In this document: positions 1 through 61,259 of the stretch, piece by piece | How positions within the stretch are numbered: position 1 is the first letter of the stretch | How the letters are laid out: the number at the start of each line of letters is the position of its first letter | Source of the DNA: Bacteroidaceae bacterium | GTDB taxonomy: Bacteria; Bacteroidota; Bacteroidia; Bacteroidales; Bacteroidaceae | DNA: 61,259 bases | NCBI GenBank assembly: GCA_017546505.1 | Contig: JAFYWV010000067.1 | Location: 1-61,259, forward strand | Direction of reading: 5' to 3' | Made by a program: the position numbers and the translations under genes | Notes under the pieces: generated by a model | What the model was told of the DNA's origin: nothing | The model's database searches: none | Seen by the model: only the letters and a program-made list of their open reading frames with translations

Positions 1-142
1 CGATATGGAAATTGCACTATAAATTTATATAGCCCAACAATTCCGTCCTCTACTTTTGTACCAAAACTATATATAGTTTTGGTACAAAAGTAGAGGACGG
101 AATTGTTGGGCTATATAAATTTATAGTGCAATTTCCATATCG
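1..142. repeat. Perfect 142-bp palindrome at the window edge
   Basis: Every base i from 1 to 71 is the complement of base 143-i, so the two 71-bp arms are perfect with no loop; the centre is the AT-rich stretch around 63-80. The right arm contains the last codons and stop of the HNH-motif gene, so the left arm is a mirror copy of a gene end. Such a long perfect arm that runs exactly to the sequence edge is most simply a fold-back artefact of library preparation or assembly. A real hairpin end or a very long natural inverted repeat cannot be excluded from sequence alone. Confidence 0.95.
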
Positions 143-1944
143 TCGAATTTTTCTACAAATTCCTCCTGACTATTATAGCCGAGATCTACACTCATAAATG
201 AAGCAAGTTCAAAGAGTTTGGTATTTATATCAACAATGTTATTATTATCTATAGCATTTTGTATTCCATTTCTAATTGAAGTGAATTGAACTTTATGTGC
301 TCGCATAGTTTCAATAGTGACTGTATCAAATGTTTTCTCTGCCTCCTTAATATCATTTATGCGCTCATCAAATATTTCTTCAATTCGCATTCGACGTTTT
401 TCTGCCTTGACGCTAAATAAGTCTATCTTGTCCAATAACAACATAAACATTGTTGATGCAATACCAGATAACATTGTTGACAAGATTACAGACCAAGGCT
501 CAGTAACACCAATTTTATTCAAAAGTGCTTCAATTCCAATACCACATATGGCAATAACACTTCCACCTAGAATTTTTATAATAGCATCACCCTTTTGCGC
601 TGCAGTCATTTGACTTGCTTGCTTACCGAACAAGACCTTGCCAGCTTGTACAAAAACTTTTATACCCTCTTTAACGACTTTAAGAATCTGCTTGAAAATA
701 CCGACAAAGAGACTAATAACACCTTCAATTAAAGAAGATATAAAGCCTTTTACAAATTCCCATACGTTATCACTAAGGAATGACATAGCATTGTCAAGTA
801 CATACTTTTTAACTCTACCAAAGCGAATCTTAAAGGCTTGTGACGTAGACTCTGCATTTACACCCTCTTTAAGCCCGTTATTAAAAATGTCTGAGATTTC
901 ATAATATAATGGCTTGATTATAAATAGGATGACATTTCCTACAACATAATCCTTTGATTGATTTGCAGCATTAGATGCTGATTTTCTCCAAATTTCTTTA
1001 GTATTTCCAGTTCCTTGTCCTGTGATATTTGCAAGGATAGCCTTATCTGCATCGTTATTTATATGCTTCTGAGCATCTTTTTCCATCTGAAGCATATTTT
1101 CTTTTGCTTCTTCAGAAATACCAAGATTAGGACGACCTCCCTTTTCGCGGTTTCGTTGATCTTCAACAAACTCAGAATTAGTCATATCAAACTTACCACC
1201 TTGTCCAGGAGCACCTGCACCTCTGTTAATACGCGCAGATGTAAGAGCATAATTTGTATCGTTGTTTGCGATATTCTTAATATCTTCATCAGTCAAAGCA
1301 TAGTTACCTTTTAGCTGATCATGAATTTGCTTCAAAGGAACAATATGGTCAACCTCCGCCTGATGGTCATGCTTATATTTTTCTACATTTCTACGTGCAT
1401 CAGGATTGCTTCTGTATTGATAAACATTTTTCTCTCCAGTATACTCATCTGTAGCATTTATCCTGCCTCCATTATTATCAAACTTGTCCTGCTTATATTG
1501 ATTGAGACGTTCCTTATCTTCATACTCACCTCTATTATAAGCCTGACGAGTGTTTTCACCATATTGAGTGAAATCTTCTCGTGTTTGGTCACCTACATTC
1601 TTCCATTCTGTATAGCCATCAGGAACTATTGTGTCTGTTTCAACCTGATCATAGTTGAATGACCTGCACTGAGATACAATTCTTGATGCTGTTAATCCTT
1701 TCTTACGTAATTTTCGAGTTGCAGATGTTGACTCTAGCAAACCATCGGCTATTGACATAAATACAGGAACAACTACTTCGTCAACAAGGTTACCTGACTT
1801 TTCAAATTCTTGGTACACCTCATCAACTACTATACGAGTCTCTTTCTTATCATATAATTCCGCTTCTTTTAATTTTGAAACTAGTTCTAATGGAGAAGCA
1901 TTTCTGATGCTATCTTCTAACTCTTGTAATTTATTCTTGTCCAT
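121..1944 (-). CDS. HNH-motif protein with C-terminal membrane segments
   Basis: Not a family I can name. The N-terminal ~90 residues are helical and charged. Around residues 190-250 (numbered from the ATG ending at 1962) there is an HNH-like core: EVDHIVPLK with Asp205-His206, then NNDTNYALTSARIN supplying Asn residues, the spacing expected of a beta-beta-alpha-metal nuclease. From about residue 335 to 520 come four hydrophobic stretches (near 338-355, 400-425, 465-490, 495-520), then a charged helical tail. A nuclease motif joined to a membrane part suggests a membrane-tethered or membrane-disrupting effector; this is inference. It is the last gene of a five-gene leftward operon. I prefer the ATG at 1944, which leaves 4 bp after the upstream stop; an ATG at 1962 would overlap the upstream gene by 14 bp. 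The final codons lie inside the edge palindrome, but the stop is present. Confidence 0.8.
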   Translation of the reverse strand: MDKNKLQELEDSIRNASPLELVSKLKEAELYDKKETRIVVDEVYQEFEKSGNLVDEVVVPVFMSIADGLLESTSATRKLRKKGLTASRIVSQCRSFNYDQVETDTIVPDGYTEWKNVGDQTREDFTQYGENTRQAYNRGEYEDKERLNQYKQDKFDNNGGRINATDEYTGEKNVYQYRSNPDARRNVEKYKHDHQAEVDHIVPLKQIHDQLKGNYALTDEDIKNIANNDTNYALTSARINRGAGAPGQGGKFDMTNSEFVEDQRNREKGGRPNLGISEEAKENMLQMEKDAQKHINNDADKAILANITGQGTGNTKEIWRKSASNAANQSKDYVVGNVILFIIKPLYYEISDIFNNGLKEGVNAESTSQAFKIRFGRVKKYVLDNAMSFLSDNVWEFVKGFISSLIEGVISLFVGIFKQILKVVKEGIKVFVQAGKVLFGKQASQMTAAQKGDAIIKILGGSVIAICGIGIEALLNKIGVTEPWSVILSTMLSGIASTMFMLLLDKIDLFSVKAEKRRMRIEEIFDERINDIKEAEKTFDTVTIETMRAHKVQFTSIRNGIQNAIDNNNIVDINTKLFELASFMSVDLGYNSQEEFVEKFDDMEIAL

Positions 1945-1948
1945 AATT

Positions 1949-2866
1949 TTAGGCGGCTTCATTAAGTTTCTTTATATCTTCCTTTTGCTTGCGCATTTCC
2001 TCCTTTACAGCTGCTACATTTGAGCTGACCTTTTCTGTCTTACCCTCCATAGTGATGTTTTTATCAACCATTGACTTTAAGACTTTTGAAATTGAGACCA
2101 TCGCCATAATTTCTGCCTGTTGTGATTTGGGAAGCAGTTTTATACTCATTTGTTCACGAACAAGCTTGTGAGCAAAACTTATACAACGTATCATCAGGAA
2201 ATTAACAGAATTGTCAAGTCTATTGAGGAGTGCACGATATAACTCAATCAAGGAAAGGTAATATTCTGCAATAAGTTCTAACGCTTGTTTAATATTGCGT
2301 AGTTTTACCAATTCAGAATCCATTCGCGCCATTTCTTCTTCGAGACGTTTTTTCTCTTCTTTTACACGCTCTAATGTTTCCTTGGCTTTTTTTCTCGTAT
2401 AAAAACCTAAGGTAACTATCGCTAAAGAATTGCTCTTGAATGGATTCTTCTTGAAGTCAATCAAATATAAATCCGCCTTAGACTTCATAGAATCGACTTT
2501 TAGAGTTTTCCCAGAGAAATATTCTTTAAGATACTCATCTGATACAGTGATGTCCTTTAGCTTCTTCATCTTCTCCGCGAAAGCAGGAAAAAGCTCTGTT
2601 TTAATAGTCTCTTTGGAACTATTAATAGATTTAACCTGTGCTTCAATTTCCGAGCTAAGGTTATCCACTTCTTTCTCAAAATATGCTTTATGAGCTTCAA
2701 ATCGACGCATGACATCTTCGTACATTTTGTCTGCTTCTTCAAAGGTCGCTTGCCCAGTGAAAGACTTGTAGCCACTTGAGATAGCTCGCCCTGTGGCTTT
2801 AACTGCATTTGATATTGCAGATGTTACAGCTTTGGCTTTTCTGCCAATCCAACCAAAGATTCCCAT
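1949..2866 (-). CDS. Coiled-coil protein with amphipathic N-terminal helix
   Basis: About 305 residues, family not recognised. It begins MGIFGWIGRKAKAV and continues as a Lys/Ala/Ser-rich amphipathic helix to about residue 38, the kind of segment that lies on or inserts into membranes. The rest is predicted largely alpha-helical and highly charged, with a strong coiled coil around KKRLEEEMARMDSELVKL and a final Lys/Glu-rich heptad region. There is no signal peptide or clear transmembrane span. The start at 2866 sits 3-5 bp after the TerB-like stop; an in-frame ATG at 2908 would overlap that gene by 38 bp and add residues that look unlike an N-terminus. Co-transcription with the HNH-motif gene is likely. 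A scaffold or membrane-acting partner is a guess. Confidence 0.8.
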   Translation of the reverse strand: MGIFGWIGRKAKAVTSAISNAVKATGRAISSGYKSFTGQATFEEADKMYEDVMRRFEAHKAYFEKEVDNLSSEIEAQVKSINSSKETIKTELFPAFAEKMKKLKDITVSDEYLKEYFSGKTLKVDSMKSKADLYLIDFKKNPFKSNSLAIVTLGFYTRKKAKETLERVKEEKKRLEEEMARMDSELVKLRNIKQALELIAEYYLSLIELYRALLNRLDNSVNFLMIRCISFAHKLVREQMSIKLLPKSQQAEIMAMVSISKVLKSMVDKNITMEGKTEKVSSNVAAVKEEMRKQKEDIKKLNEAA

Positions 2867-2870
2867 ATTT

Positions 2871-3275
2871 TTATTCTTTAGCGTTAATATACATAAGTCC
2901 GACTTCAAGGAAATCTGAAAAATCCTTGCTCCAACGAATTAATCTTTCTGTTTCCTTTCTTGGAAGCATAAATGTATCAGATAATTTATAAATCCAATTC
3001 ATTTCATTGATATCTATCTCCTTATCTGTATAAAGTATGCCACAGAGTTCAATAATTACACTTCTTTTGATAGGCACAGAACTGTATCTAAATGCTGATA
3101 CCGCATCCTCAAATGAAATTCCAACTGTTTCATAATCTGTCAAATTAAGTTCTGTCAGATATGTTTCGTACTCGGCCTTTTCACAATCTTTTTCTTCGCC
3201 ATTCACTTTCATTGCTTGGATGGCAAGTTCCATAAAGGCTTTTCCTTCGTTATCATTCAATAAATATAAAAACAT
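2871..3275 (-). CDS. TerB-like protein
   Basis: A 134-residue, acidic, all-helical protein. Two spots resemble the paired acidic signature of TerB domains: NGEEKDCEKAEYETYL near residues 26-42 and DKEIDINEMNWI near residues 93-104, where TerB proteins typically have a D-G-x-(I/V)-x3-E pattern. TerB domains come from the tellurite-resistance operon and recur in membrane-linked stress and phage-defence gene sets; they are thought to bind divalent metal and to act with membrane partners. It lies 2 bp downstream of the membrane coiled-coil gene and just upstream of the amphipathic coiled-coil gene, so it is probably part of the same complex. No signal peptide. Family call is from motif resemblance only. 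Confidence 0.7.
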   Translation of the reverse strand: MFLYLLNDNEGKAFMELAIQAMKVNGEEKDCEKAEYETYLTELNLTDYETVGISFEDAVSAFRYSSVPIKRSVIIELCGILYTDKEIDINEMNWIYKLSDTFMLPRKETERLIRWSKDFSDFLEVGLMYINAKE

Positions 3276-3277
3276 AA

Positions 3278-4909
3278 TTATTTCTTTTTTCCGTTAATAT
3301 CAAATTCTGTCACCTCTACTGTGTATTCGTTTCTATAATGAACCTGTCCGTTTTCATAGAATACCTGCTCTATATTCACATTTCCCGTTGTATCATAATT
3401 CCTTGTTTTATAAATTCTATCATCTTCATACTCCACTTCATAGACAACACACCCTTTTTGTTTCATCACAGATTTAACAAGATTACCGTCCTTATAATGA
3501 TTGGAGACAATATTTCCCGTTTCTGCATCAAAAAATTCCTCCATACGGTTTGGTTTCAAACTTGGTTCCGCCGTAGGCACATCTTGTTTTAAAATAGGCT
3601 CATCGCCTCCTACACCCACATTTGGGAATTTCATTCCTTTAGAAATAGTACGGAGTACAATCTGCAATAGCTCCTTACTCTCTGCGATATTGCCAGACAA
3701 CACTTCGATGGCATTTATTACATTAATAGAAAATTTATCAGCACTTTCATTACGCAAACCATCCATTTTTGAGATTGATTCATCCAAAGCCATTAAGTCA
3801 GACTTATCAACCAATTCAGCAGTTTTCTGTTCTACAGTCTTGCATACATAGGTGGCCTGGTTAGAAATTTCTTCTAATGAATGTTGCGTCAGTTTTATTT
3901 CATCTGAAACTGTTCTAATTTGACCAAGTATCACAGTGTCGGATTTCTCCAAAGAAGCGGCAATTGCTTTCTGTCCGGAGATCAAAGAATCCATACCTGA
4001 CTCAAGACCCGCTTTGAGCTCTGAGCTTCGGCTATCCAAAGACTGCAACAATGAATCAGTCATTTGGATTTGGGCAGCAAAGCCATCATCTGCAAGTTTT
4101 GAAACAGAACCCAAACCGGATGCTACGAGATTCGATATTTCATTCTTGTTTGATTCTAATTGACCCTTCAATTCTACAGAAATATTAGAAAATAGTTCTT
4201 TCGATTGTGACATAAACGAAATGATCATATCAGACTTATCTAACAACTCTGCGGCTTTCTGGTCTACACTCCTGCATATGTGGACAGTATTGTTAGATAT
4301 TCCTTCTAACGAGTGCTGCAATGCGTCATTATGCTCTTTTGAGAGTTTTATGAGATTATCGGAAGAGGTATTGCATTCACTTTTGAGAATCTCAGTACCA
4401 GAGACAACTGACAGTTTTATTTCATCTGAAACTGTTCTAATTTGACCAAGTATCACAGTGTCGGATTTCTCCAAAGAAGCGGCAATTGCTTTCTGTCCAG
4501 AGATCAAAGAATCCATACCTGACTCAAGACCCGCTTTGAGCTCTGAGCTTCGGCTATCCAAAGACTGCAACAATGAATCAGTCATTTGGATTTGGGCAGC
4601 AAAGCCATCATCTGCAAGTTTTGAGACAGAATCCAAACCGGATACTACGAGATTCGATATTTCATTCTTGTTTGATTCAGAATGGCTCTTCAATTCAGAA
4701 TATATTTTACATATTAAATCTTCCAAATCTGCAAACCTCTTATCAAACGAAGCTTTCTCTTTCTCATAAGTAGCTACCAGATATATGACGAACAGAACTA
4801 CAAAAATTGCAAGCAAAGTTGCCCACAGCCATATAGGTAAATACATTCTGACCAACAGAGCACCCAAAATAACCAACAGTAAAAAACTTGTAATAATTCT
4901 CAGTTTCAT
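3278..4909 (-). CDS. Membrane-anchored coiled-coil protein with MORN-like C-terminus
   Basis: 543 residues. Two hydrophobic segments (about 5-21 and 25-47) separated by a short loop anchor the N-terminus; the following KEKASFDKRF starts a long helical, Ser/Asp/Leu-rich coiled-coil region to about residue 400. This region contains two nearly identical 89-residue blocks (encoded at 4412-4678 and 3890-4156), a recent internal duplication with 174-codon period. After a Pro-rich linker the last ~95 residues contain YKDGNLVKS, FYENGQVHYRNEY and FDINGKKK, which resemble MORN-variant (YwqK-type) repeats. The domain plan, two helices then a long rod, recalls signal-transducing or motor-associated membrane proteins, but there are no MotA-type motifs. 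Its position as first large gene of the operon suggests a sensor or membrane platform. Function unknown. Confidence 0.8.
   Translation of the reverse strand: MKLRIITSFLLLVILGALLVRMYLPIWLWATLLAIFVVLFVIYLVATYEKEKASFDKRFADLEDLICKIYSELKSHSESNKNEISNLVVSGLDSVSKLADDGFAAQIQMTDSLLQSLDSRSSELKAGLESGMDSLISGQKAIAASLEKSDTVILGQIRTVSDEIKLSVVSGTEILKSECNTSSDNLIKLSKEHNDALQHSLEGISNNTVHICRSVDQKAAELLDKSDMIISFMSQSKELFSNISVELKGQLESNKNEISNLVASGLGSVSKLADDGFAAQIQMTDSLLQSLDSRSSELKAGLESGMDSLISGQKAIAASLEKSDTVILGQIRTVSDEIKLTQHSLEEISNQATYVCKTVEQKTAELVDKSDLMALDESISKMDGLRNESADKFSINVINAIEVLSGNIAESKELLQIVLRTISKGMKFPNVGVGGDEPILKQDVPTAEPSLKPNRMEEFFDAETGNIVSNHYKDGNLVKSVMKQKGCVVYEVEYEDDRIYKTRNYDTTGNVNIEQVFYENGQVHYRNEYTVEVTEFDINGKKK
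3890..4156 (-). repeat. Intragenic direct repeat, copy 2 (C-proximal)
   Basis: 267 bp that match 4412-4678 with only 4 substitutions by base-by-base comparison. It encodes the C-proximal copy of the coiled-coil block in the membrane coiled-coil protein. The reading frame is kept and the period is 522 bp. Confidence 0.95.
4412..4678 (-). repeat. Intragenic direct repeat, copy 1 (N-proximal)
   Basis: Partner of 3890-4156. The flanking sequence between copies is also distantly repeated at the protein level (HSLEGISNN versus HSLEEISNQ), pointing to an older unit with a recent conversion or duplication of the core. Confidence 0.95.
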
Positions 4910-4945
4910 AGAATATTATTTTTATTCAAGAATAAATCATTTATT

Positions 4946-5167
4946 TCACCCCATTCTCACCACATCATGATACACAGTGTTCAATGCGCCAAGACGTTTC
5001 ACATCAATGCCATATACACGCATAAAGGCATCGGCAACGGCTTGACCACCGTTGATGGTAAGTGGGTTGCTCATAGAATTTGTTACTACGTCTACCGACA
5101 TACCACGCTCGATGCGTATTCCGCTTGTAAGCTTCATCTGTTTTACTATTACTCTGAATAGTGGCAT
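4946..5167 (-). CDS. Small DUF6140-like protein
   Basis: 73 residues with no signal peptide or membrane segment. The pattern RxERGMSVDVVTNSMSNPLT followed by an INGG turn and a conserved end resembles the Bacteroidales family I remember as DUF6140; the assignment is from memory and its function is unknown. A well-formed Bacteroidetes promoter (5190-5220) lies just upstream, and the next gene starts 36 bp downstream on the same strand after a small AT-rich hairpin (4921-4936), so this is probably the first gene of the leftward operon. Its base composition is less AT-rich than the four following genes, so it may instead be a resident gene behind which the others were inserted. Confidence 0.75.
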   Translation of the reverse strand: MPLFRVIVKQMKLTSGIRIERGMSVDVVTNSMSNPLTINGGQAVADAFMRVYGIDVKRLGALNTVYHDVVRMG

Positions 5168-5189
5168 AGTAATAGGTTTAATTTATTCG

Positions 5190-5220
5190 CAAATATATCC
5201 TTATTTTTCATTTTCGCAAA
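5190..5220 (-). promoter_or_regulatory. Promoter of the leftward operon
   Basis: On the minus strand a TTTG (5217-5220) is followed after 19 bp by TATATTTG (5190-5197), an exact match to the Bacteroidetes -33/-7 consensus with ideal spacing. The start codon at 5167 follows about 16 nt after the expected transcription start. Confidence 0.75.
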
Positions 5221-5556
5221 CCATTTGTTAATTTTTGTCAACACAAAAGTAGAAGGGTACAAAAAAGGCGCAGGCTCCTTGCTGTCTTCAATCATCGAAA
5301 TACAGGCATCGTCAAACGCCTAAAGAGAAGATGAGTTAAAGAAACAAAAAAACACGCTATCTAGTATATACGACAATGCATACCGCATTGCATCTATACA
5401 AAACAGTGAGCGTTGTGTCCTTCATCCCTTATCTTACTTTAAATTGGCTATTTCGTATTTCAGGATAAAGCAAAAAAACAATTTGTATGTTGGAACAACC
5501 TTGGGCAATATATACCGCTGAAAGAGTTCAAAAAAATAATGTAACAGTTACACCAC
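5221..5556. other. Intergenic region with no supported gene
   Basis: About 336 bp between the operon promoter and the stop of the cytochrome c biogenesis gene. Mixed composition, several A-runs, no open frame with coding character, no tRNA-like fold. A short palindrome with arms GTAAC and GTTAC at 5540-5550 could be part of a weak terminator for the gene to the right. This stretch marks the border between AT-rich sequence on the left and ordinary sequence on the right. Confidence 0.6.
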
Positions 5557-6987
5557 TCACGCATAGCTGTGCAGGCCACCAAGCAGGTAGTTCACGCCAA
5601 AGAAGGTGAACAGCACTGCCAGAAAAGCCACAATGCAGAATATGTGGAATGCAACGGGCTTTGAGATAAAACGCAGCGAGTGCGAGTGGAAGCCCATTGA
5701 GCACAATAGCAGCGTCACCAGCGCCCACACCTCTTTGGGGTCCCACCCCCAGTAGCGCCCCCAGGAGAGGTTGCCCCACACTGCCCCAATGAAAATTCCG
5801 CCTGCAAGCAGCATTGTGGCCGGATAGAGCAACAAGCGCCCAAGCACTGCCTGTTGCGCCTTTCTTTTTGCATCCTTTTGGCACAATGCAACGACAGCAT
5901 TCACGGCTGTGCAAGCAAGCAGTGCGTAAGCAATTATTATTGTTGTCACGTGGATGCTCAATAAAGGGGTGCGCAGTATTGGCTGTACATCACTGTCGCC
6001 GTCGAGGCCGAGCGCAGCAACAACAAAAAACATAGCGGCAACAACAACGAGTAATCTACTCAATAGCACGAAGCGTTTCTTGCGCCCCAGAGCAACTGCA
6101 AGCAACATTACAAAAAGAACAAACAGCATAAGCGCCTCGGCACCATTTGTTGCCGGGAACACGCCACGCCCGTGCCACAGTATGCACAAAAACAAAAAAG
6201 ACACCGGCAGCGCCACCCACATTCTCCTGGCGAGAATGCTCAGAGACATAATATCCCTCTCTTTTTTTACAGCAACCTTTACACTTTCACCTTTCACCTT
6301 TCCGTTTCCGGTTTTCCCTTTAATCTGCTGCAGCAAGGCTTTGAAGCCGCTCTGTCTGTCAAAGAAAAGCAAAAGGAACGAGAAGAACACCATTGCATAG
6401 CCCAAGTAACTTATCGGGCGGCCATACACATCGTGCGAGACCAACAGCCACAGGCAACCGTCCTCTACTCCTTTTATACAGAACTGATAGCCATTGATTT
6501 TTATAGGAGCATTCAACGACAAGGTATGTAAATCAGATGCCTTGATGTTATCGGCACGGATATATGCCTTGTAGTCACTTGGAGCACCGTTATCCAGGTA
6601 TATAGTATCGACACTCACCAATTGCAGACGGAACGGCAGCTTCTCCAGTTGCCCGTCGTGCATTTCAAACATAGAAGCCGGTACACCACCCTCTGAAATT
6701 GCCATATCCCCACGCTTTGAGGTGAGGAACGACACAAATGCGCCAAGCAACACCACCACTAACGATGCGTGCAACAGGATTAGTGAAACACGCCTTTGGG
6801 TGCGCAATATATATGCAGTGGCTGTCACTGCAAGCAGCGCCCACAAGGCAATGAACCACCACGAATGGTAAATATTTTCAAGAGCAAACGGCAAGCCATA
6901 GATATTCTCTATCAGGGTTGCTGCAACCAGCACTGCCACAAGCACCCCTGCGCCACCAAAAGAGACTATTTCAAGAACTTTCGTCAT
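5557..6987 (-). CDS. Fused ResB/CcsA-type cytochrome c biogenesis protein
   Basis: 476 residues, polytopic membrane protein of the system II type that carries and attaches haem to apocytochrome c outside the inner membrane. The N-terminal ~215 residues look like a shortened ResB (CcsB) part: three hydrophobic helices, an extracytoplasmic segment with INGYQFCIKG, and a fourth helix. The C-terminal half is CcsA (CcsC/ResC): the tryptophan-rich WWD-type motif WGRYWGWDPKEVW ends near residue 422 (Asp416), preceded and followed by helices with conserved His. Between the halves is a Lys/Gly-rich linker (about 225-245) encoded by an unusual TTTCACC-type tract. Only 3 bp separate it from mntP upstream, so the two are probably co-transcribed. 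Such fused proteins are usual in Bacteroidales, where they serve cytochromes such as NrfA. Confidence 0.9.
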   Translation of the reverse strand: MTKVLEIVSFGGAGVLVAVLVAATLIENIYGLPFALENIYHSWWFIALWALLAVTATAYILRTQRRVSLILLHASLVVVLLGAFVSFLTSKRGDMAISEGGVPASMFEMHDGQLEKLPFRLQLVSVDTIYLDNGAPSDYKAYIRADNIKASDLHTLSLNAPIKINGYQFCIKGVEDGCLWLLVSHDVYGRPISYLGYAMVFFSFLLLFFDRQSGFKALLQQIKGKTGNGKVKGESVKVAVKKERDIMSLSILARRMWVALPVSFLFLCILWHGRGVFPATNGAEALMLFVLFVMLLAVALGRKKRFVLLSRLLVVVAAMFFVVAALGLDGDSDVQPILRTPLLSIHVTTIIIAYALLACTAVNAVVALCQKDAKRKAQQAVLGRLLLYPATMLLAGGIFIGAVWGNLSWGRYWGWDPKEVWALVTLLLCSMGFHSHSLRFISKPVAFHIFCIVAFLAVLFTFFGVNYLLGGLHSYA

Positions 6988-6990
6988 CCG

Positions 6991-7566
6991 TCAGGCTGTA
7001 AGATGTTCAATTAGCACTCTTGTACCTATGAGCAGGAGAATTATTCCGCCCCACATCTCGGCACGCAGCCTTTTTGCAAAGCCATTGCCACACTTAAGGC
7101 CAAGCCCCAAACCGACAACTGTCAGCACAAACGATACAAGAAATATCACACCCAGAGGATAGCACAAGGATGCAACTGTTTCATAACCCATACACGAGAA
7201 CGATATACCCACGGCTAGAGCATCAATGCTTGTAGCTATAGCCAATGTAAAAATCACCTTATAACGACGCGGGTTAAAGCGTTTCTTCTCCTCTTCCTTG
7301 AAGGACTCTACAATCATCCTTGCGCCCAAAAATCCCAGGATACCGAATGCGACCCAATGGTCGACACTCTCTATAAGTTCTCGGCACAGGTCGGTTCCCC
7401 ACCAGCCCAAGAAGGGGTTGAGAGCCTGAAAGAAGCCAAACAGCAGTGCCATTGTGAGCATAGGCCTCCACACAACCTTTTTAAAGAAAATGCCGCTTGC
7501 AATGGAAACTGCAAAACAGTCCATAGCAAGAGCCAACGCCATAAGCCAAACCTCAATATGTGTCAT
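6991..7566 (-). CDS. mntP: MntP-type manganese efflux pump
   Basis: 191 residues, six predicted membrane helices in two repeated halves. The two signature stretches with conserved acidic residues are seen: ALAMDCFAVSIASG near residues 12-25 and ATSIDALAVGISF near 110-122, as in the MntP (formerly DUF204/YebN) family, which exports Mn2+ across the inner membrane. Length agrees with the family. A -7 box lies at 7587-7594, so this is probably the first gene of a two-gene unit with the cytochrome c biogenesis gene. In other bacteria mntP is controlled by manganese through a riboswitch or MntR; I see no such element in the short leader here. Confidence 0.93.
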   Translation of the reverse strand: MTHIEVWLMALALAMDCFAVSIASGIFFKKVVWRPMLTMALLFGFFQALNPFLGWWGTDLCRELIESVDHWVAFGILGFLGARMIVESFKEEEKKRFNPRRYKVIFTLAIATSIDALAVGISFSCMGYETVASLCYPLGVIFLVSFVLTVVGLGLGLKCGNGFAKRLRAEMWGGIILLLIGTRVLIEHLTA

Positions 7567-7586
7567 ACAATAATATTATTTTCACA

Positions 7587-7594
7587 CAAAAATA
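7587..7594 (-). promoter_or_regulatory. Probable -7 box for mntP
   Basis: The minus strand reads TATTTTTG, an exact -7 match, about 20 bp before the mntP start codon. A matching -33 TTTG at the right distance is not evident, so this is only half a promoter. Confidence 0.45.
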
Positions 7595-7644
7595 CATTAT
7601 TTATTATATATATGCAGTAAAAACAATAAAAAGAATTAAAGCTG

Positions 7645-7675
7645 TTGCAAAAACAAAAAAATGCCCATAACTTTG
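7645..7675 (+). promoter_or_regulatory. tmRNA promoter
   Basis: TTG at 7645-7647, then 20 bp, then TAACTTTG at 7668-7675, a good Bacteroidetes-type promoter about 45 bp before the mature tmRNA 5' end. Confidence 0.65.
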
Positions 7676-7719
7676 TAGCAGGAATAAGACGATTGTTTAA
7701 TCATCTTTCTTACTATGCC

Positions 7720-8116
7720 GGGGCTATCTGGATTTGACAGCGGGTAGAAAAGGTATGTAAGCACGCAGTGCATTGCCGGTTCGCACTATAATATGAGCAG
7801 GCAAAAATTTATCTGGCAACAATAACTACGCTCTTGCTGCTTAATCGAAGTATAGTAGATTAGCTTAATCCCTGCACCAGGTGCGGGGACGAGACATCAC
7901 CCGGACGCTGTTGTTCCGAAGCAATCCGATACGGTGGTGCAGGCAAATCGGGACTAACCATTGCAGGCCTCGATGCAATGGCGACATTTTAGAGGATAAG
8001 GCGCAGGTTGGCGGTCGCGGTCTTGCCTGTGCTCGAAAACCCCACCGATGACTAAGCGTGTAGAAAGCATATTGTTTCCCTGTTTGGACGAGGGTTCGAC
8101 TCCCTCTAGCTCCACA
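7720..8116 (+). ncRNA. ssrA: Transfer-messenger RNA (tmRNA)
   Basis: The 5' end GGGGCTATCTGGATTTGACA and the 3' end GGTTCGACTCCCTCTAGCTC form the alanyl-tRNA-like part; GGGGCTA (7720-7726) pairs with TAGCTCC (8107-8113) with one G-U. The CCA is not encoded. The tag frame runs from GGC at 7815 to TAA at 7842-7844 and reads GNNNYALAA, ending in the usual YALAA degradation signal of Bacteroidetes tags. It rescues ribosomes stalled on broken mRNAs, working with SmpB (not in this window). Its promoter (7645-7675) and terminator (8135-8177) are both visible. Confidence 0.97.
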
Positions 8117-8134
8117 AAGAAAACTTCATTTGGT

Positions 8135-8177
8135 ACAGAACTGCTGATTATCGGATAATTGGCAGTTCTGTTTTTTG
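8135..8177 (+). terminator. tmRNA terminator
   Basis: Perfect 10-bp arms ACAGAACTGC (8135-8144) and GCAGTTCTGT (8162-8171) followed by a run of T: an intrinsic terminator 20 bp after the tmRNA 3' end. Confidence 0.8.
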
Positions 8178-8268
8178 TTTGCAGCCTTGTCTGGCGGGTG
8201 GCGCAGTTGCAAACAATGAACAAGACATCTGAAATTTGTTCAAAAGACGCAGGTTTGTACCTTAATGC

Positions 8269-8299
8269 TTTGCTATATTGCGCATTTTGACTATTTTTG
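8269..8299 (+). promoter_or_regulatory. Promoter of the AraC-type regulator gene
   Basis: TTTG (8269-8272), 19 bp, TATTTTTG (8292-8299): an exact consensus promoter. It lies downstream of the in-frame ATG-like start at 8278 and upstream of the ATG at 8338, and so decides the start codon. Confidence 0.7.
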
Positions 8300-8337
8300 C
8301 ACCACATATACAAAATAGACACAAAACGCAGGCAATT

Positions 8338-9204
8338 ATGAACAACGTATATTTAAAGAAAATTCCGACCCAGGGATTTGCCACAACACAATCATCATTG
8401 CAACAGTTTGTGCAGCACGTCTACCAACTGCAACACACGTCAATATTCTTTTGTTTGAGCGGCGAGGCTCTATTCACCATTGACGGGCAAAAGTATCGTT
8501 TCACCCCCGGACAGATAATCATTTGCCCCGGCGGTTCCAACATTTTGCTACTTGATATCACCAGCGACTTCTCATCGCGCCTTGTAGGCCTCTCAAAGCA
8601 TATATGGCTTGCAGCACGCAGTTCAATAAGCCCCGAGGCCATACAGGCCATAGAGTGCCGCACCCATCAGGGTGGCAACAGCAACCTCGAGAGAGAGTTT
8701 ATCGGTAACATATTCAGGCAGATTGATATATTGGACATTGAAGCGGGCTGCAACGAAGAGAATATGGCCTACTGCCGACAGAACATAATACTTGCAATAA
8801 ACTCATTGTTGCTCTATATTCAGCACATAAGCAAAACGCACCGTATGCTGGCAAAAGAGCACATAGGCGAGAGCAAAGACAAACTGTTCTACGAATTCAG
8901 AATACTGCTCACCAACCACTTCCGCGAAGACAGGTCGGTGCAGTTTTACGCCGATAAAATGAGAATATCCACACGGCACCTTAACTCCATCTGCCAGCGC
9001 GCAAGCGGACAGAATGCCAAAGAGATTATAGACCACTTCACCATCATTGAACTGGAGGTAAACCTCATATACACACACAAAAGTTTTCAAGAACTGGTGA
9101 ACGAATTCCATTTCCCCGACCAGAGTTACCTGAACCGCTACTTTAAGCGTCACACAGGCTATTCACTGTCGGAGTTCCGCTCAAACGGAGTGATGGTAGA
9201 TTGA
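8338..9204 (+). CDS. AraC-family transcriptional regulator
   Basis: 288 residues. The N-terminal ~140 residues form a cupin-like sensory part (FCLSGEALFTIDGQKYRF then PGQIIICPGGS, typical of AraC effector domains). The C-terminal ~100 residues are the two-helix-turn-helix DNA-binding domain: YADKMRISTRHLNSICQRAS is the first helix-turn-helix and FHFPDQSYLNRYFKRHTG the second, with the family signature. It probably activates or represses nearby or distant sugar or stress genes; the effector is unknown. It stands alone between the tmRNA and a strong bidirectional terminator. The ATG at 8338 is chosen because the promoter at 8269-8299 would be inside a longer reading frame. Confidence 0.92.
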   Translation: MNNVYLKKIPTQGFATTQSSLQQFVQHVYQLQHTSIFFCLSGEALFTIDGQKYRFTPGQIIICPGGSNILLLDITSDFSSRLVGLSKHIWLAARSSISPEAIQAIECRTHQGGNSNLEREFIGNIFRQIDILDIEAGCNEENMAYCRQNIILAINSLLLYIQHISKTHRMLAKEHIGESKDKLFYEFRILLTNHFREDRSVQFYADKMRISTRHLNSICQRASGQNAKEIIDHFTIIELEVNLIYTHKSFQELVNEFHFPDQSYLNRYFKRHTGYSLSEFRSNGVMVD

Positions 9205-9206
9205 CA

Positions 9207-9253
9207 TACACTAAAAAAGAGTCGCGCACAGTACGCGACTCTTTTTTAGTGTA
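9207..9253. terminator. Strong terminator after the AraC-type gene
   Basis: 20-bp perfect arms (9207-9226 and 9234-9253) around a 7-nt loop, with A-run on the left and T-run on the right inside the stem, so it can act in both directions. It begins 3 bp after the regulator's stop codon. Confidence 0.9.
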
Positions 9254-9272
9254 TAATAAATATGCGTAGACA

Positions 9273-9419
9273 AACGCAGTTATCACCTTTTTAACCCTAT
9301 GACATAAAAGTTCTATAAAAAGTGGGAGAGCAAGGCTTGCGAAGTTTTTGGAACAGGGAGTTTAGTTTGCCTAAATGACCGATTACAAAAACAAGCGTAA
9401 CGCAGTTATCACCTTTTTA
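9273..9419. repeat. Short element flanked by 21-bp direct repeats
   Basis: The 21-mer starting AACGCAGTTATCACC occurs exactly at 9273-9293 and 9399-9419. The 105 bp between contain AGTGGGAGAGCAAGGCTTGC and TTTAGTTTGCCTAAATGACC, which have no coding character. Layout suggests a small dispersed intergenic repeat of the Bacteroidales; other copies are not visible in this window. Confidence 0.6.
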
Positions 9420-9431
9420 GTGAACTTTTAT

Positions 9432-9734
9432 TCAGGCTTCAACCTTAAACGGCACCCCCGCAGCATAACCGCCACGCTCGGGCAGACGGATTTCTCCAAA
9501 CTGAGCCTCATATCTCATCAGGTTATCCTGAAGAGCAAGCGCCAAGCGCTTTGCGTGCTCGGGTGTCATAACAATCCTTGATTTCACCTTTGCCTTGTTC
9601 ACACCGGGCATCATACGCACAAAATCAATCACAAACTCAGATGTCGAGTGCGCTATGATTGCGAGGTTTGAGTATGTACCCTCTGCCACATCCTCTTTCA
9701 ACTCTATCTGCAACTGGTTTTCTTTAACTTCCAT
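9432..9734 (-). CDS. DUF3467 family protein
   Basis: 100 residues, no signal peptide. The sequence matches the pattern of DUF3467: an N-terminal beta strand pair (LQIELKEDVAEGTYSNLAII), a conserved HSTSEFVIDFV stretch with PGV following, then SRIVMTPEHAKRL and a short helix ending LMRYEAQFG. Function of the family is unknown; it is a small conserved protein often encoded near RNA polymerase or translation genes in Bacteroidetes. It starts 18 bp after the FKBP lipoprotein stop, so it is probably the last gene of a glyS operon. Confidence 0.88.
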   Translation of the reverse strand: MEVKENQLQIELKEDVAEGTYSNLAIIAHSTSEFVIDFVRMMPGVNKAKVKSRIVMTPEHAKRLALALQDNLMRYEAQFGEIRLPERGGYAAGVPFKVEA

Positions 9735-9752
9735 AATTATACCGTTTTCCGT

Positions 9753-10331
9753 TCAACGATGAAATGACACTAAATTTATATCGAATATCAAGGTAGAGTA
9801 ACCAGGAATACCTGATACGTCACTAGCGCCATAGCCAAGCTGATAAGGGATATACACCTTCCACGTATCACCATCAACCATATTCTGCACAGCCGTATAG
9901 AAACCATCCACCGTTCCCGACAAAGGTAATGTGGCGGGGACATTGAACGATGGGTTCAAATCACCCTTGTAGCTACTGTCGAACTGAAGACCTTCGGGGT
10001 ATGTGGGATAAGTAGGCATCAGACGGCCACGGTAGTTTACAACCACATTGTCTGTGAAAAGCGGATGCTCGGTTCCGGTACCCTCCTCAATAACCTGACA
10101 ATAGACATAGTACTCATTGCCCCACACCTTTGCTGTGTCAAGACCTTGGACAAGGAATATTTTCCAATCGCCATAGGTGTTTGCACGCGCAACGGCAGCA
10201 ATGGAATCAATGTACTGTATGTTGCGTGCCTGCCAATTATCGAATTCACCGGCCTCGCTACTCTCGTCGCACGATGTCAGTCCAAAAAGGACCGACAGGG
10301 TTAGCGACAATAATATTCTTATACTCTTCAT
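9753..10331 (-). CDS. FKBP-type peptidyl-prolyl isomerase lipoprotein
   Basis: 192 residues. A lipoprotein signal peptide ends LFGLTSC with the acylated Cys at about 21. The C-terminal ~110 residues are an FKBP domain: NVVVNYRGRLM, then FDSSYKG, VDGFYTAVQNMVDGDTWKV and IPYQLGYG, with the conserved Tyr/Phe/Asp positions of the isomerase pocket. It should speed proline isomerisation in proteins at the periplasmic face of a membrane. The start is the ATG at 10331 (TTG immediately before it is less likely). Eight to ten bases separate it from glyS upstream and 18 from DUF3467 downstream. Confidence 0.9.
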   Translation of the reverse strand: MKSIRILLSLTLSVLFGLTSCDESSEAGEFDNWQARNIQYIDSIAAVARANTYGDWKIFLVQGLDTAKVWGNEYYVYCQVIEEGTGTEHPLFTDNVVVNYRGRLMPTYPTYPEGLQFDSSYKGDLNPSFNVPATLPLSGTVDGFYTAVQNMVDGDTWKVYIPYQLGYGASDVSGIPGYSTLIFDINLVSFHR

Positions 10332-10341
10332 CAATTTATTA

Positions 10342-11883
10342 TTATGATAATTTCTTCAAAAGCGATGTGATGCTTACGTTATCCTGGATGATGTTGCGCA
10401 AGTCACTGATTGCCACACGGCGCTGCTCCATTGTGTCGCGCTCACGCAATGTAACCATACCATCCTCCAGTGTCTGGTGGTCAACAGTCACGCAGTATGG
10501 AGTACCGATGGCATCCATACGACGGTAACGCTTGCCGATAGAATCCTTCTCCTCGTAATAACAGTTGAAGTTGAACTTGAGTTCATTCATAATCTCACGT
10601 GCCTTCTCTGGCAGACCATCCTTCTTCACAAGAGGAAGAACCGCAAGTTTCACAGGTGCAAGAGCTGCAGGCAGACGCAGAACAACGCGTGTCTCGCCGT
10701 TCTCGAGTTTCTCCTCGCAGTACGATGCACACATAACGCTCAGGAACATACGGTCGACGCCGATAGATGTCTCGATAACGTATGGAGTGTAACTCTCGTT
10801 TGTCTCAGGGTCGAAATACTTGATGTTCTTGCCTGAATACTTTTCGTGCTGACCAAGGTCGAAGTCGGTACGTGAGTGAATACCCTCGACCTCTTTGAAA
10901 CCGAACGGCATACGGAACTCGATATCGGTTGCTGCGTTTGCATAGTGAGCCAACTTCTCGTGGTCGTGGTAGCGGTAAGCATCATCTCCAAAGCCAAGAG
11001 CCTTGTGCCAAGCAAGACGTGTCTCTTTCCACTTGTTGAACCACTCGAGCTCGCTGCCGGGACGTACAAAGAACTGCATCTCCATCTGCTCGAACTCACG
11101 CATACGGAAGATGAACTGACGTGCTACAATCTCGTTGCGGAAAGCCTTACCAATCTGCGCAATACCGAAAGGAACACGCATACGACCGGTCTTCTGTACG
11201 TTCAAATAGTTAACGAAGATACCCTGAGCAGTCTCGGGACGAAGATAAACCTTCATTGCACCATCGGCTGTAGAACCCATCTCGGTAGAGAACATAAGGT
11301 TGAACTGACGAACCTCGGTCCAGTTGCGTGTACCCGAAATTGGGCAAGCAATCTCCTCGTCAATGATAATCTGACGCAGCTCGTCAAGGTTCATATCATT
11401 AAGTGCCTTTGCAAAACGCGCCTGCAGTGCATCGCGTTTTTCTTTCTCGGCAAGCACCTTGGGGTTTGTCTCCATAAAGAGCTCGCGGTTGAAAGAGTCG
11501 CCGAAACGTTTTGCAGCCTTTGCAGCCTCTTTCTCCATCTTCTCTTCATACTTCGCTATCTGCTCCTCGATGAGTACATCGGCGCGGTAGCGTTTCTTTG
11601 AGTCGCGGTTGTCGATGAGGGGGTCATTGAACGCATCTACGTGACCCGACGCCTTCCAGATTGTAGGGTGCATAAAGATAGCCGAGTCGATACCTACGAT
11701 ATTGTCGTTCAAAAGCACCATACTCTGCCACCAATAGGTCTTTATATTATTCTTGAGTTCAACACCCATCTGTCCATAGTCGTACACAGCACCCAAGCCA
11801 TCATAAATGTCGCTTGATGGGAACACGAAACCATACTCTTTGCAATGCGCAACTACTTTCTTAAAAACATCTTCTTGTGCCAT
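10342..11883 (-). CDS. glyS: Glycyl-tRNA synthetase (homodimeric, class II)
   Basis: 513 residues from the ATG at 11883 (MAQEDVFKKVVAHCKEYGF); an in-frame extension further upstream has no family resemblance. It joins glycine to tRNA-Gly. Visible landmarks of the eukaryote-like alpha2 enzyme: YDGLGAVYDYGQMG near residue 24, RPETAQGIFVNY (motif 2 region), FGIAQIGKAFRNEI, REFEQMEMQFF, and ETSIGVDRMFL (motif 3). The C-terminal anticodon-binding domain starts near LAPVKLAVLP. Length is as usual for Bacteroidetes. It heads the glyS-FKBP-DUF3467 unit; a -7 box is at 11923-11930. Gene naming differs between databases (glyS or glyQS). Confidence 0.95.
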   Translation of the reverse strand: MAQEDVFKKVVAHCKEYGFVFPSSDIYDGLGAVYDYGQMGVELKNNIKTYWWQSMVLLNDNIVGIDSAIFMHPTIWKASGHVDAFNDPLIDNRDSKKRYRADVLIEEQIAKYEEKMEKEAAKAAKRFGDSFNRELFMETNPKVLAEKEKRDALQARFAKALNDMNLDELRQIIIDEEIACPISGTRNWTEVRQFNLMFSTEMGSTADGAMKVYLRPETAQGIFVNYLNVQKTGRMRVPFGIAQIGKAFRNEIVARQFIFRMREFEQMEMQFFVRPGSELEWFNKWKETRLAWHKALGFGDDAYRYHDHEKLAHYANAATDIEFRMPFGFKEVEGIHSRTDFDLGQHEKYSGKNIKYFDPETNESYTPYVIETSIGVDRMFLSVMCASYCEEKLENGETRVVLRLPAALAPVKLAVLPLVKKDGLPEKAREIMNELKFNFNCYYEEKDSIGKRYRRMDAIGTPYCVTVDHQTLEDGMVTLRERDTMEQRRVAISDLRNIIQDNVSITSLLKKLS

Positions 11884-11922
11884 ATTGAATATATTTAATT
11901 TATTTGTCTTATTTTTATCTTG

Positions 11923-11930
11923 CAAATGTA
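11923..11930 (-). promoter_or_regulatory. Probable -7 box for glyS
   Basis: Minus strand TACATTTG, an exact -7 match 40 bp before the glyS ATG. No clear -33 element at 19-21 bp, so support is partial. Confidence 0.4.
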
Positions 11931-12086
11931 CAAAAAGAATTGCAGACAGAAAGGGAATAACAACAATTTCTTTCATATACGCTGTCAAAAGCATCTAAAA
12001 TTTCATTATTTCGTTAATTTTGACTATATTCGCAGATTAAATGATATAAAATCACAAAAGAAGAGCATTCCCTCTATTCACAGACT

Positions 12087-14732
12087 ATGGATTATAACGA
12101 TTTTGATGAGAATATCAATGACATAAACACCGGTGACAACACCCCCGATGGAGGTGGTGAGCACAGCCAGTACCACGAGGCGGAAGGCATCAGGCACAAG
12201 TTGACAGGGATGTACCGCAACTGGTTTCTGGACTATGCCTCGTATGTTATTCTGGAACGCGCCGTGCCACATCTGTACGACGGTTTAAAACCCGTACAGC
12301 GACGTATCCTGCACGCGATGCGTGAGCTTGACGACGGGCGTTACAACAAGGTTGCCAACGTAGTGGGGCATACAATGCAGTACCACCCGCACGGCGACGC
12401 ATCAATTGCCGGTGCATTGGTGCAGATGGGACAGAAGGACTATCTCATCGACTGCCAGGGAAACTGGGGAAACATCCTCACCGGAGACTCGGCCGCCGCC
12501 CCACGATACATTGAGGCACGTCTGTCACATTTTGCCCACGACGTGGTGTTCAATCCAAAGACTACAGAGTGGAAACTGTCGTACGACGGCCGCAACAAAG
12601 AGCCAATCACCCTGCCAGTAAAATTCCCGTTGCTGTTGATACACGGTGTCGAGGGAATTGCCGTGGGCCTCTCATCAAAGATTTTGCCACATAATTTCAA
12701 CGAGGTGTGCGACGCAGCTGTCTCCTATCTGAGAAATGAAGAATTCAAACTGTACCCCGACTTCCAGACCGGCGGCAGCATCGACGTATCGCGTTACAAC
12801 GACGGCGACCGCACGGGCCGCGTGCGCATACGTGCCAAAATAACAAAGTCGGACGACAACAAGACTCTGACAATCACCGAAATACCATTCGGAAAGACAA
12901 CACCGCTCGTAATTGAGTCAATCCTCAAGGCGGTGGACAACGGAAAAATCAAGATACGCAAGATTGACGACAACACATCGGACAAGGTTGAGATTCTGGT
13001 GCAGCTTGCACCGGGCGTTTCGAGCGACAAGACCATCGACGCCCTTTATGCCTTCACCGACTGCGAGACAAGCATCACCCCCTGTTGTTGCGTCATTGAC
13101 AACCAGACACCGGTGTTTCTCACCGTGAGCGAGCTGTTGCGACGCTCGGTGGACAGCACCAAGGAACTGTTGCGCCTTGAATTGCAGATACGCAAAGGTG
13201 AGTTGCTCGAGCAATTGCACTTCGCTTCGCTTGAGAGTATATTCATCGAGGAACGCATATACAAAGACAAGGAGTTTGAGCAGGCACCCGATATGGACAC
13301 CGCGCTGGCACACATTGACCTGCGCCTCGAGCCCTACAAGAAAGACTTCATCCGCGAGATTACCCGCGACGACCTGTTGCGCCTGATGGAGATAAAGATG
13401 GCGCGCATCCTCCGTTTCAACAAGGAGAAGGCCGACGAGCTTATAGCGCGCCTCAAAAAGGACATTGCCGAGATAGACAAACAGTTGGGGCAGATGACCG
13501 CCGTCACAATAAAGTGGTTCACAATGCTCAAGGAGAAATACGGCGCACGCTACCCACGACAGACCGAGATACGCAATTTCGACACCATCGTGGCGGCAAA
13601 GGTTGTCGAGGCCAACCAGAAGCTCTACATCAACCGTGCCGAGGGCTTCATCGGAACATCACTGAAAAAAGACGAATTTGTCACAAACTGCTCGGACATC
13701 GACGACATAATCCTCTTTTACAAGGACGGAAAGTACAAGGTTGTCAAGGTGAGCGAAAAGTTGTTTGTGGGCAAGAATGTGATTTTTGTGGATGTATTCA
13801 AGAAGAACGACAAACGAACCATTTACAATGCCGTGTACCGCGATGGCAAGAATGGCATACACTACATCAAGCGCTTTGCTGCAACAGGAATGACACGCGA
13901 CCGCGAATATGACCTCACACAAGGCACACCGGGTTCAAAGGTCGCATACTTCACAGCCAACCCCAACGGCGAGGCCGAGGTGATAAAGGTTATGCTGCGC
14001 CCCAACCCCAGGCTCAGGAACTCCATCATCGAAAAGGATTTCAGCACAATAGCCATCAAAGGGCGCCAGTCTATGGGCAACATTCTCACCAAGAACGAAG
14101 TATTGCGCATCACACTCAAAAAACACGGCAGTTCAACGCTTGGCGGCCGTCAGGTGTGGTTCGACCGTGATATACTGCGCATAAATTTCGACAACCACGG
14201 CGAATATCTGGGAGAGTTCCACAACGACGATAAGATTTTGGCAATACGCAAGAACGGAGAGTTCGACATTATGCCGGTCGACCTTAACAATCACTTCGAC
14301 GACGACCTGATGATTATCGAAAAGTTCGACCCAGCCAAAGTGTGGAGCGCGGCCCTCTACGACGCATCGCAGCAGGGATACCCATACATAAAGAGATTTA
14401 CCCTTGAGGCAAATGCACGCAGACAGAACTGCCTTGGCGACAACAAGGACAATGAACTGATATGGTTCAGCGAGACACCATTCCCACGCATACAGGTGAT
14501 GTTCGGCGGCAACGACAAATTCCGTGAGCCGTTGGTGATAGAAGTTGATGAGTTCATTGGCGTCAAGAGCTACAAGGCACGCGGCAAGCGCCTTACAACA
14601 TACGAGATTGACGAGATAATAGAGCTTGAACCGACAAAATTCCCGCCACCTCCAGAAGTGATTGAAGAGCCGGAGGTTGAGGAGCCAACAGGCGAGACTG
14701 GCGAACAACTCTCACTTTTTGACAACGAATGA
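12087..14732 (+). CDS. parC: DNA topoisomerase IV subunit A
   Basis: 881 residues. The type IIA breakage-reunion domain is clear: GLKPVQRRILHAM, QYHPHGDASIAG, and the active-site AAPRYIEARLS with catalytic Tyr141, then GVEGIAVGLS. A long coiled coil follows, then a C-terminal beta-pinwheel from about residue 510. I call ParC rather than GyrA because the GyrA box (QRRGGKG) is absent; the corresponding place only has KGRQSMGN. Together with ParE it would unlink replicated chromosomes. The acidic Pro/Glu-rich tail ends EQLSLFDNE, and QLSLF is a textbook beta-clamp-binding pentapeptide. The stop overlaps the next start (ATGA), so it is co-transcribed with DUF3316 and the S41 peptidase. A weak promoter (TATATTCG at 12025-12032) precedes it. 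Confidence 0.93.
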   Translation: MDYNDFDENINDINTGDNTPDGGGEHSQYHEAEGIRHKLTGMYRNWFLDYASYVILERAVPHLYDGLKPVQRRILHAMRELDDGRYNKVANVVGHTMQYHPHGDASIAGALVQMGQKDYLIDCQGNWGNILTGDSAAAPRYIEARLSHFAHDVVFNPKTTEWKLSYDGRNKEPITLPVKFPLLLIHGVEGIAVGLSSKILPHNFNEVCDAAVSYLRNEEFKLYPDFQTGGSIDVSRYNDGDRTGRVRIRAKITKSDDNKTLTITEIPFGKTTPLVIESILKAVDNGKIKIRKIDDNTSDKVEILVQLAPGVSSDKTIDALYAFTDCETSITPCCCVIDNQTPVFLTVSELLRRSVDSTKELLRLELQIRKGELLEQLHFASLESIFIEERIYKDKEFEQAPDMDTALAHIDLRLEPYKKDFIREITRDDLLRLMEIKMARILRFNKEKADELIARLKKDIAEIDKQLGQMTAVTIKWFTMLKEKYGARYPRQTEIRNFDTIVAAKVVEANQKLYINRAEGFIGTSLKKDEFVTNCSDIDDIILFYKDGKYKVVKVSEKLFVGKNVIFVDVFKKNDKRTIYNAVYRDGKNGIHYIKRFAATGMTRDREYDLTQGTPGSKVAYFTANPNGEAEVIKVMLRPNPRLRNSIIEKDFSTIAIKGRQSMGNILTKNEVLRITLKKHGSSTLGGRQVWFDRDILRINFDNHGEYLGEFHNDDKILAIRKNGEFDIMPVDLNNHFDDDLMIIEKFDPAKVWSAALYDASQQGYPYIKRFTLEANARRQNCLGDNKDNELIWFSETPFPRIQVMFGGNDKFREPLVIEVDEFIGVKSYKARGKRLTTYEIDEIIELEPTKFPPPPEVIEEPEVEEPTGETGEQLSLFDNE

Positions 14733-15589
14733 GAAAAGCACTCCTCATAGCAATAACCCTTGCATTGCTGGCCACCCCGGCAATGTCAAGGGTTCGGCAT
14801 ATCGTAACAGACACAATCATCCCTGAACGCATTGTAGTAAAGAGTTCACTGTTCGGCATAACACTGTTGAACAACCTCGATACATACCTGAGCAACTATA
14901 ACCACAAAGGTTTGGGAATAAATTTCAGCCACGAGAATTTCCGCGATGCACGCACCGGCAACTACCGTTGGAAATACCAGACGCTCTTTAACGCAACTTT
15001 AGGATATGCCACACTGGGGAACAACATTCAATACACGGCACTCATAAGCCAAAGTTGGAGCGGATACCACCCTTTCAAAGTCGCCAAGGGACTAACCCTC
15101 CTTGCAGGAGCGCAGATACAATTTGAGGGCGGCGCGCTCTACAACCCTGCCAATGGCAACAACCCGGCTGCCGCAAAGCTGCGCACGGCACTTGCAGCAA
15201 CAGGTATGGTTATATACCACTTTCCGGTGCTGCGGAGCGAGTGGATTGCACGCTATCAGGTAGACATTCCACTTGCCGGAGTGATGTTCGCACCCGAGTT
15301 CGGACAGAGCTATTACGAGATATTCGGATTGGGACACGCCAAAGGCATCATCTCATTCACCCACCCCGGCAACAACCCATCGTGGCGCCACACACTCTCA
15401 CTCGACATTCCAATGAGGATAAAACGCCACAGCACCACCCTGCGAATATCATACACTGCCGACATTTACCAAAGCAGAATAAACAGTATCGACTGCCACA
15501 TATATCGACACACATTCGCCTTGGGATTTGCCCGGACAATCTTCAAGATAAAAAGGGAGAACAGAATGAACAACCACTCACCCTATTAA
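14729..15589 (+). CDS. DUF3316 family secreted protein
   Basis: 286 residues with a signal peptide (MRKALLIAITLALLATPAMS). The remainder is rich in alternating hydrophobic and aromatic residues, with SSLFGITLLNNLDTYLSN, GINFSHENFRDA, and repeated beta-strand-like stretches, consistent with the Bacteroidales family DUF3316, probably a small outer-membrane beta-barrel or periplasmic protein. Function unknown. Its ATG overlaps the parC stop by 4 bp, and the S41 peptidase starts 6 bp after its stop, so it is the middle gene of a three-gene unit. Confidence 0.8.
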   Translation: MRKALLIAITLALLATPAMSRVRHIVTDTIIPERIVVKSSLFGITLLNNLDTYLSNYNHKGLGINFSHENFRDARTGNYRWKYQTLFNATLGYATLGNNIQYTALISQSWSGYHPFKVAKGLTLLAGAQIQFEGGALYNPANGNNPAAAKLRTALAATGMVIYHFPVLRSEWIARYQVDIPLAGVMFAPEFGQSYYEIFGLGHAKGIISFTHPGNNPSWRHTLSLDIPMRIKRHSTTLRISYTADIYQSRINSIDCHIYRHTFALGFARTIFKIKRENRMNNHSPY

Positions 15590-15595
15590 AGAACT

Positions 15596-16630
15596 ATGCC
15601 AAAAAAAATCCTCACATATCTTTTTATAACACAGATACTGTTCACCGGCTGCATCGACGGCGAAGAGTTCGACAATAGTTGCAATGGCAACTTCGAGGCA
15701 CTTTGGCAGCTCATCGACGAGCGATACTGCTTCTTCGCCCAAGCGCAAGAGGAGTTCGGGCTGGACTGGAACGCCGTACACGACAAATACAAACCGATGG
15801 CCGACACCTGCCGCGACGAACTGATACTCTTTGACATTCTTGGCGATATGCTAAAGGAGTTGCGCGACGGGCACGTCAATCTCACATCAATGTTCGGCAC
15901 AAGCTACTACTGGGACTGGCATCTGCAACACCCGATGAATTTCAGCGACTCAATACAACGCAACTACCTGGGCACAAACTTCAGGCAGACCAACGGCATA
16001 AAATACACAACGTTTCCCGACAGCATAGGCTATGCCTACGTGGAGAGCTTTTCGAACAATTTCAGCATAAACAACCTGACACTGATGCTCTACAACCTGA
16101 GAGAGTGCAAAGCCCTGATACTTGACATACGCAACAACGGTGGCGGTATGATAACATCGGCCGAAAAGCTTGCCTCGTCATTCATCAATGAGGAGATACA
16201 CTACGGATATATGCAGCACAAGACCGGGAAAGGACACAACGACTTCTCCGCCCCAGAACCGCTATACCTTGAGCCAAGTGAAGGTGCACGATGGCTGCGC
16301 CCCGTGGTGGTGCTAACCAACAGAAGCGTCTACAGCGCCGCCAACCATTTTGTGATGATTATGCGAGAACTACCCAATGTCGCAATCATAGGCGACAGCA
16401 CCGGCGGTGGTAGCGCACTGCCACTCAACAGCACCTTGCCCAACGGTTGGCGAGTACGCCTCTCGGCCTGCCCCACATTAGATTTAAAACACCAACACAC
16501 AGAATTTGGAATAGCGCCCGACATAAAGGTTGACATAACAAGCGAAGATTGGGAAAAAGGACGCGACACAATAATTGAAAGAGCAAAAACCCTTATTTTC
16601 GATTATTATAACAAAAAAGAGGAGCAATAA
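15596..16630 (+). CDS. S41 family (tail-specific type) peptidase lipoprotein
   Basis: 344 residues. Lipoprotein signal with Cys19 (ILFTGC). An N-terminal helical part (residues 25-95, LWQLIDERYCFF, LKELRDGHVNL) is followed by the peptidase core: ALILDIRNNGGGMITSAE, then VVVLTNRSVYSAANHFVM with the likely nucleophile Ser247, and GDSTGGGSALP. It resembles the C-terminal-processing/IRBP group of S41 peptidases but has no evident PDZ domain. It should cleave peptides or protein tails in the periplasm or at the outer membrane; the substrate is unknown. Last gene of the parC unit. Confidence 0.88.
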   Translation: MPKKILTYLFITQILFTGCIDGEEFDNSCNGNFEALWQLIDERYCFFAQAQEEFGLDWNAVHDKYKPMADTCRDELILFDILGDMLKELRDGHVNLTSMFGTSYYWDWHLQHPMNFSDSIQRNYLGTNFRQTNGIKYTTFPDSIGYAYVESFSNNFSINNLTLMLYNLRECKALILDIRNNGGGMITSAEKLASSFINEEIHYGYMQHKTGKGHNDFSAPEPLYLEPSEGARWLRPVVVLTNRSVYSAANHFVMIMRELPNVAIIGDSTGGGSALPLNSTLPNGWRVRLSACPTLDLKHQHTEFGIAPDIKVDITSEDWEKGRDTIIERAKTLIFDYYNKKEEQ

Positions 16631-16631
16631 G

Positions 16632-16662
16632 GTTGACTTTTCATTTTTTTGTACTACCTTTG
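16632..16662 (+). promoter_or_regulatory. tRNA-Leu promoter
   Basis: GTTG (16632-16635, within TTGAC), 19 bp, TACCTTTG (16655-16662). About 54 bp upstream of the tRNA 5' end. Confidence 0.7.
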
Positions 16663-16716
16663 CACTCGCAAATGCAAAGAATATGCAATCTTGCACTTTG
16701 ACATAAAAAGACAGTC

Positions 16717-16798
16717 GCGCGTGTGGCGAAATTGGTAGACGCGCCAGACTTAGGATCTGGTGTTTTGCGACGTGTAGGTTCGAGTCCTATCACGCGCA
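16717..16798 (+). tRNA. tRNA-Leu (anticodon TAG)
   Basis: 82 nt. Acceptor arms GCGCGTG and CACGCGC pair perfectly; anticodon stem CCAGA/TCTGG encloses loop CTTAGGA with anticodon TAG at 16751-16753; T loop contains GGTTCGAGTCC. The long variable arm (after the anticodon stem) fits a class II tRNA. It reads CUA and probably other CUN codons. CCA is not encoded. Confidence 0.97.
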
Positions 16799-16807
16799 CG
16801 ATTGGAC

Positions 16808-16845
16808 AAAAGAGGAGAATTCGAGAGAATTTTCCTCTTTTTATT
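16808..16845 (+). terminator. tRNA-Leu terminator
   Basis: Arms AAAGAGGAGAATT (16808-16820) and AATTTTCCTCTTT (16828-16840) pair with one G-U, followed by T-rich sequence. It also lies just past the Nudix gene stop on the other strand and may serve both. Confidence 0.75.
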
Positions 16846-17358
16846 TCAATTCACCATCCACTCCATCACTTTCAAGAATTCCATCTCAAAGTTGGGGGTG
16901 AGTACTCCTTGCCCCATTGCGGCTTTTATTTCATCCATTTCCCAAAAGCGACCGCCGTCCAGTTCATCGCTCGGCGCAACGACGCCGTCATACACAGCGT
17001 AATAGACATAAACCAGTTCCTTCTCGCGTTCACTCTCAAACAGATAGCTATTCAAAAAACGCGGTTCACAATCCGTTATCCCAAGTTCCTCGAAAACCTC
17101 TCTTTTTAACGCCGTGGCAACATCCTCGCCATAGTCGATGTGCCCACCAACTGCGGTATCCCACTTGCCCGGCTGTATGCTTTTCCACAGCGGACGGCGC
17201 TGCAGATACAATCGTCCTTGCGAGTCAAACAAGTGCAGATGCACCACCGGGTGCAGCAATTTTGCACCATCGTGACACTCGCCGCGCGTGGCACTACCTA
17301 TGACCTCACCAGCCTTGTTCACTATGGGCAACAGCTCTGAATTGTTATCTTTTTTCAT
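16846..17358 (-). CDS. Nudix hydrolase
   Basis: 170 residues. A complete Nudix box is present: GGHIDYGEDVATALKREV with continuing FEELGI (about residues 73-95), matching G-x5-E-x7-R-E-(U)-x-E-E-x-G-(U). Nudix enzymes hydrolyse nucleoside diphosphates linked to another group. The N-terminal LLPIVNKAGEVIGSATRGEC and WKSIQPGKWDTAVGG segments resemble the YfcD/isopentenyl-diphosphate isomerase-like subgroup, so the substrate may not be a mutagenic nucleotide; not determinable here. Single gene, convergent with tRNA-Leu. Confidence 0.9.
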   Translation of the reverse strand: MKKDNNSELLPIVNKAGEVIGSATRGECHDGAKLLHPVVHLHLFDSQGRLYLQRRPLWKSIQPGKWDTAVGGHIDYGEDVATALKREVFEELGITDCEPRFLNSYLFESEREKELVYVYYAVYDGVVAPSDELDGGRFWEMDEIKAAMGQGVLTPNFEMEFLKVMEWMVN

Positions 17359-17569
17359 AAGCGTATTTTTTACAAAATTAAGTAATTTTCACAACTACAA
17401 TGATAGATGACGATTTTTTTTATTTTCGGAGTAAATATAAAGCAAAGATAAGAGGTGGAATATTTTTTCATCTTTTATGACATTTTTTCAATAAATATAA
17501 AAGATTGTTTTAAAAAAACATTAATTTTACACATTCAATAGTAGTAGTAACCTATAATGCAATAGTTGT

Positions 17570-20500
17570 ATGAGAACAAAAACTACGATAATCAGGTTTT
17601 TATGCCTTTTATTGTGCCTTATGTGCAGCCTTGGAGCATTTGCACAATCCGGACACACTATAATAGGTACTGTTATCGATGAGCTTGAGATGCCGCTTCC
17701 AGGTGCAAATGTCGTTGTAATGAAAGACAAGAAGATGGTAAAAGGTGTAAGCACCGGCATCAATGGTGATTTCAAGATTGACATTGTGTTCAGCGAAAAT
17801 GAAAAGCTGACACTTGTTTTCAGCTATATGGGTTCAAAATCCCAGACAATTAAACTGACAGCCCAGAACATTGGCAAGCCGTTCAACATCCAGCTTTTAC
17901 CCGACAATGAGATGCTTGAAGAGGTGACCATTGTCGAGGACGGATATGCCCGCCTGCCACGCAAGGATATGGTGGGTGCGTTCACCACTGTAAAGGCCGA
18001 CGATATTATGATGCCGGCATACCAGAGCATCGACCAGATGTTGCAGGGTAAGATTGCCGGTATGTCGGTCGTGAACACATCGGCACGTGTGGGTGCATCA
18101 CCTAAGATTACAATCCGCGGAACATCAACAATACTTGGCAATACAAGCCCGCTATGGGTTGTTGACGGTGTCATCCAGGAAGACCCTCTGTCGATAGATA
18201 TAAGCTCGGCACTGACATCGGATATGCGTGAACTCATCGGTAACCAGATATCGTGGCTCAACCCACAGGACATTGACAACATCACAGTATTGAAAGACGC
18301 CTCGGCAACTGCCATCTATGGTTCAAAGGCATCAAACGGTGTAATCGTCATCACCACAAAGAAGGGTACTCCGGGACGAATAAGCGTGAACTACAACACC
18401 AATATCTCAGTGAGGGAGCGCCCCACATACGAGATGTATGACTTTATGAACTCACAGGAGCGCATACTCTTCAGCAAGGAGGCATACGAGGCCGGCGTAC
18501 GCTACCAATCAGAGCCCCTGCCACAGATATACACCTACGAGGGACTGATGTCGATGTTCAACAAGCGTATGATTACTGAAGATGAATTCGCATACTATAT
18601 GAAACGCTTGGAGACAGTGAACACAGACTGGTTCGACCTTCTCACACGCAACTCGGTGAGCAACAACCACAACCTGAGCGTTTCGGGTGGTACAGACAAA
18701 TACACCTACAATGCCTCAATCGGTTACCAGATAAACAACGGATACGAGGTAGGTAACAGCAACGACCAGCTCACCACCCGCTTGAGCATCAACAGCAATG
18801 TAAACGACAGGCTATCTATCAACGCGCAGCTCAACGGAAGTATAAGGAACTCTGATGGTTATGGTGCGGGTGTAAACCCATATAACTACGCAATGAACAC
18901 CAACCGTGCCATCCCGGCATACAACGAGGACGGTTCACCGGCTTATTATTCAAAGTACTACACCTACCAGTACAACACACAACTCGGCGGACACAACCAA
19001 TACTCGTACAACATCTTCAACGAGATGGAAAACAGCTACTCGAAGAACACCGGTACATCCTTTAACGCATCGGTAAATGCAAACTACAAGATTCTCAGTT
19101 GGCTGACATATCAGGGAACAGCAAGTATGTCAATCAACAACAATGCCAGCGAGAGCTACGCCGGTGAAAAGACCTCGCAGGTAGAACAGTTGTACCGCGG
19201 TTTCCCATACGGAACAGAGAAGGCCGGTTCGGAAAAATACAACGCCGCACTGATGCCATACGGCGGAGTGCTGCAACAGGCAAACTCACTGACGGTATCA
19301 TACAGCACATCGCACCGCCTCGCATTCTCAAAGGAGTTCAACGAGAACCACCGCCTTAATGCAATGCTTGGTGTTGAGATACGTTCAAGCAAAGGAAGCA
19401 GCGAGGGCAACACCGTGTGGGGCTATGTCCCTGAACGAGGCGAGATTGTAGTATCACCAACCCTGCCCGAGAACTTCAAACCCATAGGCAGCGACGTCTC
19501 AATTGGCTGGGGTGCACTCTCACAACTATACAATGGCGGTTGGAGCAAGACTTCAACACTCACCAACTATATGTCATTCTTTGCAACGGTGGCCTACTCG
19601 TTGAAGAACCGCTACGTGTTCAACGTTAACGTCCGCTCCGATGCTTCGAACCGCTTTGGCCAGGATGTAAACAAACAGTTCGACCCCACTTGGTCGTTCG
19701 GTGCATCGTGGAAGATTGCGCAAGAGCCATTTGTGATGAAACACCTCCCCTGGCTCGACCAGTTCAACATTCGTGCCACATACGGTATACAGGGTAACGT
19801 TGTCAACTCATTGAGCCCTGAAATGATTGTGCGCTATCAAGGACTGCACAACAGCTATAACGAGTATTACCTCTCCATCTCGAGCCTGCCCAACAACCAA
19901 TTGAAATGGGAGCGCACAAAATCATCGAACTTGGGACTCGACATAGCCCTCTTTGGCATTACAATGAACTTTGAATACTACAACCGTCGCTCCAACGCCA
20001 TAATCCGTCAGGACATTGCACAGGAGTACGGAATGGAATCAATGCCACTGAATGGAGGACTCATAACAAACCAGGGTGTTGAGTTTACACTGAACTACAC
20101 CCCTATACGCACTAAGGACTTTGTATGGACTGTGGGTATGAACGCCGGCAAGAACTGGAACCGTTCCGAGACTGACGACCGCACAGCAAAAGCTGACGAG
20201 TTGACACACTACGACTTCCTCGCCGGCAACAGCAGCCGTCCTCTGAAACAAGGTTACCCGCTCTCGGCTTTCTGGTCGTACCAGTTCACCGGGTTGGACG
20301 GCAAAAACGGTTATCCGACTTTTGCACACGCCACATACGACGATGTCGACGGTGACGGCAGTGTAGACCCCACGACATTCCTTGTCTACTCGGGACAGGG
20401 TGAACCCGACTTCTCCGGCGGTTTCAACACAAGAATTCGTTGGAAGGATTTCAATTTCGGTATTGATTTTGCGGCATCGCTCGGGGCAAGCAAGCGCCTG

Positions 20501-20932
20501 CCCAACCCATACTCAACGTTTACATACGGCAAAATGCCCGATATTTACAGCAACCTGTCGAAAGAGCTCAACAACCGCTGGAAACAGCCGGGCGACGAGG
20601 CACAGACCAATATCCCGTCACTTTACACATCGGTGCGTGACCTCTATAACCTGAACCTCCCCAACGGTTTGTACGATAACATCTACTCAATGTGGGCACA
20701 GTCGGACATAAGAGTTGCCAACGCATCATTCCTGCGCTGTACGCAGATTTCACTCTCATACAATGTTCCACGCAAGATTTGCCAGAAGATTGGATTGACA
20801 CGCATTTCTGTCAGCGCCAATGTCAACAACCTGTTTGTCATTGCAAGCAAGGATTGGAGAGGCTATGACCCTGAACTCGGTAGCAGCATACAACCAAGAG
20901 TTTACTCAATCGGACTTGGTATCGGACTATAA
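17570..20932 (+). CDS. SusC/RagA-family TonB-linked outer-membrane transporter
   Basis: 1120 residues. Signal peptide ends CSLGAFAQ (about residue 25). Then a carboxypeptidase-regulatory-like domain (GTVIDELEMPLPGANVVVM, residues 34-115), a plug domain (SIDQMLQGKIAGMSVVNTSA, then NPQDIDNITVLKDASATAIYG around residue 235), and a ~870-residue beta-barrel ending in an aromatic-rich strand. There is no N-terminal STN domain, so it is unlikely to be controlled by an ECF sigma/anti-sigma pair. With SusD it should import a bound nutrient across the outer membrane using TonB. Substrate unknown: the locus has no glycoside hydrolase but has a peptidase-like and a thioredoxin lipoprotein, which would also fit peptide or cofactor uptake. 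It starts a four-gene operon; 210 bp of very AT-rich leader precede it with no confident promoter. Confidence 0.95.
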   Translation: MRTKTTIIRFLCLLLCLMCSLGAFAQSGHTIIGTVIDELEMPLPGANVVVMKDKKMVKGVSTGINGDFKIDIVFSENEKLTLVFSYMGSKSQTIKLTAQNIGKPFNIQLLPDNEMLEEVTIVEDGYARLPRKDMVGAFTTVKADDIMMPAYQSIDQMLQGKIAGMSVVNTSARVGASPKITIRGTSTILGNTSPLWVVDGVIQEDPLSIDISSALTSDMRELIGNQISWLNPQDIDNITVLKDASATAIYGSKASNGVIVITTKKGTPGRISVNYNTNISVRERPTYEMYDFMNSQERILFSKEAYEAGVRYQSEPLPQIYTYEGLMSMFNKRMITEDEFAYYMKRLETVNTDWFDLLTRNSVSNNHNLSVSGGTDKYTYNASIGYQINNGYEVGNSNDQLTTRLSINSNVNDRLSINAQLNGSIRNSDGYGAGVNPYNYAMNTNRAIPAYNEDGSPAYYSKYYTYQYNTQLGGHNQYSYNIFNEMENSYSKNTGTSFNASVNANYKILSWLTYQGTASMSINNNASESYAGEKTSQVEQLYRGFPYGTEKAGSEKYNAALMPYGGVLQQANSLTVSYSTSHRLAFSKEFNENHRLNAMLGVEIRSSKGSSEGNTVWGYVPERGEIVVSPTLPENFKPIGSDVSIGWGALSQLYNGGWSKTSTLTNYMSFFATVAYSLKNRYVFNVNVRSDASNRFGQDVNKQFDPTWSFGASWKIAQEPFVMKHLPWLDQFNIRATYGIQGNVVNSLSPEMIVRYQGLHNSYNEYYLSISSLPNNQLKWERTKSSNLGLDIALFGITMNFEYYNRRSNAIIRQDIAQEYGMESMPLNGGLITNQGVEFTLNYTPIRTKDFVWTVGMNAGKNWNRSETDDRTAKADELTHYDFLAGNSSRPLKQGYPLSAFWSYQFTGLDGKNGYPTFAHATYDDVDGDGSVDPTTFLVYSGQGEPDFSGGFNTRIRWKDFNFGIDFAASLGASKRLPNPYSTFTYGKMPDIYSNLSKELNNRWKQPGDEAQTNIPSLYTSVRDLYNLNLPNGLYDNIYSMWAQSDIRVANASFLRCTQISLSYNVPRKICQKIGLTRISVSANVNNLFVIASKDWRGYDPELGSSIQPRVYSIGLGIGL

Positions 20933-20944
20933 GAATTTGAAGTT

Positions 20945-22501
20945 ATGAAAAAGTTTTTGAACATATTTGCAACCACAGTAGCACTTTTGTCTGTAACATC
21001 GTGTGGAGACTTCCTTGAGCCTAATTCAACAAGCGAATTTGTCCCCAAAGACGCAGTCTCGCTAAATGAGTTATTGCTTGGCGAAGCCTACCAGCGCAAT
21101 GATATGACTGGGTTCAACATCTTCTTGGGACTGCTCGACGACGACATCGAGGCAGCACCCTATCAGCTCCCTACAGATGGTTTCGACGCGAATAAATACC
21201 TTGCGGCATACACCTGGCAACCCGATATGTATGAAATGATGGAAGAGGCAGCTTCCGGACACACAAACATATACCAGTCATACTATGAGGTTATCCTTGG
21301 AGCAAATGCTGTTATAGACTACTTGCCCAGCGTCTCAGACACCGAGGAGAACAAGAACAAGGTGAAAGCACAGGCATACGCCTTGCGTGGTTTTTACTAT
21401 TTCAACCTTGTAAACATCTTTGGCAAGCCATACAACTGCGATTCGACAGCGCTTGGTGTTCCATTGAAGCTACAGAGTGGCATTGAACCAAGTGATGACT
21501 ATCTGAAGAGAAAGACAGTTGCCGAAGTCTACGCACAGATACTCAGCGACCTGCACACCGCCGAAGCCACATACCTTGAATTGCCCGAGCACGAGCAGTG
21601 GAGCGACAACTTCCGCACAAGCCTTCCAATGGTGCAGCTGATGCTTTCCCGCACATACCTTTATATGGAGCAGTGGGAGAAAGCTGCACACTATGCAAAA
21701 ATAGTGATGGATGACAAGCGCTTCAGCCTTGTTGACCTGGTAGAAGTTCCTTTTGAGGTGCAGAATTCCGACGGAGAGTATGTGAGGACATACCTTAATA
21801 TGCCGACCTACAGTTGCAGCGAGACAATATGGCCATTCGGCAATGTCACCGATATGTTCAAATGGACATACGACTATGCCAACACAACAAGCACCACCTC
21901 GGGACAGAAGATGCACGCCTACTTTCAGGCATCGCAAAGCCTGCTTGAGAGCTACCTTGAATGGGATTTGCGCCTGATACACTACATTGTACAAGCCCCT
22001 GACGGACAGGGAGGAGAAATGCCAATGGCATACGGCAAGGTAAACATCGGTACAACACACTATCTTCCTGTCACTGCAACCGGCGTATTCGGCCGTTGCC
22101 TGCGCCTTTCAGAGGCCTACCTCAACTACGCCGAGGCAATGGCAATGCTTGGCGGCAGCGGTGACAGTGAGGCAACAGCAGCACTCAACGCCCTGCTCGA
22201 GAAACGTTTCGACCCCGAGGATTTTGAAGAGGTTGAATTTGAGAACAATGCCGAACTGGTGCAGTTCATCCGTGAAGAGCGCCGTCGTGAACTGTGCTAC
22301 GAAGGACACCGCTGGTTCGACCTTCGCCGTTGGGGAATGCCGGCCATCACACACACCTGGCACGACAACGAATCACGGAGCAGTGATTATATGTTGCAGG
22401 AGGGAGACCTTCTCTACACTGTGCCCATCCCGGATGAAGCATTGCAAAGCAACAAGAGCCTCGAGCAGAATGAGCTGCCCGGCAAGCGAATACCACAATA
22501 A
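20945..22501 (+). CDS. RagB/SusD-family nutrient-binding lipoprotein
   Basis: 518 residues. Lipoprotein signal with Cys20 (LSVTSCGDF). The family pattern is clear: the N-terminal half with TPR-like helices (VKAQAYALRGFYYFNLVNIFG near residue 140), and the C-terminal FIREERRRELCYEGHRWFDLRRWG, a hallmark of SusD proteins. It is the surface lid that captures substrate for the SusC partner encoded 12 bp upstream. Specificity cannot be read from the sequence. The peptidase-like lipoprotein follows after 20 bp. Confidence 0.96.
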   Translation: MKKFLNIFATTVALLSVTSCGDFLEPNSTSEFVPKDAVSLNELLLGEAYQRNDMTGFNIFLGLLDDDIEAAPYQLPTDGFDANKYLAAYTWQPDMYEMMEEAASGHTNIYQSYYEVILGANAVIDYLPSVSDTEENKNKVKAQAYALRGFYYFNLVNIFGKPYNCDSTALGVPLKLQSGIEPSDDYLKRKTVAEVYAQILSDLHTAEATYLELPEHEQWSDNFRTSLPMVQLMLSRTYLYMEQWEKAAHYAKIVMDDKRFSLVDLVEVPFEVQNSDGEYVRTYLNMPTYSCSETIWPFGNVTDMFKWTYDYANTTSTTSGQKMHAYFQASQSLLESYLEWDLRLIHYIVQAPDGQGGEMPMAYGKVNIGTTHYLPVTATGVFGRCLRLSEAYLNYAEAMAMLGGSGDSEATAALNALLEKRFDPEDFEEVEFENNAELVQFIREERRRELCYEGHRWFDLRRWGMPAITHTWHDNESRSSDYMLQEGDLLYTVPIPDEALQSNKSLEQNELPGKRIPQ

Positions 22502-22521
22502 CACACCCATACAACAGACCT

Positions 22522-23580
22522 ATGAAAAAGCATTTATTGACATTAGCAATCATATTGGCAAGTTTGGCTACATTCTGTGCTTGCCAGGAGGAGACTGAGA
22601 TTACACCATCGGGCGACTACTCACCCATACGTGGCGGTTTCCCACAAGGCACAAGCAGATACGACTCCCTTATCTATGACATCAAGCAAGAGTATGGTGT
22701 CTATCTGCTCTATAAGGATATCACCGAAGAGGACCTCAATCGTGACTGGGTTTCTGCGGGAACAGGCGACATCTACGTTGCCGGATATGAAGAGGAACGC
22801 AACGACTGGTCCTGGAACTTGCCCGAAGAACATTTACCGTTCTATGTAGACTATTTCTACAATTACATATTCCCGAACATCAGCTACGACTTTGCAAAAT
22901 CGTCGTTCCCTGTAAAAATCTATATGATACACAACCTGCGTACCGAGCCACGTGATTTTGGAGAGGACAGCGGTGAGAGCGGCGGTGGAACAACTGTAGA
23001 CCCCTACAAGACCATCAAGCTTGGCAACTTCGACAATTGGGCAATCAGTTTCAAAGATGACATAATCAATGGTACTGACACAGAATACACCCTCAAGCAA
23101 ATGCGTTGTGTATTTATGATTGAGGCAATGAAGAATGCTATGGACAAGGGAGAAATCACATCACCCGATGAGTTCTGGACAGGCTTTGACTTCAGCAGCC
23201 GAAAAGATGAAAATGGAAAAGAGCTGAATGTTATGGACCACAAGGACCCATCAAAGGAGAACTACAAATACAAACTCGGTTTCATTGATGACCTTAATGA
23301 CAACTTCGGAACAGGCCAACTGAAACAGTTGTGGCGTCCATTGGAGAATGTGAAAAGTTGTTACTATTGGGAAAAGGGCAAATACAAGGAATACAATCTT
23401 TTCAACGCATACATTAAGAATGCGATGTGGCTCACACCCGAGGAGTTCGAGGAACGCTACCCCAAAAGTATCTATCCAATGCTCACCGAGAAGTATGAGA
23501 TTACAGTGAAGTATATGAAAGAACAATATGGCATTGACCTGCAGGGTATTGCATACGGAATAAAAGAAGCACAACAATAA
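22522..23580 (+). CDS. Peptidase_Mx1-like lipoprotein lacking HExxH
   Basis: 352 residues. Lipoprotein signal (Cys near 21). The middle part (SRYDSLIYDIKQEYGVYLLY, VDYFYNYIFPNI, VKIYMIHN, then a Gly/Ser-rich loop and an acidic C-terminal half) resembles the putative zinc-binding metallopeptidases (Peptidase_Mx1) that accompany SusC/SusD pairs. In that family a HExxH motif is expected after the loop; here the matching helix appears to be MRCVFMIEAMKNAM and no HExxH occurs anywhere in the protein. So this copy may be a non-catalytic, substrate-binding relative. Family call is from memory of the layout. It lies between SusD and the thioredoxin lipoprotein in one operon. Confidence 0.7.
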   Translation: MKKHLLTLAIILASLATFCACQEETEITPSGDYSPIRGGFPQGTSRYDSLIYDIKQEYGVYLLYKDITEEDLNRDWVSAGTGDIYVAGYEEERNDWSWNLPEEHLPFYVDYFYNYIFPNISYDFAKSSFPVKIYMIHNLRTEPRDFGEDSGESGGGTTVDPYKTIKLGNFDNWAISFKDDIINGTDTEYTLKQMRCVFMIEAMKNAMDKGEITSPDEFWTGFDFSSRKDENGKELNVMDHKDPSKENYKYKLGFIDDLNDNFGTGQLKQLWRPLENVKSCYYWEKGKYKEYNLFNAYIKNAMWLTPEEFEERYPKSIYPMLTEKYEITVKYMKEQYGIDLQGIAYGIKEAQQ

Positions 23581-23584
23581 TACT

Positions 23585-25075
23585 ATGAAACACAGATTTC
23601 CTTTTTTTGCAGTTGTAGTTGCAGCACTACTCTTTTTAGGTTGTGGCAACCATAAGAACTACAATAGTATTGACGAGAAAGAGATTGCTCTACTCGACAC
23701 TATTTGGCAACGTCAGTTCAGCGATGCACAAGGCATAATCGCTTTGTACGACTCAATCAAGCAGACAACTGCAGAGGAGAAGAAAGGTGTACACACCCTT
23801 AACCAGTGCCACTTTGTATGGAACAGCGGAGAGTATATGTTCAGTTGCCGTGGAAAAAATGGCGATATATATGAACTGCCCAAACAGGCCACCAGGCTCT
23901 CGTTTGACGATACGATTGTCGCACAGTTCGCAAACACAAAGAAAATAGGCAAGTTTGCCGACCACTACTTCACCTTGCAGGCAATGAAAAAAGGTGACAG
24001 TTTCAACGAGTCGCGCGATGGAATTACTGCAACGGTATTCTACCCAATCAGGGCGCTCAACGACAATGACTACAACAAGCTGCATACCATATTCACAAGC
24101 AAGAACAAAGAGTTGCACGACGAATATCTCGCAAGGCTCAAGTTCCCGTTGCAGAACAGCGGGTGCACCGACGGTTTGAAGAGTGTACAGCCACTCATTG
24201 AAAAAAATGTAGCCGACAGCGAACTGAAACAGGAAATCCTGGCATTGTACGATATTTTCACACGCATTATGCCCGGCAATAAAGCTCCACTCTCAACACT
24301 AAAGGACGCCAATGGAAAGGAGTACACATTTGCCGATTTCAAGGGCAAGGTTCTTGTCATTGACGTTTGGGCAACTTGGTGTCACAGTTGCCTTTCAAAT
24401 ATGCATCGCTTCACCGGTATGCGCTATTGGTTCAAAAAAGAGAGCGACGTATGCTTCATCACTGTATCCATTGACCGTAGCGAGGATAAAGAGCAGTGGC
24501 TTGAGGCTATCGGGAAACATAATATGAAGGGAATGCTTAACCTGTTCCCAGACTGCAGTGTCCAGTCACAATTCGAGAGTGACTTCCAAATTTCGGGCGT
24601 GCCACGCTACATAATCATAGGCAAGCAGGGTGAGATAATATCGGCTCACGCGCCGGCACCGGGCCCCGAGATGGCTGCAATGATTGAAAAGGCACGTTTT
24701 GCCGAGTTCTACACAGGCCCTGGAACAGATTTTCAGAATATAACACTTGACGAAGCCATTGAAAAAGCAAGCAAGGAGAATAAGCACATCTTCATTGAGT
24801 GCCATACCGACGGTTGCGTACCCTGCAAGATGATGAAAGATAAGGTATTCCCACATAATAAAGTCGCCGAATATTTGAACAGGGAGTTTATAAGCCTAAG
24901 CATAGACAACGAAAACGGTGAAGGACCAAGGATTATGGAGGAGTATGACATTAAGATGTTCCATACATACATCATACTTGAGCCTAACGGAAAATTCAAG
25001 GAGATTATTATGACAACAGAGACAGACATTGACCTGTTCATTGAAAAAATAGAACAAATAAAGAACAGGAAATAG
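23585..25075 (+). CDS. Lipoprotein with two thioredoxin-like domains
   Basis: 496 residues. Lipoprotein signal with Cys20 (LLFLGC). The first ~220 residues are a helical N-terminal region of unknown type. A TlpA/ResA-like thioredoxin domain follows with VIDVWATWCHSC (Cys266, Cys269) and the cis-Pro segment SGVPRYIIIG. A second, DUF255/DsbD-gamma-like thioredoxin domain comes at about 385-490 with DGCVPCKMMKDKVF (Cys411, Cys414). Such proteins reduce or rearrange disulphides in the cell envelope. Starting 4 bp after the peptidase-like gene, it is the last gene of the SusC operon, suggesting the imported substrate or the outer-membrane partners need thiol redox. A strong terminator follows. Confidence 0.88.
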   Translation: MKHRFPFFAVVVAALLFLGCGNHKNYNSIDEKEIALLDTIWQRQFSDAQGIIALYDSIKQTTAEEKKGVHTLNQCHFVWNSGEYMFSCRGKNGDIYELPKQATRLSFDDTIVAQFANTKKIGKFADHYFTLQAMKKGDSFNESRDGITATVFYPIRALNDNDYNKLHTIFTSKNKELHDEYLARLKFPLQNSGCTDGLKSVQPLIEKNVADSELKQEILALYDIFTRIMPGNKAPLSTLKDANGKEYTFADFKGKVLVIDVWATWCHSCLSNMHRFTGMRYWFKKESDVCFITVSIDRSEDKEQWLEAIGKHNMKGMLNLFPDCSVQSQFESDFQISGVPRYIIIGKQGEIISAHAPAPGPEMAAMIEKARFAEFYTGPGTDFQNITLDEAIEKASKENKHIFIECHTDGCVPCKMMKDKVFPHNKVAEYLNREFISLSIDNENGEGPRIMEEYDIKMFHTYIILEPNGKFKEIIMTTETDIDLFIEKIEQIKNRK

Positions 25076-25089
25076 AATTTTTCACACCA

Positions 25090-25130
25090 TACGTTTACGG
25101 GCCGGCATTGCCGGCCCGTAAACGTAATAT
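25090..25130 (+). terminator. Terminator of the SusC operon
   Basis: 17-bp perfect arms (25090-25106 and 25110-25126) with a 3-nt loop, GC-rich core GGGCCGGC, followed by ATATTT. Confidence 0.85.
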
Positions 25131-25215
25131 TTAACACCATCAATAGTATATATATATCAAGAATTTACTAACTATGCGCACAATTAATGAATTAACAAAA
25201 TCAAAACAGACTGAT

Positions 25216-27270
25216 ATGAAGAAATTTCTACTCTCACTTTTCACAATTTTCTGCTTTTTGACAGTAGCGAATGCAGAAACCTACACACACACCTTCAAAA
25301 AAGGTGAACTCACAACAGCCGGCGGCACAGTGACACTCAGTGACATTGAGTGGAATGCCACTGATGCTATTTTAATTGAGTGGAATGCAACAAAGGGTAT
25401 ACAGTTCGGCAACAAGGATACCCCTAACACAGCATACACTTTAAGCACATCGGGTTTTGCAGCTTACAAGATTAAGAGCGTAACCGTAAACAGTAGTATC
25501 GCTGCCAGCGGAGATGCAAAGTTCACAATCACAGTAGGCAACCAGACATCAGACACATTTACTCTTGACACTAATGCCAAAGATTACACATTTGATTGTG
25601 AAGATACAAACGGCGACATTACAATAAGTTGGACCGCTACAAAACGCGCATACTATGTAAAGAGCATTACCGTTGAATATGATTTGCCAACAGATATGGT
25701 TGACGTTGAAAAGCCCACTTTCAAGACCCCTGAAGGAGTATATGAGAACAAGGTTACCGTAACAGCAGAAACAGCAGACCAGACCCTTGTACTCTACTAC
25801 ACACTGGATGGCACAGACCCAAGCTATGAGGACTTCCAGAGCGAGACAGGAACAACCAAGTGCAGTAAATACTATGTAATGTACCCCGAACTCACAGAGT
25901 CGGCAACCGTAAAGGTTATGGCTGTGAGAGTAGATGGAGAAACTGTGTACAAGAGTGACATTGTAGAGGCAAAATACATTGTATCGCCAACCAAACCATA
26001 CGTTCCTGCCACATCAATCACAAGCGGAGAAAAATATGCATTCGTAGCAAATGACAACGTTGCCGACTTCCTTTTTGGAACTTCAAACGGTAACTTGCAG
26101 AGCCGCAAGGTGTCAAGTAAATATGACAAGTACATTGAGACAGTAGAATACAATGCATTCACTTTCACAAGCACCAATGGCGGCTACACCATCCAGGATG
26201 CCGAGGGTAGATATATGTATTTGGGCAGCAACGACGGCGAAGTATCGTTTGTAGCCGAGAAACCTGCAACAGGTGCAATGTGGAGCGTGTCGGTTGATAA
26301 CGGACAGGCGACTATAAAGAACGGCAACAGCACCCTCTACTATTCAGCCGGCAAGGACATCTTCGGTTGCTACGCCGAAAAGGCCGACGATATGGTATTG
26401 CCATCCGTATATATGGTACGCGAATATCCAAAGGCTACAATCACCCCCGAGAACGGAAGCTACGTTCAGGGCTTGAAGGAGTTCACAATCTCTTGCAATG
26501 AGGGCATTGCCGTTTCAAGTGACTTCAGTCTCAAGGCACAGAGTGGCCAGCGCGAGGACCGCACCTACGAAATTGACAAAGTATACCAATTCACACAGGT
26601 TGATGCCAACACACTAAAATTCTGGATAGACGAAGAATTGGTATCAGTAGATAACATCAACATCGATCTCATCATTACAGGAGACATTCTTCTGAACCCC
26701 GAGGGAATGAACTACAAACACCCCATTAAGGGAAGATGGACACGCAGCATCTACTCATACACCCACGTAGGTTCAGCGGCTGCGGCTGTTATAACAGCTG
26801 TAGAGCCTGCCGATGGCAGCAAGGTTGAGTCTTTGAGCTACATCCTCTTCACATTCAGCAACATTGCCACAACTGTCGACACTTCAAAAGAGGCAAAACT
26901 CTGCAAGGAGGGAAGCGACAATGAAATTCCATTCTCATTCACAAACCTTAAAGAGGATGGTTCTTATATAGCACAGAACCAAGGCGCTCTTTTGCTTGAT
27001 GCACCTATATTAGAAAACGGCACATATATCCTTGAAATTGCCGACGGCTATTTTGTAGACCGCAACTCAAAGGAGATAAAGGGTATCACACTCAAATATA
27101 TTGTCGAGAACGACACCGCCATTGAAGATATCATCGCCGATGGCGAGAGCGGTTGGACAGTCTACAGCACACAAGGTATCAAGGTTCTTGAGACCGAGGA
27201 TGCAGACAGAGTCAATAACCTACCAAGCGGAATTTACATCGTAAACGGCATTAAGGTTGTTATAAAGTAA
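25216..27270 (+). CDS. Secreted protein with chitobiase C-terminal-like domain and type 9-like tail
   Basis: 684 residues from the ATG at 25216, which begins a classic signal peptide (MKKFLLSLFTIFCFLTVANA); an in-frame ATG at 25174 adds a hydrophilic stretch and is less likely. An N-terminal beta-rich domain (residues 20-165) is followed by a chitobiase/beta-hexosaminidase C-terminal-like domain (EKPTFKTPEGVYENKVTV, LYYTLDGTDPSYE), a ricin-like or trefoil-like stretch with YAFVANDN, IQDAEGRYMYLGS, and an Ig-like domain. It ends with GWTVYSTQGIKVLE and LPSGIYIVNGIKVVIK, the form of a type 9 secretion (type A) sorting tail. It probably sits on the cell surface or is released, exported via the SprA system. 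No catalytic motif seen. Function unknown, possibly glycan or surface binding. Confidence 0.78.
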   Translation: MKKFLLSLFTIFCFLTVANAETYTHTFKKGELTTAGGTVTLSDIEWNATDAILIEWNATKGIQFGNKDTPNTAYTLSTSGFAAYKIKSVTVNSSIAASGDAKFTITVGNQTSDTFTLDTNAKDYTFDCEDTNGDITISWTATKRAYYVKSITVEYDLPTDMVDVEKPTFKTPEGVYENKVTVTAETADQTLVLYYTLDGTDPSYEDFQSETGTTKCSKYYVMYPELTESATVKVMAVRVDGETVYKSDIVEAKYIVSPTKPYVPATSITSGEKYAFVANDNVADFLFGTSNGNLQSRKVSSKYDKYIETVEYNAFTFTSTNGGYTIQDAEGRYMYLGSNDGEVSFVAEKPATGAMWSVSVDNGQATIKNGNSTLYYSAGKDIFGCYAEKADDMVLPSVYMVREYPKATITPENGSYVQGLKEFTISCNEGIAVSSDFSLKAQSGQREDRTYEIDKVYQFTQVDANTLKFWIDEELVSVDNINIDLIITGDILLNPEGMNYKHPIKGRWTRSIYSYTHVGSAAAAVITAVEPADGSKVESLSYILFTFSNIATTVDTSKEAKLCKEGSDNEIPFSFTNLKEDGSYIAQNQGALLLDAPILENGTYILEIADGYFVDRNSKEIKGITLKYIVENDTAIEDIIADGESGWTVYSTQGIKVLETEDADRVNNLPSGIYIVNGIKVVIK

Positions 27271-27289
27271 TTTCAAATAATAAACCACT

Positions 27290-27325
27290 CGATGAAGGAT
27301 GCCACGGCATCCTTCATCGCATTTT
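27290..27325 (+). terminator. Terminator after the chitobiase-domain gene
   Basis: 13-bp perfect arms (27290-27302, 27307-27319) with CACG loop, then CATTTTA. It ends 20 bp before the next start codon. Confidence 0.8.
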
Positions 27326-27344
27326 ATGACACATAGAGATATTG

Positions 27345-28637
27345 ATGACAAGAATATTCAAACTAAGAACAATCTCCGCAGCCATTGCGTTAATAACCCT
27401 TTCGCAATGTATTGTCGGTTGCTTTGGTGCAGATTCCGATAAGACAAAAAAGAGTGAAGAGAATCCGGCGGCAATAGAAACACCAAAGCCCATTGTTCTA
27501 AAATATGGCTTGCCTATTGAAGAGTTCAATGTGAAATACGATACAATAAAGGCAAAACAGACTATCGCTGATTTACTTCACCGTTTCGGTTTCAACGCCA
27601 ATCAGATACACAACCTCACACAATGCCCCGACACGGTTTTCAATGTGCGCAGGATACGCCCCGGACAAGTGTGTGCCTTGTTATGTGATAAAGACAGCAC
27701 AGCCACTCCAAGATATTTCATCTATGAAGAGAGCCCCAAGTCATACATCACCTTTGACATTGCCAATGACTACAAGGCAGAGCGTAAATACAAGCCCGTC
27801 GAATGGCGCGAAAAAGAGGTTGCAGGCACTGTAAATTCATCGCTTTGGGCAGCAATGGAGGAAAACAGCGCATCGCCGTTGCTGGCTGTTGAGATGTCAC
27901 ATATTTTCGGTTGGTCGATAGATTTCTTTGGTATTCAAAGAGGCGATGAGTTCCGCATCATATACGCGCAGGAATTTGTAGAAGAGACCCCACTCAACAA
28001 CTACCGCATACTTGCCGCGTCGTTCCGGACATCAAAAAATCTTGTATACGCAATTCCTTTCACACAAGCCGGAGAAGAACTCTTCTACAACAGCGACGGC
28101 AACAGTCTTGAAGGTGCATTCCTGAAAGCACCGCTCGACTATTACCGCATATCGTCAAAATTCTCTAACAGCCGCTTTCACCCCGTACTAAAGCGCACCC
28201 GCGCACATCACGGTGTGGATTATGCAGCGCCAAAGGGCACACCCGTCTATGCAATTGGCAGCGGCAAGGTCATCAAGAAAGCCTACCAGGCAAACGGCGC
28301 AGGCTATTATCTGAAGATACGCCACAACAGCACATACACCACAAGCTATATGCACCTCTCGGGCTACGCGAAAGGCCTTAAGGAGGGCGACTACGTAAAG
28401 CAGAAACAGGTTATTGGCTACGTCGGTTCAACAGGTTTGTCGACAGGCCCACATCTTGATTTCCGCGTATATGAGAACGGCAAGCCCATTAATCCGCTTA
28501 CAATAAAGTCACAGCCCAAGATGCCAATCAGCAAGGAGAACAGAGAGGCTTTCGGGGTTATCTGCGATTCGCTGGTCAAACGTCTCTCCGAGATAGAGTT
28601 GAGAGCATCATTCACAAGCAACGACTCTATAAAATAA
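27345..28637 (+). CDS. M23-family metallopeptidase (cell-wall endopeptidase) lipoprotein
   Basis: 430 residues; the ATG at 27345 is preferred over the TTG just before it. Lipoprotein-like signal (Cys near 26, IVGC). Two N-terminal regions of the OapA/LysM-like kind (TIADLLHRFGFNANQIHNL) precede the catalytic LytM domain at about 270-400. Zinc ligands and catalytic residues are complete: HHGVDYAAPKGTPVYA (His and Asp) and GLSTGPHLDFRV (His). It should cut peptide crosslinks of peptidoglycan during growth or division. Single gene between two terminator-like features. Confidence 0.92.
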   Translation: MTRIFKLRTISAAIALITLSQCIVGCFGADSDKTKKSEENPAAIETPKPIVLKYGLPIEEFNVKYDTIKAKQTIADLLHRFGFNANQIHNLTQCPDTVFNVRRIRPGQVCALLCDKDSTATPRYFIYEESPKSYITFDIANDYKAERKYKPVEWREKEVAGTVNSSLWAAMEENSASPLLAVEMSHIFGWSIDFFGIQRGDEFRIIYAQEFVEETPLNNYRILAASFRTSKNLVYAIPFTQAGEELFYNSDGNSLEGAFLKAPLDYYRISSKFSNSRFHPVLKRTRAHHGVDYAAPKGTPVYAIGSGKVIKKAYQANGAGYYLKIRHNSTYTTSYMHLSGYAKGLKEGDYVKQKQVIGYVGSTGLSTGPHLDFRVYENGKPINPLTIKSQPKMPISKENREAFGVICDSLVKRLSEIELRASFTSNDSIK

Positions 28638-28680
28638 CCTTCCCAAAGGGTTAACTTTCCACAACTTGACAAACAAACGT

Positions 28681-28710
28681 TTTGAGTGCACAAAATAATT
28701 ACTATTTTTG
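28681..28710 (+). promoter_or_regulatory. Promoter of the GT2 glycosyltransferase gene
   Basis: TTTG (28681-28684), 18 bp, TATTTTTG (28703-28710): consensus match, placing the transcript start near 28717, before the ATG at 28742. Confidence 0.7.
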
Positions 28711-28741
28711 CAATGAAACTATCACAAAAAATTTTATAAAA

Positions 28742-29545
28742 ATGAAAAGAAGAGACTTTAAAGTAAGCATACTCGTATCGACATACAATTGGCCCGAGGC
28801 TTTGGAACTCTCCATAAAAAGTATGTTGAGACAAACGATACTCCCCGATGAGATAGTCATTGCAGACGACGGTTCAAACGAAACAACCAAACAGCTCATA
28901 ACACGTCTGCAGCAGGAGAGCGCAGTCCCCATTGTACACGTGTGGCATCCCGACGAGGGATTTCGAAGGACAGAAATACTAAACAAGGCCATTGCAAAGA
29001 TTACGGGTGACTACATTCTGCAAGTTGATGGAGACGTTATTCTTGCACGACATTTTGTGAGCGACCACTTGGAGCTGGCCGAGAAAAACCATTTCGTCTG
29101 TGGCAGCCGCATAAAGTTGGAAGAGAAAGCTACCGAGAAGATTTTTGCCACAGGCGTCTACCCACCACATTTTTGGGAGATGCCATTGGGATTTCTTGCC
29201 AACAGTTTCCGTTCACGACTCTTGCGCCGATATATGGCAAAGCGCTATGCACGTGACATCAACCATTTGAGGGGATGCAATATGGCCTTTTGGAAAGATG
29301 ATGTAATAAAGGTAAACGGCTACAATGAGGATTTACGACAGTGGGGGCACGAGGACGGCGAGTTTGCGTTCCGCCTGCATTTTGCCGGTGTCGAGAAAAA
29401 AGCTCTCAAAGGTGGAGGATGCGTATATCATCTCTATCACCCCGAGGTATCCAAGAGCAACGAAGGCCGTCACCTCGAAGAGCTTGAAAAGGTGAGAAAC
29501 GGCAAACTCAAATGGTGCGACAACGGAATAGACAAATACCTTTAA
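28742..29545 (+). CDS. Family 2 glycosyltransferase
   Basis: 267 residues. GT-A fold signatures: VSILVSTYNWPEALELSIKS at the N-terminus, EIVIADDGSNETT, and LQVDGDVIL as the metal-binding DxD, with a C-terminal galactosyltransferase-like part (LRGCNMAFWKDD, GWGHEDGEF-like WGHEDGEFAFRL). It transfers a sugar from a nucleotide donor, probably for surface glycan or lipopolysaccharide. No membrane segment. Not clustered with other glycan-synthesis genes, so the pathway is unclear. The upstream in-frame TTG at 28682 lies inside the promoter and is rejected. Confidence 0.92.
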   Translation: MKRRDFKVSILVSTYNWPEALELSIKSMLRQTILPDEIVIADDGSNETTKQLITRLQQESAVPIVHVWHPDEGFRRTEILNKAIAKITGDYILQVDGDVILARHFVSDHLELAEKNHFVCGSRIKLEEKATEKIFATGVYPPHFWEMPLGFLANSFRSRLLRRYMAKRYARDINHLRGCNMAFWKDDVIKVNGYNEDLRQWGHEDGEFAFRLHFAGVEKKALKGGGCVYHLYHPEVSKSNEGRHLEELEKVRNGKLKWCDNGIDKYL

Positions 29546-29558
29546 GAGAGTAAAAAAC

Positions 29559-29610
29559 ATCAAATCATAAGCCCAAGTCCTGTACGCAGGACTTGGGCTT
29601 ATGATTTGAT
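29559..29610. terminator. Bidirectional terminator between GT2 and DUF4491 genes
   Basis: 23-bp perfect arms (29559-29581 and 29588-29610) with a 6-nt loop, between convergent genes; it ends 1 bp before the DUF4491 stop codon. Confidence 0.9.
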
Positions 29611-29611
29611 A

Positions 29612-29905
29612 CTACTTCCTTTTTTTCGGATTTGCCGGGAACCACCCTTTTTCCACTCTTTTCTTTTGCTGGAACACTTCACCAATGCTCCAGAAAGAGG
29701 AAAAAGCCACAACACCCAAAAGGATTGAGACAATGAGGTCGGCAACCAACAATGAAGCTGCCGCCGAGACAATACCGAGCAACAGAAAGAGCCACCAGCT
29801 CTTTACACCAATGTAATATTCCGCCTTTATCACCAATGGATGGAACAGACCTATAATCAAAAATGTGGCTACTCCTATAATAATTCCCGAGAAATTGAAA
29901 TCCAT
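29612..29905 (-). CDS. DUF4491 membrane protein
   Basis: 97 residues from the ATG at 29905 (MDFNFSGIIIGVATFLIIG). Three hydrophobic helices: residues 6-22, 34-50 and 54-74, then the soluble end FWSIGEVFQQKKRVEKGWFP. This matches DUF4491, a small Bacteroidales inner-membrane family of unknown function. An in-frame start 17 residues upstream overlaps the region of the neighbouring terminator and adds no family-like sequence. Confidence 0.85.
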   Translation of the reverse strand: MDFNFSGIIIGVATFLIIGLFHPLVIKAEYYIGVKSWWLFLLLGIVSAAASLLVADLIVSILLGVVAFSSFWSIGEVFQQKKRVEKGWFPANPKKRK

Positions 29906-29936
29906 ATAATAAACAGTTTTATTTATAACATTACAT

Positions 29937-29976
29937 ATCAGAGCCTGGTTCCGCAAATAGAGAACCAGGCTCTGAT
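29937..29976 (-). terminator. Terminator of the beta-galactosidase gene
   Basis: 15-bp perfect arms ATCAGAGCCTGGTTC (29937-29951) and its complement (29962-29976), 10-nt loop, located 14 bp past the beta-galactosidase stop on the minus strand. Confidence 0.75.
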
Positions 29977-29989
29977 TATAAAATAGAAA

Positions 29990-34279
<4,290 letters not shown>

Positions 34280-34288
34280 TCATAACTA

Positions 34289-34296
34289 CAAAAATA
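34289..34296 (-). promoter_or_regulatory. Probable -7 box for the beta-galactosidase gene
   Basis: Minus strand TATTTTTG, an exact -7 match 22-34 bp before the start codons; -33 is not clear. Confidence 0.4.
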
Positions 34297-34325
34297 ACAT
34301 AAAATAATGAATTTAAAAGAATAAC

Positions 34326-34356
34326 TTGTGATTTTCACAATGTTCGTTTATTTTTG
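34326..34356 (+). promoter_or_regulatory. Promoter of the GH29 gene
   Basis: TTG (34326-34328), 20 bp, TATTTTTG (34349-34356). The transcript should start near 34362, so the ATG at 34363 would be almost leaderless and the ATG at 34387 is the better start. Confidence 0.55.
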
Positions 34357-34386
34357 CATAGAATGACAAACAAAAAAACAGACAAT

Positions 34387-35703
34387 ATGAATTTCATCAA
34401 ACGATCTATGCAGGCCGCAGCAATAGCAATGCTGTTCATTGCCTCAACCCCCGTAAAGGCACAATACGTTCCAACAGCCGAGAACCTGAAATCGCGTCAG
34501 GAGTTTGCCGACACCAAGTTCGGCATCTTCATCCATTGGGGCATATACAGTATGTTTGCACAGGGCGAATGGTACTTGCAGAACTACCCCATTGACAAGG
34601 CAGAGTATGCAAAGGCCGCCGACGCCTTCTACCCCCACCGCTTCAACGCAAAAGAGTGGGTTGCAGCAATAAAGGATGCCGGTGCAAAATACATCTGCTT
34701 CACCAGCCGCCATCACGACAGTTTCTCAATGTGGGACACTGAGCAGAGTGAATACAACATTGTCGATGCCACACCGTTTGGCCGCGATGTTATAAAAGAG
34801 CTTGCCGAAGAGTGCCACAAGCAGGGAATCAGATTGCACTTCTACTATTCGCATATCGACTGGGCGCGCGACGAATACCCTCTTGGCCGCACAGGAACAA
34901 AGGTCATCGGCCGCGACAAGACAAAGGCCGACTGGCCTGCGTACTATGATTTTATGAACAAGCAGCTCACCGAGCTGCTCACCAACTATGGAGAGATTGG
35001 CGCAATATGGTTCGACGGCAAGTGGGACCGCGACCAGGACAGTATCCCATTCAACTGGCAACTCGACGAGCAGTATGCCCTTATCCACCGCCTGCAACCG
35101 GCGTGTCTCATTGGCAACAACCACCACGAAACACCGTTCCCCGGTGAGGATATACAGATTTTCGAGCGCGACCTGCCGGGTGAAAACAAAGCCGGCCTTA
35201 GCGGACAGAGCGTAAGCCGTCTGCCACTCGAGACTTGCCAGACAATGAACGGTATGTGGGGTTACAAACTCGTCGACCAGAACTACAAGAGTACCGAGAC
35301 CTTGCTGCGACTGCTTGTGAGCACATCGGGTAAAGGTGCAAACCTGCTTTTGAACGTAGGGCCACAACCAAACGGAGAGATACCGGCAACAGCACTTGCA
35401 CGAATGAAGGAGATGGGCGAATGGCTACGTGCCAACGGTGAGACCGTATATGGCACCACAGCCGGTGACATCCCGGCACAGGAGTGGGGAGTGACAACAC
35501 GTAAGGGCGACCGCCTGTTCATCCACATCTTCGACTGCAAGGAGAAGGAACTGACCTTGCCACTTGAGTGCAAGGTGAAGAAAGCCTTCACATACAGCGA
35601 CAAGCAGCCTGTGAAATTCAAAAAGACAAAGGATGGCGTGAAGTTGATGTTCAATGAAGTACCCACTGGCATTGACTATATTGTGGAGTTGACAACAAAG
35701 TAA
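34387..35703 (+). CDS. GH29 alpha-L-fucosidase
   Basis: 438 residues, signal peptide ending TPVKAQ. The N-terminal FGIFIHWGIYSMFAQGEWY, CFTSRHHDSFSMWDT and HFYYSHIDWARDEYP segments are typical of GH29, and IGAIWFDGKWD carries the likely catalytic nucleophile Asp210. It would release terminal fucose from host or plant glycans in the periplasm. The short C-terminal beta domain is as usual. Facing the GH2 beta-galactosidase across a shared 130-bp region, it fits trimming of fucosylated galactose structures such as mucin or milk glycans. Confidence 0.93.
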   Translation: MNFIKRSMQAAAIAMLFIASTPVKAQYVPTAENLKSRQEFADTKFGIFIHWGIYSMFAQGEWYLQNYPIDKAEYAKAADAFYPHRFNAKEWVAAIKDAGAKYICFTSRHHDSFSMWDTEQSEYNIVDATPFGRDVIKELAEECHKQGIRLHFYYSHIDWARDEYPLGRTGTKVIGRDKTKADWPAYYDFMNKQLTELLTNYGEIGAIWFDGKWDRDQDSIPFNWQLDEQYALIHRLQPACLIGNNHHETPFPGEDIQIFERDLPGENKAGLSGQSVSRLPLETCQTMNGMWGYKLVDQNYKSTETLLRLLVSTSGKGANLLLNVGPQPNGEIPATALARMKEMGEWLRANGETVYGTTAGDIPAQEWGVTTRKGDRLFIHIFDCKEKELTLPLECKVKKAFTYSDKQPVKFKKTKDGVKLMFNEVPTGIDYIVELTTK

Positions 35704-35720
35704 TCAAAAACACAAGAAGT

Positions 35721-35766
35721 TCTCCCCTTTGCCTGCAAGGGGGAATGGCTGAAAGCCGAGGGGGAT
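35721..35766. repeat. Palindromic dispersed repeat (GC-rich double hairpin)
   Basis: TCTCCCCTTTGCCTGCAAGG...CCGAGGGGGAT: a stem of C- and G-runs, a short GGCTGAAAGCC hairpin, then a third G-run. It resembles repeats commonly seen between Bacteroidetes genes. A related form lies in frame at 38165-38206. Confidence 0.65.
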
Positions 35767-35826
35767 AAAAACAAAGCCACAACCAGGCAACTGAAATACA
35801 AGACAACAGACAAACAACACCCAACG

Positions 35827-36561
35827 ATGAAAATACTTGAGATTTGTGCCGGCAGCGTGGAGAGCGCCATTGCAGCACGCGAGGGCGGAGCAAAACGCAT
35901 TGAGCTGTGCGCGGCACTTGAAATTGGCGGCGTAACACCATCGGCAGGAGTTATTGCCGAGGCACGAAAAGTTGAGGGACTAATACTCAATGTGATAATA
36001 CGCCCGCGCGGTGGAGATTTTCTCTATAATGAATACGAGGTTGCCTGTATGGAACAGGACATACGCACCTGTAAGCAGCTTGGTGTTGACGGAGTTGTAA
36101 TTGGCGCGCTCACAGCCGAGGGCGACATTGACACAGCCGTCTGCAAGCGACTTATTGCCGCTGCCGATGGAATGAGCGTTACATTTCACCGCGCATTCGA
36201 TATGTGCCGCAACCCACGCAAGGCACTTGAAGAGCTCATTGCACTCGGTTGCAACAGAGTACTGACCTCGGGACAAGCGGCTACAGCCCAGGCAGGCATT
36301 CCGCTTTTGAAAGAACTTGTGGAACAGGCCGCAGAGCGCATAATCATTATGCCCGGCTGCGGAGTGAGCAGCGCGAACGCAGCAGCCATTCTGCAAGCCA
36401 CCGGCGCGACTGAAATTCACGCATCGGCGCGCAAGAGTGTGGGCAGCGGTATGCTGTTCCGCCATAGTGGAGTCTCAATGGGTAACCCCGACTGCGATGA
36501 ATATGCCCGCAAGGAGACCGACGTGAATGAAGTGAGAGCCATTGTAGACAGTATACTATGA
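35827..36561 (+). CDS. cutC: CutC family protein
   Basis: 244 residues, cytosolic (no signal). TIM-barrel family hallmarks: ILEICAGSVESAIAAREGGA and RIELCAALEIGGVTPSAG at the start, IRPRGGDFLYNEYE, VTFHRAFDMC, RVLTSGQAATA and IIIMPGCGVSSAN. CutC was linked to copper homeostasis in E. coli, but its biochemical role is uncertain. Its stop overlaps the xpt start by 4 bp (ATGA), so the two are translated together. The GC-rich repeat at 35721-35766 lies upstream of it. Confidence 0.93.
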   Translation: MKILEICAGSVESAIAAREGGAKRIELCAALEIGGVTPSAGVIAEARKVEGLILNVIIRPRGGDFLYNEYEVACMEQDIRTCKQLGVDGVVIGALTAEGDIDTAVCKRLIAAADGMSVTFHRAFDMCRNPRKALEELIALGCNRVLTSGQAATAQAGIPLLKELVEQAAERIIIMPGCGVSSANAAAILQATGATEIHASARKSVGSGMLFRHSGVSMGNPDCDEYARKETDVNEVRAIVDSIL

Positions 36562-37127
36562 AACAGTTGAAAGAGCGCATTCTCAAAGATGGCAAATGCC
36601 TTGAGGGAGGCATCCTCAAGGTCGACAACTTCATCAACCACCGGATGGATGCAGGGCTGATGATGGAGATGGCAAGGGAGATTGTCACCCGTTTCAGGGG
36701 AACAGCCATTGACAAGGTGCTGACTGTTGAGGCAAGCGGCATTGCACCGGCAATAATGGTAGCCTATCTGTTGGACGTGCCTGTCGTCTTCGCCAAGAAG
36801 AAGGTGCCAAGCACTATGGAGGGCATACTCAAAAGCAAGGTATTCTCGTTCACAAAAAACCACACATACGAAATTTGCATTTGCGACAGCTACCTGCAAA
36901 AGGGTGAACGTTGCCTTTTTGTAGATGATTTCCTTGCCAACGGCAATGCTGCATTGGGCATTCTTGACCTTGCAGTTCAAGCCGGAGCCGAAATTACAGG
37001 AATGGCATTTCTCATTGAGAAAGGATTCCAGGCCGGTGGCAAAATGCTCCGCGAAAAGGGAATACGCATCGAATCGCTTGCTATCATCGAAAGCCTCGAT
37101 AACTGTAAGATAAAGTTAAGGAATTGA
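36558..37127 (+). CDS. xpt: Xanthine phosphoribosyltransferase
   Basis: 189 residues. The PRPP-binding signature CLFVDDFLANGNAA is clear (about 116-129), with VLTVEASGIAPAIMVA near residue 56 and the pyrophosphate-binding AKKKVPSTM loop as in Xpt of Gram-positive and Bacteroidetes bacteria. It converts xanthine and PRPP to XMP, a purine-salvage step. Coupled to cutC by a 4-bp overlap; no purine riboswitch is seen, as it is the second gene of its unit. Confidence 0.93.
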   Translation: MKQLKERILKDGKCLEGGILKVDNFINHRMDAGLMMEMAREIVTRFRGTAIDKVLTVEASGIAPAIMVAYLLDVPVVFAKKKVPSTMEGILKSKVFSFTKNHTYEICICDSYLQKGERCLFVDDFLANGNAALGILDLAVQAGAEITGMAFLIEKGFQAGGKMLREKGIRIESLAIIESLDNCKIKLRN

Positions 37128-37182
37128 GGCACACTTTACGTTTCTATTGTTGGCACAAGATTTCACATTTCCGATTTCAGTT

Positions 37183-37872
37183 TTACTCACAGACAGGGCG
37201 CACACTGCGGCCTAAATAACGGTCGTTGATATCCCAATCATAACCGCTTTCAAGAAAGTATAAGCCGTGCGCACCGAGATCTCCGGCATAGTACAACGCA
37301 CTCGACCAATAACCACCCCAGCTACCACTGTCAAAGAGTTTCTCACAGTAGCGATAACCTGCAGCCGGCAGGAAAATGTTGTTACCGTTAGGGCCGGTTA
37401 CAAGGAAACCGTGAACACCGTTCCGTGTTGTCCAAATCCAGGTGCAATTGTCGAGCAATTCATCCCGCTCCATTACTGTAGGCATTCGCCAACTGCCACC
37501 CCATTTAACGTGAGCAACATCGTCCTCGGGGTCAAGAAAGGTCTTATTATCAACGGAGCCATATATACTGTCTATACAGTACTTTGTCAATGTATTGTAA
37601 CTGCTATTGTACCATTTGTATGTGTCCGAATCATAGTATTCCTTTTCCTCGATCTCGCCCCAAGCGTAGTAACCGCCATACTCTTCGGGGGTTATAGCAC
37701 CAACGTTGCAAGTTGCCCATTTTACAGACAAGCCAAGATCGACAAATTCGTGTCCATTATGAAACGAAGTATCGTTGTCACTATCACTGTCACCTATAGG
37801 TTCTTCACACGAAACAATCAGTAACGAAAAGGCAACAATAACGCCTAAAAGAAAATAGAAACGTTTTTTCAT
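37183..37872 (-). CDS. Lipoprotein with fib_succ_major-type domain
   Basis: 229 residues. Lipoprotein signal with Cys22 (LLIVSCEEP), then an Asp/Ser-rich spacer. The domain has the typical repeats of this Bacteroidales surface family: HEFVDLGLSVKWATCNVGA, GGYYAWGEIEEKEYY, SWRMPTVMERDELL, LPAAGYRYC and GGYWSSALYY. The fold is related to C-type-lectin-like domains; ligand unknown. Likely anchored to the outer membrane. Single gene. Confidence 0.85.
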   Translation of the reverse strand: MKKRFYFLLGVIVAFSLLIVSCEEPIGDSDSDNDTSFHNGHEFVDLGLSVKWATCNVGAITPEEYGGYYAWGEIEEKEYYDSDTYKWYNSSYNTLTKYCIDSIYGSVDNKTFLDPEDDVAHVKWGGSWRMPTVMERDELLDNCTWIWTTRNGVHGFLVTGPNGNNIFLPAAGYRYCEKLFDSGSWGGYWSSALYYAGDLGAHGLYFLESGYDWDINDRYLGRSVRPVCE

Positions 37873-37925
37873 AAAAAGTGTTTTTATTGTGTTTATTTAT
37901 TTTTGCGACTATTGGGTTTTATTGA

Positions 37926-39212
37926 TTACTCTTCCACCACCGAAAAACCAAGCGTTTCAACAGCTTTTACGACATCCTCTTTGTTTGGCGTGCCGTGGAT
38001 TACCGTGCGGCCACTTGCAAGGTCAATTTCCACACTCTCTACACCGGCAACTTTTTGGATTGCAGCATCGACATTACTCTTACAATGGTTGCAGTTCATT
38101 CCTTTTACCACAATGCTCAACAGCGCGGTACTGCACGCCTGGCAACCGCAATCGCTGTGTGGATTGCCCCCTGTTTTTTGGGGGACGAACGTAGCGGAGG
38201 GGGTACTTTTACAGAACTTTTGTATAAAAGCATTCACCAACAATGACACAAGGATAATCGTGCATATTGTGTTGAAATATGACACCTCGCTGCAGCTGTG
38301 ACAACTATGTATGTGCGCAAGCGGCACTGTAAACCACTCGCGCGGTAAGAGGTAGTCAACACCCAAGCCGAACAGAATTGCGCAACTGACAATAGAAAAA
38401 AGATAGGTGAACAGACTCTTGCGCCCCATAACCTTGCCAATCACGAGCAACGATGCAACGTTCACTGCCGGCCCTGCCATCAGCAGTACCAACGCCGTGC
38501 CGGGCGAAAGGCCTTTCAACATCAAGGCTACAGCAATGGGAATGCTGCCTGTGGCGCAAAGATACATTGGAATGGCAAAGAGCAGCACAAGGAGCATACT
38601 TGCAAGTGGTTTGTCGGCAAACAGGGAGAAAAAAGCATCGGGGACAAAAACGGTTATTAAGCCCGCAACAACAAGCCCAAGCAGCAGCCAACGGCCAATA
38701 TCCTGCATCATCTCTATATATGCATAGTTTGCAGCAATCCTTATCTTTTGTGCAAATGTTGTTTTCTTTTCATTGGAACAGCAACATTGCTCTATAACCT
38801 CGTTTTTTGCCGTGCTATCTTTTTTATCGATATAGTTTGCAAGCGCCCCGCCAAAGAGTGCTGTTGCAAGCGCTACAAACGGGCGCAAAAGTGCAAACGG
38901 CAAACCCATCAGCGAATAGGTGGCAATGATGGAGTCAACACCGGTCTGCGGTGTTGCAATGAGGAATGATATTGTCGCACCCTTTGATGCTCCGTCCTTG
39001 CGCAAGGACATTGCCGTTGGAATGACGCCGCAGGAGCAAAGCGGCAATGGAATACCCAGGATGGCAGCACCCAGTACAGAGCGAAAATCATTCCCGCTCA
39101 AATAACGGCTATACATTGCCCTGGGCACAAATGCGTGCATAACCCCTGCCAACGTAAAGCCCAACAGCAGATAGGGCGACATACTGTTTACAAGTTCAAA
39201 AATCTCTCTCAT
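37926..39212 (-). CDS. Heavy-metal (Cu/Zn-type) permease with C-terminal HMA domain
   Basis: 428 residues. Two homologous membrane halves of the ArsP/DUF318 (SO_0444-type) permease family with IPLPLCSCGVIPTAMSLRKD and AIPMYLCATGSIPIAVALM; both contain the conserved Cys-Ser-Cys-Gly or equivalent Gly-rich turns. A Cys-rich connector (IHSCHSCSEV and later DCGCQACS) lies before and after the last helix, and the C-terminal 65 residues are a heavy-metal-associated domain with GMNCNHCKSNVD and KVAGVESVEIDLASG. It probably exports copper, zinc or similar cations from the cytoplasm. A GC-rich palindrome (38165-38206) is inserted in frame in the linker. No regulator adjoins it. Confidence 0.88.
   Translation of the reverse strand: MREIFELVNSMSPYLLLGFTLAGVMHAFVPRAMYSRYLSGNDFRSVLGAAILGIPLPLCSCGVIPTAMSLRKDGASKGATISFLIATPQTGVDSIIATYSLMGLPFALLRPFVALATALFGGALANYIDKKDSTAKNEVIEQCCCSNEKKTTFAQKIRIAANYAYIEMMQDIGRWLLLGLVVAGLITVFVPDAFFSLFADKPLASMLLVLLFAIPMYLCATGSIPIAVALMLKGLSPGTALVLLMAGPAVNVASLLVIGKVMGRKSLFTYLFSIVSCAILFGLGVDYLLPREWFTVPLAHIHSCHSCSEVSYFNTICTIILVSLLVNAFIQKFCKSTPSATFVPQKTGGNPHSDCGCQACSTALLSIVVKGMNCNHCKSNVDAAIQKVAGVESVEIDLASGRTVIHGTPNKEDVVKAVETLGFSVVEE
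38165..38206. repeat. Palindromic repeat inside the permease coding sequence
   Basis: CCCCC (38167-38171), 8-nt loop, GGGGG (38180-38184), then the small palindrome ACGAACGT and GAGGGGG at 38197-38203. This has the same plan as the intergenic repeat at 35721-35766. It stays in frame and encodes the PSATFVPQKTGGN part of the linker before the HMA domain. Confidence 0.6.
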
Positions 39213-39263
39213 ATATTCACATAATGACAGGTTTGTTATACATAGCGCTGCAAGGCCTTAAGA

Positions 39264-39310
39264 AATCTCAATGATATTTTTTGAGATTCCTCACATACGT
39301 TCGGAATGAC
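39264..39310. repeat. GTCATTCCGA/GAATCTC-type dispersed repeat
   Basis: The minus strand reads GTCATTCCGAACGTATGTGA then GGAATCTCAA with an inverted AATCTCAA copy at 39264-39271. This pattern is a widely seen short palindromic repeat in Bacteroidetes and some other bacteria (remembered, not searched). It lies between permease and transglutaminase genes and may help termination. Confidence 0.5.
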
Positions 39311-39370
39311 AATTACTCCTGTCTATATTACTTAATAAATCCCTGTGCCAAAAGGTTCTTGCAATAGCTG

Positions 39371-42007
39371 TTACTCACCAAGTTGCTTGATGACCTTTAC
39401 CAGCTGTTCGCCAAGAGATATTGAATAGCCCTGTGACACAAAGACCACACGGTTGAAGGTGTCGGCTACAAGAATCAACGGGCGGTTAGGGTTCTGCAAC
39501 TTCATATTTGCAACAATCTCATTGTAGATTTTGTCATCAATATCAGTGCCCCACACCACTGTCGACGGCAGGTCGGGGAAGTCATTCACAAAACGGCCGG
39601 CCTCGTCCTTGTCACGGAACAGGAGTACCATCTTCTGCCCCCACTTTTCAAATTCATTCTTGTACGGCATAACATCGCGCAGGAAATGGTTGGTCGGTTC
39701 ACTGCCCGGGGCAATGACAGCTATGATATAATAGCCACGACCGGTTGATGAAAGCAACGAACGTTCGCGCTCTTCGGCAAGGTCATAGAAGAGGTTCTCG
39801 CTGTTGAAATCACCTATTACCTGCAACTGTTCGCTGCTCTCGCGCTGAACAAACTCGATATTGCACTCCTTACCCTCTTCTACATTGAAGAATGTGAGGT
39901 GCGCAAGCACACTGCCATCGGCCATACGCGTACCTGTCATCATAAGGTAGTTACCGGCATCAAGCGCAGTACCATCTTTGAGCAGACTCTCCCAAGTCAC
40001 ACCCTCCTCGGGGTAACCGAGCAGTTGCAGACGACCGTCAACAATTTTCGATATTGAAAAATGAGAGTAATAACGTGGATTGTCAATGAAACGCGTTGGG
40101 GTAAAAGAGGCTTTCAGTGTGCCCTGTGGCGCATTCTTGACATCGGTGGCAACTACGTCAAAATCAACGTCTATCCATCTGTTGTTCTCCATATACTGTG
40201 TCTTGCCTGTAACCTCGTCAATGCGTGCCGGGATACCCATTGCACGGGCTGCCGACACAAAGAAGATATCGCGCGAATGAGGGTCGGCGGTGCGCATTTC
40301 CCACACACCGCGAGGCGACATACAGAGCGACAGCGGGTTCCACGCGGCATCTACTTTTATGCTGTCACGGCACCACTTCACCCAACGCTGCGGGTCACCG
40401 GCAAAGAAGCGTCTTCTATCTGCATCAAAGCATTTTCTGAAGAAACCCTTATATTGGGTCAGCATCTCATTGCTCACGCGTGGATTGAGGATATACTTAC
40501 GGAAAGTCTCATCGTATGCACCATTGCGCACAGTACTTATCAGATGGTCGCGCAACACCCAAAGGTTCACATCGCGCAAATCCTTGTCCGAGATGCTCAG
40601 GAGAAGATAGTAGGCCAGTTCACGCTCCTCGCGCGGTGTCTCTGACAGAAATTTCATTATTGTCTTGTAGTTGCCTCGTGACTTGAGGAGCAACTGCGCT
40701 ACAACCTTTTCGTGACCAAAACAGTACTCCATTTTCTGAGCAAAAGCCAAAGCCTCATCGGGCGTGACAAATGTCGACACATAGGCATTGCGCAAAGAAT
40801 CTTCATAGGCAAAACGACGGGCATTTTCAGCAGCCTGTGCCTCACTTACAAACGGCACGGTATTTCGTTCACCGGGAGGCACGATATTCATTTCAAGCGT
40901 TGCACTGTAACCGGGTGCCTTATCAACGACAAGTTTCACATCCCTCTCCTTGCCGGCCGTAAACTTCACAAAACCGAACTTGCCGCCGGCTGATGCCCAC
41001 ACCACCATATCGCCGTAACCCGATGTTATCGATGTATGGCCTTTGTCATCGGTTGTCTTTGCCGCAGCAGTGAAGAATTCAGCATAGTTGAATATCTTGA
41101 ATTCCACATCAGCCTTCAATGGAGCACCGTTCTCATCGACAACATTTATTTTGGTTGTAACAACAGGTGCATAGTTGGCGGTTACGTTTATCTCGGTGTA
41201 ACAAGGTGTCACACTCAGCACCTCCTCGGGGCCGTCATAACTGCCGAACACATTGGTGTGCATCAACATTCCGCGCGATGCAGGGGCGTTGAACCAGGCA
41301 AGGTCGAGAACAGGCTCGGGTTCACAAGCTCCAAGGAAATGCCATTTGCCGTCGACCCAAGCCTCAACCCACGCGTGGTTATTGTCTGTGTGCGCCCAAC
41401 GTGGTGTATACACCTGACGTGCAGGGATACCTACTGCGCGAAGAGCCGCAACGGTAAATGTAGACTCCTCGCCACAACGGCCATAGGCTGTGCGCACAGT
41501 AGCCAACGGCGAACTTGTGCGTATATCGCTCGGGGTGTATGTAACCTTCTCGTGGCACCAATGGTTCACCTCAAGCACAGCCTCACGCATCGAAAGGTTC
41601 TCGACACGCTCCTTCAGCTCTTTATAGAAAGCCGGGCGACTTGAGTCCAAATTCTCGTTGTTAACCCTCACCGGCAACACAAAATGCAGGAACTCCCTCA
41701 CAGGAACCTTTGTTCCCCAGGGCATCTCGGCACGTGCCTTCAGTGCATAATCTACATTCTCCAAGTGATACTCGGCGCTGTAATCGGCAATGTCGGGGAG
41801 TGGCATATAGGCATAGAGGAACTGCATAGCCTGTAACCTGCTGCCCGAAAGGTCTTCAAGCACTTCGGAAAACTCATCTACTGCAACAACCTCGCAGCGG
41901 GCCTTGAAATCTTTGGCAATCTTGCCGTTGCGGTCAAAATTTTCACGGGCAGACAGCGACATAACAAAAGACATAGCTGTCAAGAGAATCATCATATATC
42001 TTTTCAT
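39371..42007 (-). CDS. Transglutaminase-like protein with C-terminal domain of unknown type
   Basis: 878 residues, signal peptide ending MSLSAR. A transglutaminase-superfamily core lies at about 140-250: YGRCGEESTFTVAALRAVG (Cys), ARQVYTPRWAHTDNNHAWVE (His) and FLGACEPEPVLD (Asp position), the Cys-His-Asp triad of this fold. Then a carboxypeptidase-regulatory-like beta domain (about 285-365) and a long C-terminal region with a second cysteine-less helical part (residues 400-640) and an end that looks thioredoxin-like (KWGQKMVLLFRDKD, LPSTVVWGTDID) without a CxxC. It may modify or break down peptides in the periplasm or at the outer membrane. Large size is usual for this Bacteroidales group. 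No neighbour in operon. Confidence 0.8.
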   Translation of the reverse strand: MKRYMMILLTAMSFVMSLSARENFDRNGKIAKDFKARCEVVAVDEFSEVLEDLSGSRLQAMQFLYAYMPLPDIADYSAEYHLENVDYALKARAEMPWGTKVPVREFLHFVLPVRVNNENLDSSRPAFYKELKERVENLSMREAVLEVNHWCHEKVTYTPSDIRTSSPLATVRTAYGRCGEESTFTVAALRAVGIPARQVYTPRWAHTDNNHAWVEAWVDGKWHFLGACEPEPVLDLAWFNAPASRGMLMHTNVFGSYDGPEEVLSVTPCYTEINVTANYAPVVTTKINVVDENGAPLKADVEFKIFNYAEFFTAAAKTTDDKGHTSITSGYGDMVVWASAGGKFGFVKFTAGKERDVKLVVDKAPGYSATLEMNIVPPGERNTVPFVSEAQAAENARRFAYEDSLRNAYVSTFVTPDEALAFAQKMEYCFGHEKVVAQLLLKSRGNYKTIMKFLSETPREERELAYYLLLSISDKDLRDVNLWVLRDHLISTVRNGAYDETFRKYILNPRVSNEMLTQYKGFFRKCFDADRRRFFAGDPQRWVKWCRDSIKVDAAWNPLSLCMSPRGVWEMRTADPHSRDIFFVSAARAMGIPARIDEVTGKTQYMENNRWIDVDFDVVATDVKNAPQGTLKASFTPTRFIDNPRYYSHFSISKIVDGRLQLLGYPEEGVTWESLLKDGTALDAGNYLMMTGTRMADGSVLAHLTFFNVEEGKECNIEFVQRESSEQLQVIGDFNSENLFYDLAEERERSLLSSTGRGYYIIAVIAPGSEPTNHFLRDVMPYKNEFEKWGQKMVLLFRDKDEAGRFVNDFPDLPSTVVWGTDIDDKIYNEIVANMKLQNPNRPLILVADTFNRVVFVSQGYSISLGEQLVKVIKQLGE

Positions 42008-42131
42008 AGCAATTAATTTTCTATGGTGTAAATATAGGCAATATTAGTCACAAAAAGGGCAAAATCTGAAATTTATTGACACTTTGACCCACTTTTTATA
42101 TATAAGTATACGGGCAATGAAGGTTTTTTTG

Positions 42132-42139
42132 TACTTTTG
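42132..42139 (+). promoter_or_regulatory. Probable -7 box for the ABC transporter gene
   Basis: TACTTTTG, an exact -7 match 54-60 bp before the start codon; no clear -33. Confidence 0.4.
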
Positions 42140-42175
42140 TGTAGAATAGCGCATTCTTAATATTCAAAGACAACG

Positions 42176-42196
42176 ATGCGCCGAAAAACTTTTTGA
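42176..42196 (+). CDS. Possible six-codon leader peptide
   Basis: ATG at 42176 gives MRRKTF and a TGA at 42194-42196 that overlaps the TTG start region of the ABC transporter (TTGA). It is the only ATG near the transcript start, while the main frame has only TTG (42193) or GTG (42199). It could couple translation to the transporter or be chance. Confidence 0.3.
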   Translation: MRRKTF

Positions 42197-43866
42197 CAGT
42201 GAACATCAACAGAGAAAATATCCCGATAAAAAGACTTGTTTCCTGGCTATGGCAGAACTCAAGAGGTGCGCGCAGACAGGCTATCATAAATACCGGTATC
42301 GGTTTGCTGGACGTGGTATGTCAATTGCTGTGGGTACTTGCCTGCAAACACGCCATTGACATTGCAACCGGAATCAAAGAAGGGTCGCTGACGACAACCG
42401 GTATTATAATTGCGGTACTTATGCTCATACAGATAGCATCACGCGCTGTAAGCCGTTGGATACACGCCGTGACAGGAAACAATGTGCGCAACAGAATGCG
42501 CCGCGATGTCTTTGCCAGACTGTTGCGTTGCGACTGGATGCACCTGCAAAGACACCACACAGGCGACCTCATCAACCGACTCGAAGGTGACGTTGCAAGC
42601 ATAACCACGCTGATGACCGAAGTCATACCCGCAACAGTGGTTGCCGCCACACAACTGCTGGCATCGTTCGCACTGCTGTTCATTATGAGCCCGTGGCTTG
42701 CAGTGTCAATATTCATAACCTTGCCGGTGTGCCTGGCAGTCAGCCGCATTTATGTAAAGAAAATGCGCAAACTGAACCGCGACGTACGCGACAGCGACAG
42801 CCGCATACAGTCGGTGCTGCAAGAGAGCCTGCAACATAAGGAACTAATAAAATCACTTGAACAGAACGACAGCACCGAGCAGCAACTGTCTGATTTACAA
42901 AGCCAATTACAGAACCAGGTAGCCAGTCGCACACGTTTCTCGCTTGGCGCGTACACGCTTATACAGCTTGGCTTTGCTGCCGGATACGTGATTGCCTTTA
43001 TGTGGGGTGCAGACAGCTTGCGCGACGGAATGATAACATACGGAACAATGGCAGCCTATCTGCAATTGGTAGGCCTCATACAACGCCCCACAATGGATTT
43101 GAGCCGTTACATACCGGGCATAGTCTCATCCTTGACCGCTGCCGAACGTCTCTATGAACTGGAGGACATCCCCACTGAGCAACAAGGCGATGCCATAATG
43201 CTGAAAGAGACAGCCGGGGTACGTTTCAAAGACGTGACATTCCGCTACGAAGAGGGCAAACGCTTCATTCTCGACAAGTTCACATTCGATTTTCCGCCAA
43301 ACAGCTGCACGGCCATTGTGGGCGAAACGGGAGCCGGAAAGACAACACTCATCAGGCTGCTGATATCACTCATCAACCCGTTGGATGGCTGCATAGAGCT
43401 CTACAACGGCAATGAGTGCCATAAATCATCGACCCTCACCCGTAGAAATTTCGTCTACATCCCGCAAGGCAACAGCCTTGTCAGCGGAACAATAAAGGAC
43501 AACCTGCTGATGGGCAACCCAAATGCAACCGAGGAGGAGATGAAAAGAGCACTCCACATTGCCTGCGCCGAGTATGTGTTTGAATTGCCCGAAGGCATTG
43601 ACAGCCCCATCACCGAGCGTGGCGGAGGATTGAGCGAAGGACAGGCGCAACGCATTGCGGTGGCAAGGTCGATACTGCGCCCGGGCAGCATACTCATACT
43701 CGACGAAGTAACCTCGGCACTCGACGAAGCAACCGAACAGGAGATGCTGAAGCGGCTGACACAAAGCCAGATTGGCAAGACACTCATTTTCGTAACCCAC
43801 AGACCGGCAGTAATGGAATACTGCACACAAGTGCTGAGAATTGAGAAACCGACAAAAAAACAGTGA
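42193..43866 (+). CDS. ABC transporter, fused permease and ATPase
   Basis: 557 residues counting from TTG; GTG at 42199 (giving a 555-residue protein) is equally possible, and there is no in-frame ATG. Six membrane helices lie at about 30-310. The ATPase has Walker A GETGAGKTT (Gly377), signature LSEGQAQRIAVARSIL (Leu480), Walker B ILILDEVTSALDE (Asp504) and the H-loop VTHRP. It is an exporter-type half-transporter (MsbA/LmrA-like group), so it works as a dimer; substrate unknown, perhaps lipid or peptide. A small terminator follows, then ruvA. Confidence 0.93.
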   Translation: MTVNINRENIPIKRLVSWLWQNSRGARRQAIINTGIGLLDVVCQLLWVLACKHAIDIATGIKEGSLTTTGIIIAVLMLIQIASRAVSRWIHAVTGNNVRNRMRRDVFARLLRCDWMHLQRHHTGDLINRLEGDVASITTLMTEVIPATVVAATQLLASFALLFIMSPWLAVSIFITLPVCLAVSRIYVKKMRKLNRDVRDSDSRIQSVLQESLQHKELIKSLEQNDSTEQQLSDLQSQLQNQVASRTRFSLGAYTLIQLGFAAGYVIAFMWGADSLRDGMITYGTMAAYLQLVGLIQRPTMDLSRYIPGIVSSLTAAERLYELEDIPTEQQGDAIMLKETAGVRFKDVTFRYEEGKRFILDKFTFDFPPNSCTAIVGETGAGKTTLIRLLISLINPLDGCIELYNGNECHKSSTLTRRNFVYIPQGNSLVSGTIKDNLLMGNPNATEEEMKRALHIACAEYVFELPEGIDSPITERGGGLSEGQAQRIAVARSILRPGSILILDEVTSALDEATEQEMLKRLTQSQIGKTLIFVTHRPAVMEYCTQVLRIEKPTKKQ

Positions 43867-43870
43867 CAGG

Positions 43871-43898
43871 AACACCCCGCGTGCGGGTGTTTTTGTAT
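43871..43898 (+). terminator. Terminator after the ABC transporter gene
   Basis: AACACCC (43871-43877) and GGGTGTT (43885-43891) form a stem with the CGC/GCG inner pair, followed by TTTTGTATTTT. Confidence 0.65.
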
Positions 43899-43972
43899 TT
43901 TAAACAAAACAACGCAATAAATTACTTTTTTTGCCGTTTAGGAAAAGATAAATTAAACAACACAAAAAAACA

Positions 43973-44566
43973 ATGATTGAATATCTGAAAGGAGAACTTG
44001 CCGAACTGACACCCGCTACAGCCATCATCGAATGCTGCGGTGTCGGATACGAGACAAGCATCACCCTCAACACATATAGCGCACTGCAGGACAAGAAGAG
44101 TGTCAAAGTGTACATCTACGAAGTAATCCGCGAAGACACCCACCAGCTATTCGGGTTCAGCAACAAGCAGGAGCGCGAACTGTTCCTGTTGCTCATTTCG
44201 GTATCGGGCATCGGCGGCAACACGGCACGCACAATCCTGTCGGCATTCACAGTCAACGAGCTGTGCGACGCCATCTTCACAGGCAACGAGGCTGCAATCA
44301 AAAGCGTAAAGGGTATTGGCCTGAAGACCGCCCAACGCATAATCATTGACCTGAAGGATAAAATCAAAGGCATCGGCAGTGACGTGCAGGGCACGGCAAC
44401 AACAGTTGTTGCCCCCAACAACGACGTCATTGACGGAGCTGTGTCGGCACTCATTATGCTCGGATTTCCGGCAGCGGCAACCAACAAGGTTGTACAAGCC
44501 ATTGTAAAGAGCGAGCCATCGGCAACTGTAGAGCAGGTTATAAAACTTGCACTAAAACAACTATAA
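43973..44566 (+). CDS. ruvA: Holliday junction DNA helicase subunit RuvA
   Basis: 197 residues. N-terminal OB fold [12 protein letters not shown], then [13 protein letters not shown]-like [14 protein letters not shown], and two helix-hairpin-helix motifs ([14 protein letters not shown] and [20 protein letters not shown]), and the flexible C-terminal domain III for RuvB contact. RuvA binds four-way junctions and loads RuvB to drive branch migration. It is followed 18 bp later by sprA, an order seen in other Bacteroidetes. Confidence 0.97.
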
Positions 44567-44584
44567 GCAAGGGAACGGACAACA

Positions 44585-47500
44585 ATGGGCAAGCGCACGT
44601 TCATACTACTAACCCTGATTTTCGCGGCAATGACAATTCTCGCGCAGGGTGGCGTACGCAACGACTCAATACGCAAGTCCATCAGAAACAACAGGGCAAA
44701 AACAGACAGGAGTGTTACAGAAGATACAATACGGGCACGCTACCCCATCTCGGAGACGTCTCCCGGCACCATCGACGACCTTCAGCAGAGACCGCTTGAG
44801 CTTAAAAAGCCCGACAACATCGTAACAGACACCATATACGATGAAAAGGAGGGAGTATACCAGTTCCGCACCCGACTTGGAGATGCGACAACACTCACAG
44901 CACCGATACTGCTCACCCCCGAGGAGTACGCCAAATGGCAAGAAAAGAACGCCATAAGCCGTTTCTTCAGGAAAAAGAATCAAGAGGCTTGGGAAAATGC
45001 CAAAAGCAAGGACAAGTTCGATTTTACCGATATGCACTTCGACCTCGGCCCTGCCGAAAAGATATTCGGCCCCGGTGGCGTGCGTGTAAAGACACAAGGA
45101 AATGCAGAGCTCAAGATTGGATATTCGATACAGAACATCGACAATCCGGCACTGCCATCGCGCAGCAGAAGAACAAACATCTTTGACTTTGACGAGAAAA
45201 TAAACCTCAACGTGCGAGGCAGCGTGGGCGACAAGATGAATATGGACTTCAACTATAACACCGAGGCCACATTCAGCTATGATGCAAAGAAGATAAACCT
45301 GAAGTATGACGGCAAGGAAGATGAGATAATAAAATTGGTTGAGGCCGGTAACGTCTCGTTCCCTACAAACTCCAGCCTCATCAAAGGAGCATCGTCACTC
45401 TTTGGTATAAGGACAGACCTGCAATTCGGCAAACTATCCTTGCAGACAGTCATTTCACAGAAAACATCGAACAGCACAGTCGTCAACTCAAAGGGCGGTA
45501 CTCAGCTCACCACATTTGAGATTGAGATAACCGACTACGACGAGAACAAGCACTTCTTCCTTGCACACTACTTCCGCGACAATTATGACCGTTCAATGTC
45601 GCAGTTACCCACCATACTGTCGGGCATAGACATCACACGCATCGAGGTGTGGGTAACAAACAAAACCAGCGATTACAACAATCCGCGCAACATCGTCGCC
45701 TTTACCGATATTGCCGAGAACCGTCACATCAGCAACAACACCTGGAGTGCAATGGGCAATATTGATATCCCACACAACAATGCCAACGACCTGTACACGC
45801 AGATGAACACGACCTATTCGGGTATAAGGGATATTGACCGGGCAAACAACATTCTCAACAACATCAATGGCATAAACGGTGGCTTGGACTATGAGAAGCT
45901 CTCCAATGCACGACTGCTGTCATCATCGGAATACACCCTTAACCGAGAACTTGGATACATCTCTTTGAAGACTCCGTTGAGAGCCGACGAGGTTCTTGCA
46001 GTGGCATACGAGTACACATACGGCGGACAGACATTCCAGGTCGGAGAATTTTCGAACGACATAAAGGAGTCAAAGACAACCATCTTCTTGAAGCTCATCA
46101 AGCCCAACGCCTGCTCTCCGAAGAACGGCTGTTGGAACCTTATGATGAAAAACGTCTATGCCCTTGGCACCCGCAATCTGCAGAACACAAATTTCAAGCT
46201 GGACGTCTATTACGCAAGCGACAGCCTTGGAACAAATGTCACATACTTGCCCGAAGCCGGGCTGAAAGGCAAGCCCCTGTTGCAGATACTCGGGCTGGAC
46301 CGACTGGACAGCAACAACAGCAAAGAGAACCCCAACGGAGTGTTCGACTACATCCAAGGATATACCGTGGATGCAGCATCGGGACGAGTATTCTTCCCGT
46401 CGGTAGAGCCTTTCGGCAGCTACCTCGAGAAAAAAATCGACAACAGCGCCATTGCCGAGAAATATGTTTTCCACGAGCTGTACGACTCCACAAAGACAAT
46501 AGCAAAGCAGATTGCCGAGAAGGACAAATTCTATCTCATAGGTGAATACACCGGAAGTGCGGCTAACATCATACAGACCGGTTCAACAAACATCCCCCGC
46601 GGCTCGGTAGTTGTTACAGCCGGCGGTGTCACATTGGTGGAGAACAGCGACTATCAGGTCGACTACTCATCGGGTACAGTCACAATCCTGAACCAGAACA
46701 TCATCGACGCCGGTACAAACGTGCAGGTGTCGCTTGAGAGCAACACCCTGTTCAATATGCAACGAAAGACCGTGCTCGGTCTGAACTGGAAATATGATTT
46801 CTCGGAAGACTTCAAGTTCGGAGGTACACTTATGTCGCTGTCGGAAAAGCCGTTGACATCAAAGGTCGATATGGGTTCCGAGCCGTTAAAGAACTTCCTT
46901 TGGGGTTTCAACCTGTCGTGGAAGAAACAGAGCCAATGGCTGACAAACATCATCGACAAGTTGCCACTCATCAGCTGTACCGAGCCGTCATCGATTAGTC
47001 TCTCGGCCGAGTTCGCAAGGCTTGAAGCCGGCACGTCCAAAGAGGTGCAGAGCGAAGCATCATACATCGACGACTTTGAAAGCACCGAAAATGGAATAGA
47101 CATATCATCACCATCGCAATGGGTATTGGCGTCGTTGCCAAGCGGTATGCAATACAGCAACCTGTCAAACGACATACGCACAGGATACAACCGTGCACGC
47201 ATAAGCTGGTACATCATCGACCCGCTATTCACACGTCGCAGTTCATCGCTCACTCCGGCACACATAAAGAGTGATTTGGAACAGCTCTCGAACCATTATG
47301 TCCGCGAGGTCTATGAACGCGAGCTCTACCCGAACAAAGAGTCGTCATACGGAGAGTCGTCGACCTTGTCACTGCTCAACGTAACCTACTACCCCAATGA
47401 ACGAGGCCCGTACAACCTTGATACAGATGTTGACTTTGACGGCAAACTAAATGACCCGGCAAAGCGTTGGGGAGGTATGACACGTCAGCTGAACACCACT

Positions 47501-50500
47501 GATTTTGAGAGCGCCAACATCCAATATATTGAATTCTGGTTGCTCGACCCCTTCATATACGAACAGGCGAGCCCGGGAGGTGACCTCTATTTCAACCTGG
47601 GCGAAGTATCGGAGGATATCCTGAAAGACGGCAAGAAGTTCTACGAGAACGGCCTGCCATCGAGCAACAACCAATATGAATTTGAGGAGACAGTGTGGGG
47701 ACGTGTACCCACAAACACCAGCCTCGTATATGCCTTTGACAACAACTCGGGAAGCCGCGACCAGCAGGATACCGGACTGAACGGATTGAGCAGCACAGAC
47801 GAGGCCAACCATCCAACATACAGAACCTACCTTGAGACATTGCGGGGACGTGTCCGTCAGGAGGTTTATGACAGCATTGCCGCCGACCCGGCAGGCGACA
47901 GCTACCACTATTTCCGTGGCGGCGACTACGATGCTGTGCAGCGTAGCATCATCGAACGTTATAAATACTTCAACAACACCGAGGGTAACTCGCCCAGCGA
48001 CTCAGACAATGACTACAGCAGCGCTGCAAAGACCACCCCTGATGTGGAAGATGTCAACCAGGACTTTACGATGGACGAGTATGAAAATTACTTCCAGTAC
48101 AGGATTTCTCTGCGCCCCGAGGATATGCAGGTCGGCAGCAACTACATAACCGACAAACGCACAGTCACCTCAAAACTGCGCAACGGCAACACCGAGAGTG
48201 TCGACTGGTACAAGTTCCGCATCCCCATCGACGAGTATGAGAAAGCAGTGGGTACAATACGCGATTTCACATCGATACGTTTCATACGTATGTATATGAC
48301 ACAGTTCCAGCAACCGGTCACACTGCGCTTTGCAACAATGCAGCTTGTACGCGGTGACTGGAGACCATACCAGCAACCCATTGCCTCAAAGAACAACACA
48401 GCCCCGACAATGTCGGGTGAATTCACTACATCCGCTGTCAGCATTGAAGAGCACGGCGACCGCAAACCGGTCAACTATGTGCTCCCCCCCGGTGTAACAC
48501 GTATCATCGACCCCAGCCAGCCACAGTTGCGACAGGACAACGAACAGGCTTTGGCACTCAACATCAACAACCTCGGAAGCAAGGAAAGCCGTGCCGTATA
48601 CAAGAAGAGCAACCTCGACATACGCCAATATGAACGCATACAGCTGTTCATTCACGCCGAAGCCCCCGAAACGGATGTCACACAACTCAAGGACAACGAC
48701 ATATCACTCTTTGTGCGCCTGGGCTCTGACTACAAGAGCAACTACTACGAGTACGAAGTGCCGTTGACCATCACCCCACACGGCTCATACGACGGCAACA
48801 GCACATCCTCGGCAACCATCGTATGGCCACAGGAGAATATGATTGACATAGAGATGAGCAAGCTCACCGATATAAAGATACGCCGCAACACATTACGCAA
48901 CAGCAATGCCGAAGGCGTAACGAACACAACCATATACAGCGAGTATGACAGTGAGACGCCAAAGAACAGAATAAGCATTGTGGGAAGCCCCTCATTGGGA
49001 CAGGTCAAAGTTATGATGATTGGCGTGCGCAACAACAGCGCGGGCAACAAGTCGGCCATTGTCTGGGTTAACGAGATGCGCCTCATCGGTTTCAACAACA
49101 AGAGCGGATGGGCAGCACAGGGCAACCTCAACATCAAGCTCAGCGACCTTGGCTCGTTTGCCGCACAGGGAAAGATTGAGACCGCCGGTTTCGGTGGCCT
49201 TGAGGAGAAATTGGCCGCACGCCGCAAAGACGACTACTACCGCTATTCACTCACCGGAACACTTGATGTGGGCCGCCTGTTGCCACGCTCGTTCAAAGTG
49301 AGCATCCCTGCCTACTACTCGTTTACCGAGGAAGTGACATCGCCGCTCTACAGCCCCTTTGATACCGACCTTGACTTTGACGATGTACTCGACACATACG
49401 ATGATGCCGGCAAGGACTCGCTGAAGAGTATCTCGCAGACACGCTCTGTATCAAAGAATTTCAGTGTCAGCAATGCCAAGGTCAACATCACGAGCAAGAC
49501 CCCGATGCCATACGACCCGTCGAACATCAGTTTCAGTTTCTCACACGCCTCCACAAACAACAGCGGCAGCACCATCAGCTGGGAGAACCGCGTAAATTGG
49601 AAAGCCTCGATAAGCTACAACTACTCGAGCCCTATAAAGACATTGAAGCCTTTCGGAAAGATGAAGAGCAAATCGAAGTGGTTAAAGATACTCAAAGACT
49701 GGGGAGTGAACCCGCTGCCTCAATCGTTGGCGCTCAACACCGATATGACACGCACATACCACGAGCTGCAACGTCGCGACCTGCAATCAATGGCCGGCGA
49801 CAACGAGATACCGTTGACATTCTCGCAACAGTTCTACTGGAACCGTTCTATGTCAATAAAATGGGACCCCACTACAAACCTGAGAGCAAGCCTCAACACC
49901 GGCACCAACGCCGAGATTGAGGAGCCTTTCCTCCCTGTAAACAAGGAGAGATACCCCAACGAATACGCAGCCTGGAAAGACTCTGTCAAGTATAGCCTTC
50001 AGAACTTCGGACGCCCGTTGAGCTACCAACAGAACTTCACCGCATCGTACACGCTGCCACTCAACAAACTGCCAATATTTGAGTGGTTGACTGCCGATGC
50101 CAGCTACTCTGCGACATATAATTGGATGCGAGGCAACACCATCTCGGGAGTAAACGTCGGCAACAACATCAGCAACAAGCGCAATATAACCTTAAAGACA
50201 ACAATGAACTTCGAGAAACTGTATAACCTGATACCCTATCTCGAAGAGACCAACAAGCGCTTTGCCAGCAACAAGAAAAACCAGAAATCGTCGAAGAGCC
50301 GCAAGCCCAAGGTTGAGAAACCCAAACCTTTCACAAAGGAGATACGTCTCAAGAGCGACACAACCACAACCCTGACCCACAACCTCAAGAACAAGAAGCT
50401 GGATGTAATTGCACGCACCAAGAAAGGCGAGGCATACAAACTCAAATACAAGGTCATTGACGAGAACAAGATTTTAATAAAGAACCAGGACAGCATAAGC

Positions 50501-51967
50501 ATAAAGGTAATTGTCACAGCCAAGCAGACCGATGGTGAACGCAGCAAATTCGCAAAAGCTATGCAGTACCCCACACGAGTGCTTATGATGGTCCGCACAG
50601 CATCGTTCAACTACACCAACGCATACGCTATGAACCTGCCGGGCTTTATGCCCAATGCCGGCGACATATTCGGACAGAACAATGTAGACGGTTTCTTTGC
50701 CCCCGGACTCGATTTTGCCTTTGGCCTCATCGGCGACAGCTATCTTGGCAAAGCGCAGAGACGCAACTGGCTGCTGCGCAGCGACAGCATTGCCTCAATG
50801 GCAACCTCCACGGCTGCCGAGGACCTGCAGGCGAGAGTCACACTCGAACCTTTCAGGGACTTCAAGATTGACCTCAATGCCAGCTGGACACGTAACCAGA
50901 GCAAGAGCATACAGTTTATGTACGACGGTATGCCGACAAGCGAGTCGGGTGGTTTCTCAATGACAACAATCACCATTGGCTCGGCGTTCGGTAGTGGAAA
51001 TGCAAAGAACAACTACCAATCCGATGTCTATGACAAGTTCATCGGCAACCTCGACAAAAAACGTCAGAGGCTCGAGAGTATATATATGAACAGCGAATAC
51101 CCCGCATCGAGTGCACTTGCCGGACAGAAATACGACCCGGCAAATGGCGGTGTGGACCTCTATTCGGCCGATGTAATGATACCGTCGTTCCTCGACGCCT
51201 ACACCGGCATTGGCGGAAACGACATCTTCCCCAATATGCTGCGTATGCTGCCAAACTGGAAAATCAAATATTCAGGACTCTCCAAACTGCCATTCTTTGA
51301 AAAGTACTTCAAGAGTGTGAATATTGAACACGGATACAAGAGTGTCTATGCAGTGGGAGCATACAACACATACGCAACATATATGGAGTATAGCCGCGGC
51401 ATTGGTTTTGTAAACAACGCCACAACGGGAATGCCGGTACCAAGCAGCCGCTACAACATAGGAACAGTATCCATAAACGAGAGTTTCTCGCCACTCATCG
51501 GAGTTGACATAACAACAAACTTCAACCTCACATTGGGAGCAAAATTCATAAAATCGAGAATGGTGAACCTGAGCCTCACAGCCATACAGATGGTCGAGAC
51601 ACAGAACCAGGAGATTGCATTCAACATCGGATATAAGATATTGGATTTCAAGCCATTCGGAGGAGGCAAAAAAGCGAACAAGAGCAAGCAGAAGAGCAGC
51701 GGCGGCAACGACATAAACATACGTGCCGACTTCTCGTTCAAGAACCAGTCATCAATATGCCGCAGCATAGACAAAGGAACCACACAGGCCACAAGCGGCA
51801 ACAAATCGTTGAACTACTCGATAACAGCCGACTACACCTACAGCAAGATGCTCTCATTCAGCCTCTACTTCGACCGTCAAAAGACCATACCGCTAATCTC
51901 GGCAAGTTCATACCCCACCACAACAACAGACTTTGGTGTGAGTATGAAGTTCTCACTGACACGATAG
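44585..51967 (+). CDS. sprA: SprA, outer-membrane translocon of the type 9 secretion system
   Basis: 2460 residues, signal peptide ending MTILAQG. Length and sequence fit SprA (Sov in Porphyromonas), known in Flavobacterium as a giant 36-strand beta-barrel that moves proteins with a C-terminal type 9 signal across the outer membrane. Seen here: an N-terminal region with TQGNAELKIGYSIQNIDNP, repeated KLSDLGSFAAQGKIETAGF and similar beta segments, many Asn/Thr/Ser-rich strands, and a C-terminus ending in aromatic-rich strands (FGVSMKFSLTR). It lies between ruvA and an L,D-transpeptidase. Other core parts (GldKLMN, SprE) are not in the window. Secreted proteins here whose ends look like its substrates are at 25216-27270 and 29990-34255. 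Confidence 0.95.
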   Translation: MGKRTFILLTLIFAAMTILAQGGVRNDSIRKSIRNNRAKTDRSVTEDTIRARYPISETSPGTIDDLQQRPLELKKPDNIVTDTIYDEKEGVYQFRTRLGDATTLTAPILLTPEEYAKWQEKNAISRFFRKKNQEAWENAKSKDKFDFTDMHFDLGPAEKIFGPGGVRVKTQGNAELKIGYSIQNIDNPALPSRSRRTNIFDFDEKINLNVRGSVGDKMNMDFNYNTEATFSYDAKKINLKYDGKEDEIIKLVEAGNVSFPTNSSLIKGASSLFGIRTDLQFGKLSLQTVISQKTSNSTVVNSKGGTQLTTFEIEITDYDENKHFFLAHYFRDNYDRSMSQLPTILSGIDITRIEVWVTNKTSDYNNPRNIVAFTDIAENRHISNNTWSAMGNIDIPHNNANDLYTQMNTTYSGIRDIDRANNILNNINGINGGLDYEKLSNARLLSSSEYTLNRELGYISLKTPLRADEVLAVAYEYTYGGQTFQVGEFSNDIKESKTTIFLKLIKPNACSPKNGCWNLMMKNVYALGTRNLQNTNFKLDVYYASDSLGTNVTYLPEAGLKGKPLLQILGLDRLDSNNSKENPNGVFDYIQGYTVDAASGRVFFPSVEPFGSYLEKKIDNSAIAEKYVFHELYDSTKTIAKQIAEKDKFYLIGEYTGSAANIIQTGSTNIPRGSVVVTAGGVTLVENSDYQVDYSSGTVTILNQNIIDAGTNVQVSLESNTLFNMQRKTVLGLNWKYDFSEDFKFGGTLMSLSEKPLTSKVDMGSEPLKNFLWGFNLSWKKQSQWLTNIIDKLPLISCTEPSSISLSAEFARLEAGTSKEVQSEASYIDDFESTENGIDISSPSQWVLASLPSGMQYSNLSNDIRTGYNRARISWYIIDPLFTRRSSSLTPAHIKSDLEQLSNHYVREVYERELYPNKESSYGESSTLSLLNVTYYPNERGPYNLDTDVDFDGKLNDPAKRWGGMTRQLNTTDFESANIQYIEFWLLDPFIYEQASPGGDLYFNLGEVSEDILKDGKKFYENGLPSSNNQYEFEETVWGRVPTNTSLVYAFDNNSGSRDQQDTGLNGLSSTDEANHPTYRTYLETLRGRVRQEVYDSIAADPAGDSYHYFRGGDYDAVQRSIIERYKYFNNTEGNSPSDSDNDYSSAAKTTPDVEDVNQDFTMDEYENYFQYRISLRPEDMQVGSNYITDKRTVTSKLRNGNTESVDWYKFRIPIDEYEKAVGTIRDFTSIRFIRMYMTQFQQPVTLRFATMQLVRGDWRPYQQPIASKNNTAPTMSGEFTTSAVSIEEHGDRKPVNYVLPPGVTRIIDPSQPQLRQDNEQALALNINNLGSKESRAVYKKSNLDIRQYERIQLFIHAEAPETDVTQLKDNDISLFVRLGSDYKSNYYEYEVPLTITPHGSYDGNSTSSATIVWPQENMIDIEMSKLTDIKIRRNTLRNSNAEGVTNTTIYSEYDSETPKNRISIVGSPSLGQVKVMMIGVRNNSAGNKSAIVWVNEMRLIGFNNKSGWAAQGNLNIKLSDLGSFAAQGKIETAGFGGLEEKLAARRKDDYYRYSLTGTLDVGRLLPRSFKVSIPAYYSFTEEVTSPLYSPFDTDLDFDDVLDTYDDAGKDSLKSISQTRSVSKNFSVSNAKVNITSKTPMPYDPSNISFSFSHASTNNSGSTISWENRVNWKASISYNYSSPIKTLKPFGKMKSKSKWLKILKDWGVNPLPQSLALNTDMTRTYHELQRRDLQSMAGDNEIPLTFSQQFYWNRSMSIKWDPTTNLRASLNTGTNAEIEEPFLPVNKERYPNEYAAWKDSVKYSLQNFGRPLSYQQNFTASYTLPLNKLPIFEWLTADASYSATYNWMRGNTISGVNVGNNISNKRNITLKTTMNFEKLYNLIPYLEETNKRFASNKKNQKSSKSRKPKVEKPKPFTKEIRLKSDTTTTLTHNLKNKKLDVIARTKKGEAYKLKYKVIDENKILIKNQDSISIKVIVTAKQTDGERSKFAKAMQYPTRVLMMVRTASFNYTNAYAMNLPGFMPNAGDIFGQNNVDGFFAPGLDFAFGLIGDSYLGKAQRRNWLLRSDSIASMATSTAAEDLQARVTLEPFRDFKIDLNASWTRNQSKSIQFMYDGMPTSESGGFSMTTITIGSAFGSGNAKNNYQSDVYDKFIGNLDKKRQRLESIYMNSEYPASSALAGQKYDPANGGVDLYSADVMIPSFLDAYTGIGGNDIFPNMLRMLPNWKIKYSGLSKLPFFEKYFKSVNIEHGYKSVYAVGAYNTYATYMEYSRGIGFVNNATTGMPVPSSRYNIGTVSINESFSPLIGVDITTNFNLTLGAKFIKSRMVNLSLTAIQMVETQNQEIAFNIGYKILDFKPFGGGKKANKSKQKSSGGNDINIRADFSFKNQSSICRSIDKGTTQATSGNKSLNYSITADYTYSKMLSFSLYFDRQKTIPLISASSYPTTTTDFGVSMKFSLTR

Positions 51968-51978
51968 GATGTGACATT

Positions 51979-52455
51979 ATGAGGATATATATATTTACAG
52001 CATTGCTGGCAACTTTGCAACTGCCGGCATTCGCACAAAAGCATATTGTGATATCGAAGGAGAAACTGCAACTATATGTCATCAATGAGCACAACGACAC
52101 CATCTTCACACGCCCGGTTGCCTGTGGCAAGAACCTTGGCAACAAGACAATGGGTGGCGACTGCAAGACACCTGAAGGAGAGTTCAAGATAAAGAAGATG
52201 TACAACTCCACATCGTGGAAACACGATTTTGGCGACGGAATGGGAAGACGCAAGGGTGCATACGGCCCACTATTTTTCAGGCTCAACGTCCCCGGTTTCA
52301 ACGACATTGGCATACACGGCACCATTTTCCCCGAGAGCATAGGCACCCGCAGCAGCGAGGGGTGTGTAAGAATGAGGAACGAGGACATCAAGGCGCTCTA
52401 CCCCCACTGCCACATTGGAATGAAAGTTATTATAGAGCCTGATAACGTGGAGTGA
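51979..52455 (+). CDS. L,D-transpeptidase (YkuD type)
   Basis: 158 residues with signal peptide (MRIYIFTALLATLQLPAFAQ). The YkuD catalytic motif is complete: IGIHGTIFPESIGTRSS followed by EGCVRM, with nucleophile Cys129 and the preceding His. VISKEKLQLYVIN and KTPEGEFKIKKMYNS are also typical. It would form 3-3 crosslinks in peptidoglycan or attach lipoprotein to it. It begins 12 bp after sprA and is probably co-transcribed. An in-frame reading frame extends into sprA but the ATG at 51979 starts the signal peptide. Confidence 0.93.
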   Translation: MRIYIFTALLATLQLPAFAQKHIVISKEKLQLYVINEHNDTIFTRPVACGKNLGNKTMGGDCKTPEGEFKIKKMYNSTSWKHDFGDGMGRRKGAYGPLFFRLNVPGFNDIGIHGTIFPESIGTRSSEGCVRMRNEDIKALYPHCHIGMKVIIEPDNVE

Positions 52456-52469
52456 GCAATAAAAGAAAG

Positions 52470-54314
52470 TCATTCACCCGTATAGCGGATTTTCTCATAT
52501 ACATACTGACCTTTCACCACTCGTTCCTCACACTCATAATTTGCACTGACAAGATCAAATTCAGCTCTATAATATTTTGTTTTCACACCGCCAAGATTGA
52601 AGAGAGTATTGCAAATATTATCAAGGACGAAAGGACGGTTGACAGCCTTGTGTATACTATCCACGATATTTGGATTGTTCTTCTTGTAAATATCGGAACA
52701 CCAGATTACAAAAGGAATTTCAAATTGATATTTCAACATCATTGGAGTTATTTCACCGTGATCACGACCACACTGTTTCCTGTAATCGTATGCCTCTTCG
52801 CCGTGGTCCGAGAAATATATAAGCACTGTATTACTGTCCTTGAAAGTATCAAAAATCCGGCTCATCACATAGTCGTTGTATAGAGTAGCATTGTCGTAGT
52901 CTGCAATATACTCTTTCATTTCATTTGTCAAAAAAGCATCGTTTCTTTTTATACTGTCGGCTGTAAAATACTTGAAAGTATCGTGCGGAAAACGTCCCGA
53001 TGGAGTCACGTGCTGCCCCTGCAAATGAAACAATATCAAATTACTCTTTTCTACTGAAATATCGACATTATTGTTGAATGATTCTACAATGCCACCGTCA
53101 TATTCATACGACTCGCTGTTTGTTTGGGTATACAAGATATTCTGCAGCTCAGGATTATACAAAAAACTGTTCAAAGTAAATGAATATGTAGCCATTTTGT
53201 CATAATCGCGCTGATTGTCCCAGAAAAGGACATTATACCCTGCCTTTCTGAATATGGTAAGAAACGTCGGATAATCGAACCATTGTTCCTCTACATCATT
53301 ACTGTTACAGCTGAAAATTTCCCTCATCACAACACTGGTGCTATTTGATGAAGAAATGACATCATTGAACACGAACAACCTCCCTTCCTGCTGTTCTTTT
53401 TTCAAATTAGGAGATGTTGCAAGACTATAGCCATACAATTGGGAGTGGCTTTTGATATAAGACTCACCGATTACTACAACAATATTAATTGTGTCATCCT
53501 GTGTGGTATATGCATTTTCCGTTTCATAGACTCTTTTGTTGACCTCAATTGCATCAGACACATTACTCGACATCATCTGCAAAGTTACCAAAGAGGTGTA
53601 TATTGAAGACAACGGGTCGTTAGGTGGCAATAAATAACGTATATGATCGGGGGACTTTGCATTGTAAACCCTCCAGTATATGTTTGTTGAATAAAGTCCA
53701 AACAACAATATTATAGCCAAGAAGAGCGTCACACTCCTTGTCAAAAATATGGAGAGCGAAGAGATTTTCTCTTTTCTGTTCACTGCTTTTTTAATGTAGA
53801 ACCAGGAGAGCTCGGCTACAATAATTGCCAAGACATAACAAGAAACTGACTTCAACAAAGGCAACATTGAATTGGAAAGAATATATTGATCTATAAATTC
53901 CGTCGATTCGGTTACGGTCGTCTCTGCTAACAGTACGAAACAGGTCGGGGATATTTCAAGACCGAAATTTGACATCAAGAAATATCTTATAGAAAAAAGA
54001 AGTATTAGAATGAGATAAAAGAAAATTTTAACACACAGCCTCGCGGAATTTCTTCTTATAGCCGTAAGAGCTGCAGCCAATAGATAGGCAAATAGAAACA
54101 ATATAGCAATTCTACCGGAGAGATTCAAATATGTTGGAAGCATCGAAATATTCTCCAGCGCATTTGCACGCTGGATAATAAGATGGCATATAGAACTCAA
54201 CCCCATCAGTTTCATAAAGAAAAAGATGAAAGGAATTTCATTCAAAAAAGACCTTGACAGACAGTTATAACCACTGAATAGAGATTTAGAGCCTCTGTTA
54301 CTGCAATTATTCAT
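52470..54314 (-). CDS. Phosphoethanolamine transferase (sulfatase-fold, EptA-like)
   Basis: 614 residues. Five N-terminal membrane helices (to about residue 215), then a periplasmic alkaline-phosphatase-like domain: INIVVVIGESYIKSHSQLYG, the nucleophile in SNSTSVVMREIFSC (Thr326), and FSDHGEEAYDYRKQCGRDH as metal ligands. Such enzymes move phosphoethanolamine from phosphatidylethanolamine to lipid A or other glycans. Several family members also have cysteines matching disulphides. Codon use and composition are AT-richer than sprA and the TPR gene, and it sits next to tRNA-Arg, hinting at acquisition. ATG 54314 is preferred; a longer frame overlaps the tRNA terminator region. Confidence 0.88.
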   Translation of the reverse strand: MNNCSNRGSKSLFSGYNCLSRSFLNEIPFIFFFMKLMGLSSICHLIIQRANALENISMLPTYLNLSGRIAILFLFAYLLAAALTAIRRNSARLCVKIFFYLILILLFSIRYFLMSNFGLEISPTCFVLLAETTVTESTEFIDQYILSNSMLPLLKSVSCYVLAIIVAELSWFYIKKAVNRKEKISSLSIFLTRSVTLFLAIILLFGLYSTNIYWRVYNAKSPDHIRYLLPPNDPLSSIYTSLVTLQMMSSNVSDAIEVNKRVYETENAYTTQDDTINIVVVIGESYIKSHSQLYGYSLATSPNLKKEQQEGRLFVFNDVISSSNSTSVVMREIFSCNSNDVEEQWFDYPTFLTIFRKAGYNVLFWDNQRDYDKMATYSFTLNSFLYNPELQNILYTQTNSESYEYDGGIVESFNNNVDISVEKSNLILFHLQGQHVTPSGRFPHDTFKYFTADSIKRNDAFLTNEMKEYIADYDNATLYNDYVMSRIFDTFKDSNTVLIYFSDHGEEAYDYRKQCGRDHGEITPMMLKYQFEIPFVIWCSDIYKKNNPNIVDSIHKAVNRPFVLDNICNTLFNLGGVKTKYYRAEFDLVSANYECEERVVKGQYVYEKIRYTGE

Positions 54315-54362
54315 ATTGTGTGTTCCATAGTTTGTGCGGCTGCCCCTATAAACGGGGCAATG

Positions 54363-54399
54363 AAAAAAGGTGGAAAAAGGCAACCGCCTTCTCCACCTT
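54363..54399 (-). terminator. tRNA-Arg terminator
   Basis: On the minus strand AAGGTGGAGAAGGC, a GGTT loop, GCCTTTTTCCACCTT and a T-run: stem with two mismatches, 2-38 nt past the tRNA 3' end. Confidence 0.75.
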
Positions 54400-54400
54400 G

Positions 54401-54472
54401 TACCTCGGTCGGGAATCGAACCCGAATCTAATCTTTAGGAGAGACTTATTCTATCCATTGAACTACCAAGGC
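54401..54472 (-). tRNA. tRNA-Arg (anticodon CCT)
   Basis: 72 nt. Acceptor GCCTTGG pairs with CCGAGGT; anticodon stem AGTCT/AGATT with loop CTCCTAA and anticodon CCT; T arm TCGGG/CCCGA with loop TTCGATT; discriminator A. Reads AGG. CCA is not encoded. Confidence 0.95.
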
Positions 54473-54517
54473 CTGCAATAGCGGAGGCTATAAAGCACAT
54501 TCCACGTCTTTGCGGTG

Positions 54518-54548
54518 CGAAGATACAACAATTATTCGCAAACGTCAA
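54518..54548 (-). promoter_or_regulatory. Probable tRNA-Arg promoter
   Basis: Minus strand TTG (54546-54548, in TTGAC), 20 bp, TATCTTCG (54518-54525), one change from TAnnTTTG. Same -33 form as at tRNA-Leu. Confidence 0.5.
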
Positions 54549-54709
54549 GAGCTTGCATATCATTTTAACGGCAAGAAGGTCATTTTTCCTGCTTATGACA
54601 GGGCGGCCGGCACTCTTTGCCGGGCTTTAATATATTTTAATATGAATTTTAAAACCGCTTATGAATAAATATATTATATTCGCGCACAAACCGACAAACA
54701 TATCATCCA

Positions 54710-55510
54710 ATGAAAACTATACTCTCTTTTACACTACTGTTCATAGCACTTGCCATAAAAGCACAGAACTACAACGAAATCTGCCAAAAGGGCATCGGAC
54801 ACATAAAGGAGAATGACTATGCACAGGCTGCAGTATATTTTGAACAGGCCGTCGCATACAGTTCCAACAATAACGAGAAGATTTACGCACTTGCAAACCT
54901 GGCATATTCGTATCAAATGCAGAACGAGCTTCAAAAAGCATTGAAAGAGTATGACAAAGCTCTTGAGGTTGCACCATCTGAACTCACGCTATTGCAGCAG
55001 CGTGCAAACATCTACCTGAGGCTCGACAGCACAGCCCGTGCACTCGAGGACTACAACAGACTACTGCAACACGAACCAAGCAACACAGGAGCTTTATTGT
55101 GCCGGGCCCACATATACACCAACACAGAACAGTTCGACAAGGCGTGGGAAGACTACAAACGGTTACAGATGTGGATACCCGACAACCTGAGCGTACGTCT
55201 GGGCATAGCGATGCTATACCAGAAAGAGAAGCGTTACGATGAGAGCTTGTTGGTCCTGTCGGCTATGATAGAGGAGAATGCCGGCATTGCAGAGCTATAC
55301 ATTGCACGCAGCAACCTTGAGAGAGAGCGCGGGCACAACGAGCTGGCAATGATGGACCTTGAGAAAGCCATTGAACTGGACCCCGACAATGCCAACAACT
55401 ATATACTGCAGGCCATCATCTATGAGAAGATGGGCAAAAAGGATGCCGCACGCAAATGCCGCAAGAAAGCCACAGAACTGGGAGCCGGCCAAAACGCTGT
55501 AGGCTTATAG
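54710..55510 (+). CDS. TPR-repeat protein
   Basis: 266 residues, signal peptide ending ALAIKAQ. At least five tetratricopeptide repeats: YAQAAVYFEQAVAYSSNN, NELQKALKEYDKALEVAPSE, STARALEDYNRLLQHEPSN, QFDKAWEDYKRLQMWIPDN and HNELAMMDLEKAIELDPDN. A periplasmic scaffold for protein contacts; partner unknown. Single gene; no promoter beyond a weak TATATTCG at about 54676. Confidence 0.9.
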   Translation: MKTILSFTLLFIALAIKAQNYNEICQKGIGHIKENDYAQAAVYFEQAVAYSSNNNEKIYALANLAYSYQMQNELQKALKEYDKALEVAPSELTLLQQRANIYLRLDSTARALEDYNRLLQHEPSNTGALLCRAHIYTNTEQFDKAWEDYKRLQMWIPDNLSVRLGIAMLYQKEKRYDESLLVLSAMIEENAGIAELYIARSNLERERGHNELAMMDLEKAIELDPDNANNYILQAIIYEKMGKKDAARKCRKKATELGAGQNAVGL

Positions 55511-55591
55511 CAACCATGCCTTGATGTGAAAAATATTTACAAGCAAAGAATAAAAAATACAAAATTAGAAGCTTTTTATAAAATTTGGTTG

Positions 55592-55599
55592 TACATTTG
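55592..55599 (+). promoter_or_regulatory. Probable -7 box for the short AraC-type gene
   Basis: TACATTTG, exact -7 match 25 bp before the start codon; -33 not clear. Confidence 0.4.
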
Positions 55600-55623
55600 G
55601 GGGAACATTGAAAAACAATCACT

Positions 55624-56058
55624 ATGACAGAGAACTCCCACTCCCGCTACAACATCAGGGAAAAACAAGAAAAGAATGCAGCTTACCGCACGCTTATCCG
55701 CGCCGAGCTGGCCGACGAACTGTATGACAAAATTCTCAACATAATCATAGTTGAGAAACGTTACCGCGACAAGGATTTTTCGGCAAAGGAACTTGCGGTA
55801 ATTCTGGGCACCAATACCAGATATATCTCGGCGGTAATAAACTCACGTTTCAACACAAACTTCTCGTGCCTGATAAACGAATACCGCATTAAAGAGGCAC
55901 AGCACAAACTCACAGACAAACGTTTCCAGGAATTGACAATCGAAGAGATTGGCAAGCAAGTGGGCTTTGCCAACCGCCAATCGTTCTATGCATCATTCTA
56001 TCGCCTTGTGGGCGAGACGCCCAACAACTATCGCAGAAAGCACACAATGACCAAGTAA
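55624..56058 (+). CDS. Short AraC-type helix-turn-helix regulator
   Basis: 144 residues. After a basic N-terminal ~45 residues there is an AraC DNA-binding domain: DFSAKELAVILGTNTRYISA as first helix-turn-helix, and TIEEIGKQVGFANRQSFYAS as second, ending ETPNNYRRKH. There is no separate sensory domain, so it may act alone or be partnered. The alkylation-repair gene starts 9 bp after it, hinting at an Ada-like link between regulation and repair, which is only inference. Confidence 0.88.
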   Translation: MTENSHSRYNIREKQEKNAAYRTLIRAELADELYDKILNIIIVEKRYRDKDFSAKELAVILGTNTRYISAVINSRFNTNFSCLINEYRIKEAQHKLTDKRFQELTIEEIGKQVGFANRQSFYASFYRLVGETPNNYRRKHTMTK

Positions 56059-56067
56059 GCACAAAGA

Positions 56068-56718
56068 ATGGAACAGAATACACTCGACGAAATACGTGAA
56101 ATAAAGAAATCACTCCGTTTGGCAATGAACGGAGTTGTTTCGACTCTCCAGCGCCGTCAAGGGCTCGACTACAAGATAAATTTCGGTGTGGAAATTCCAC
56201 GCCTCAAAGGCATTGCTGAAGCACACAAGGAGAACGAGGAGCTTGCAGCAGCCCTGTGGCAAGAGAACATCAGGGAGTGCAAAATACTGGCAATCTACCT
56301 TATGCCCGAGCACTCCTTTGTTGAAGTGGCCGACCGTTGGGTCGGTGAAGTGAAATTCACCGAGATTGCCGACCAGCTTGCAATGCACCGCTTGTGCAGA
56401 CTGCCCAACGCCTGGGACAAGGCCCTGGAGTGGATTGCGACATCGGATGCAATGTACCGCTACTGCGGTTATTTGACAATCTCACATCTTGTACGCCGTG
56501 GAGTGGCGGCAAGCGACGAGCAGGAGAGGGCTTTTTTCAAAAGCATCATAAACATAGAGAGCGTGGAGAAGCAGAGCCCAACCACCGGATGTGCATTGAA
56601 CGCCATAATGAACTATCTGGACAGTTCACCGCTTGCAACCGAAAGGCTAAAGAAAGCAATAACCGCAAATTGCACTACACCGGCAAGCCTTGCAGCACTG
56701 CTTGAGAATTACGGATAG
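56068..56718 (+). CDS. DNA alkylation repair-like HEAT protein
   Basis: 216 residues, all-helical, with the repeats typical of AlkD/AlkC-like DNA glycosylases: INFGVEIPRLKGIAEAH, LWQENIRECKILAIYLMP, HRLCRLPNAWDKALEWIA, YCGYLTISHLVRRGV. These enzymes remove alkylated bases without base flipping. Some residues of the AlkD active site (Trp, Asp, Arg) are not clearly aligned, so activity is uncertain. Follows the short AraC-type gene by 9 bp. Confidence 0.8.
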   Translation: MEQNTLDEIREIKKSLRLAMNGVVSTLQRRQGLDYKINFGVEIPRLKGIAEAHKENEELAAALWQENIRECKILAIYLMPEHSFVEVADRWVGEVKFTEIADQLAMHRLCRLPNAWDKALEWIATSDAMYRYCGYLTISHLVRRGVAASDEQERAFFKSIINIESVEKQSPTTGCALNAIMNYLDSSPLATERLKKAITANCTTPASLAALLENYG

Positions 56719-56720
56719 CA

Positions 56721-56752
56721 CCACAAGAAGCGTGCCCGGGCACGCCTCTTGG
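56721..56752 (+). terminator. Hairpin after the alkylation repair gene
   Basis: Contains a perfect 16-bp palindrome GCGTGCCCGGGCACGC (56730-56745) inside a longer imperfect stem with CCA/TGG flanks. No strong T-run follows, so termination is likely but not certain. Confidence 0.5.
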
Positions 56753-56839
56753 ATTGTACTGTGGGCGTCACTTTTGTTTATTTCTGACTTTTTATAGAAA
56801 TTTAAACCCATTTGTTTACCGTAATATAAAAATAAACGA

Positions 56840-56847
56840 TAACTTTG
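56840..56847 (+). promoter_or_regulatory. Probable -7 box for fur-purA operon
   Basis: TAACTTTG, exact -7 match; the start codon is 95 bp away, leaving a long structured leader (hairpin with arms GGAGC 56883-56887 and GCTCC 56903-56907). Confidence 0.5.
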
Positions 56848-56941
56848 TGTGTTGAAACTACGATAACCGCAACATCGGCACAGGAGCATCAGGGAGAGCC
56901 CAGCTCCAAAGATCGGTATCGGCTCGTGGAACAGGTGAAAT

Positions 56942-58689
<1,748 letters not shown>

Positions 58690-58698
58690 GAAAAAATT

Positions 58699-59430
58699 AT
58701 GTTTTCAACAGCAATAAACTTTGCACAACAGGTTGTACACACCGGTGCATCATACGATTACACATACCTGATACTTTTCATAGGTATTGCAATCGTCAGC
58801 TACATCGTGCAGGCCAACCTCAAAAGCAAATTCGAGAAATACTCGAAGATGCCGGTTGCGATGACCGGATATGACGCTGCAGTGAAGATGTTGCACGACA
58901 ACGGCATATACGATGTCAAGGTAACCAGCACCCCCGGTACCCTAACCGACCACTACAACCCTGCGACAAAGACAGTCAACCTGAGCCAGGGAGTGTACAA
59001 CTCGGCAAGCATAGCAGCAGTTGCTGTTGCCGCCCACGAGTGCGGCCACGCAGTGCAGCACGCAAGAGCATACGCCCCGCTAAAGATGCGCTCTGCATTG
59101 GTGCCCATAGTGTCGTTCTCATCAAACATAATGACCTGGGTACTGCTCATCGGCATTCTCACTGTGCAGACTATGCCCGGACTGCTTTTGGCAGGTATCA
59201 TACTGTTTGCGACAACAACACTTTTCAGCTTCATCACCCTGCCTGTCGAGGTGGACGCAAGCCGCAGAGCACTGGTCTGGTTGCAGACAGCCGGAATAAC
59301 AAATTCAAGAAATCACAAATTCGCTTGCGGAGCACTGCGCTCGGCAGCATATACATACGTTGTTGCAGCACTGTCGTCACTGGCCACACTGCTCTACTAC
59401 GTTATGATATTTATGAACAGACGCGACTGA
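58699..59430 (+). CDS. Zinc metallopeptidase (YugP-type membrane protein)
   Basis: 243 residues. N-terminal helix, then AVAAHECGHAVQHARAY with the HExxH zinc site, and LPVEVDASRRALVW as the third ligand region, with further helices between. This is the YugP (DUF, neutral zinc metallopeptidase type 2) family, inner membrane; substrate unknown. 9 bp after purA and 6 bp before hisS. Confidence 0.92.
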   Translation: MFSTAINFAQQVVHTGASYDYTYLILFIGIAIVSYIVQANLKSKFEKYSKMPVAMTGYDAAVKMLHDNGIYDVKVTSTPGTLTDHYNPATKTVNLSQGVYNSASIAAVAVAAHECGHAVQHARAYAPLKMRSALVPIVSFSSNIMTWVLLIGILTVQTMPGLLLAGIILFATTTLFSFITLPVEVDASRRALVWLQTAGITNSRNHKFACGALRSAAYTYVVAALSSLATLLYYVMIFMNRRD

Positions 59431-59436
59431 TTTAAA

Positions 59437-60798
59437 ATGGCAGCAAAACCATCAATACCTAAAGGAACAAGGGATTTTTCACCCATTGAGATGTCCCGCA
59501 GAAATTACATCTTCGACACCATACGCAAGGCATTCCACCTGTTCGGTTTCCAGCAGATTGAGACGCCGGCAATGGAGAACCTATCGACACTGATGGGAAA
59601 ATATGGCGAAGAGGGAGACAAACTACTATTCAAGATACAGAACTCGGGCGACTACTTCAAGGGACTCACCGACGAGGAGCTACTGAGCCGCAACGCCGCA
59701 AAACTTGCATCAAAGTTCTGCGAGAAGGGCTTACGCTACGACCTCACCGTACCTTTCGCACGCTACGTGGTTATGCACCGCGAAGAGCTGTCGTTCCCCT
59801 TCAAACGCTACCAGATACAGCCCGTGTGGCGTGCCGACCGTCCACAGAAAGGACGTTACCGCGAGTTCTACCAGTGCGACGCCGACATCATCGGCAACAA
59901 CTCGCTCATCAATGAGGTAGAGCTAATACAGCTCATTGACTATGTGTTCGAGAAACTGAACATACGCGTTGCCATAAAGCTCAACAACCGCAAGGTTCTT
60001 GCCGGCATTGCCGACGTCATTGGCGAGCCCGAGAAGATTATTGACATCACCGTTGCCATTGACAAGATTGACAAGATTGGCCTTGACGGCGTGATTGCCG
60101 AGCTCAAGAGCAAGGAAATCAGCGACGAGTCAATAGAAAAACTGTTACCAATCCTCAAGGCACAGGGCAATAACGACGAGAAGATGCATATTCTTGCCCA
60201 GACACTCAGCGGCAATGCCATTGGCGAAAAGGGTGTCGAGGAGTTGCAGTTCATCCTTGATACGATAAAGGGAATAGGCATAAAGAGCACGCTCGATATT
60301 GACCTCACCCTTGCGCGAGGCCTCAACTACTACACAGGTGCAATCCTTGAGGTGAAGGCATTGGACGTTGCCATTGGCAGCATCACCGGTGGCGGACGCT
60401 ACGACAACCTCACCGGCGTGTTCGGTATGGACGGAATGTCGGGTGTGGGTATCTCTTTTGGTGCCGACCGCATCTACGACGTGATGAACCAACTCGACCT
60501 CTACCCACAGGATGCCATCAGCACCACAAAGGTGATGTTTGTGAACTTTGGCGAGAAGGAGGCTATGCGCTCATTGCAGATTATCGGCGAGCTGCGCAAG
60601 GCTGGAATCTCGGCCGAACTGTTCCCAAGCAGCGACAAGATGAAGAAACAGATGGGATATGCCAACAACAAGGCCATTCCGTTTGTTGCCATCATTGGCG
60701 AGCAGGAGATGACCGACGGCACCGTTGCGCTGAAGAATATGACAACCGGCGAACAGAAAACAGTTACCGCCGAAGAACTGAAAGAGATGCTTGCATAA
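59437..60798 (+). CDS. hisS: Histidyl-tRNA synthetase
   Basis: 453 residues. Class II motifs: [26 protein letters not shown] (motif 2 start), [21 protein letters not shown], histidine-specific [24 protein letters not shown] and motif 3 [14 protein letters not shown]. The C-terminal anticodon-binding domain starts near [12 protein letters not shown]. It joins histidine to tRNA-His. Last gene of the fur-purA run. Confidence 0.97.
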
Positions 60799-60821
60799 AA
60801 GCAACACATAATAATTGAGTG

Positions 60822-60860
60822 AGGCTGAGTCAAAATGTAAATTTTGGCTCAGCCTTTTTA
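60822..60860 (+). terminator. hisS terminator
   Basis: 15-bp arms (60822-60836, 60841-60855) with one G-U, GTAA loop, followed by a T-run. Confidence 0.85.
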
Positions 60861-61259
60861 GTTTTTTTCGAATTGACAAAATATAAGGGTTGAAATGGCT
60901 CAGTAGAAATTTAGTGTGGGTATATAGTATCTTTAATTGGAAGGATTGGATCAGTAGCAAACCATTATTGGCTTCGTTTTTTGCTCGCCATAACATTCAA
61001 CGGCAGTCCTCAACCTTAATTGTTCACTTGAATTTTCTTCAAGTCGTTCTTTCATGTTCTTTTGGAGGCCAAAAGAACGAAAAGCCCCGGCACACGGAAA
61101 GCCCAGTCGGCCTCTTCTTTGTTCAGGAATTGCCATAGGCAATTTCCTTCAGTCGAAGAGTTCTTGCCACTTGAACCTTTCTGTTGATTTTTGGGTGATG
61201 CGGACCTTCCTCAGTTAGTCACTCGCCAAGGCGAGCACCTAACTAGCGGGCGAACATTC
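60861..61259. other. Terminal non-coding region with inverted repeats
   Basis: About 400 bp to the window edge. Three hairpins: 61056-61078 (10-bp perfect arms, GTTCTTTTGG), 61128-61144 (AATTGCC/GGCAATT), 61213-61244 (AGTTAG...CTAACT with inner CTCGCC/GGCGAG). A 63-residue minus-strand frame at 60951-61142 has no family resemblance. Probably a dispersed repeat or rRNA-proximal sequence where the assembly stops. Confidence 0.5.

Follow-up and report, generated by a model that had tools for sequence, protein, structure and literature searches.

Five genes at one end of a Bacteroidaceae contig are best regarded as an acquired anti-phage module, and its output is rather probably a membrane-anchored HNH nuclease gated by envelope-associated partners. 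The window, meaning the whole stretch of DNA that was analysed (61,259 nucleotides), is the entire contig C57. Three observations make defence the best reading of these genes, a role that an earlier note on this DNA had proposed: the HNH protein matches a PADLOC candidate family, its relatives lie beside JukA, and type III CRISPR-Cas or LeoA/LeoBC genes occupy the same bracketed locus in related genomes. The same note called the operon undescribed. That overstates the case for the HNH gene, a member of a listed candidate family (PDC-M40B).

An acquired island at a contig edge

The island is about 6.2 kb long and carries six genes, with a cytochrome-c-biogenesis (ccs) gene on one side and an HD-domain gene on the other. 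Its five leftward genes in the window are as first described, and so is their tight spacing: the coiled-coil gene runs 14 bp into the HNH gene, and the next gaps are 4, 2 and 36 bp. The first 86 bases of contig C33 are also those of the 1-end of the window; beyond the HNH stop, C33 runs on into a further gene of the same direction, the sixth of the island and here called gene M. Because positions 1–71 are an exact reverse complement of 72–142 and C33 continues past the HNH stop into gene M, they are read as a fold-back, most likely an assembly artefact. Matches to miRNA families at 14–134 are a product of this fold-back palindrome and were rejected. The whole-contig window, the fold-back end, gene M and an internal duplication of the rod gene had all been overlooked.

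The island is acquired DNA, as had been suspected from its composition. Two relatives, G010 and G022, have an empty site, and a 19-bp direct repeat flanks the insertion. The two copies of the repeat differ by one mismatch, and a single counterpart, carrying two differences, is present in each empty-site stretch. In a random control, 1/400 draws gave a 19-mer with no more than one mismatch; any draw closer than 3 kb was passed over but still counted among the 400. The adjacency of ccs and HD genes occurs in two of the six ccs stretches fetched from relatives, and other neighbours stand beside ccs in the remaining four. No similar flanking repeat was found at the G003, G031, G043 and G040 loci with exact words of at least 13, a test blind also to the repeat of the window's own genome, which emerged only with one mismatch allowed. 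None of the six island genes resembles a plasmid or phage gene. The claim of AT-richer genes holds, with a GC content of 0.361 at 121–4909 versus 0.476 at 5168–61259; the rod, TerB-like and coiled-coil genes are alike in this respect (0.32–0.375).

The pattern TTTG-N19-TATATTTG is the Bacteroidetes-type promoter consensus. It occurs four times in the window versus 1.29 expected in shuffles, and four were reached in 2/100 shuffles. One match lies upstream of the run, as previously claimed, and this one pattern has none inside the five genes. Further upstream is a non-coding element that is 80–89% identical over approximately 220 nt in G040, G003 and G043, and was not found in G013, G031 or G028. 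It has a fold z of −2.78 and no Rfam match at E up to 1. Covariation does not show its structure, because only 1/70 pairs in the consensus fold change on both sides.

Table 1. Features of the island and its edges (window coordinates unless stated).
Feature	Position	Strand	Basis or remark
Assembly fold-back; arm is exact reverse complement of 72–142	1..71		inferred
34-bp palindrome	55..88		3' of HNH gene; C33 reads through the palindrome too
Probable effector of 613 aa, HNH protein with C-terminal membrane half; D205, H206, N237, N246	121..1962	-	ORF
Probable partner, a coiled-coil protein of 305 aa with amphipathic start	1949..2866	-	ORF, from ATG at 2866
TerB-like protein, 134 aa	2871..3275	-	ORF
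Two-TM coiled-coil rod, 543 aa	3278..4909	-	ORF
Internal duplication of rod	3890..4711	-	copies 3890–4189 and 4412–4711, 300 bp each
DUF6140, 73 aa; opens the island and other variable loci	4946..5167	-	Pfam 3e-34
Bacteroidetes-type promoter match	5190..5220	-	upstream of five-gene run
Conserved non-coding element, ends in hairpin and T-run	5255..5485	-	candidate small RNA or leader
19-bp flanking direct repeat, left copy	5557..5575	-	end of ccs gene
19-bp flanking direct repeat, right copy	C33 (L055) 772–790		

The HNH-membrane family

The HNH protein matches the PADLOC model PDC-M40B in a profile search (85.8 bits, 7e-25, residues 128–548) and is placed in that family. PDC labels denote candidate defence families. 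Residues 169–522 are homologous to a wider HNH-membrane family (profile comparison 99.8%, 8e-28). An HNH nuclease motif consists of a catalytic-type His, with Asp or Glu before it and two Asn after. H206, N237 and N246 are invariant in 22/22 alignment rows, the window included, and position 205 is D or E. The same D/E-H...N...N pattern is present in the homologue of Aeromonas phage LAh10, and thus in all 23 sequences compared. Three hydrophobic segments (404–422, 460–478 and 492–510) pass a Kyte–Doolittle mean of 1.6, against the four membrane segments of the first description. The C-terminal half is conserved in the family too, with TT..R.VR.IREG and later hydrophobic segments. These features suggest that the protein is probably a nuclease effector held in the membrane.

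Judged by sequence, the family is widespread and already a listed PADLOC candidate. The nearest relative of the window protein is that of Cronobacter locus L005 (36% identity), which itself has no PDC-M40B match at 0.1; a tree joins the two firmly (100/98). L019 forms a long branch of unsure placement. The tree omits L020–L024, L027, L034 and L035, and the alignment (A4) omits L002, L022–L024, L027 and all plasmid loci. Among 200 relatives' genomes the HNH query found its own genome only, with no match in the other 199. Across the phylum the PDC-M40B model matches 3/395, of which G470 has just a short stretch confined to the HNH part, and the family alignment matches 4/395 in the class, three being short HNH-only. 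No relative of the complete window operon was found. Scans of viral contigs and a first scan of genome contigs confirmed no relative; a second genome scan, which detects only members holding its short patterns, yielded 18 loci out of 47 pattern matches. Together with 10 plasmid records and G572, these make up 29 loci outside the window and phages. The plasmid neighbourhoods cover 10 records versus 34 matched, nine of the ten being among the 34 and L019 coming from a separate search. Some of the plasmids with homologues are conjugative. Further homologues are carried by four Aeromonas phages of about 260 kb, where the LAh10 copy has a PDC-M09A-like partner.

Outside the window the family stands beside interchangeable, membrane-associated partners. 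Most of the collected loci have one recognized partner gene near the HNH gene (L027 is left out of the 29-locus partner analysis). A protein of one TerB-like cluster shares the gene run in 13/29 loci, and a JukA-type protein in seven. Three of the latter were identified by profile (L006, L021 and L025; best 2e-58, 1e-58 and 5e-48) and four by annotation or near-identity (L020, L022–L024); hosts include Citrobacter, Mailhella and others. Partners of PDC-M40C type (L007 and L008, whose partners match) and of PDC-M09A type account for two loci each, other coiled coils for three and a contig edge for one. The clustering of partners drew on 22 of these 29 loci (27 proteins) and on all five proteins of the window. 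In L019 a coiled-coil gene lies directly upstream of the HNH gene, as in the window. Known defence genes nearby include csm6 (L009), cmr1 (L019), a Sau3AI-type enzyme (L017) and TIR (L008). L005 adjoins a Ter-type cluster, and these loci repeatedly carry TerB-like, EcsC and DUF1232 proteins. Literature searches returned no paper on PDC-M40, on the combination of TerB, HNH, transmembrane and defence, or on DUF6140.

Partner genes and the bracketed locus

The coiled-coil ORF is listed from a TTG at 2908; its 305 residues count from the later ATG. The amphipathic N-terminus ascribed to it is borne out: the strongest 18-aa hydrophobic moment of the first 58 residues ranks at the protein's 99.7th percentile. 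No family model matches the coiled coil above a curated cut-off; the matches obtained are weak (LmuB 6e-4, Mu Gam-like 5e-4). Homology with the L019 partner, its nearest positional counterpart, was considered and rejected, the match being at chance level. The TerB-like protein is less secure than described, since its Pfam TerB match (20.0 bits, E 9e-4) is below the cut-off of 24.4; the metal-binding role assigned to it depends on this sub-threshold match and is not upheld. TerB-like proteins recur beside HNH-membrane genes in the family, as the counts above show. The window TerB-like protein does not match the profile of these adaptors (0.9 bits, no better than decoys; hhalign probability 0.2%), and the idea that it represents such an adaptor in free-standing form gained no support. 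Sequence searches of the PDB gave nothing useful, the match of the adaptor profile being TerB chain 2jxu at E 0.053.

The rod has the two strong N-terminal hydrophobic segments expected of it (5–23 and 28–46), but its supposed MORN-like end is not significant (MORN_2 E 0.74). Other matches are weak (HEC-01B 1.7e-4, TolQ 0.0012). The duplicated copies within it are 95% identical and in frame; 12/100 codons differ, nine of them changing the residue. Rod and coiled coil were found in their own genome only among 150 genomes, and neither these nor the TerB-like protein was found in plasmids. Because the rod and coiled coil lack relatives in either set, the partners' membership in the system is unproven, and their joint action with the HNH gene would rest on this one operon.

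The small first gene is a certain DUF6140, in agreement with the earlier note. Among 44 genomes of the genus, DUF6140 is present in eight, gene M in seven and both in six (hypergeometric 2.7e-5, which ignores shared ancestry and incomplete genomes). Identities can be low: 36% for gene M of the G043 locus and 34% for DUF6140 of G023. Between the two genes, G013 carries Cas10 (2e-117), Csm3 (7e-66) and a CARF-HEPN protein of Csx1/Csm6 type (6e-131). G031 carries Cas6 (8e-49) and counterparts of the G013 proteins that are 82–89% identical. Type III CRISPR-Cas is thus cargo in two related genomes. The G043 cargo is LeoA (2e-146) and LeoBC (1.5e-99), and that of G003 an IetA-like ATPase (7e-26). 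DUF6140 and gene M bracket the HNH module like other defence cargo in the genus, which supports a defence role by location. Elsewhere DUF6140 accompanies unrelated cargo, so it is no specific mark of the HNH cassette.

Proposed mechanism, alternatives and known systems

The proposed course of events, drawn from gene position and protein anatomy, is as follows. (i) The C-terminal half would hold the HNH nuclease in the inner membrane. (ii) The coiled coil, the two-TM rod and the TerB-like protein may serve at the envelope as sensor and gate. (iii) Phage injection or membrane disturbance would cause these partners to recruit or release the HNH protein. (iv) The HNH protein would then cut DNA near the membrane, either incoming phage DNA, in keeping with the recruitment logic of JukA, or the host's own.

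Several other readings bear on parts of this scheme. The system might comprise the HNH and coiled-coil genes only, the rod, TerB-like protein and DUF6140 being passengers or a second unit behind the same promoter. This is rather unlikely. The overlap of the two genes, the single partner recognized in most collected loci, the upstream coiled coil of L019 and the unrelated cargo of DUF6140 elsewhere all favour it; the gaps of 4 and 2 bp that join rod, TerB and coiled coil, the shared AT-richness and the lack of a match to the tested promoter pattern inside the run argue for a single unit. It is unlikely that the membrane half is itself the weapon, a pore or disruptor, with an HNH fold that binds or gates rather than cuts. 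Conservation of the C-terminal half fits such a role, as does the JukA partner of several family members: JukB is reported to be a tetrameric pore (PMC13282480) and to act on the early infection vesicle by forming pores. A fold that only binds, however, would have no need of the D/E-H...N...N residues kept in every sequence compared, and no JukB match is listed for the window proteins or collected loci (the library may have no JukB model).

A role in competition, excluding plasmids or rival phages, is distinctly unlikely; homologues on large phages and on plasmids would suit it, but the cassette here is in a chromosomal island whose genes are unlike those of plasmids or phages. Very unlikely is an envelope-stress or tellurite-type module. 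The recurrence of TerB-like, EcsC and DUF1232 proteins and the Ter-type cluster beside the Cronobacter gene are what such a module would predict, against which stand the CRISPR-Cas and Leo cargo of the same bracketed locus, the relatives that adjoin JukA and the absence of the HNH gene from the other genomes searched. A membrane-anchored nuclease module acting against phages is preferred to each of these.

A wider proposal is speculative and on balance doubtful: that membrane-anchored HNH nucleases are a general class of entry-site effectors, served by many unrelated sensors, and that modules are exchanged at genus level in the bracketed locus. Phage DNA would be cut on entry. The sensors would be JukA, TerB-like adaptors with glycine-zipper starts or coiled coils, and here a three-part rod, TerB and coiled-coil sensor. 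In the exchange, DUF6140, often preceded by the conserved non-coding element, would mark one end and gene M the other, and the cargo enclosed would be type III CRISPR-Cas, Leo or HNH; the whole unit, which lacks its own integrase, might also insert at the 19-bp site. If this is true, many phage sensors (JukA, which senses jumbo phages, among them) share one membrane-bound nuclease as their weapon, a copy of which some large phages carry themselves. Sensor swapping on a single effector becomes directly testable, and the DUF6140-to-gene-M bracket is a simple handle for further immune modules in this bacterial group.

The cassette is not Juk, Zorya, Shango or a complete PDC-M40. The earlier exclusion of Zorya, CBASS and Thoeris agrees with the model searches, which gave nothing beyond weak TolQ/ZorA-like matches of the rod. 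Zorya has a TM protein with a long coiled-coil tail, like the rod (TolQ 18.7 bits, cut-off 221); the ZorA match is 10.3 bits versus a cut-off of 190, and no ZorB is listed. Shango, Bunzi and Dionysus, like the window, place a TerB-like protein in a defence setting, but Shango has ATPase and helicase genes, and no such family is listed for the five window proteins. Some Pseudomonas relatives (the pairs at L031 and L035) may correspond to Dionysus. Juk combines JukA with diverse effectors. JukA has no match at E up to 1 among the window proteins, yet the window's effector family is found beside JukA elsewhere, and the logic of a sensor with a membrane-acting effector is alike. Nor does any of the five proteins match PDC-M40C (E up to 1). 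PDC-M40 has the same HNH-membrane family and, like the window, a neighbouring coiled-coil gene, to which the window adds the rod, TerB-like and DUF6140 genes.

An acquired island of six genes

The window is the whole of contig C57 of a genome of 2.62 Mb (130 contigs, 86% complete). The five leftward reading frames of the earlier note stand as first described, closely spaced and with one promoter match upstream. They run to a contig end that is a perfect palindrome. A second contig of the same genome, C33, starts with 86 bases common to window 3-88 and, on the opposite strand, to 55-140. From the end of the HNH gene, C33 passes through a 34-bp palindrome into a co-directional gene of 185 aa, gene M. 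Since C33 continues in this way, the simplest reading of window 1-71 is that the assembler folded back at a natural palindrome, and C33 reads as the true continuation of the folded end. Beyond gene M, on the other strand, are HD-domain, ribonuclease Y and ZapA-like genes (named from a reading of their sequences). The genome carries six genes between the cytochrome-c-biogenesis gene (ccs) and the HD gene: DUF6140, rod, TerB-like, coiled coil, HNH and gene M.

This six-gene island is real and acquired. In two relatives, G010 and G022, nothing separates ccs from the HD gene, after which come those for ribonuclease Y and ZapA, and the site is therefore empty there. The empty-site comparison comprises these two; in stretches of G021, G023, G025 and G032, which are more distant or partial ccs matches, different genes adjoin ccs. 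A direct repeat of 19 bp, its two copies differing at one position, marks the island ends; no other 19-mer is shared between the flanks (1.5 kb and 1.2 kb) with at most one mismatch. A single counterpart, differing at two positions, is present in each empty-site stretch. Provided that the join of C57 to C33 is correct, the island copies are by arithmetic ~6.2 kb apart. The empty sites and the flanking repeat bear out the acquisition proposed earlier. GC content is 0.32-0.375 in the four large island genes, 0.45 in DUF6140, 0.41 in gene M and 0.50 in ccs. None of the six genes is integrase-like, and gene M matches nothing in PADLOC or Pfam at 0.01. A tmRNA gene lies near the island. Elsewhere in the window, a large frame resembling a membrane sulfatase (labelled by eye) lies in an AT-rich stretch that adjoins a tRNA-Arg gene and is a possible second acquired segment.

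Features of the window and of related loci
Feature	Record	Position	Strand
Perfect palindrome	window	1-142	
HNH gene	window	121-1962	minus
Coiled-coil gene	window	1949-2866	minus
TerB-like gene	window	2871-3275	minus
Rod gene	window	3278-4909	minus
In-frame duplication in rod gene	window	3890-4189 and 4412-4711	
DUF6140 gene	window	4946-5167	minus
Conserved non-coding element (long hairpin, T-run at end)	window	5255-5485	minus
Non-coding element in relatives	L067	3307-3540	
Non-coding element in relatives	L071	2143-2378	
Non-coding element in relatives	L069	6087-6321	
19-bp direct repeat, island end	window	5557-5575	
19-bp direct repeat, island end	C33	772-790	
ccs gene	window	5557-6987	
tmRNA gene	window	7720-8115	
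AT-rich stretch, sulfatase-like frame	window	52470-54383	minus
tRNA-Arg gene	window	54400-54472	
JukA gene	L006	4906-6120	
Phage LAh10, HNH-membrane gene	L139	2976-5572	
Phage D6, similar region	L140	2976-5572	

The HNH-membrane protein and its partners

The island's effector is an HNH membrane protein whose family is already a known candidate; its arrangement here is new. The combination had been called possibly undescribed; this holds for the arrangement and not for the effector, which matches the PADLOC candidate defence family PDC-M40B (7e-25). It has no Pfam, NCBIfam or PHROGs match at E up to 1. Relatives occur on 33 of 72,556 plasmid records (E 1e-3), at 18 genome loci from a second genome-contig scan and in genome G572. 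The closest is on a Cronobacter plasmid (36%). A profile of seven wider family members, compared with the window/Cronobacter pair, scores 99.8% (8e-28, 314 columns, window residues 169-522). H206, N237 and N246 are invariant in all 22 family rows, residue 205 is D or E, and between one and three hydrophobic segments pass the threshold in every row.

Homologues are also found on four Aeromonas phages of ~260 kb (7 of 50,697 records). The window HNH protein and a TerB-like adaptor, as queries, matched no phage record. In phage LAh10 the HNH motif is intact, the gene is annotated 'cobalamin adenosyltransferase', and the preceding gene encodes a PDC-M09A-like partner, shown by test to be related to those of L028 and L010. 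In phage D6 this region looks similar, judged from its gene table.

Partners, defined as recognised proteins in the same gene run, were surveyed at 29 HNH-membrane loci outside the window and phages. Seven have a JukA-type partner (L006, L021 and L025 by profile; L020 and L022-L024 by annotation or near-identity). One shared TerB-like domain is present in the partners of 13 (L002, L005, L009, L017, L026, L029-L035, L038); three of ten scanned exceed the Pfam TerB cut-off. PDC-M40C partners occur at L007 and L008, PDC-M09A-type at L010 and L028 (with another small gene between in L028), and other coiled coils at L018, L019 and L036. L037 is at a contig edge, and L027 was outside the partner analysis. 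Partner types thus differ: the effector stays constant while the membrane-associated partner changes. At L006, the JukA protein next to the HNH-membrane gene carries an additional TerB-like domain at its C-terminus, which matches the TerB-like cluster (phmmer against a set of 32 proteins: 22.7 bits to L038).

The window's own TerB-like protein fails to match the TerB-like adaptor profile (at 0.9 bits it scores no higher than decoys; hhalign 0.2%), and has no match in the plasmid collection. Neither the coiled coil nor the rod has a relative in that collection or in the 149 other genomes searched for each. All three fit the partner pattern by position and anatomy only. The rod gene is enlarged by a duplication with copies 522 bp apart, and rod length may vary between strains.

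A locus bracketed by DUF6140 and gene M

DUF6140 is present in 8 of 44 genus genomes and gene M in 7 (a 60-residue fragment in G015). Six carry both, a chance overlap of 2.7e-5 assuming independent genomes, which they are not. DUF6140 is rarer outside the genus (12 of 120 relatives; 3 of 295 in the class). Gene M identity drops to 50% in G031 and 36% at the G043 locus, and the G028 contig stops ~3 kb past DUF6140.

The cargo between the two genes differs among genomes. G013 and G031 (L089, L090, L094) carry type III CRISPR-Cas genes together with repeats at 66-bp spacing. The matches are Cas10, Csm3 and a CARF-HEPN protein for G013 and Cas6 for G031, with counterparts in the other genome at 82-89% identity; the G013 locus is two contigs, their join inferred from the same kind of repeat array ending both. 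G043 (L091) has a LeoA and LeoBC dynamin-like pair plus a DUF1232-like gene (by eye), and G003 a small GTPase and an IetA-like ATPase. G040 holds DUF1232 and small proteins, some hydrophobic by eye; its outer flanks are like those of G003, its interior different. EcsC occurs in G013 and, outside the genus, in G062. The non-coding element of ~220 nt that precedes DUF6140 is conserved at 80-89% identity in G040, G003 and G043, but not in G013, G031 or G028. It folds better than shuffles (z -2.78, without covariation support), has no Rfam match and is a candidate small RNA. The bracketed locus is a more general lead than the single cassette.

Defence, stress and known systems

The earlier plan left open a defence or an envelope-stress role. 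Anti-phage defence is likely and is favoured over stress, because location among known immune systems, membership in a candidate defence family and the link to JukA together point that way. A nuclease would be held in the membrane, then released or recruited by envelope partners. JukA is reported to detect infection at an early stage and to recruit effectors, among them pore-forming JukB (PMC13282480), and Dionysus is said to block early vesicle formation (PMC13282480). TerB domains are described for Shango and Bunzi (PMC10952713; Shango also PMC10250203), and for Dionysus a homologue of TerB (PMC12926258). With these three, the window may share a TerB-like protein; the link to Juk is that JukA-type proteins share a gene run with HNH relatives at seven of the 29 loci.
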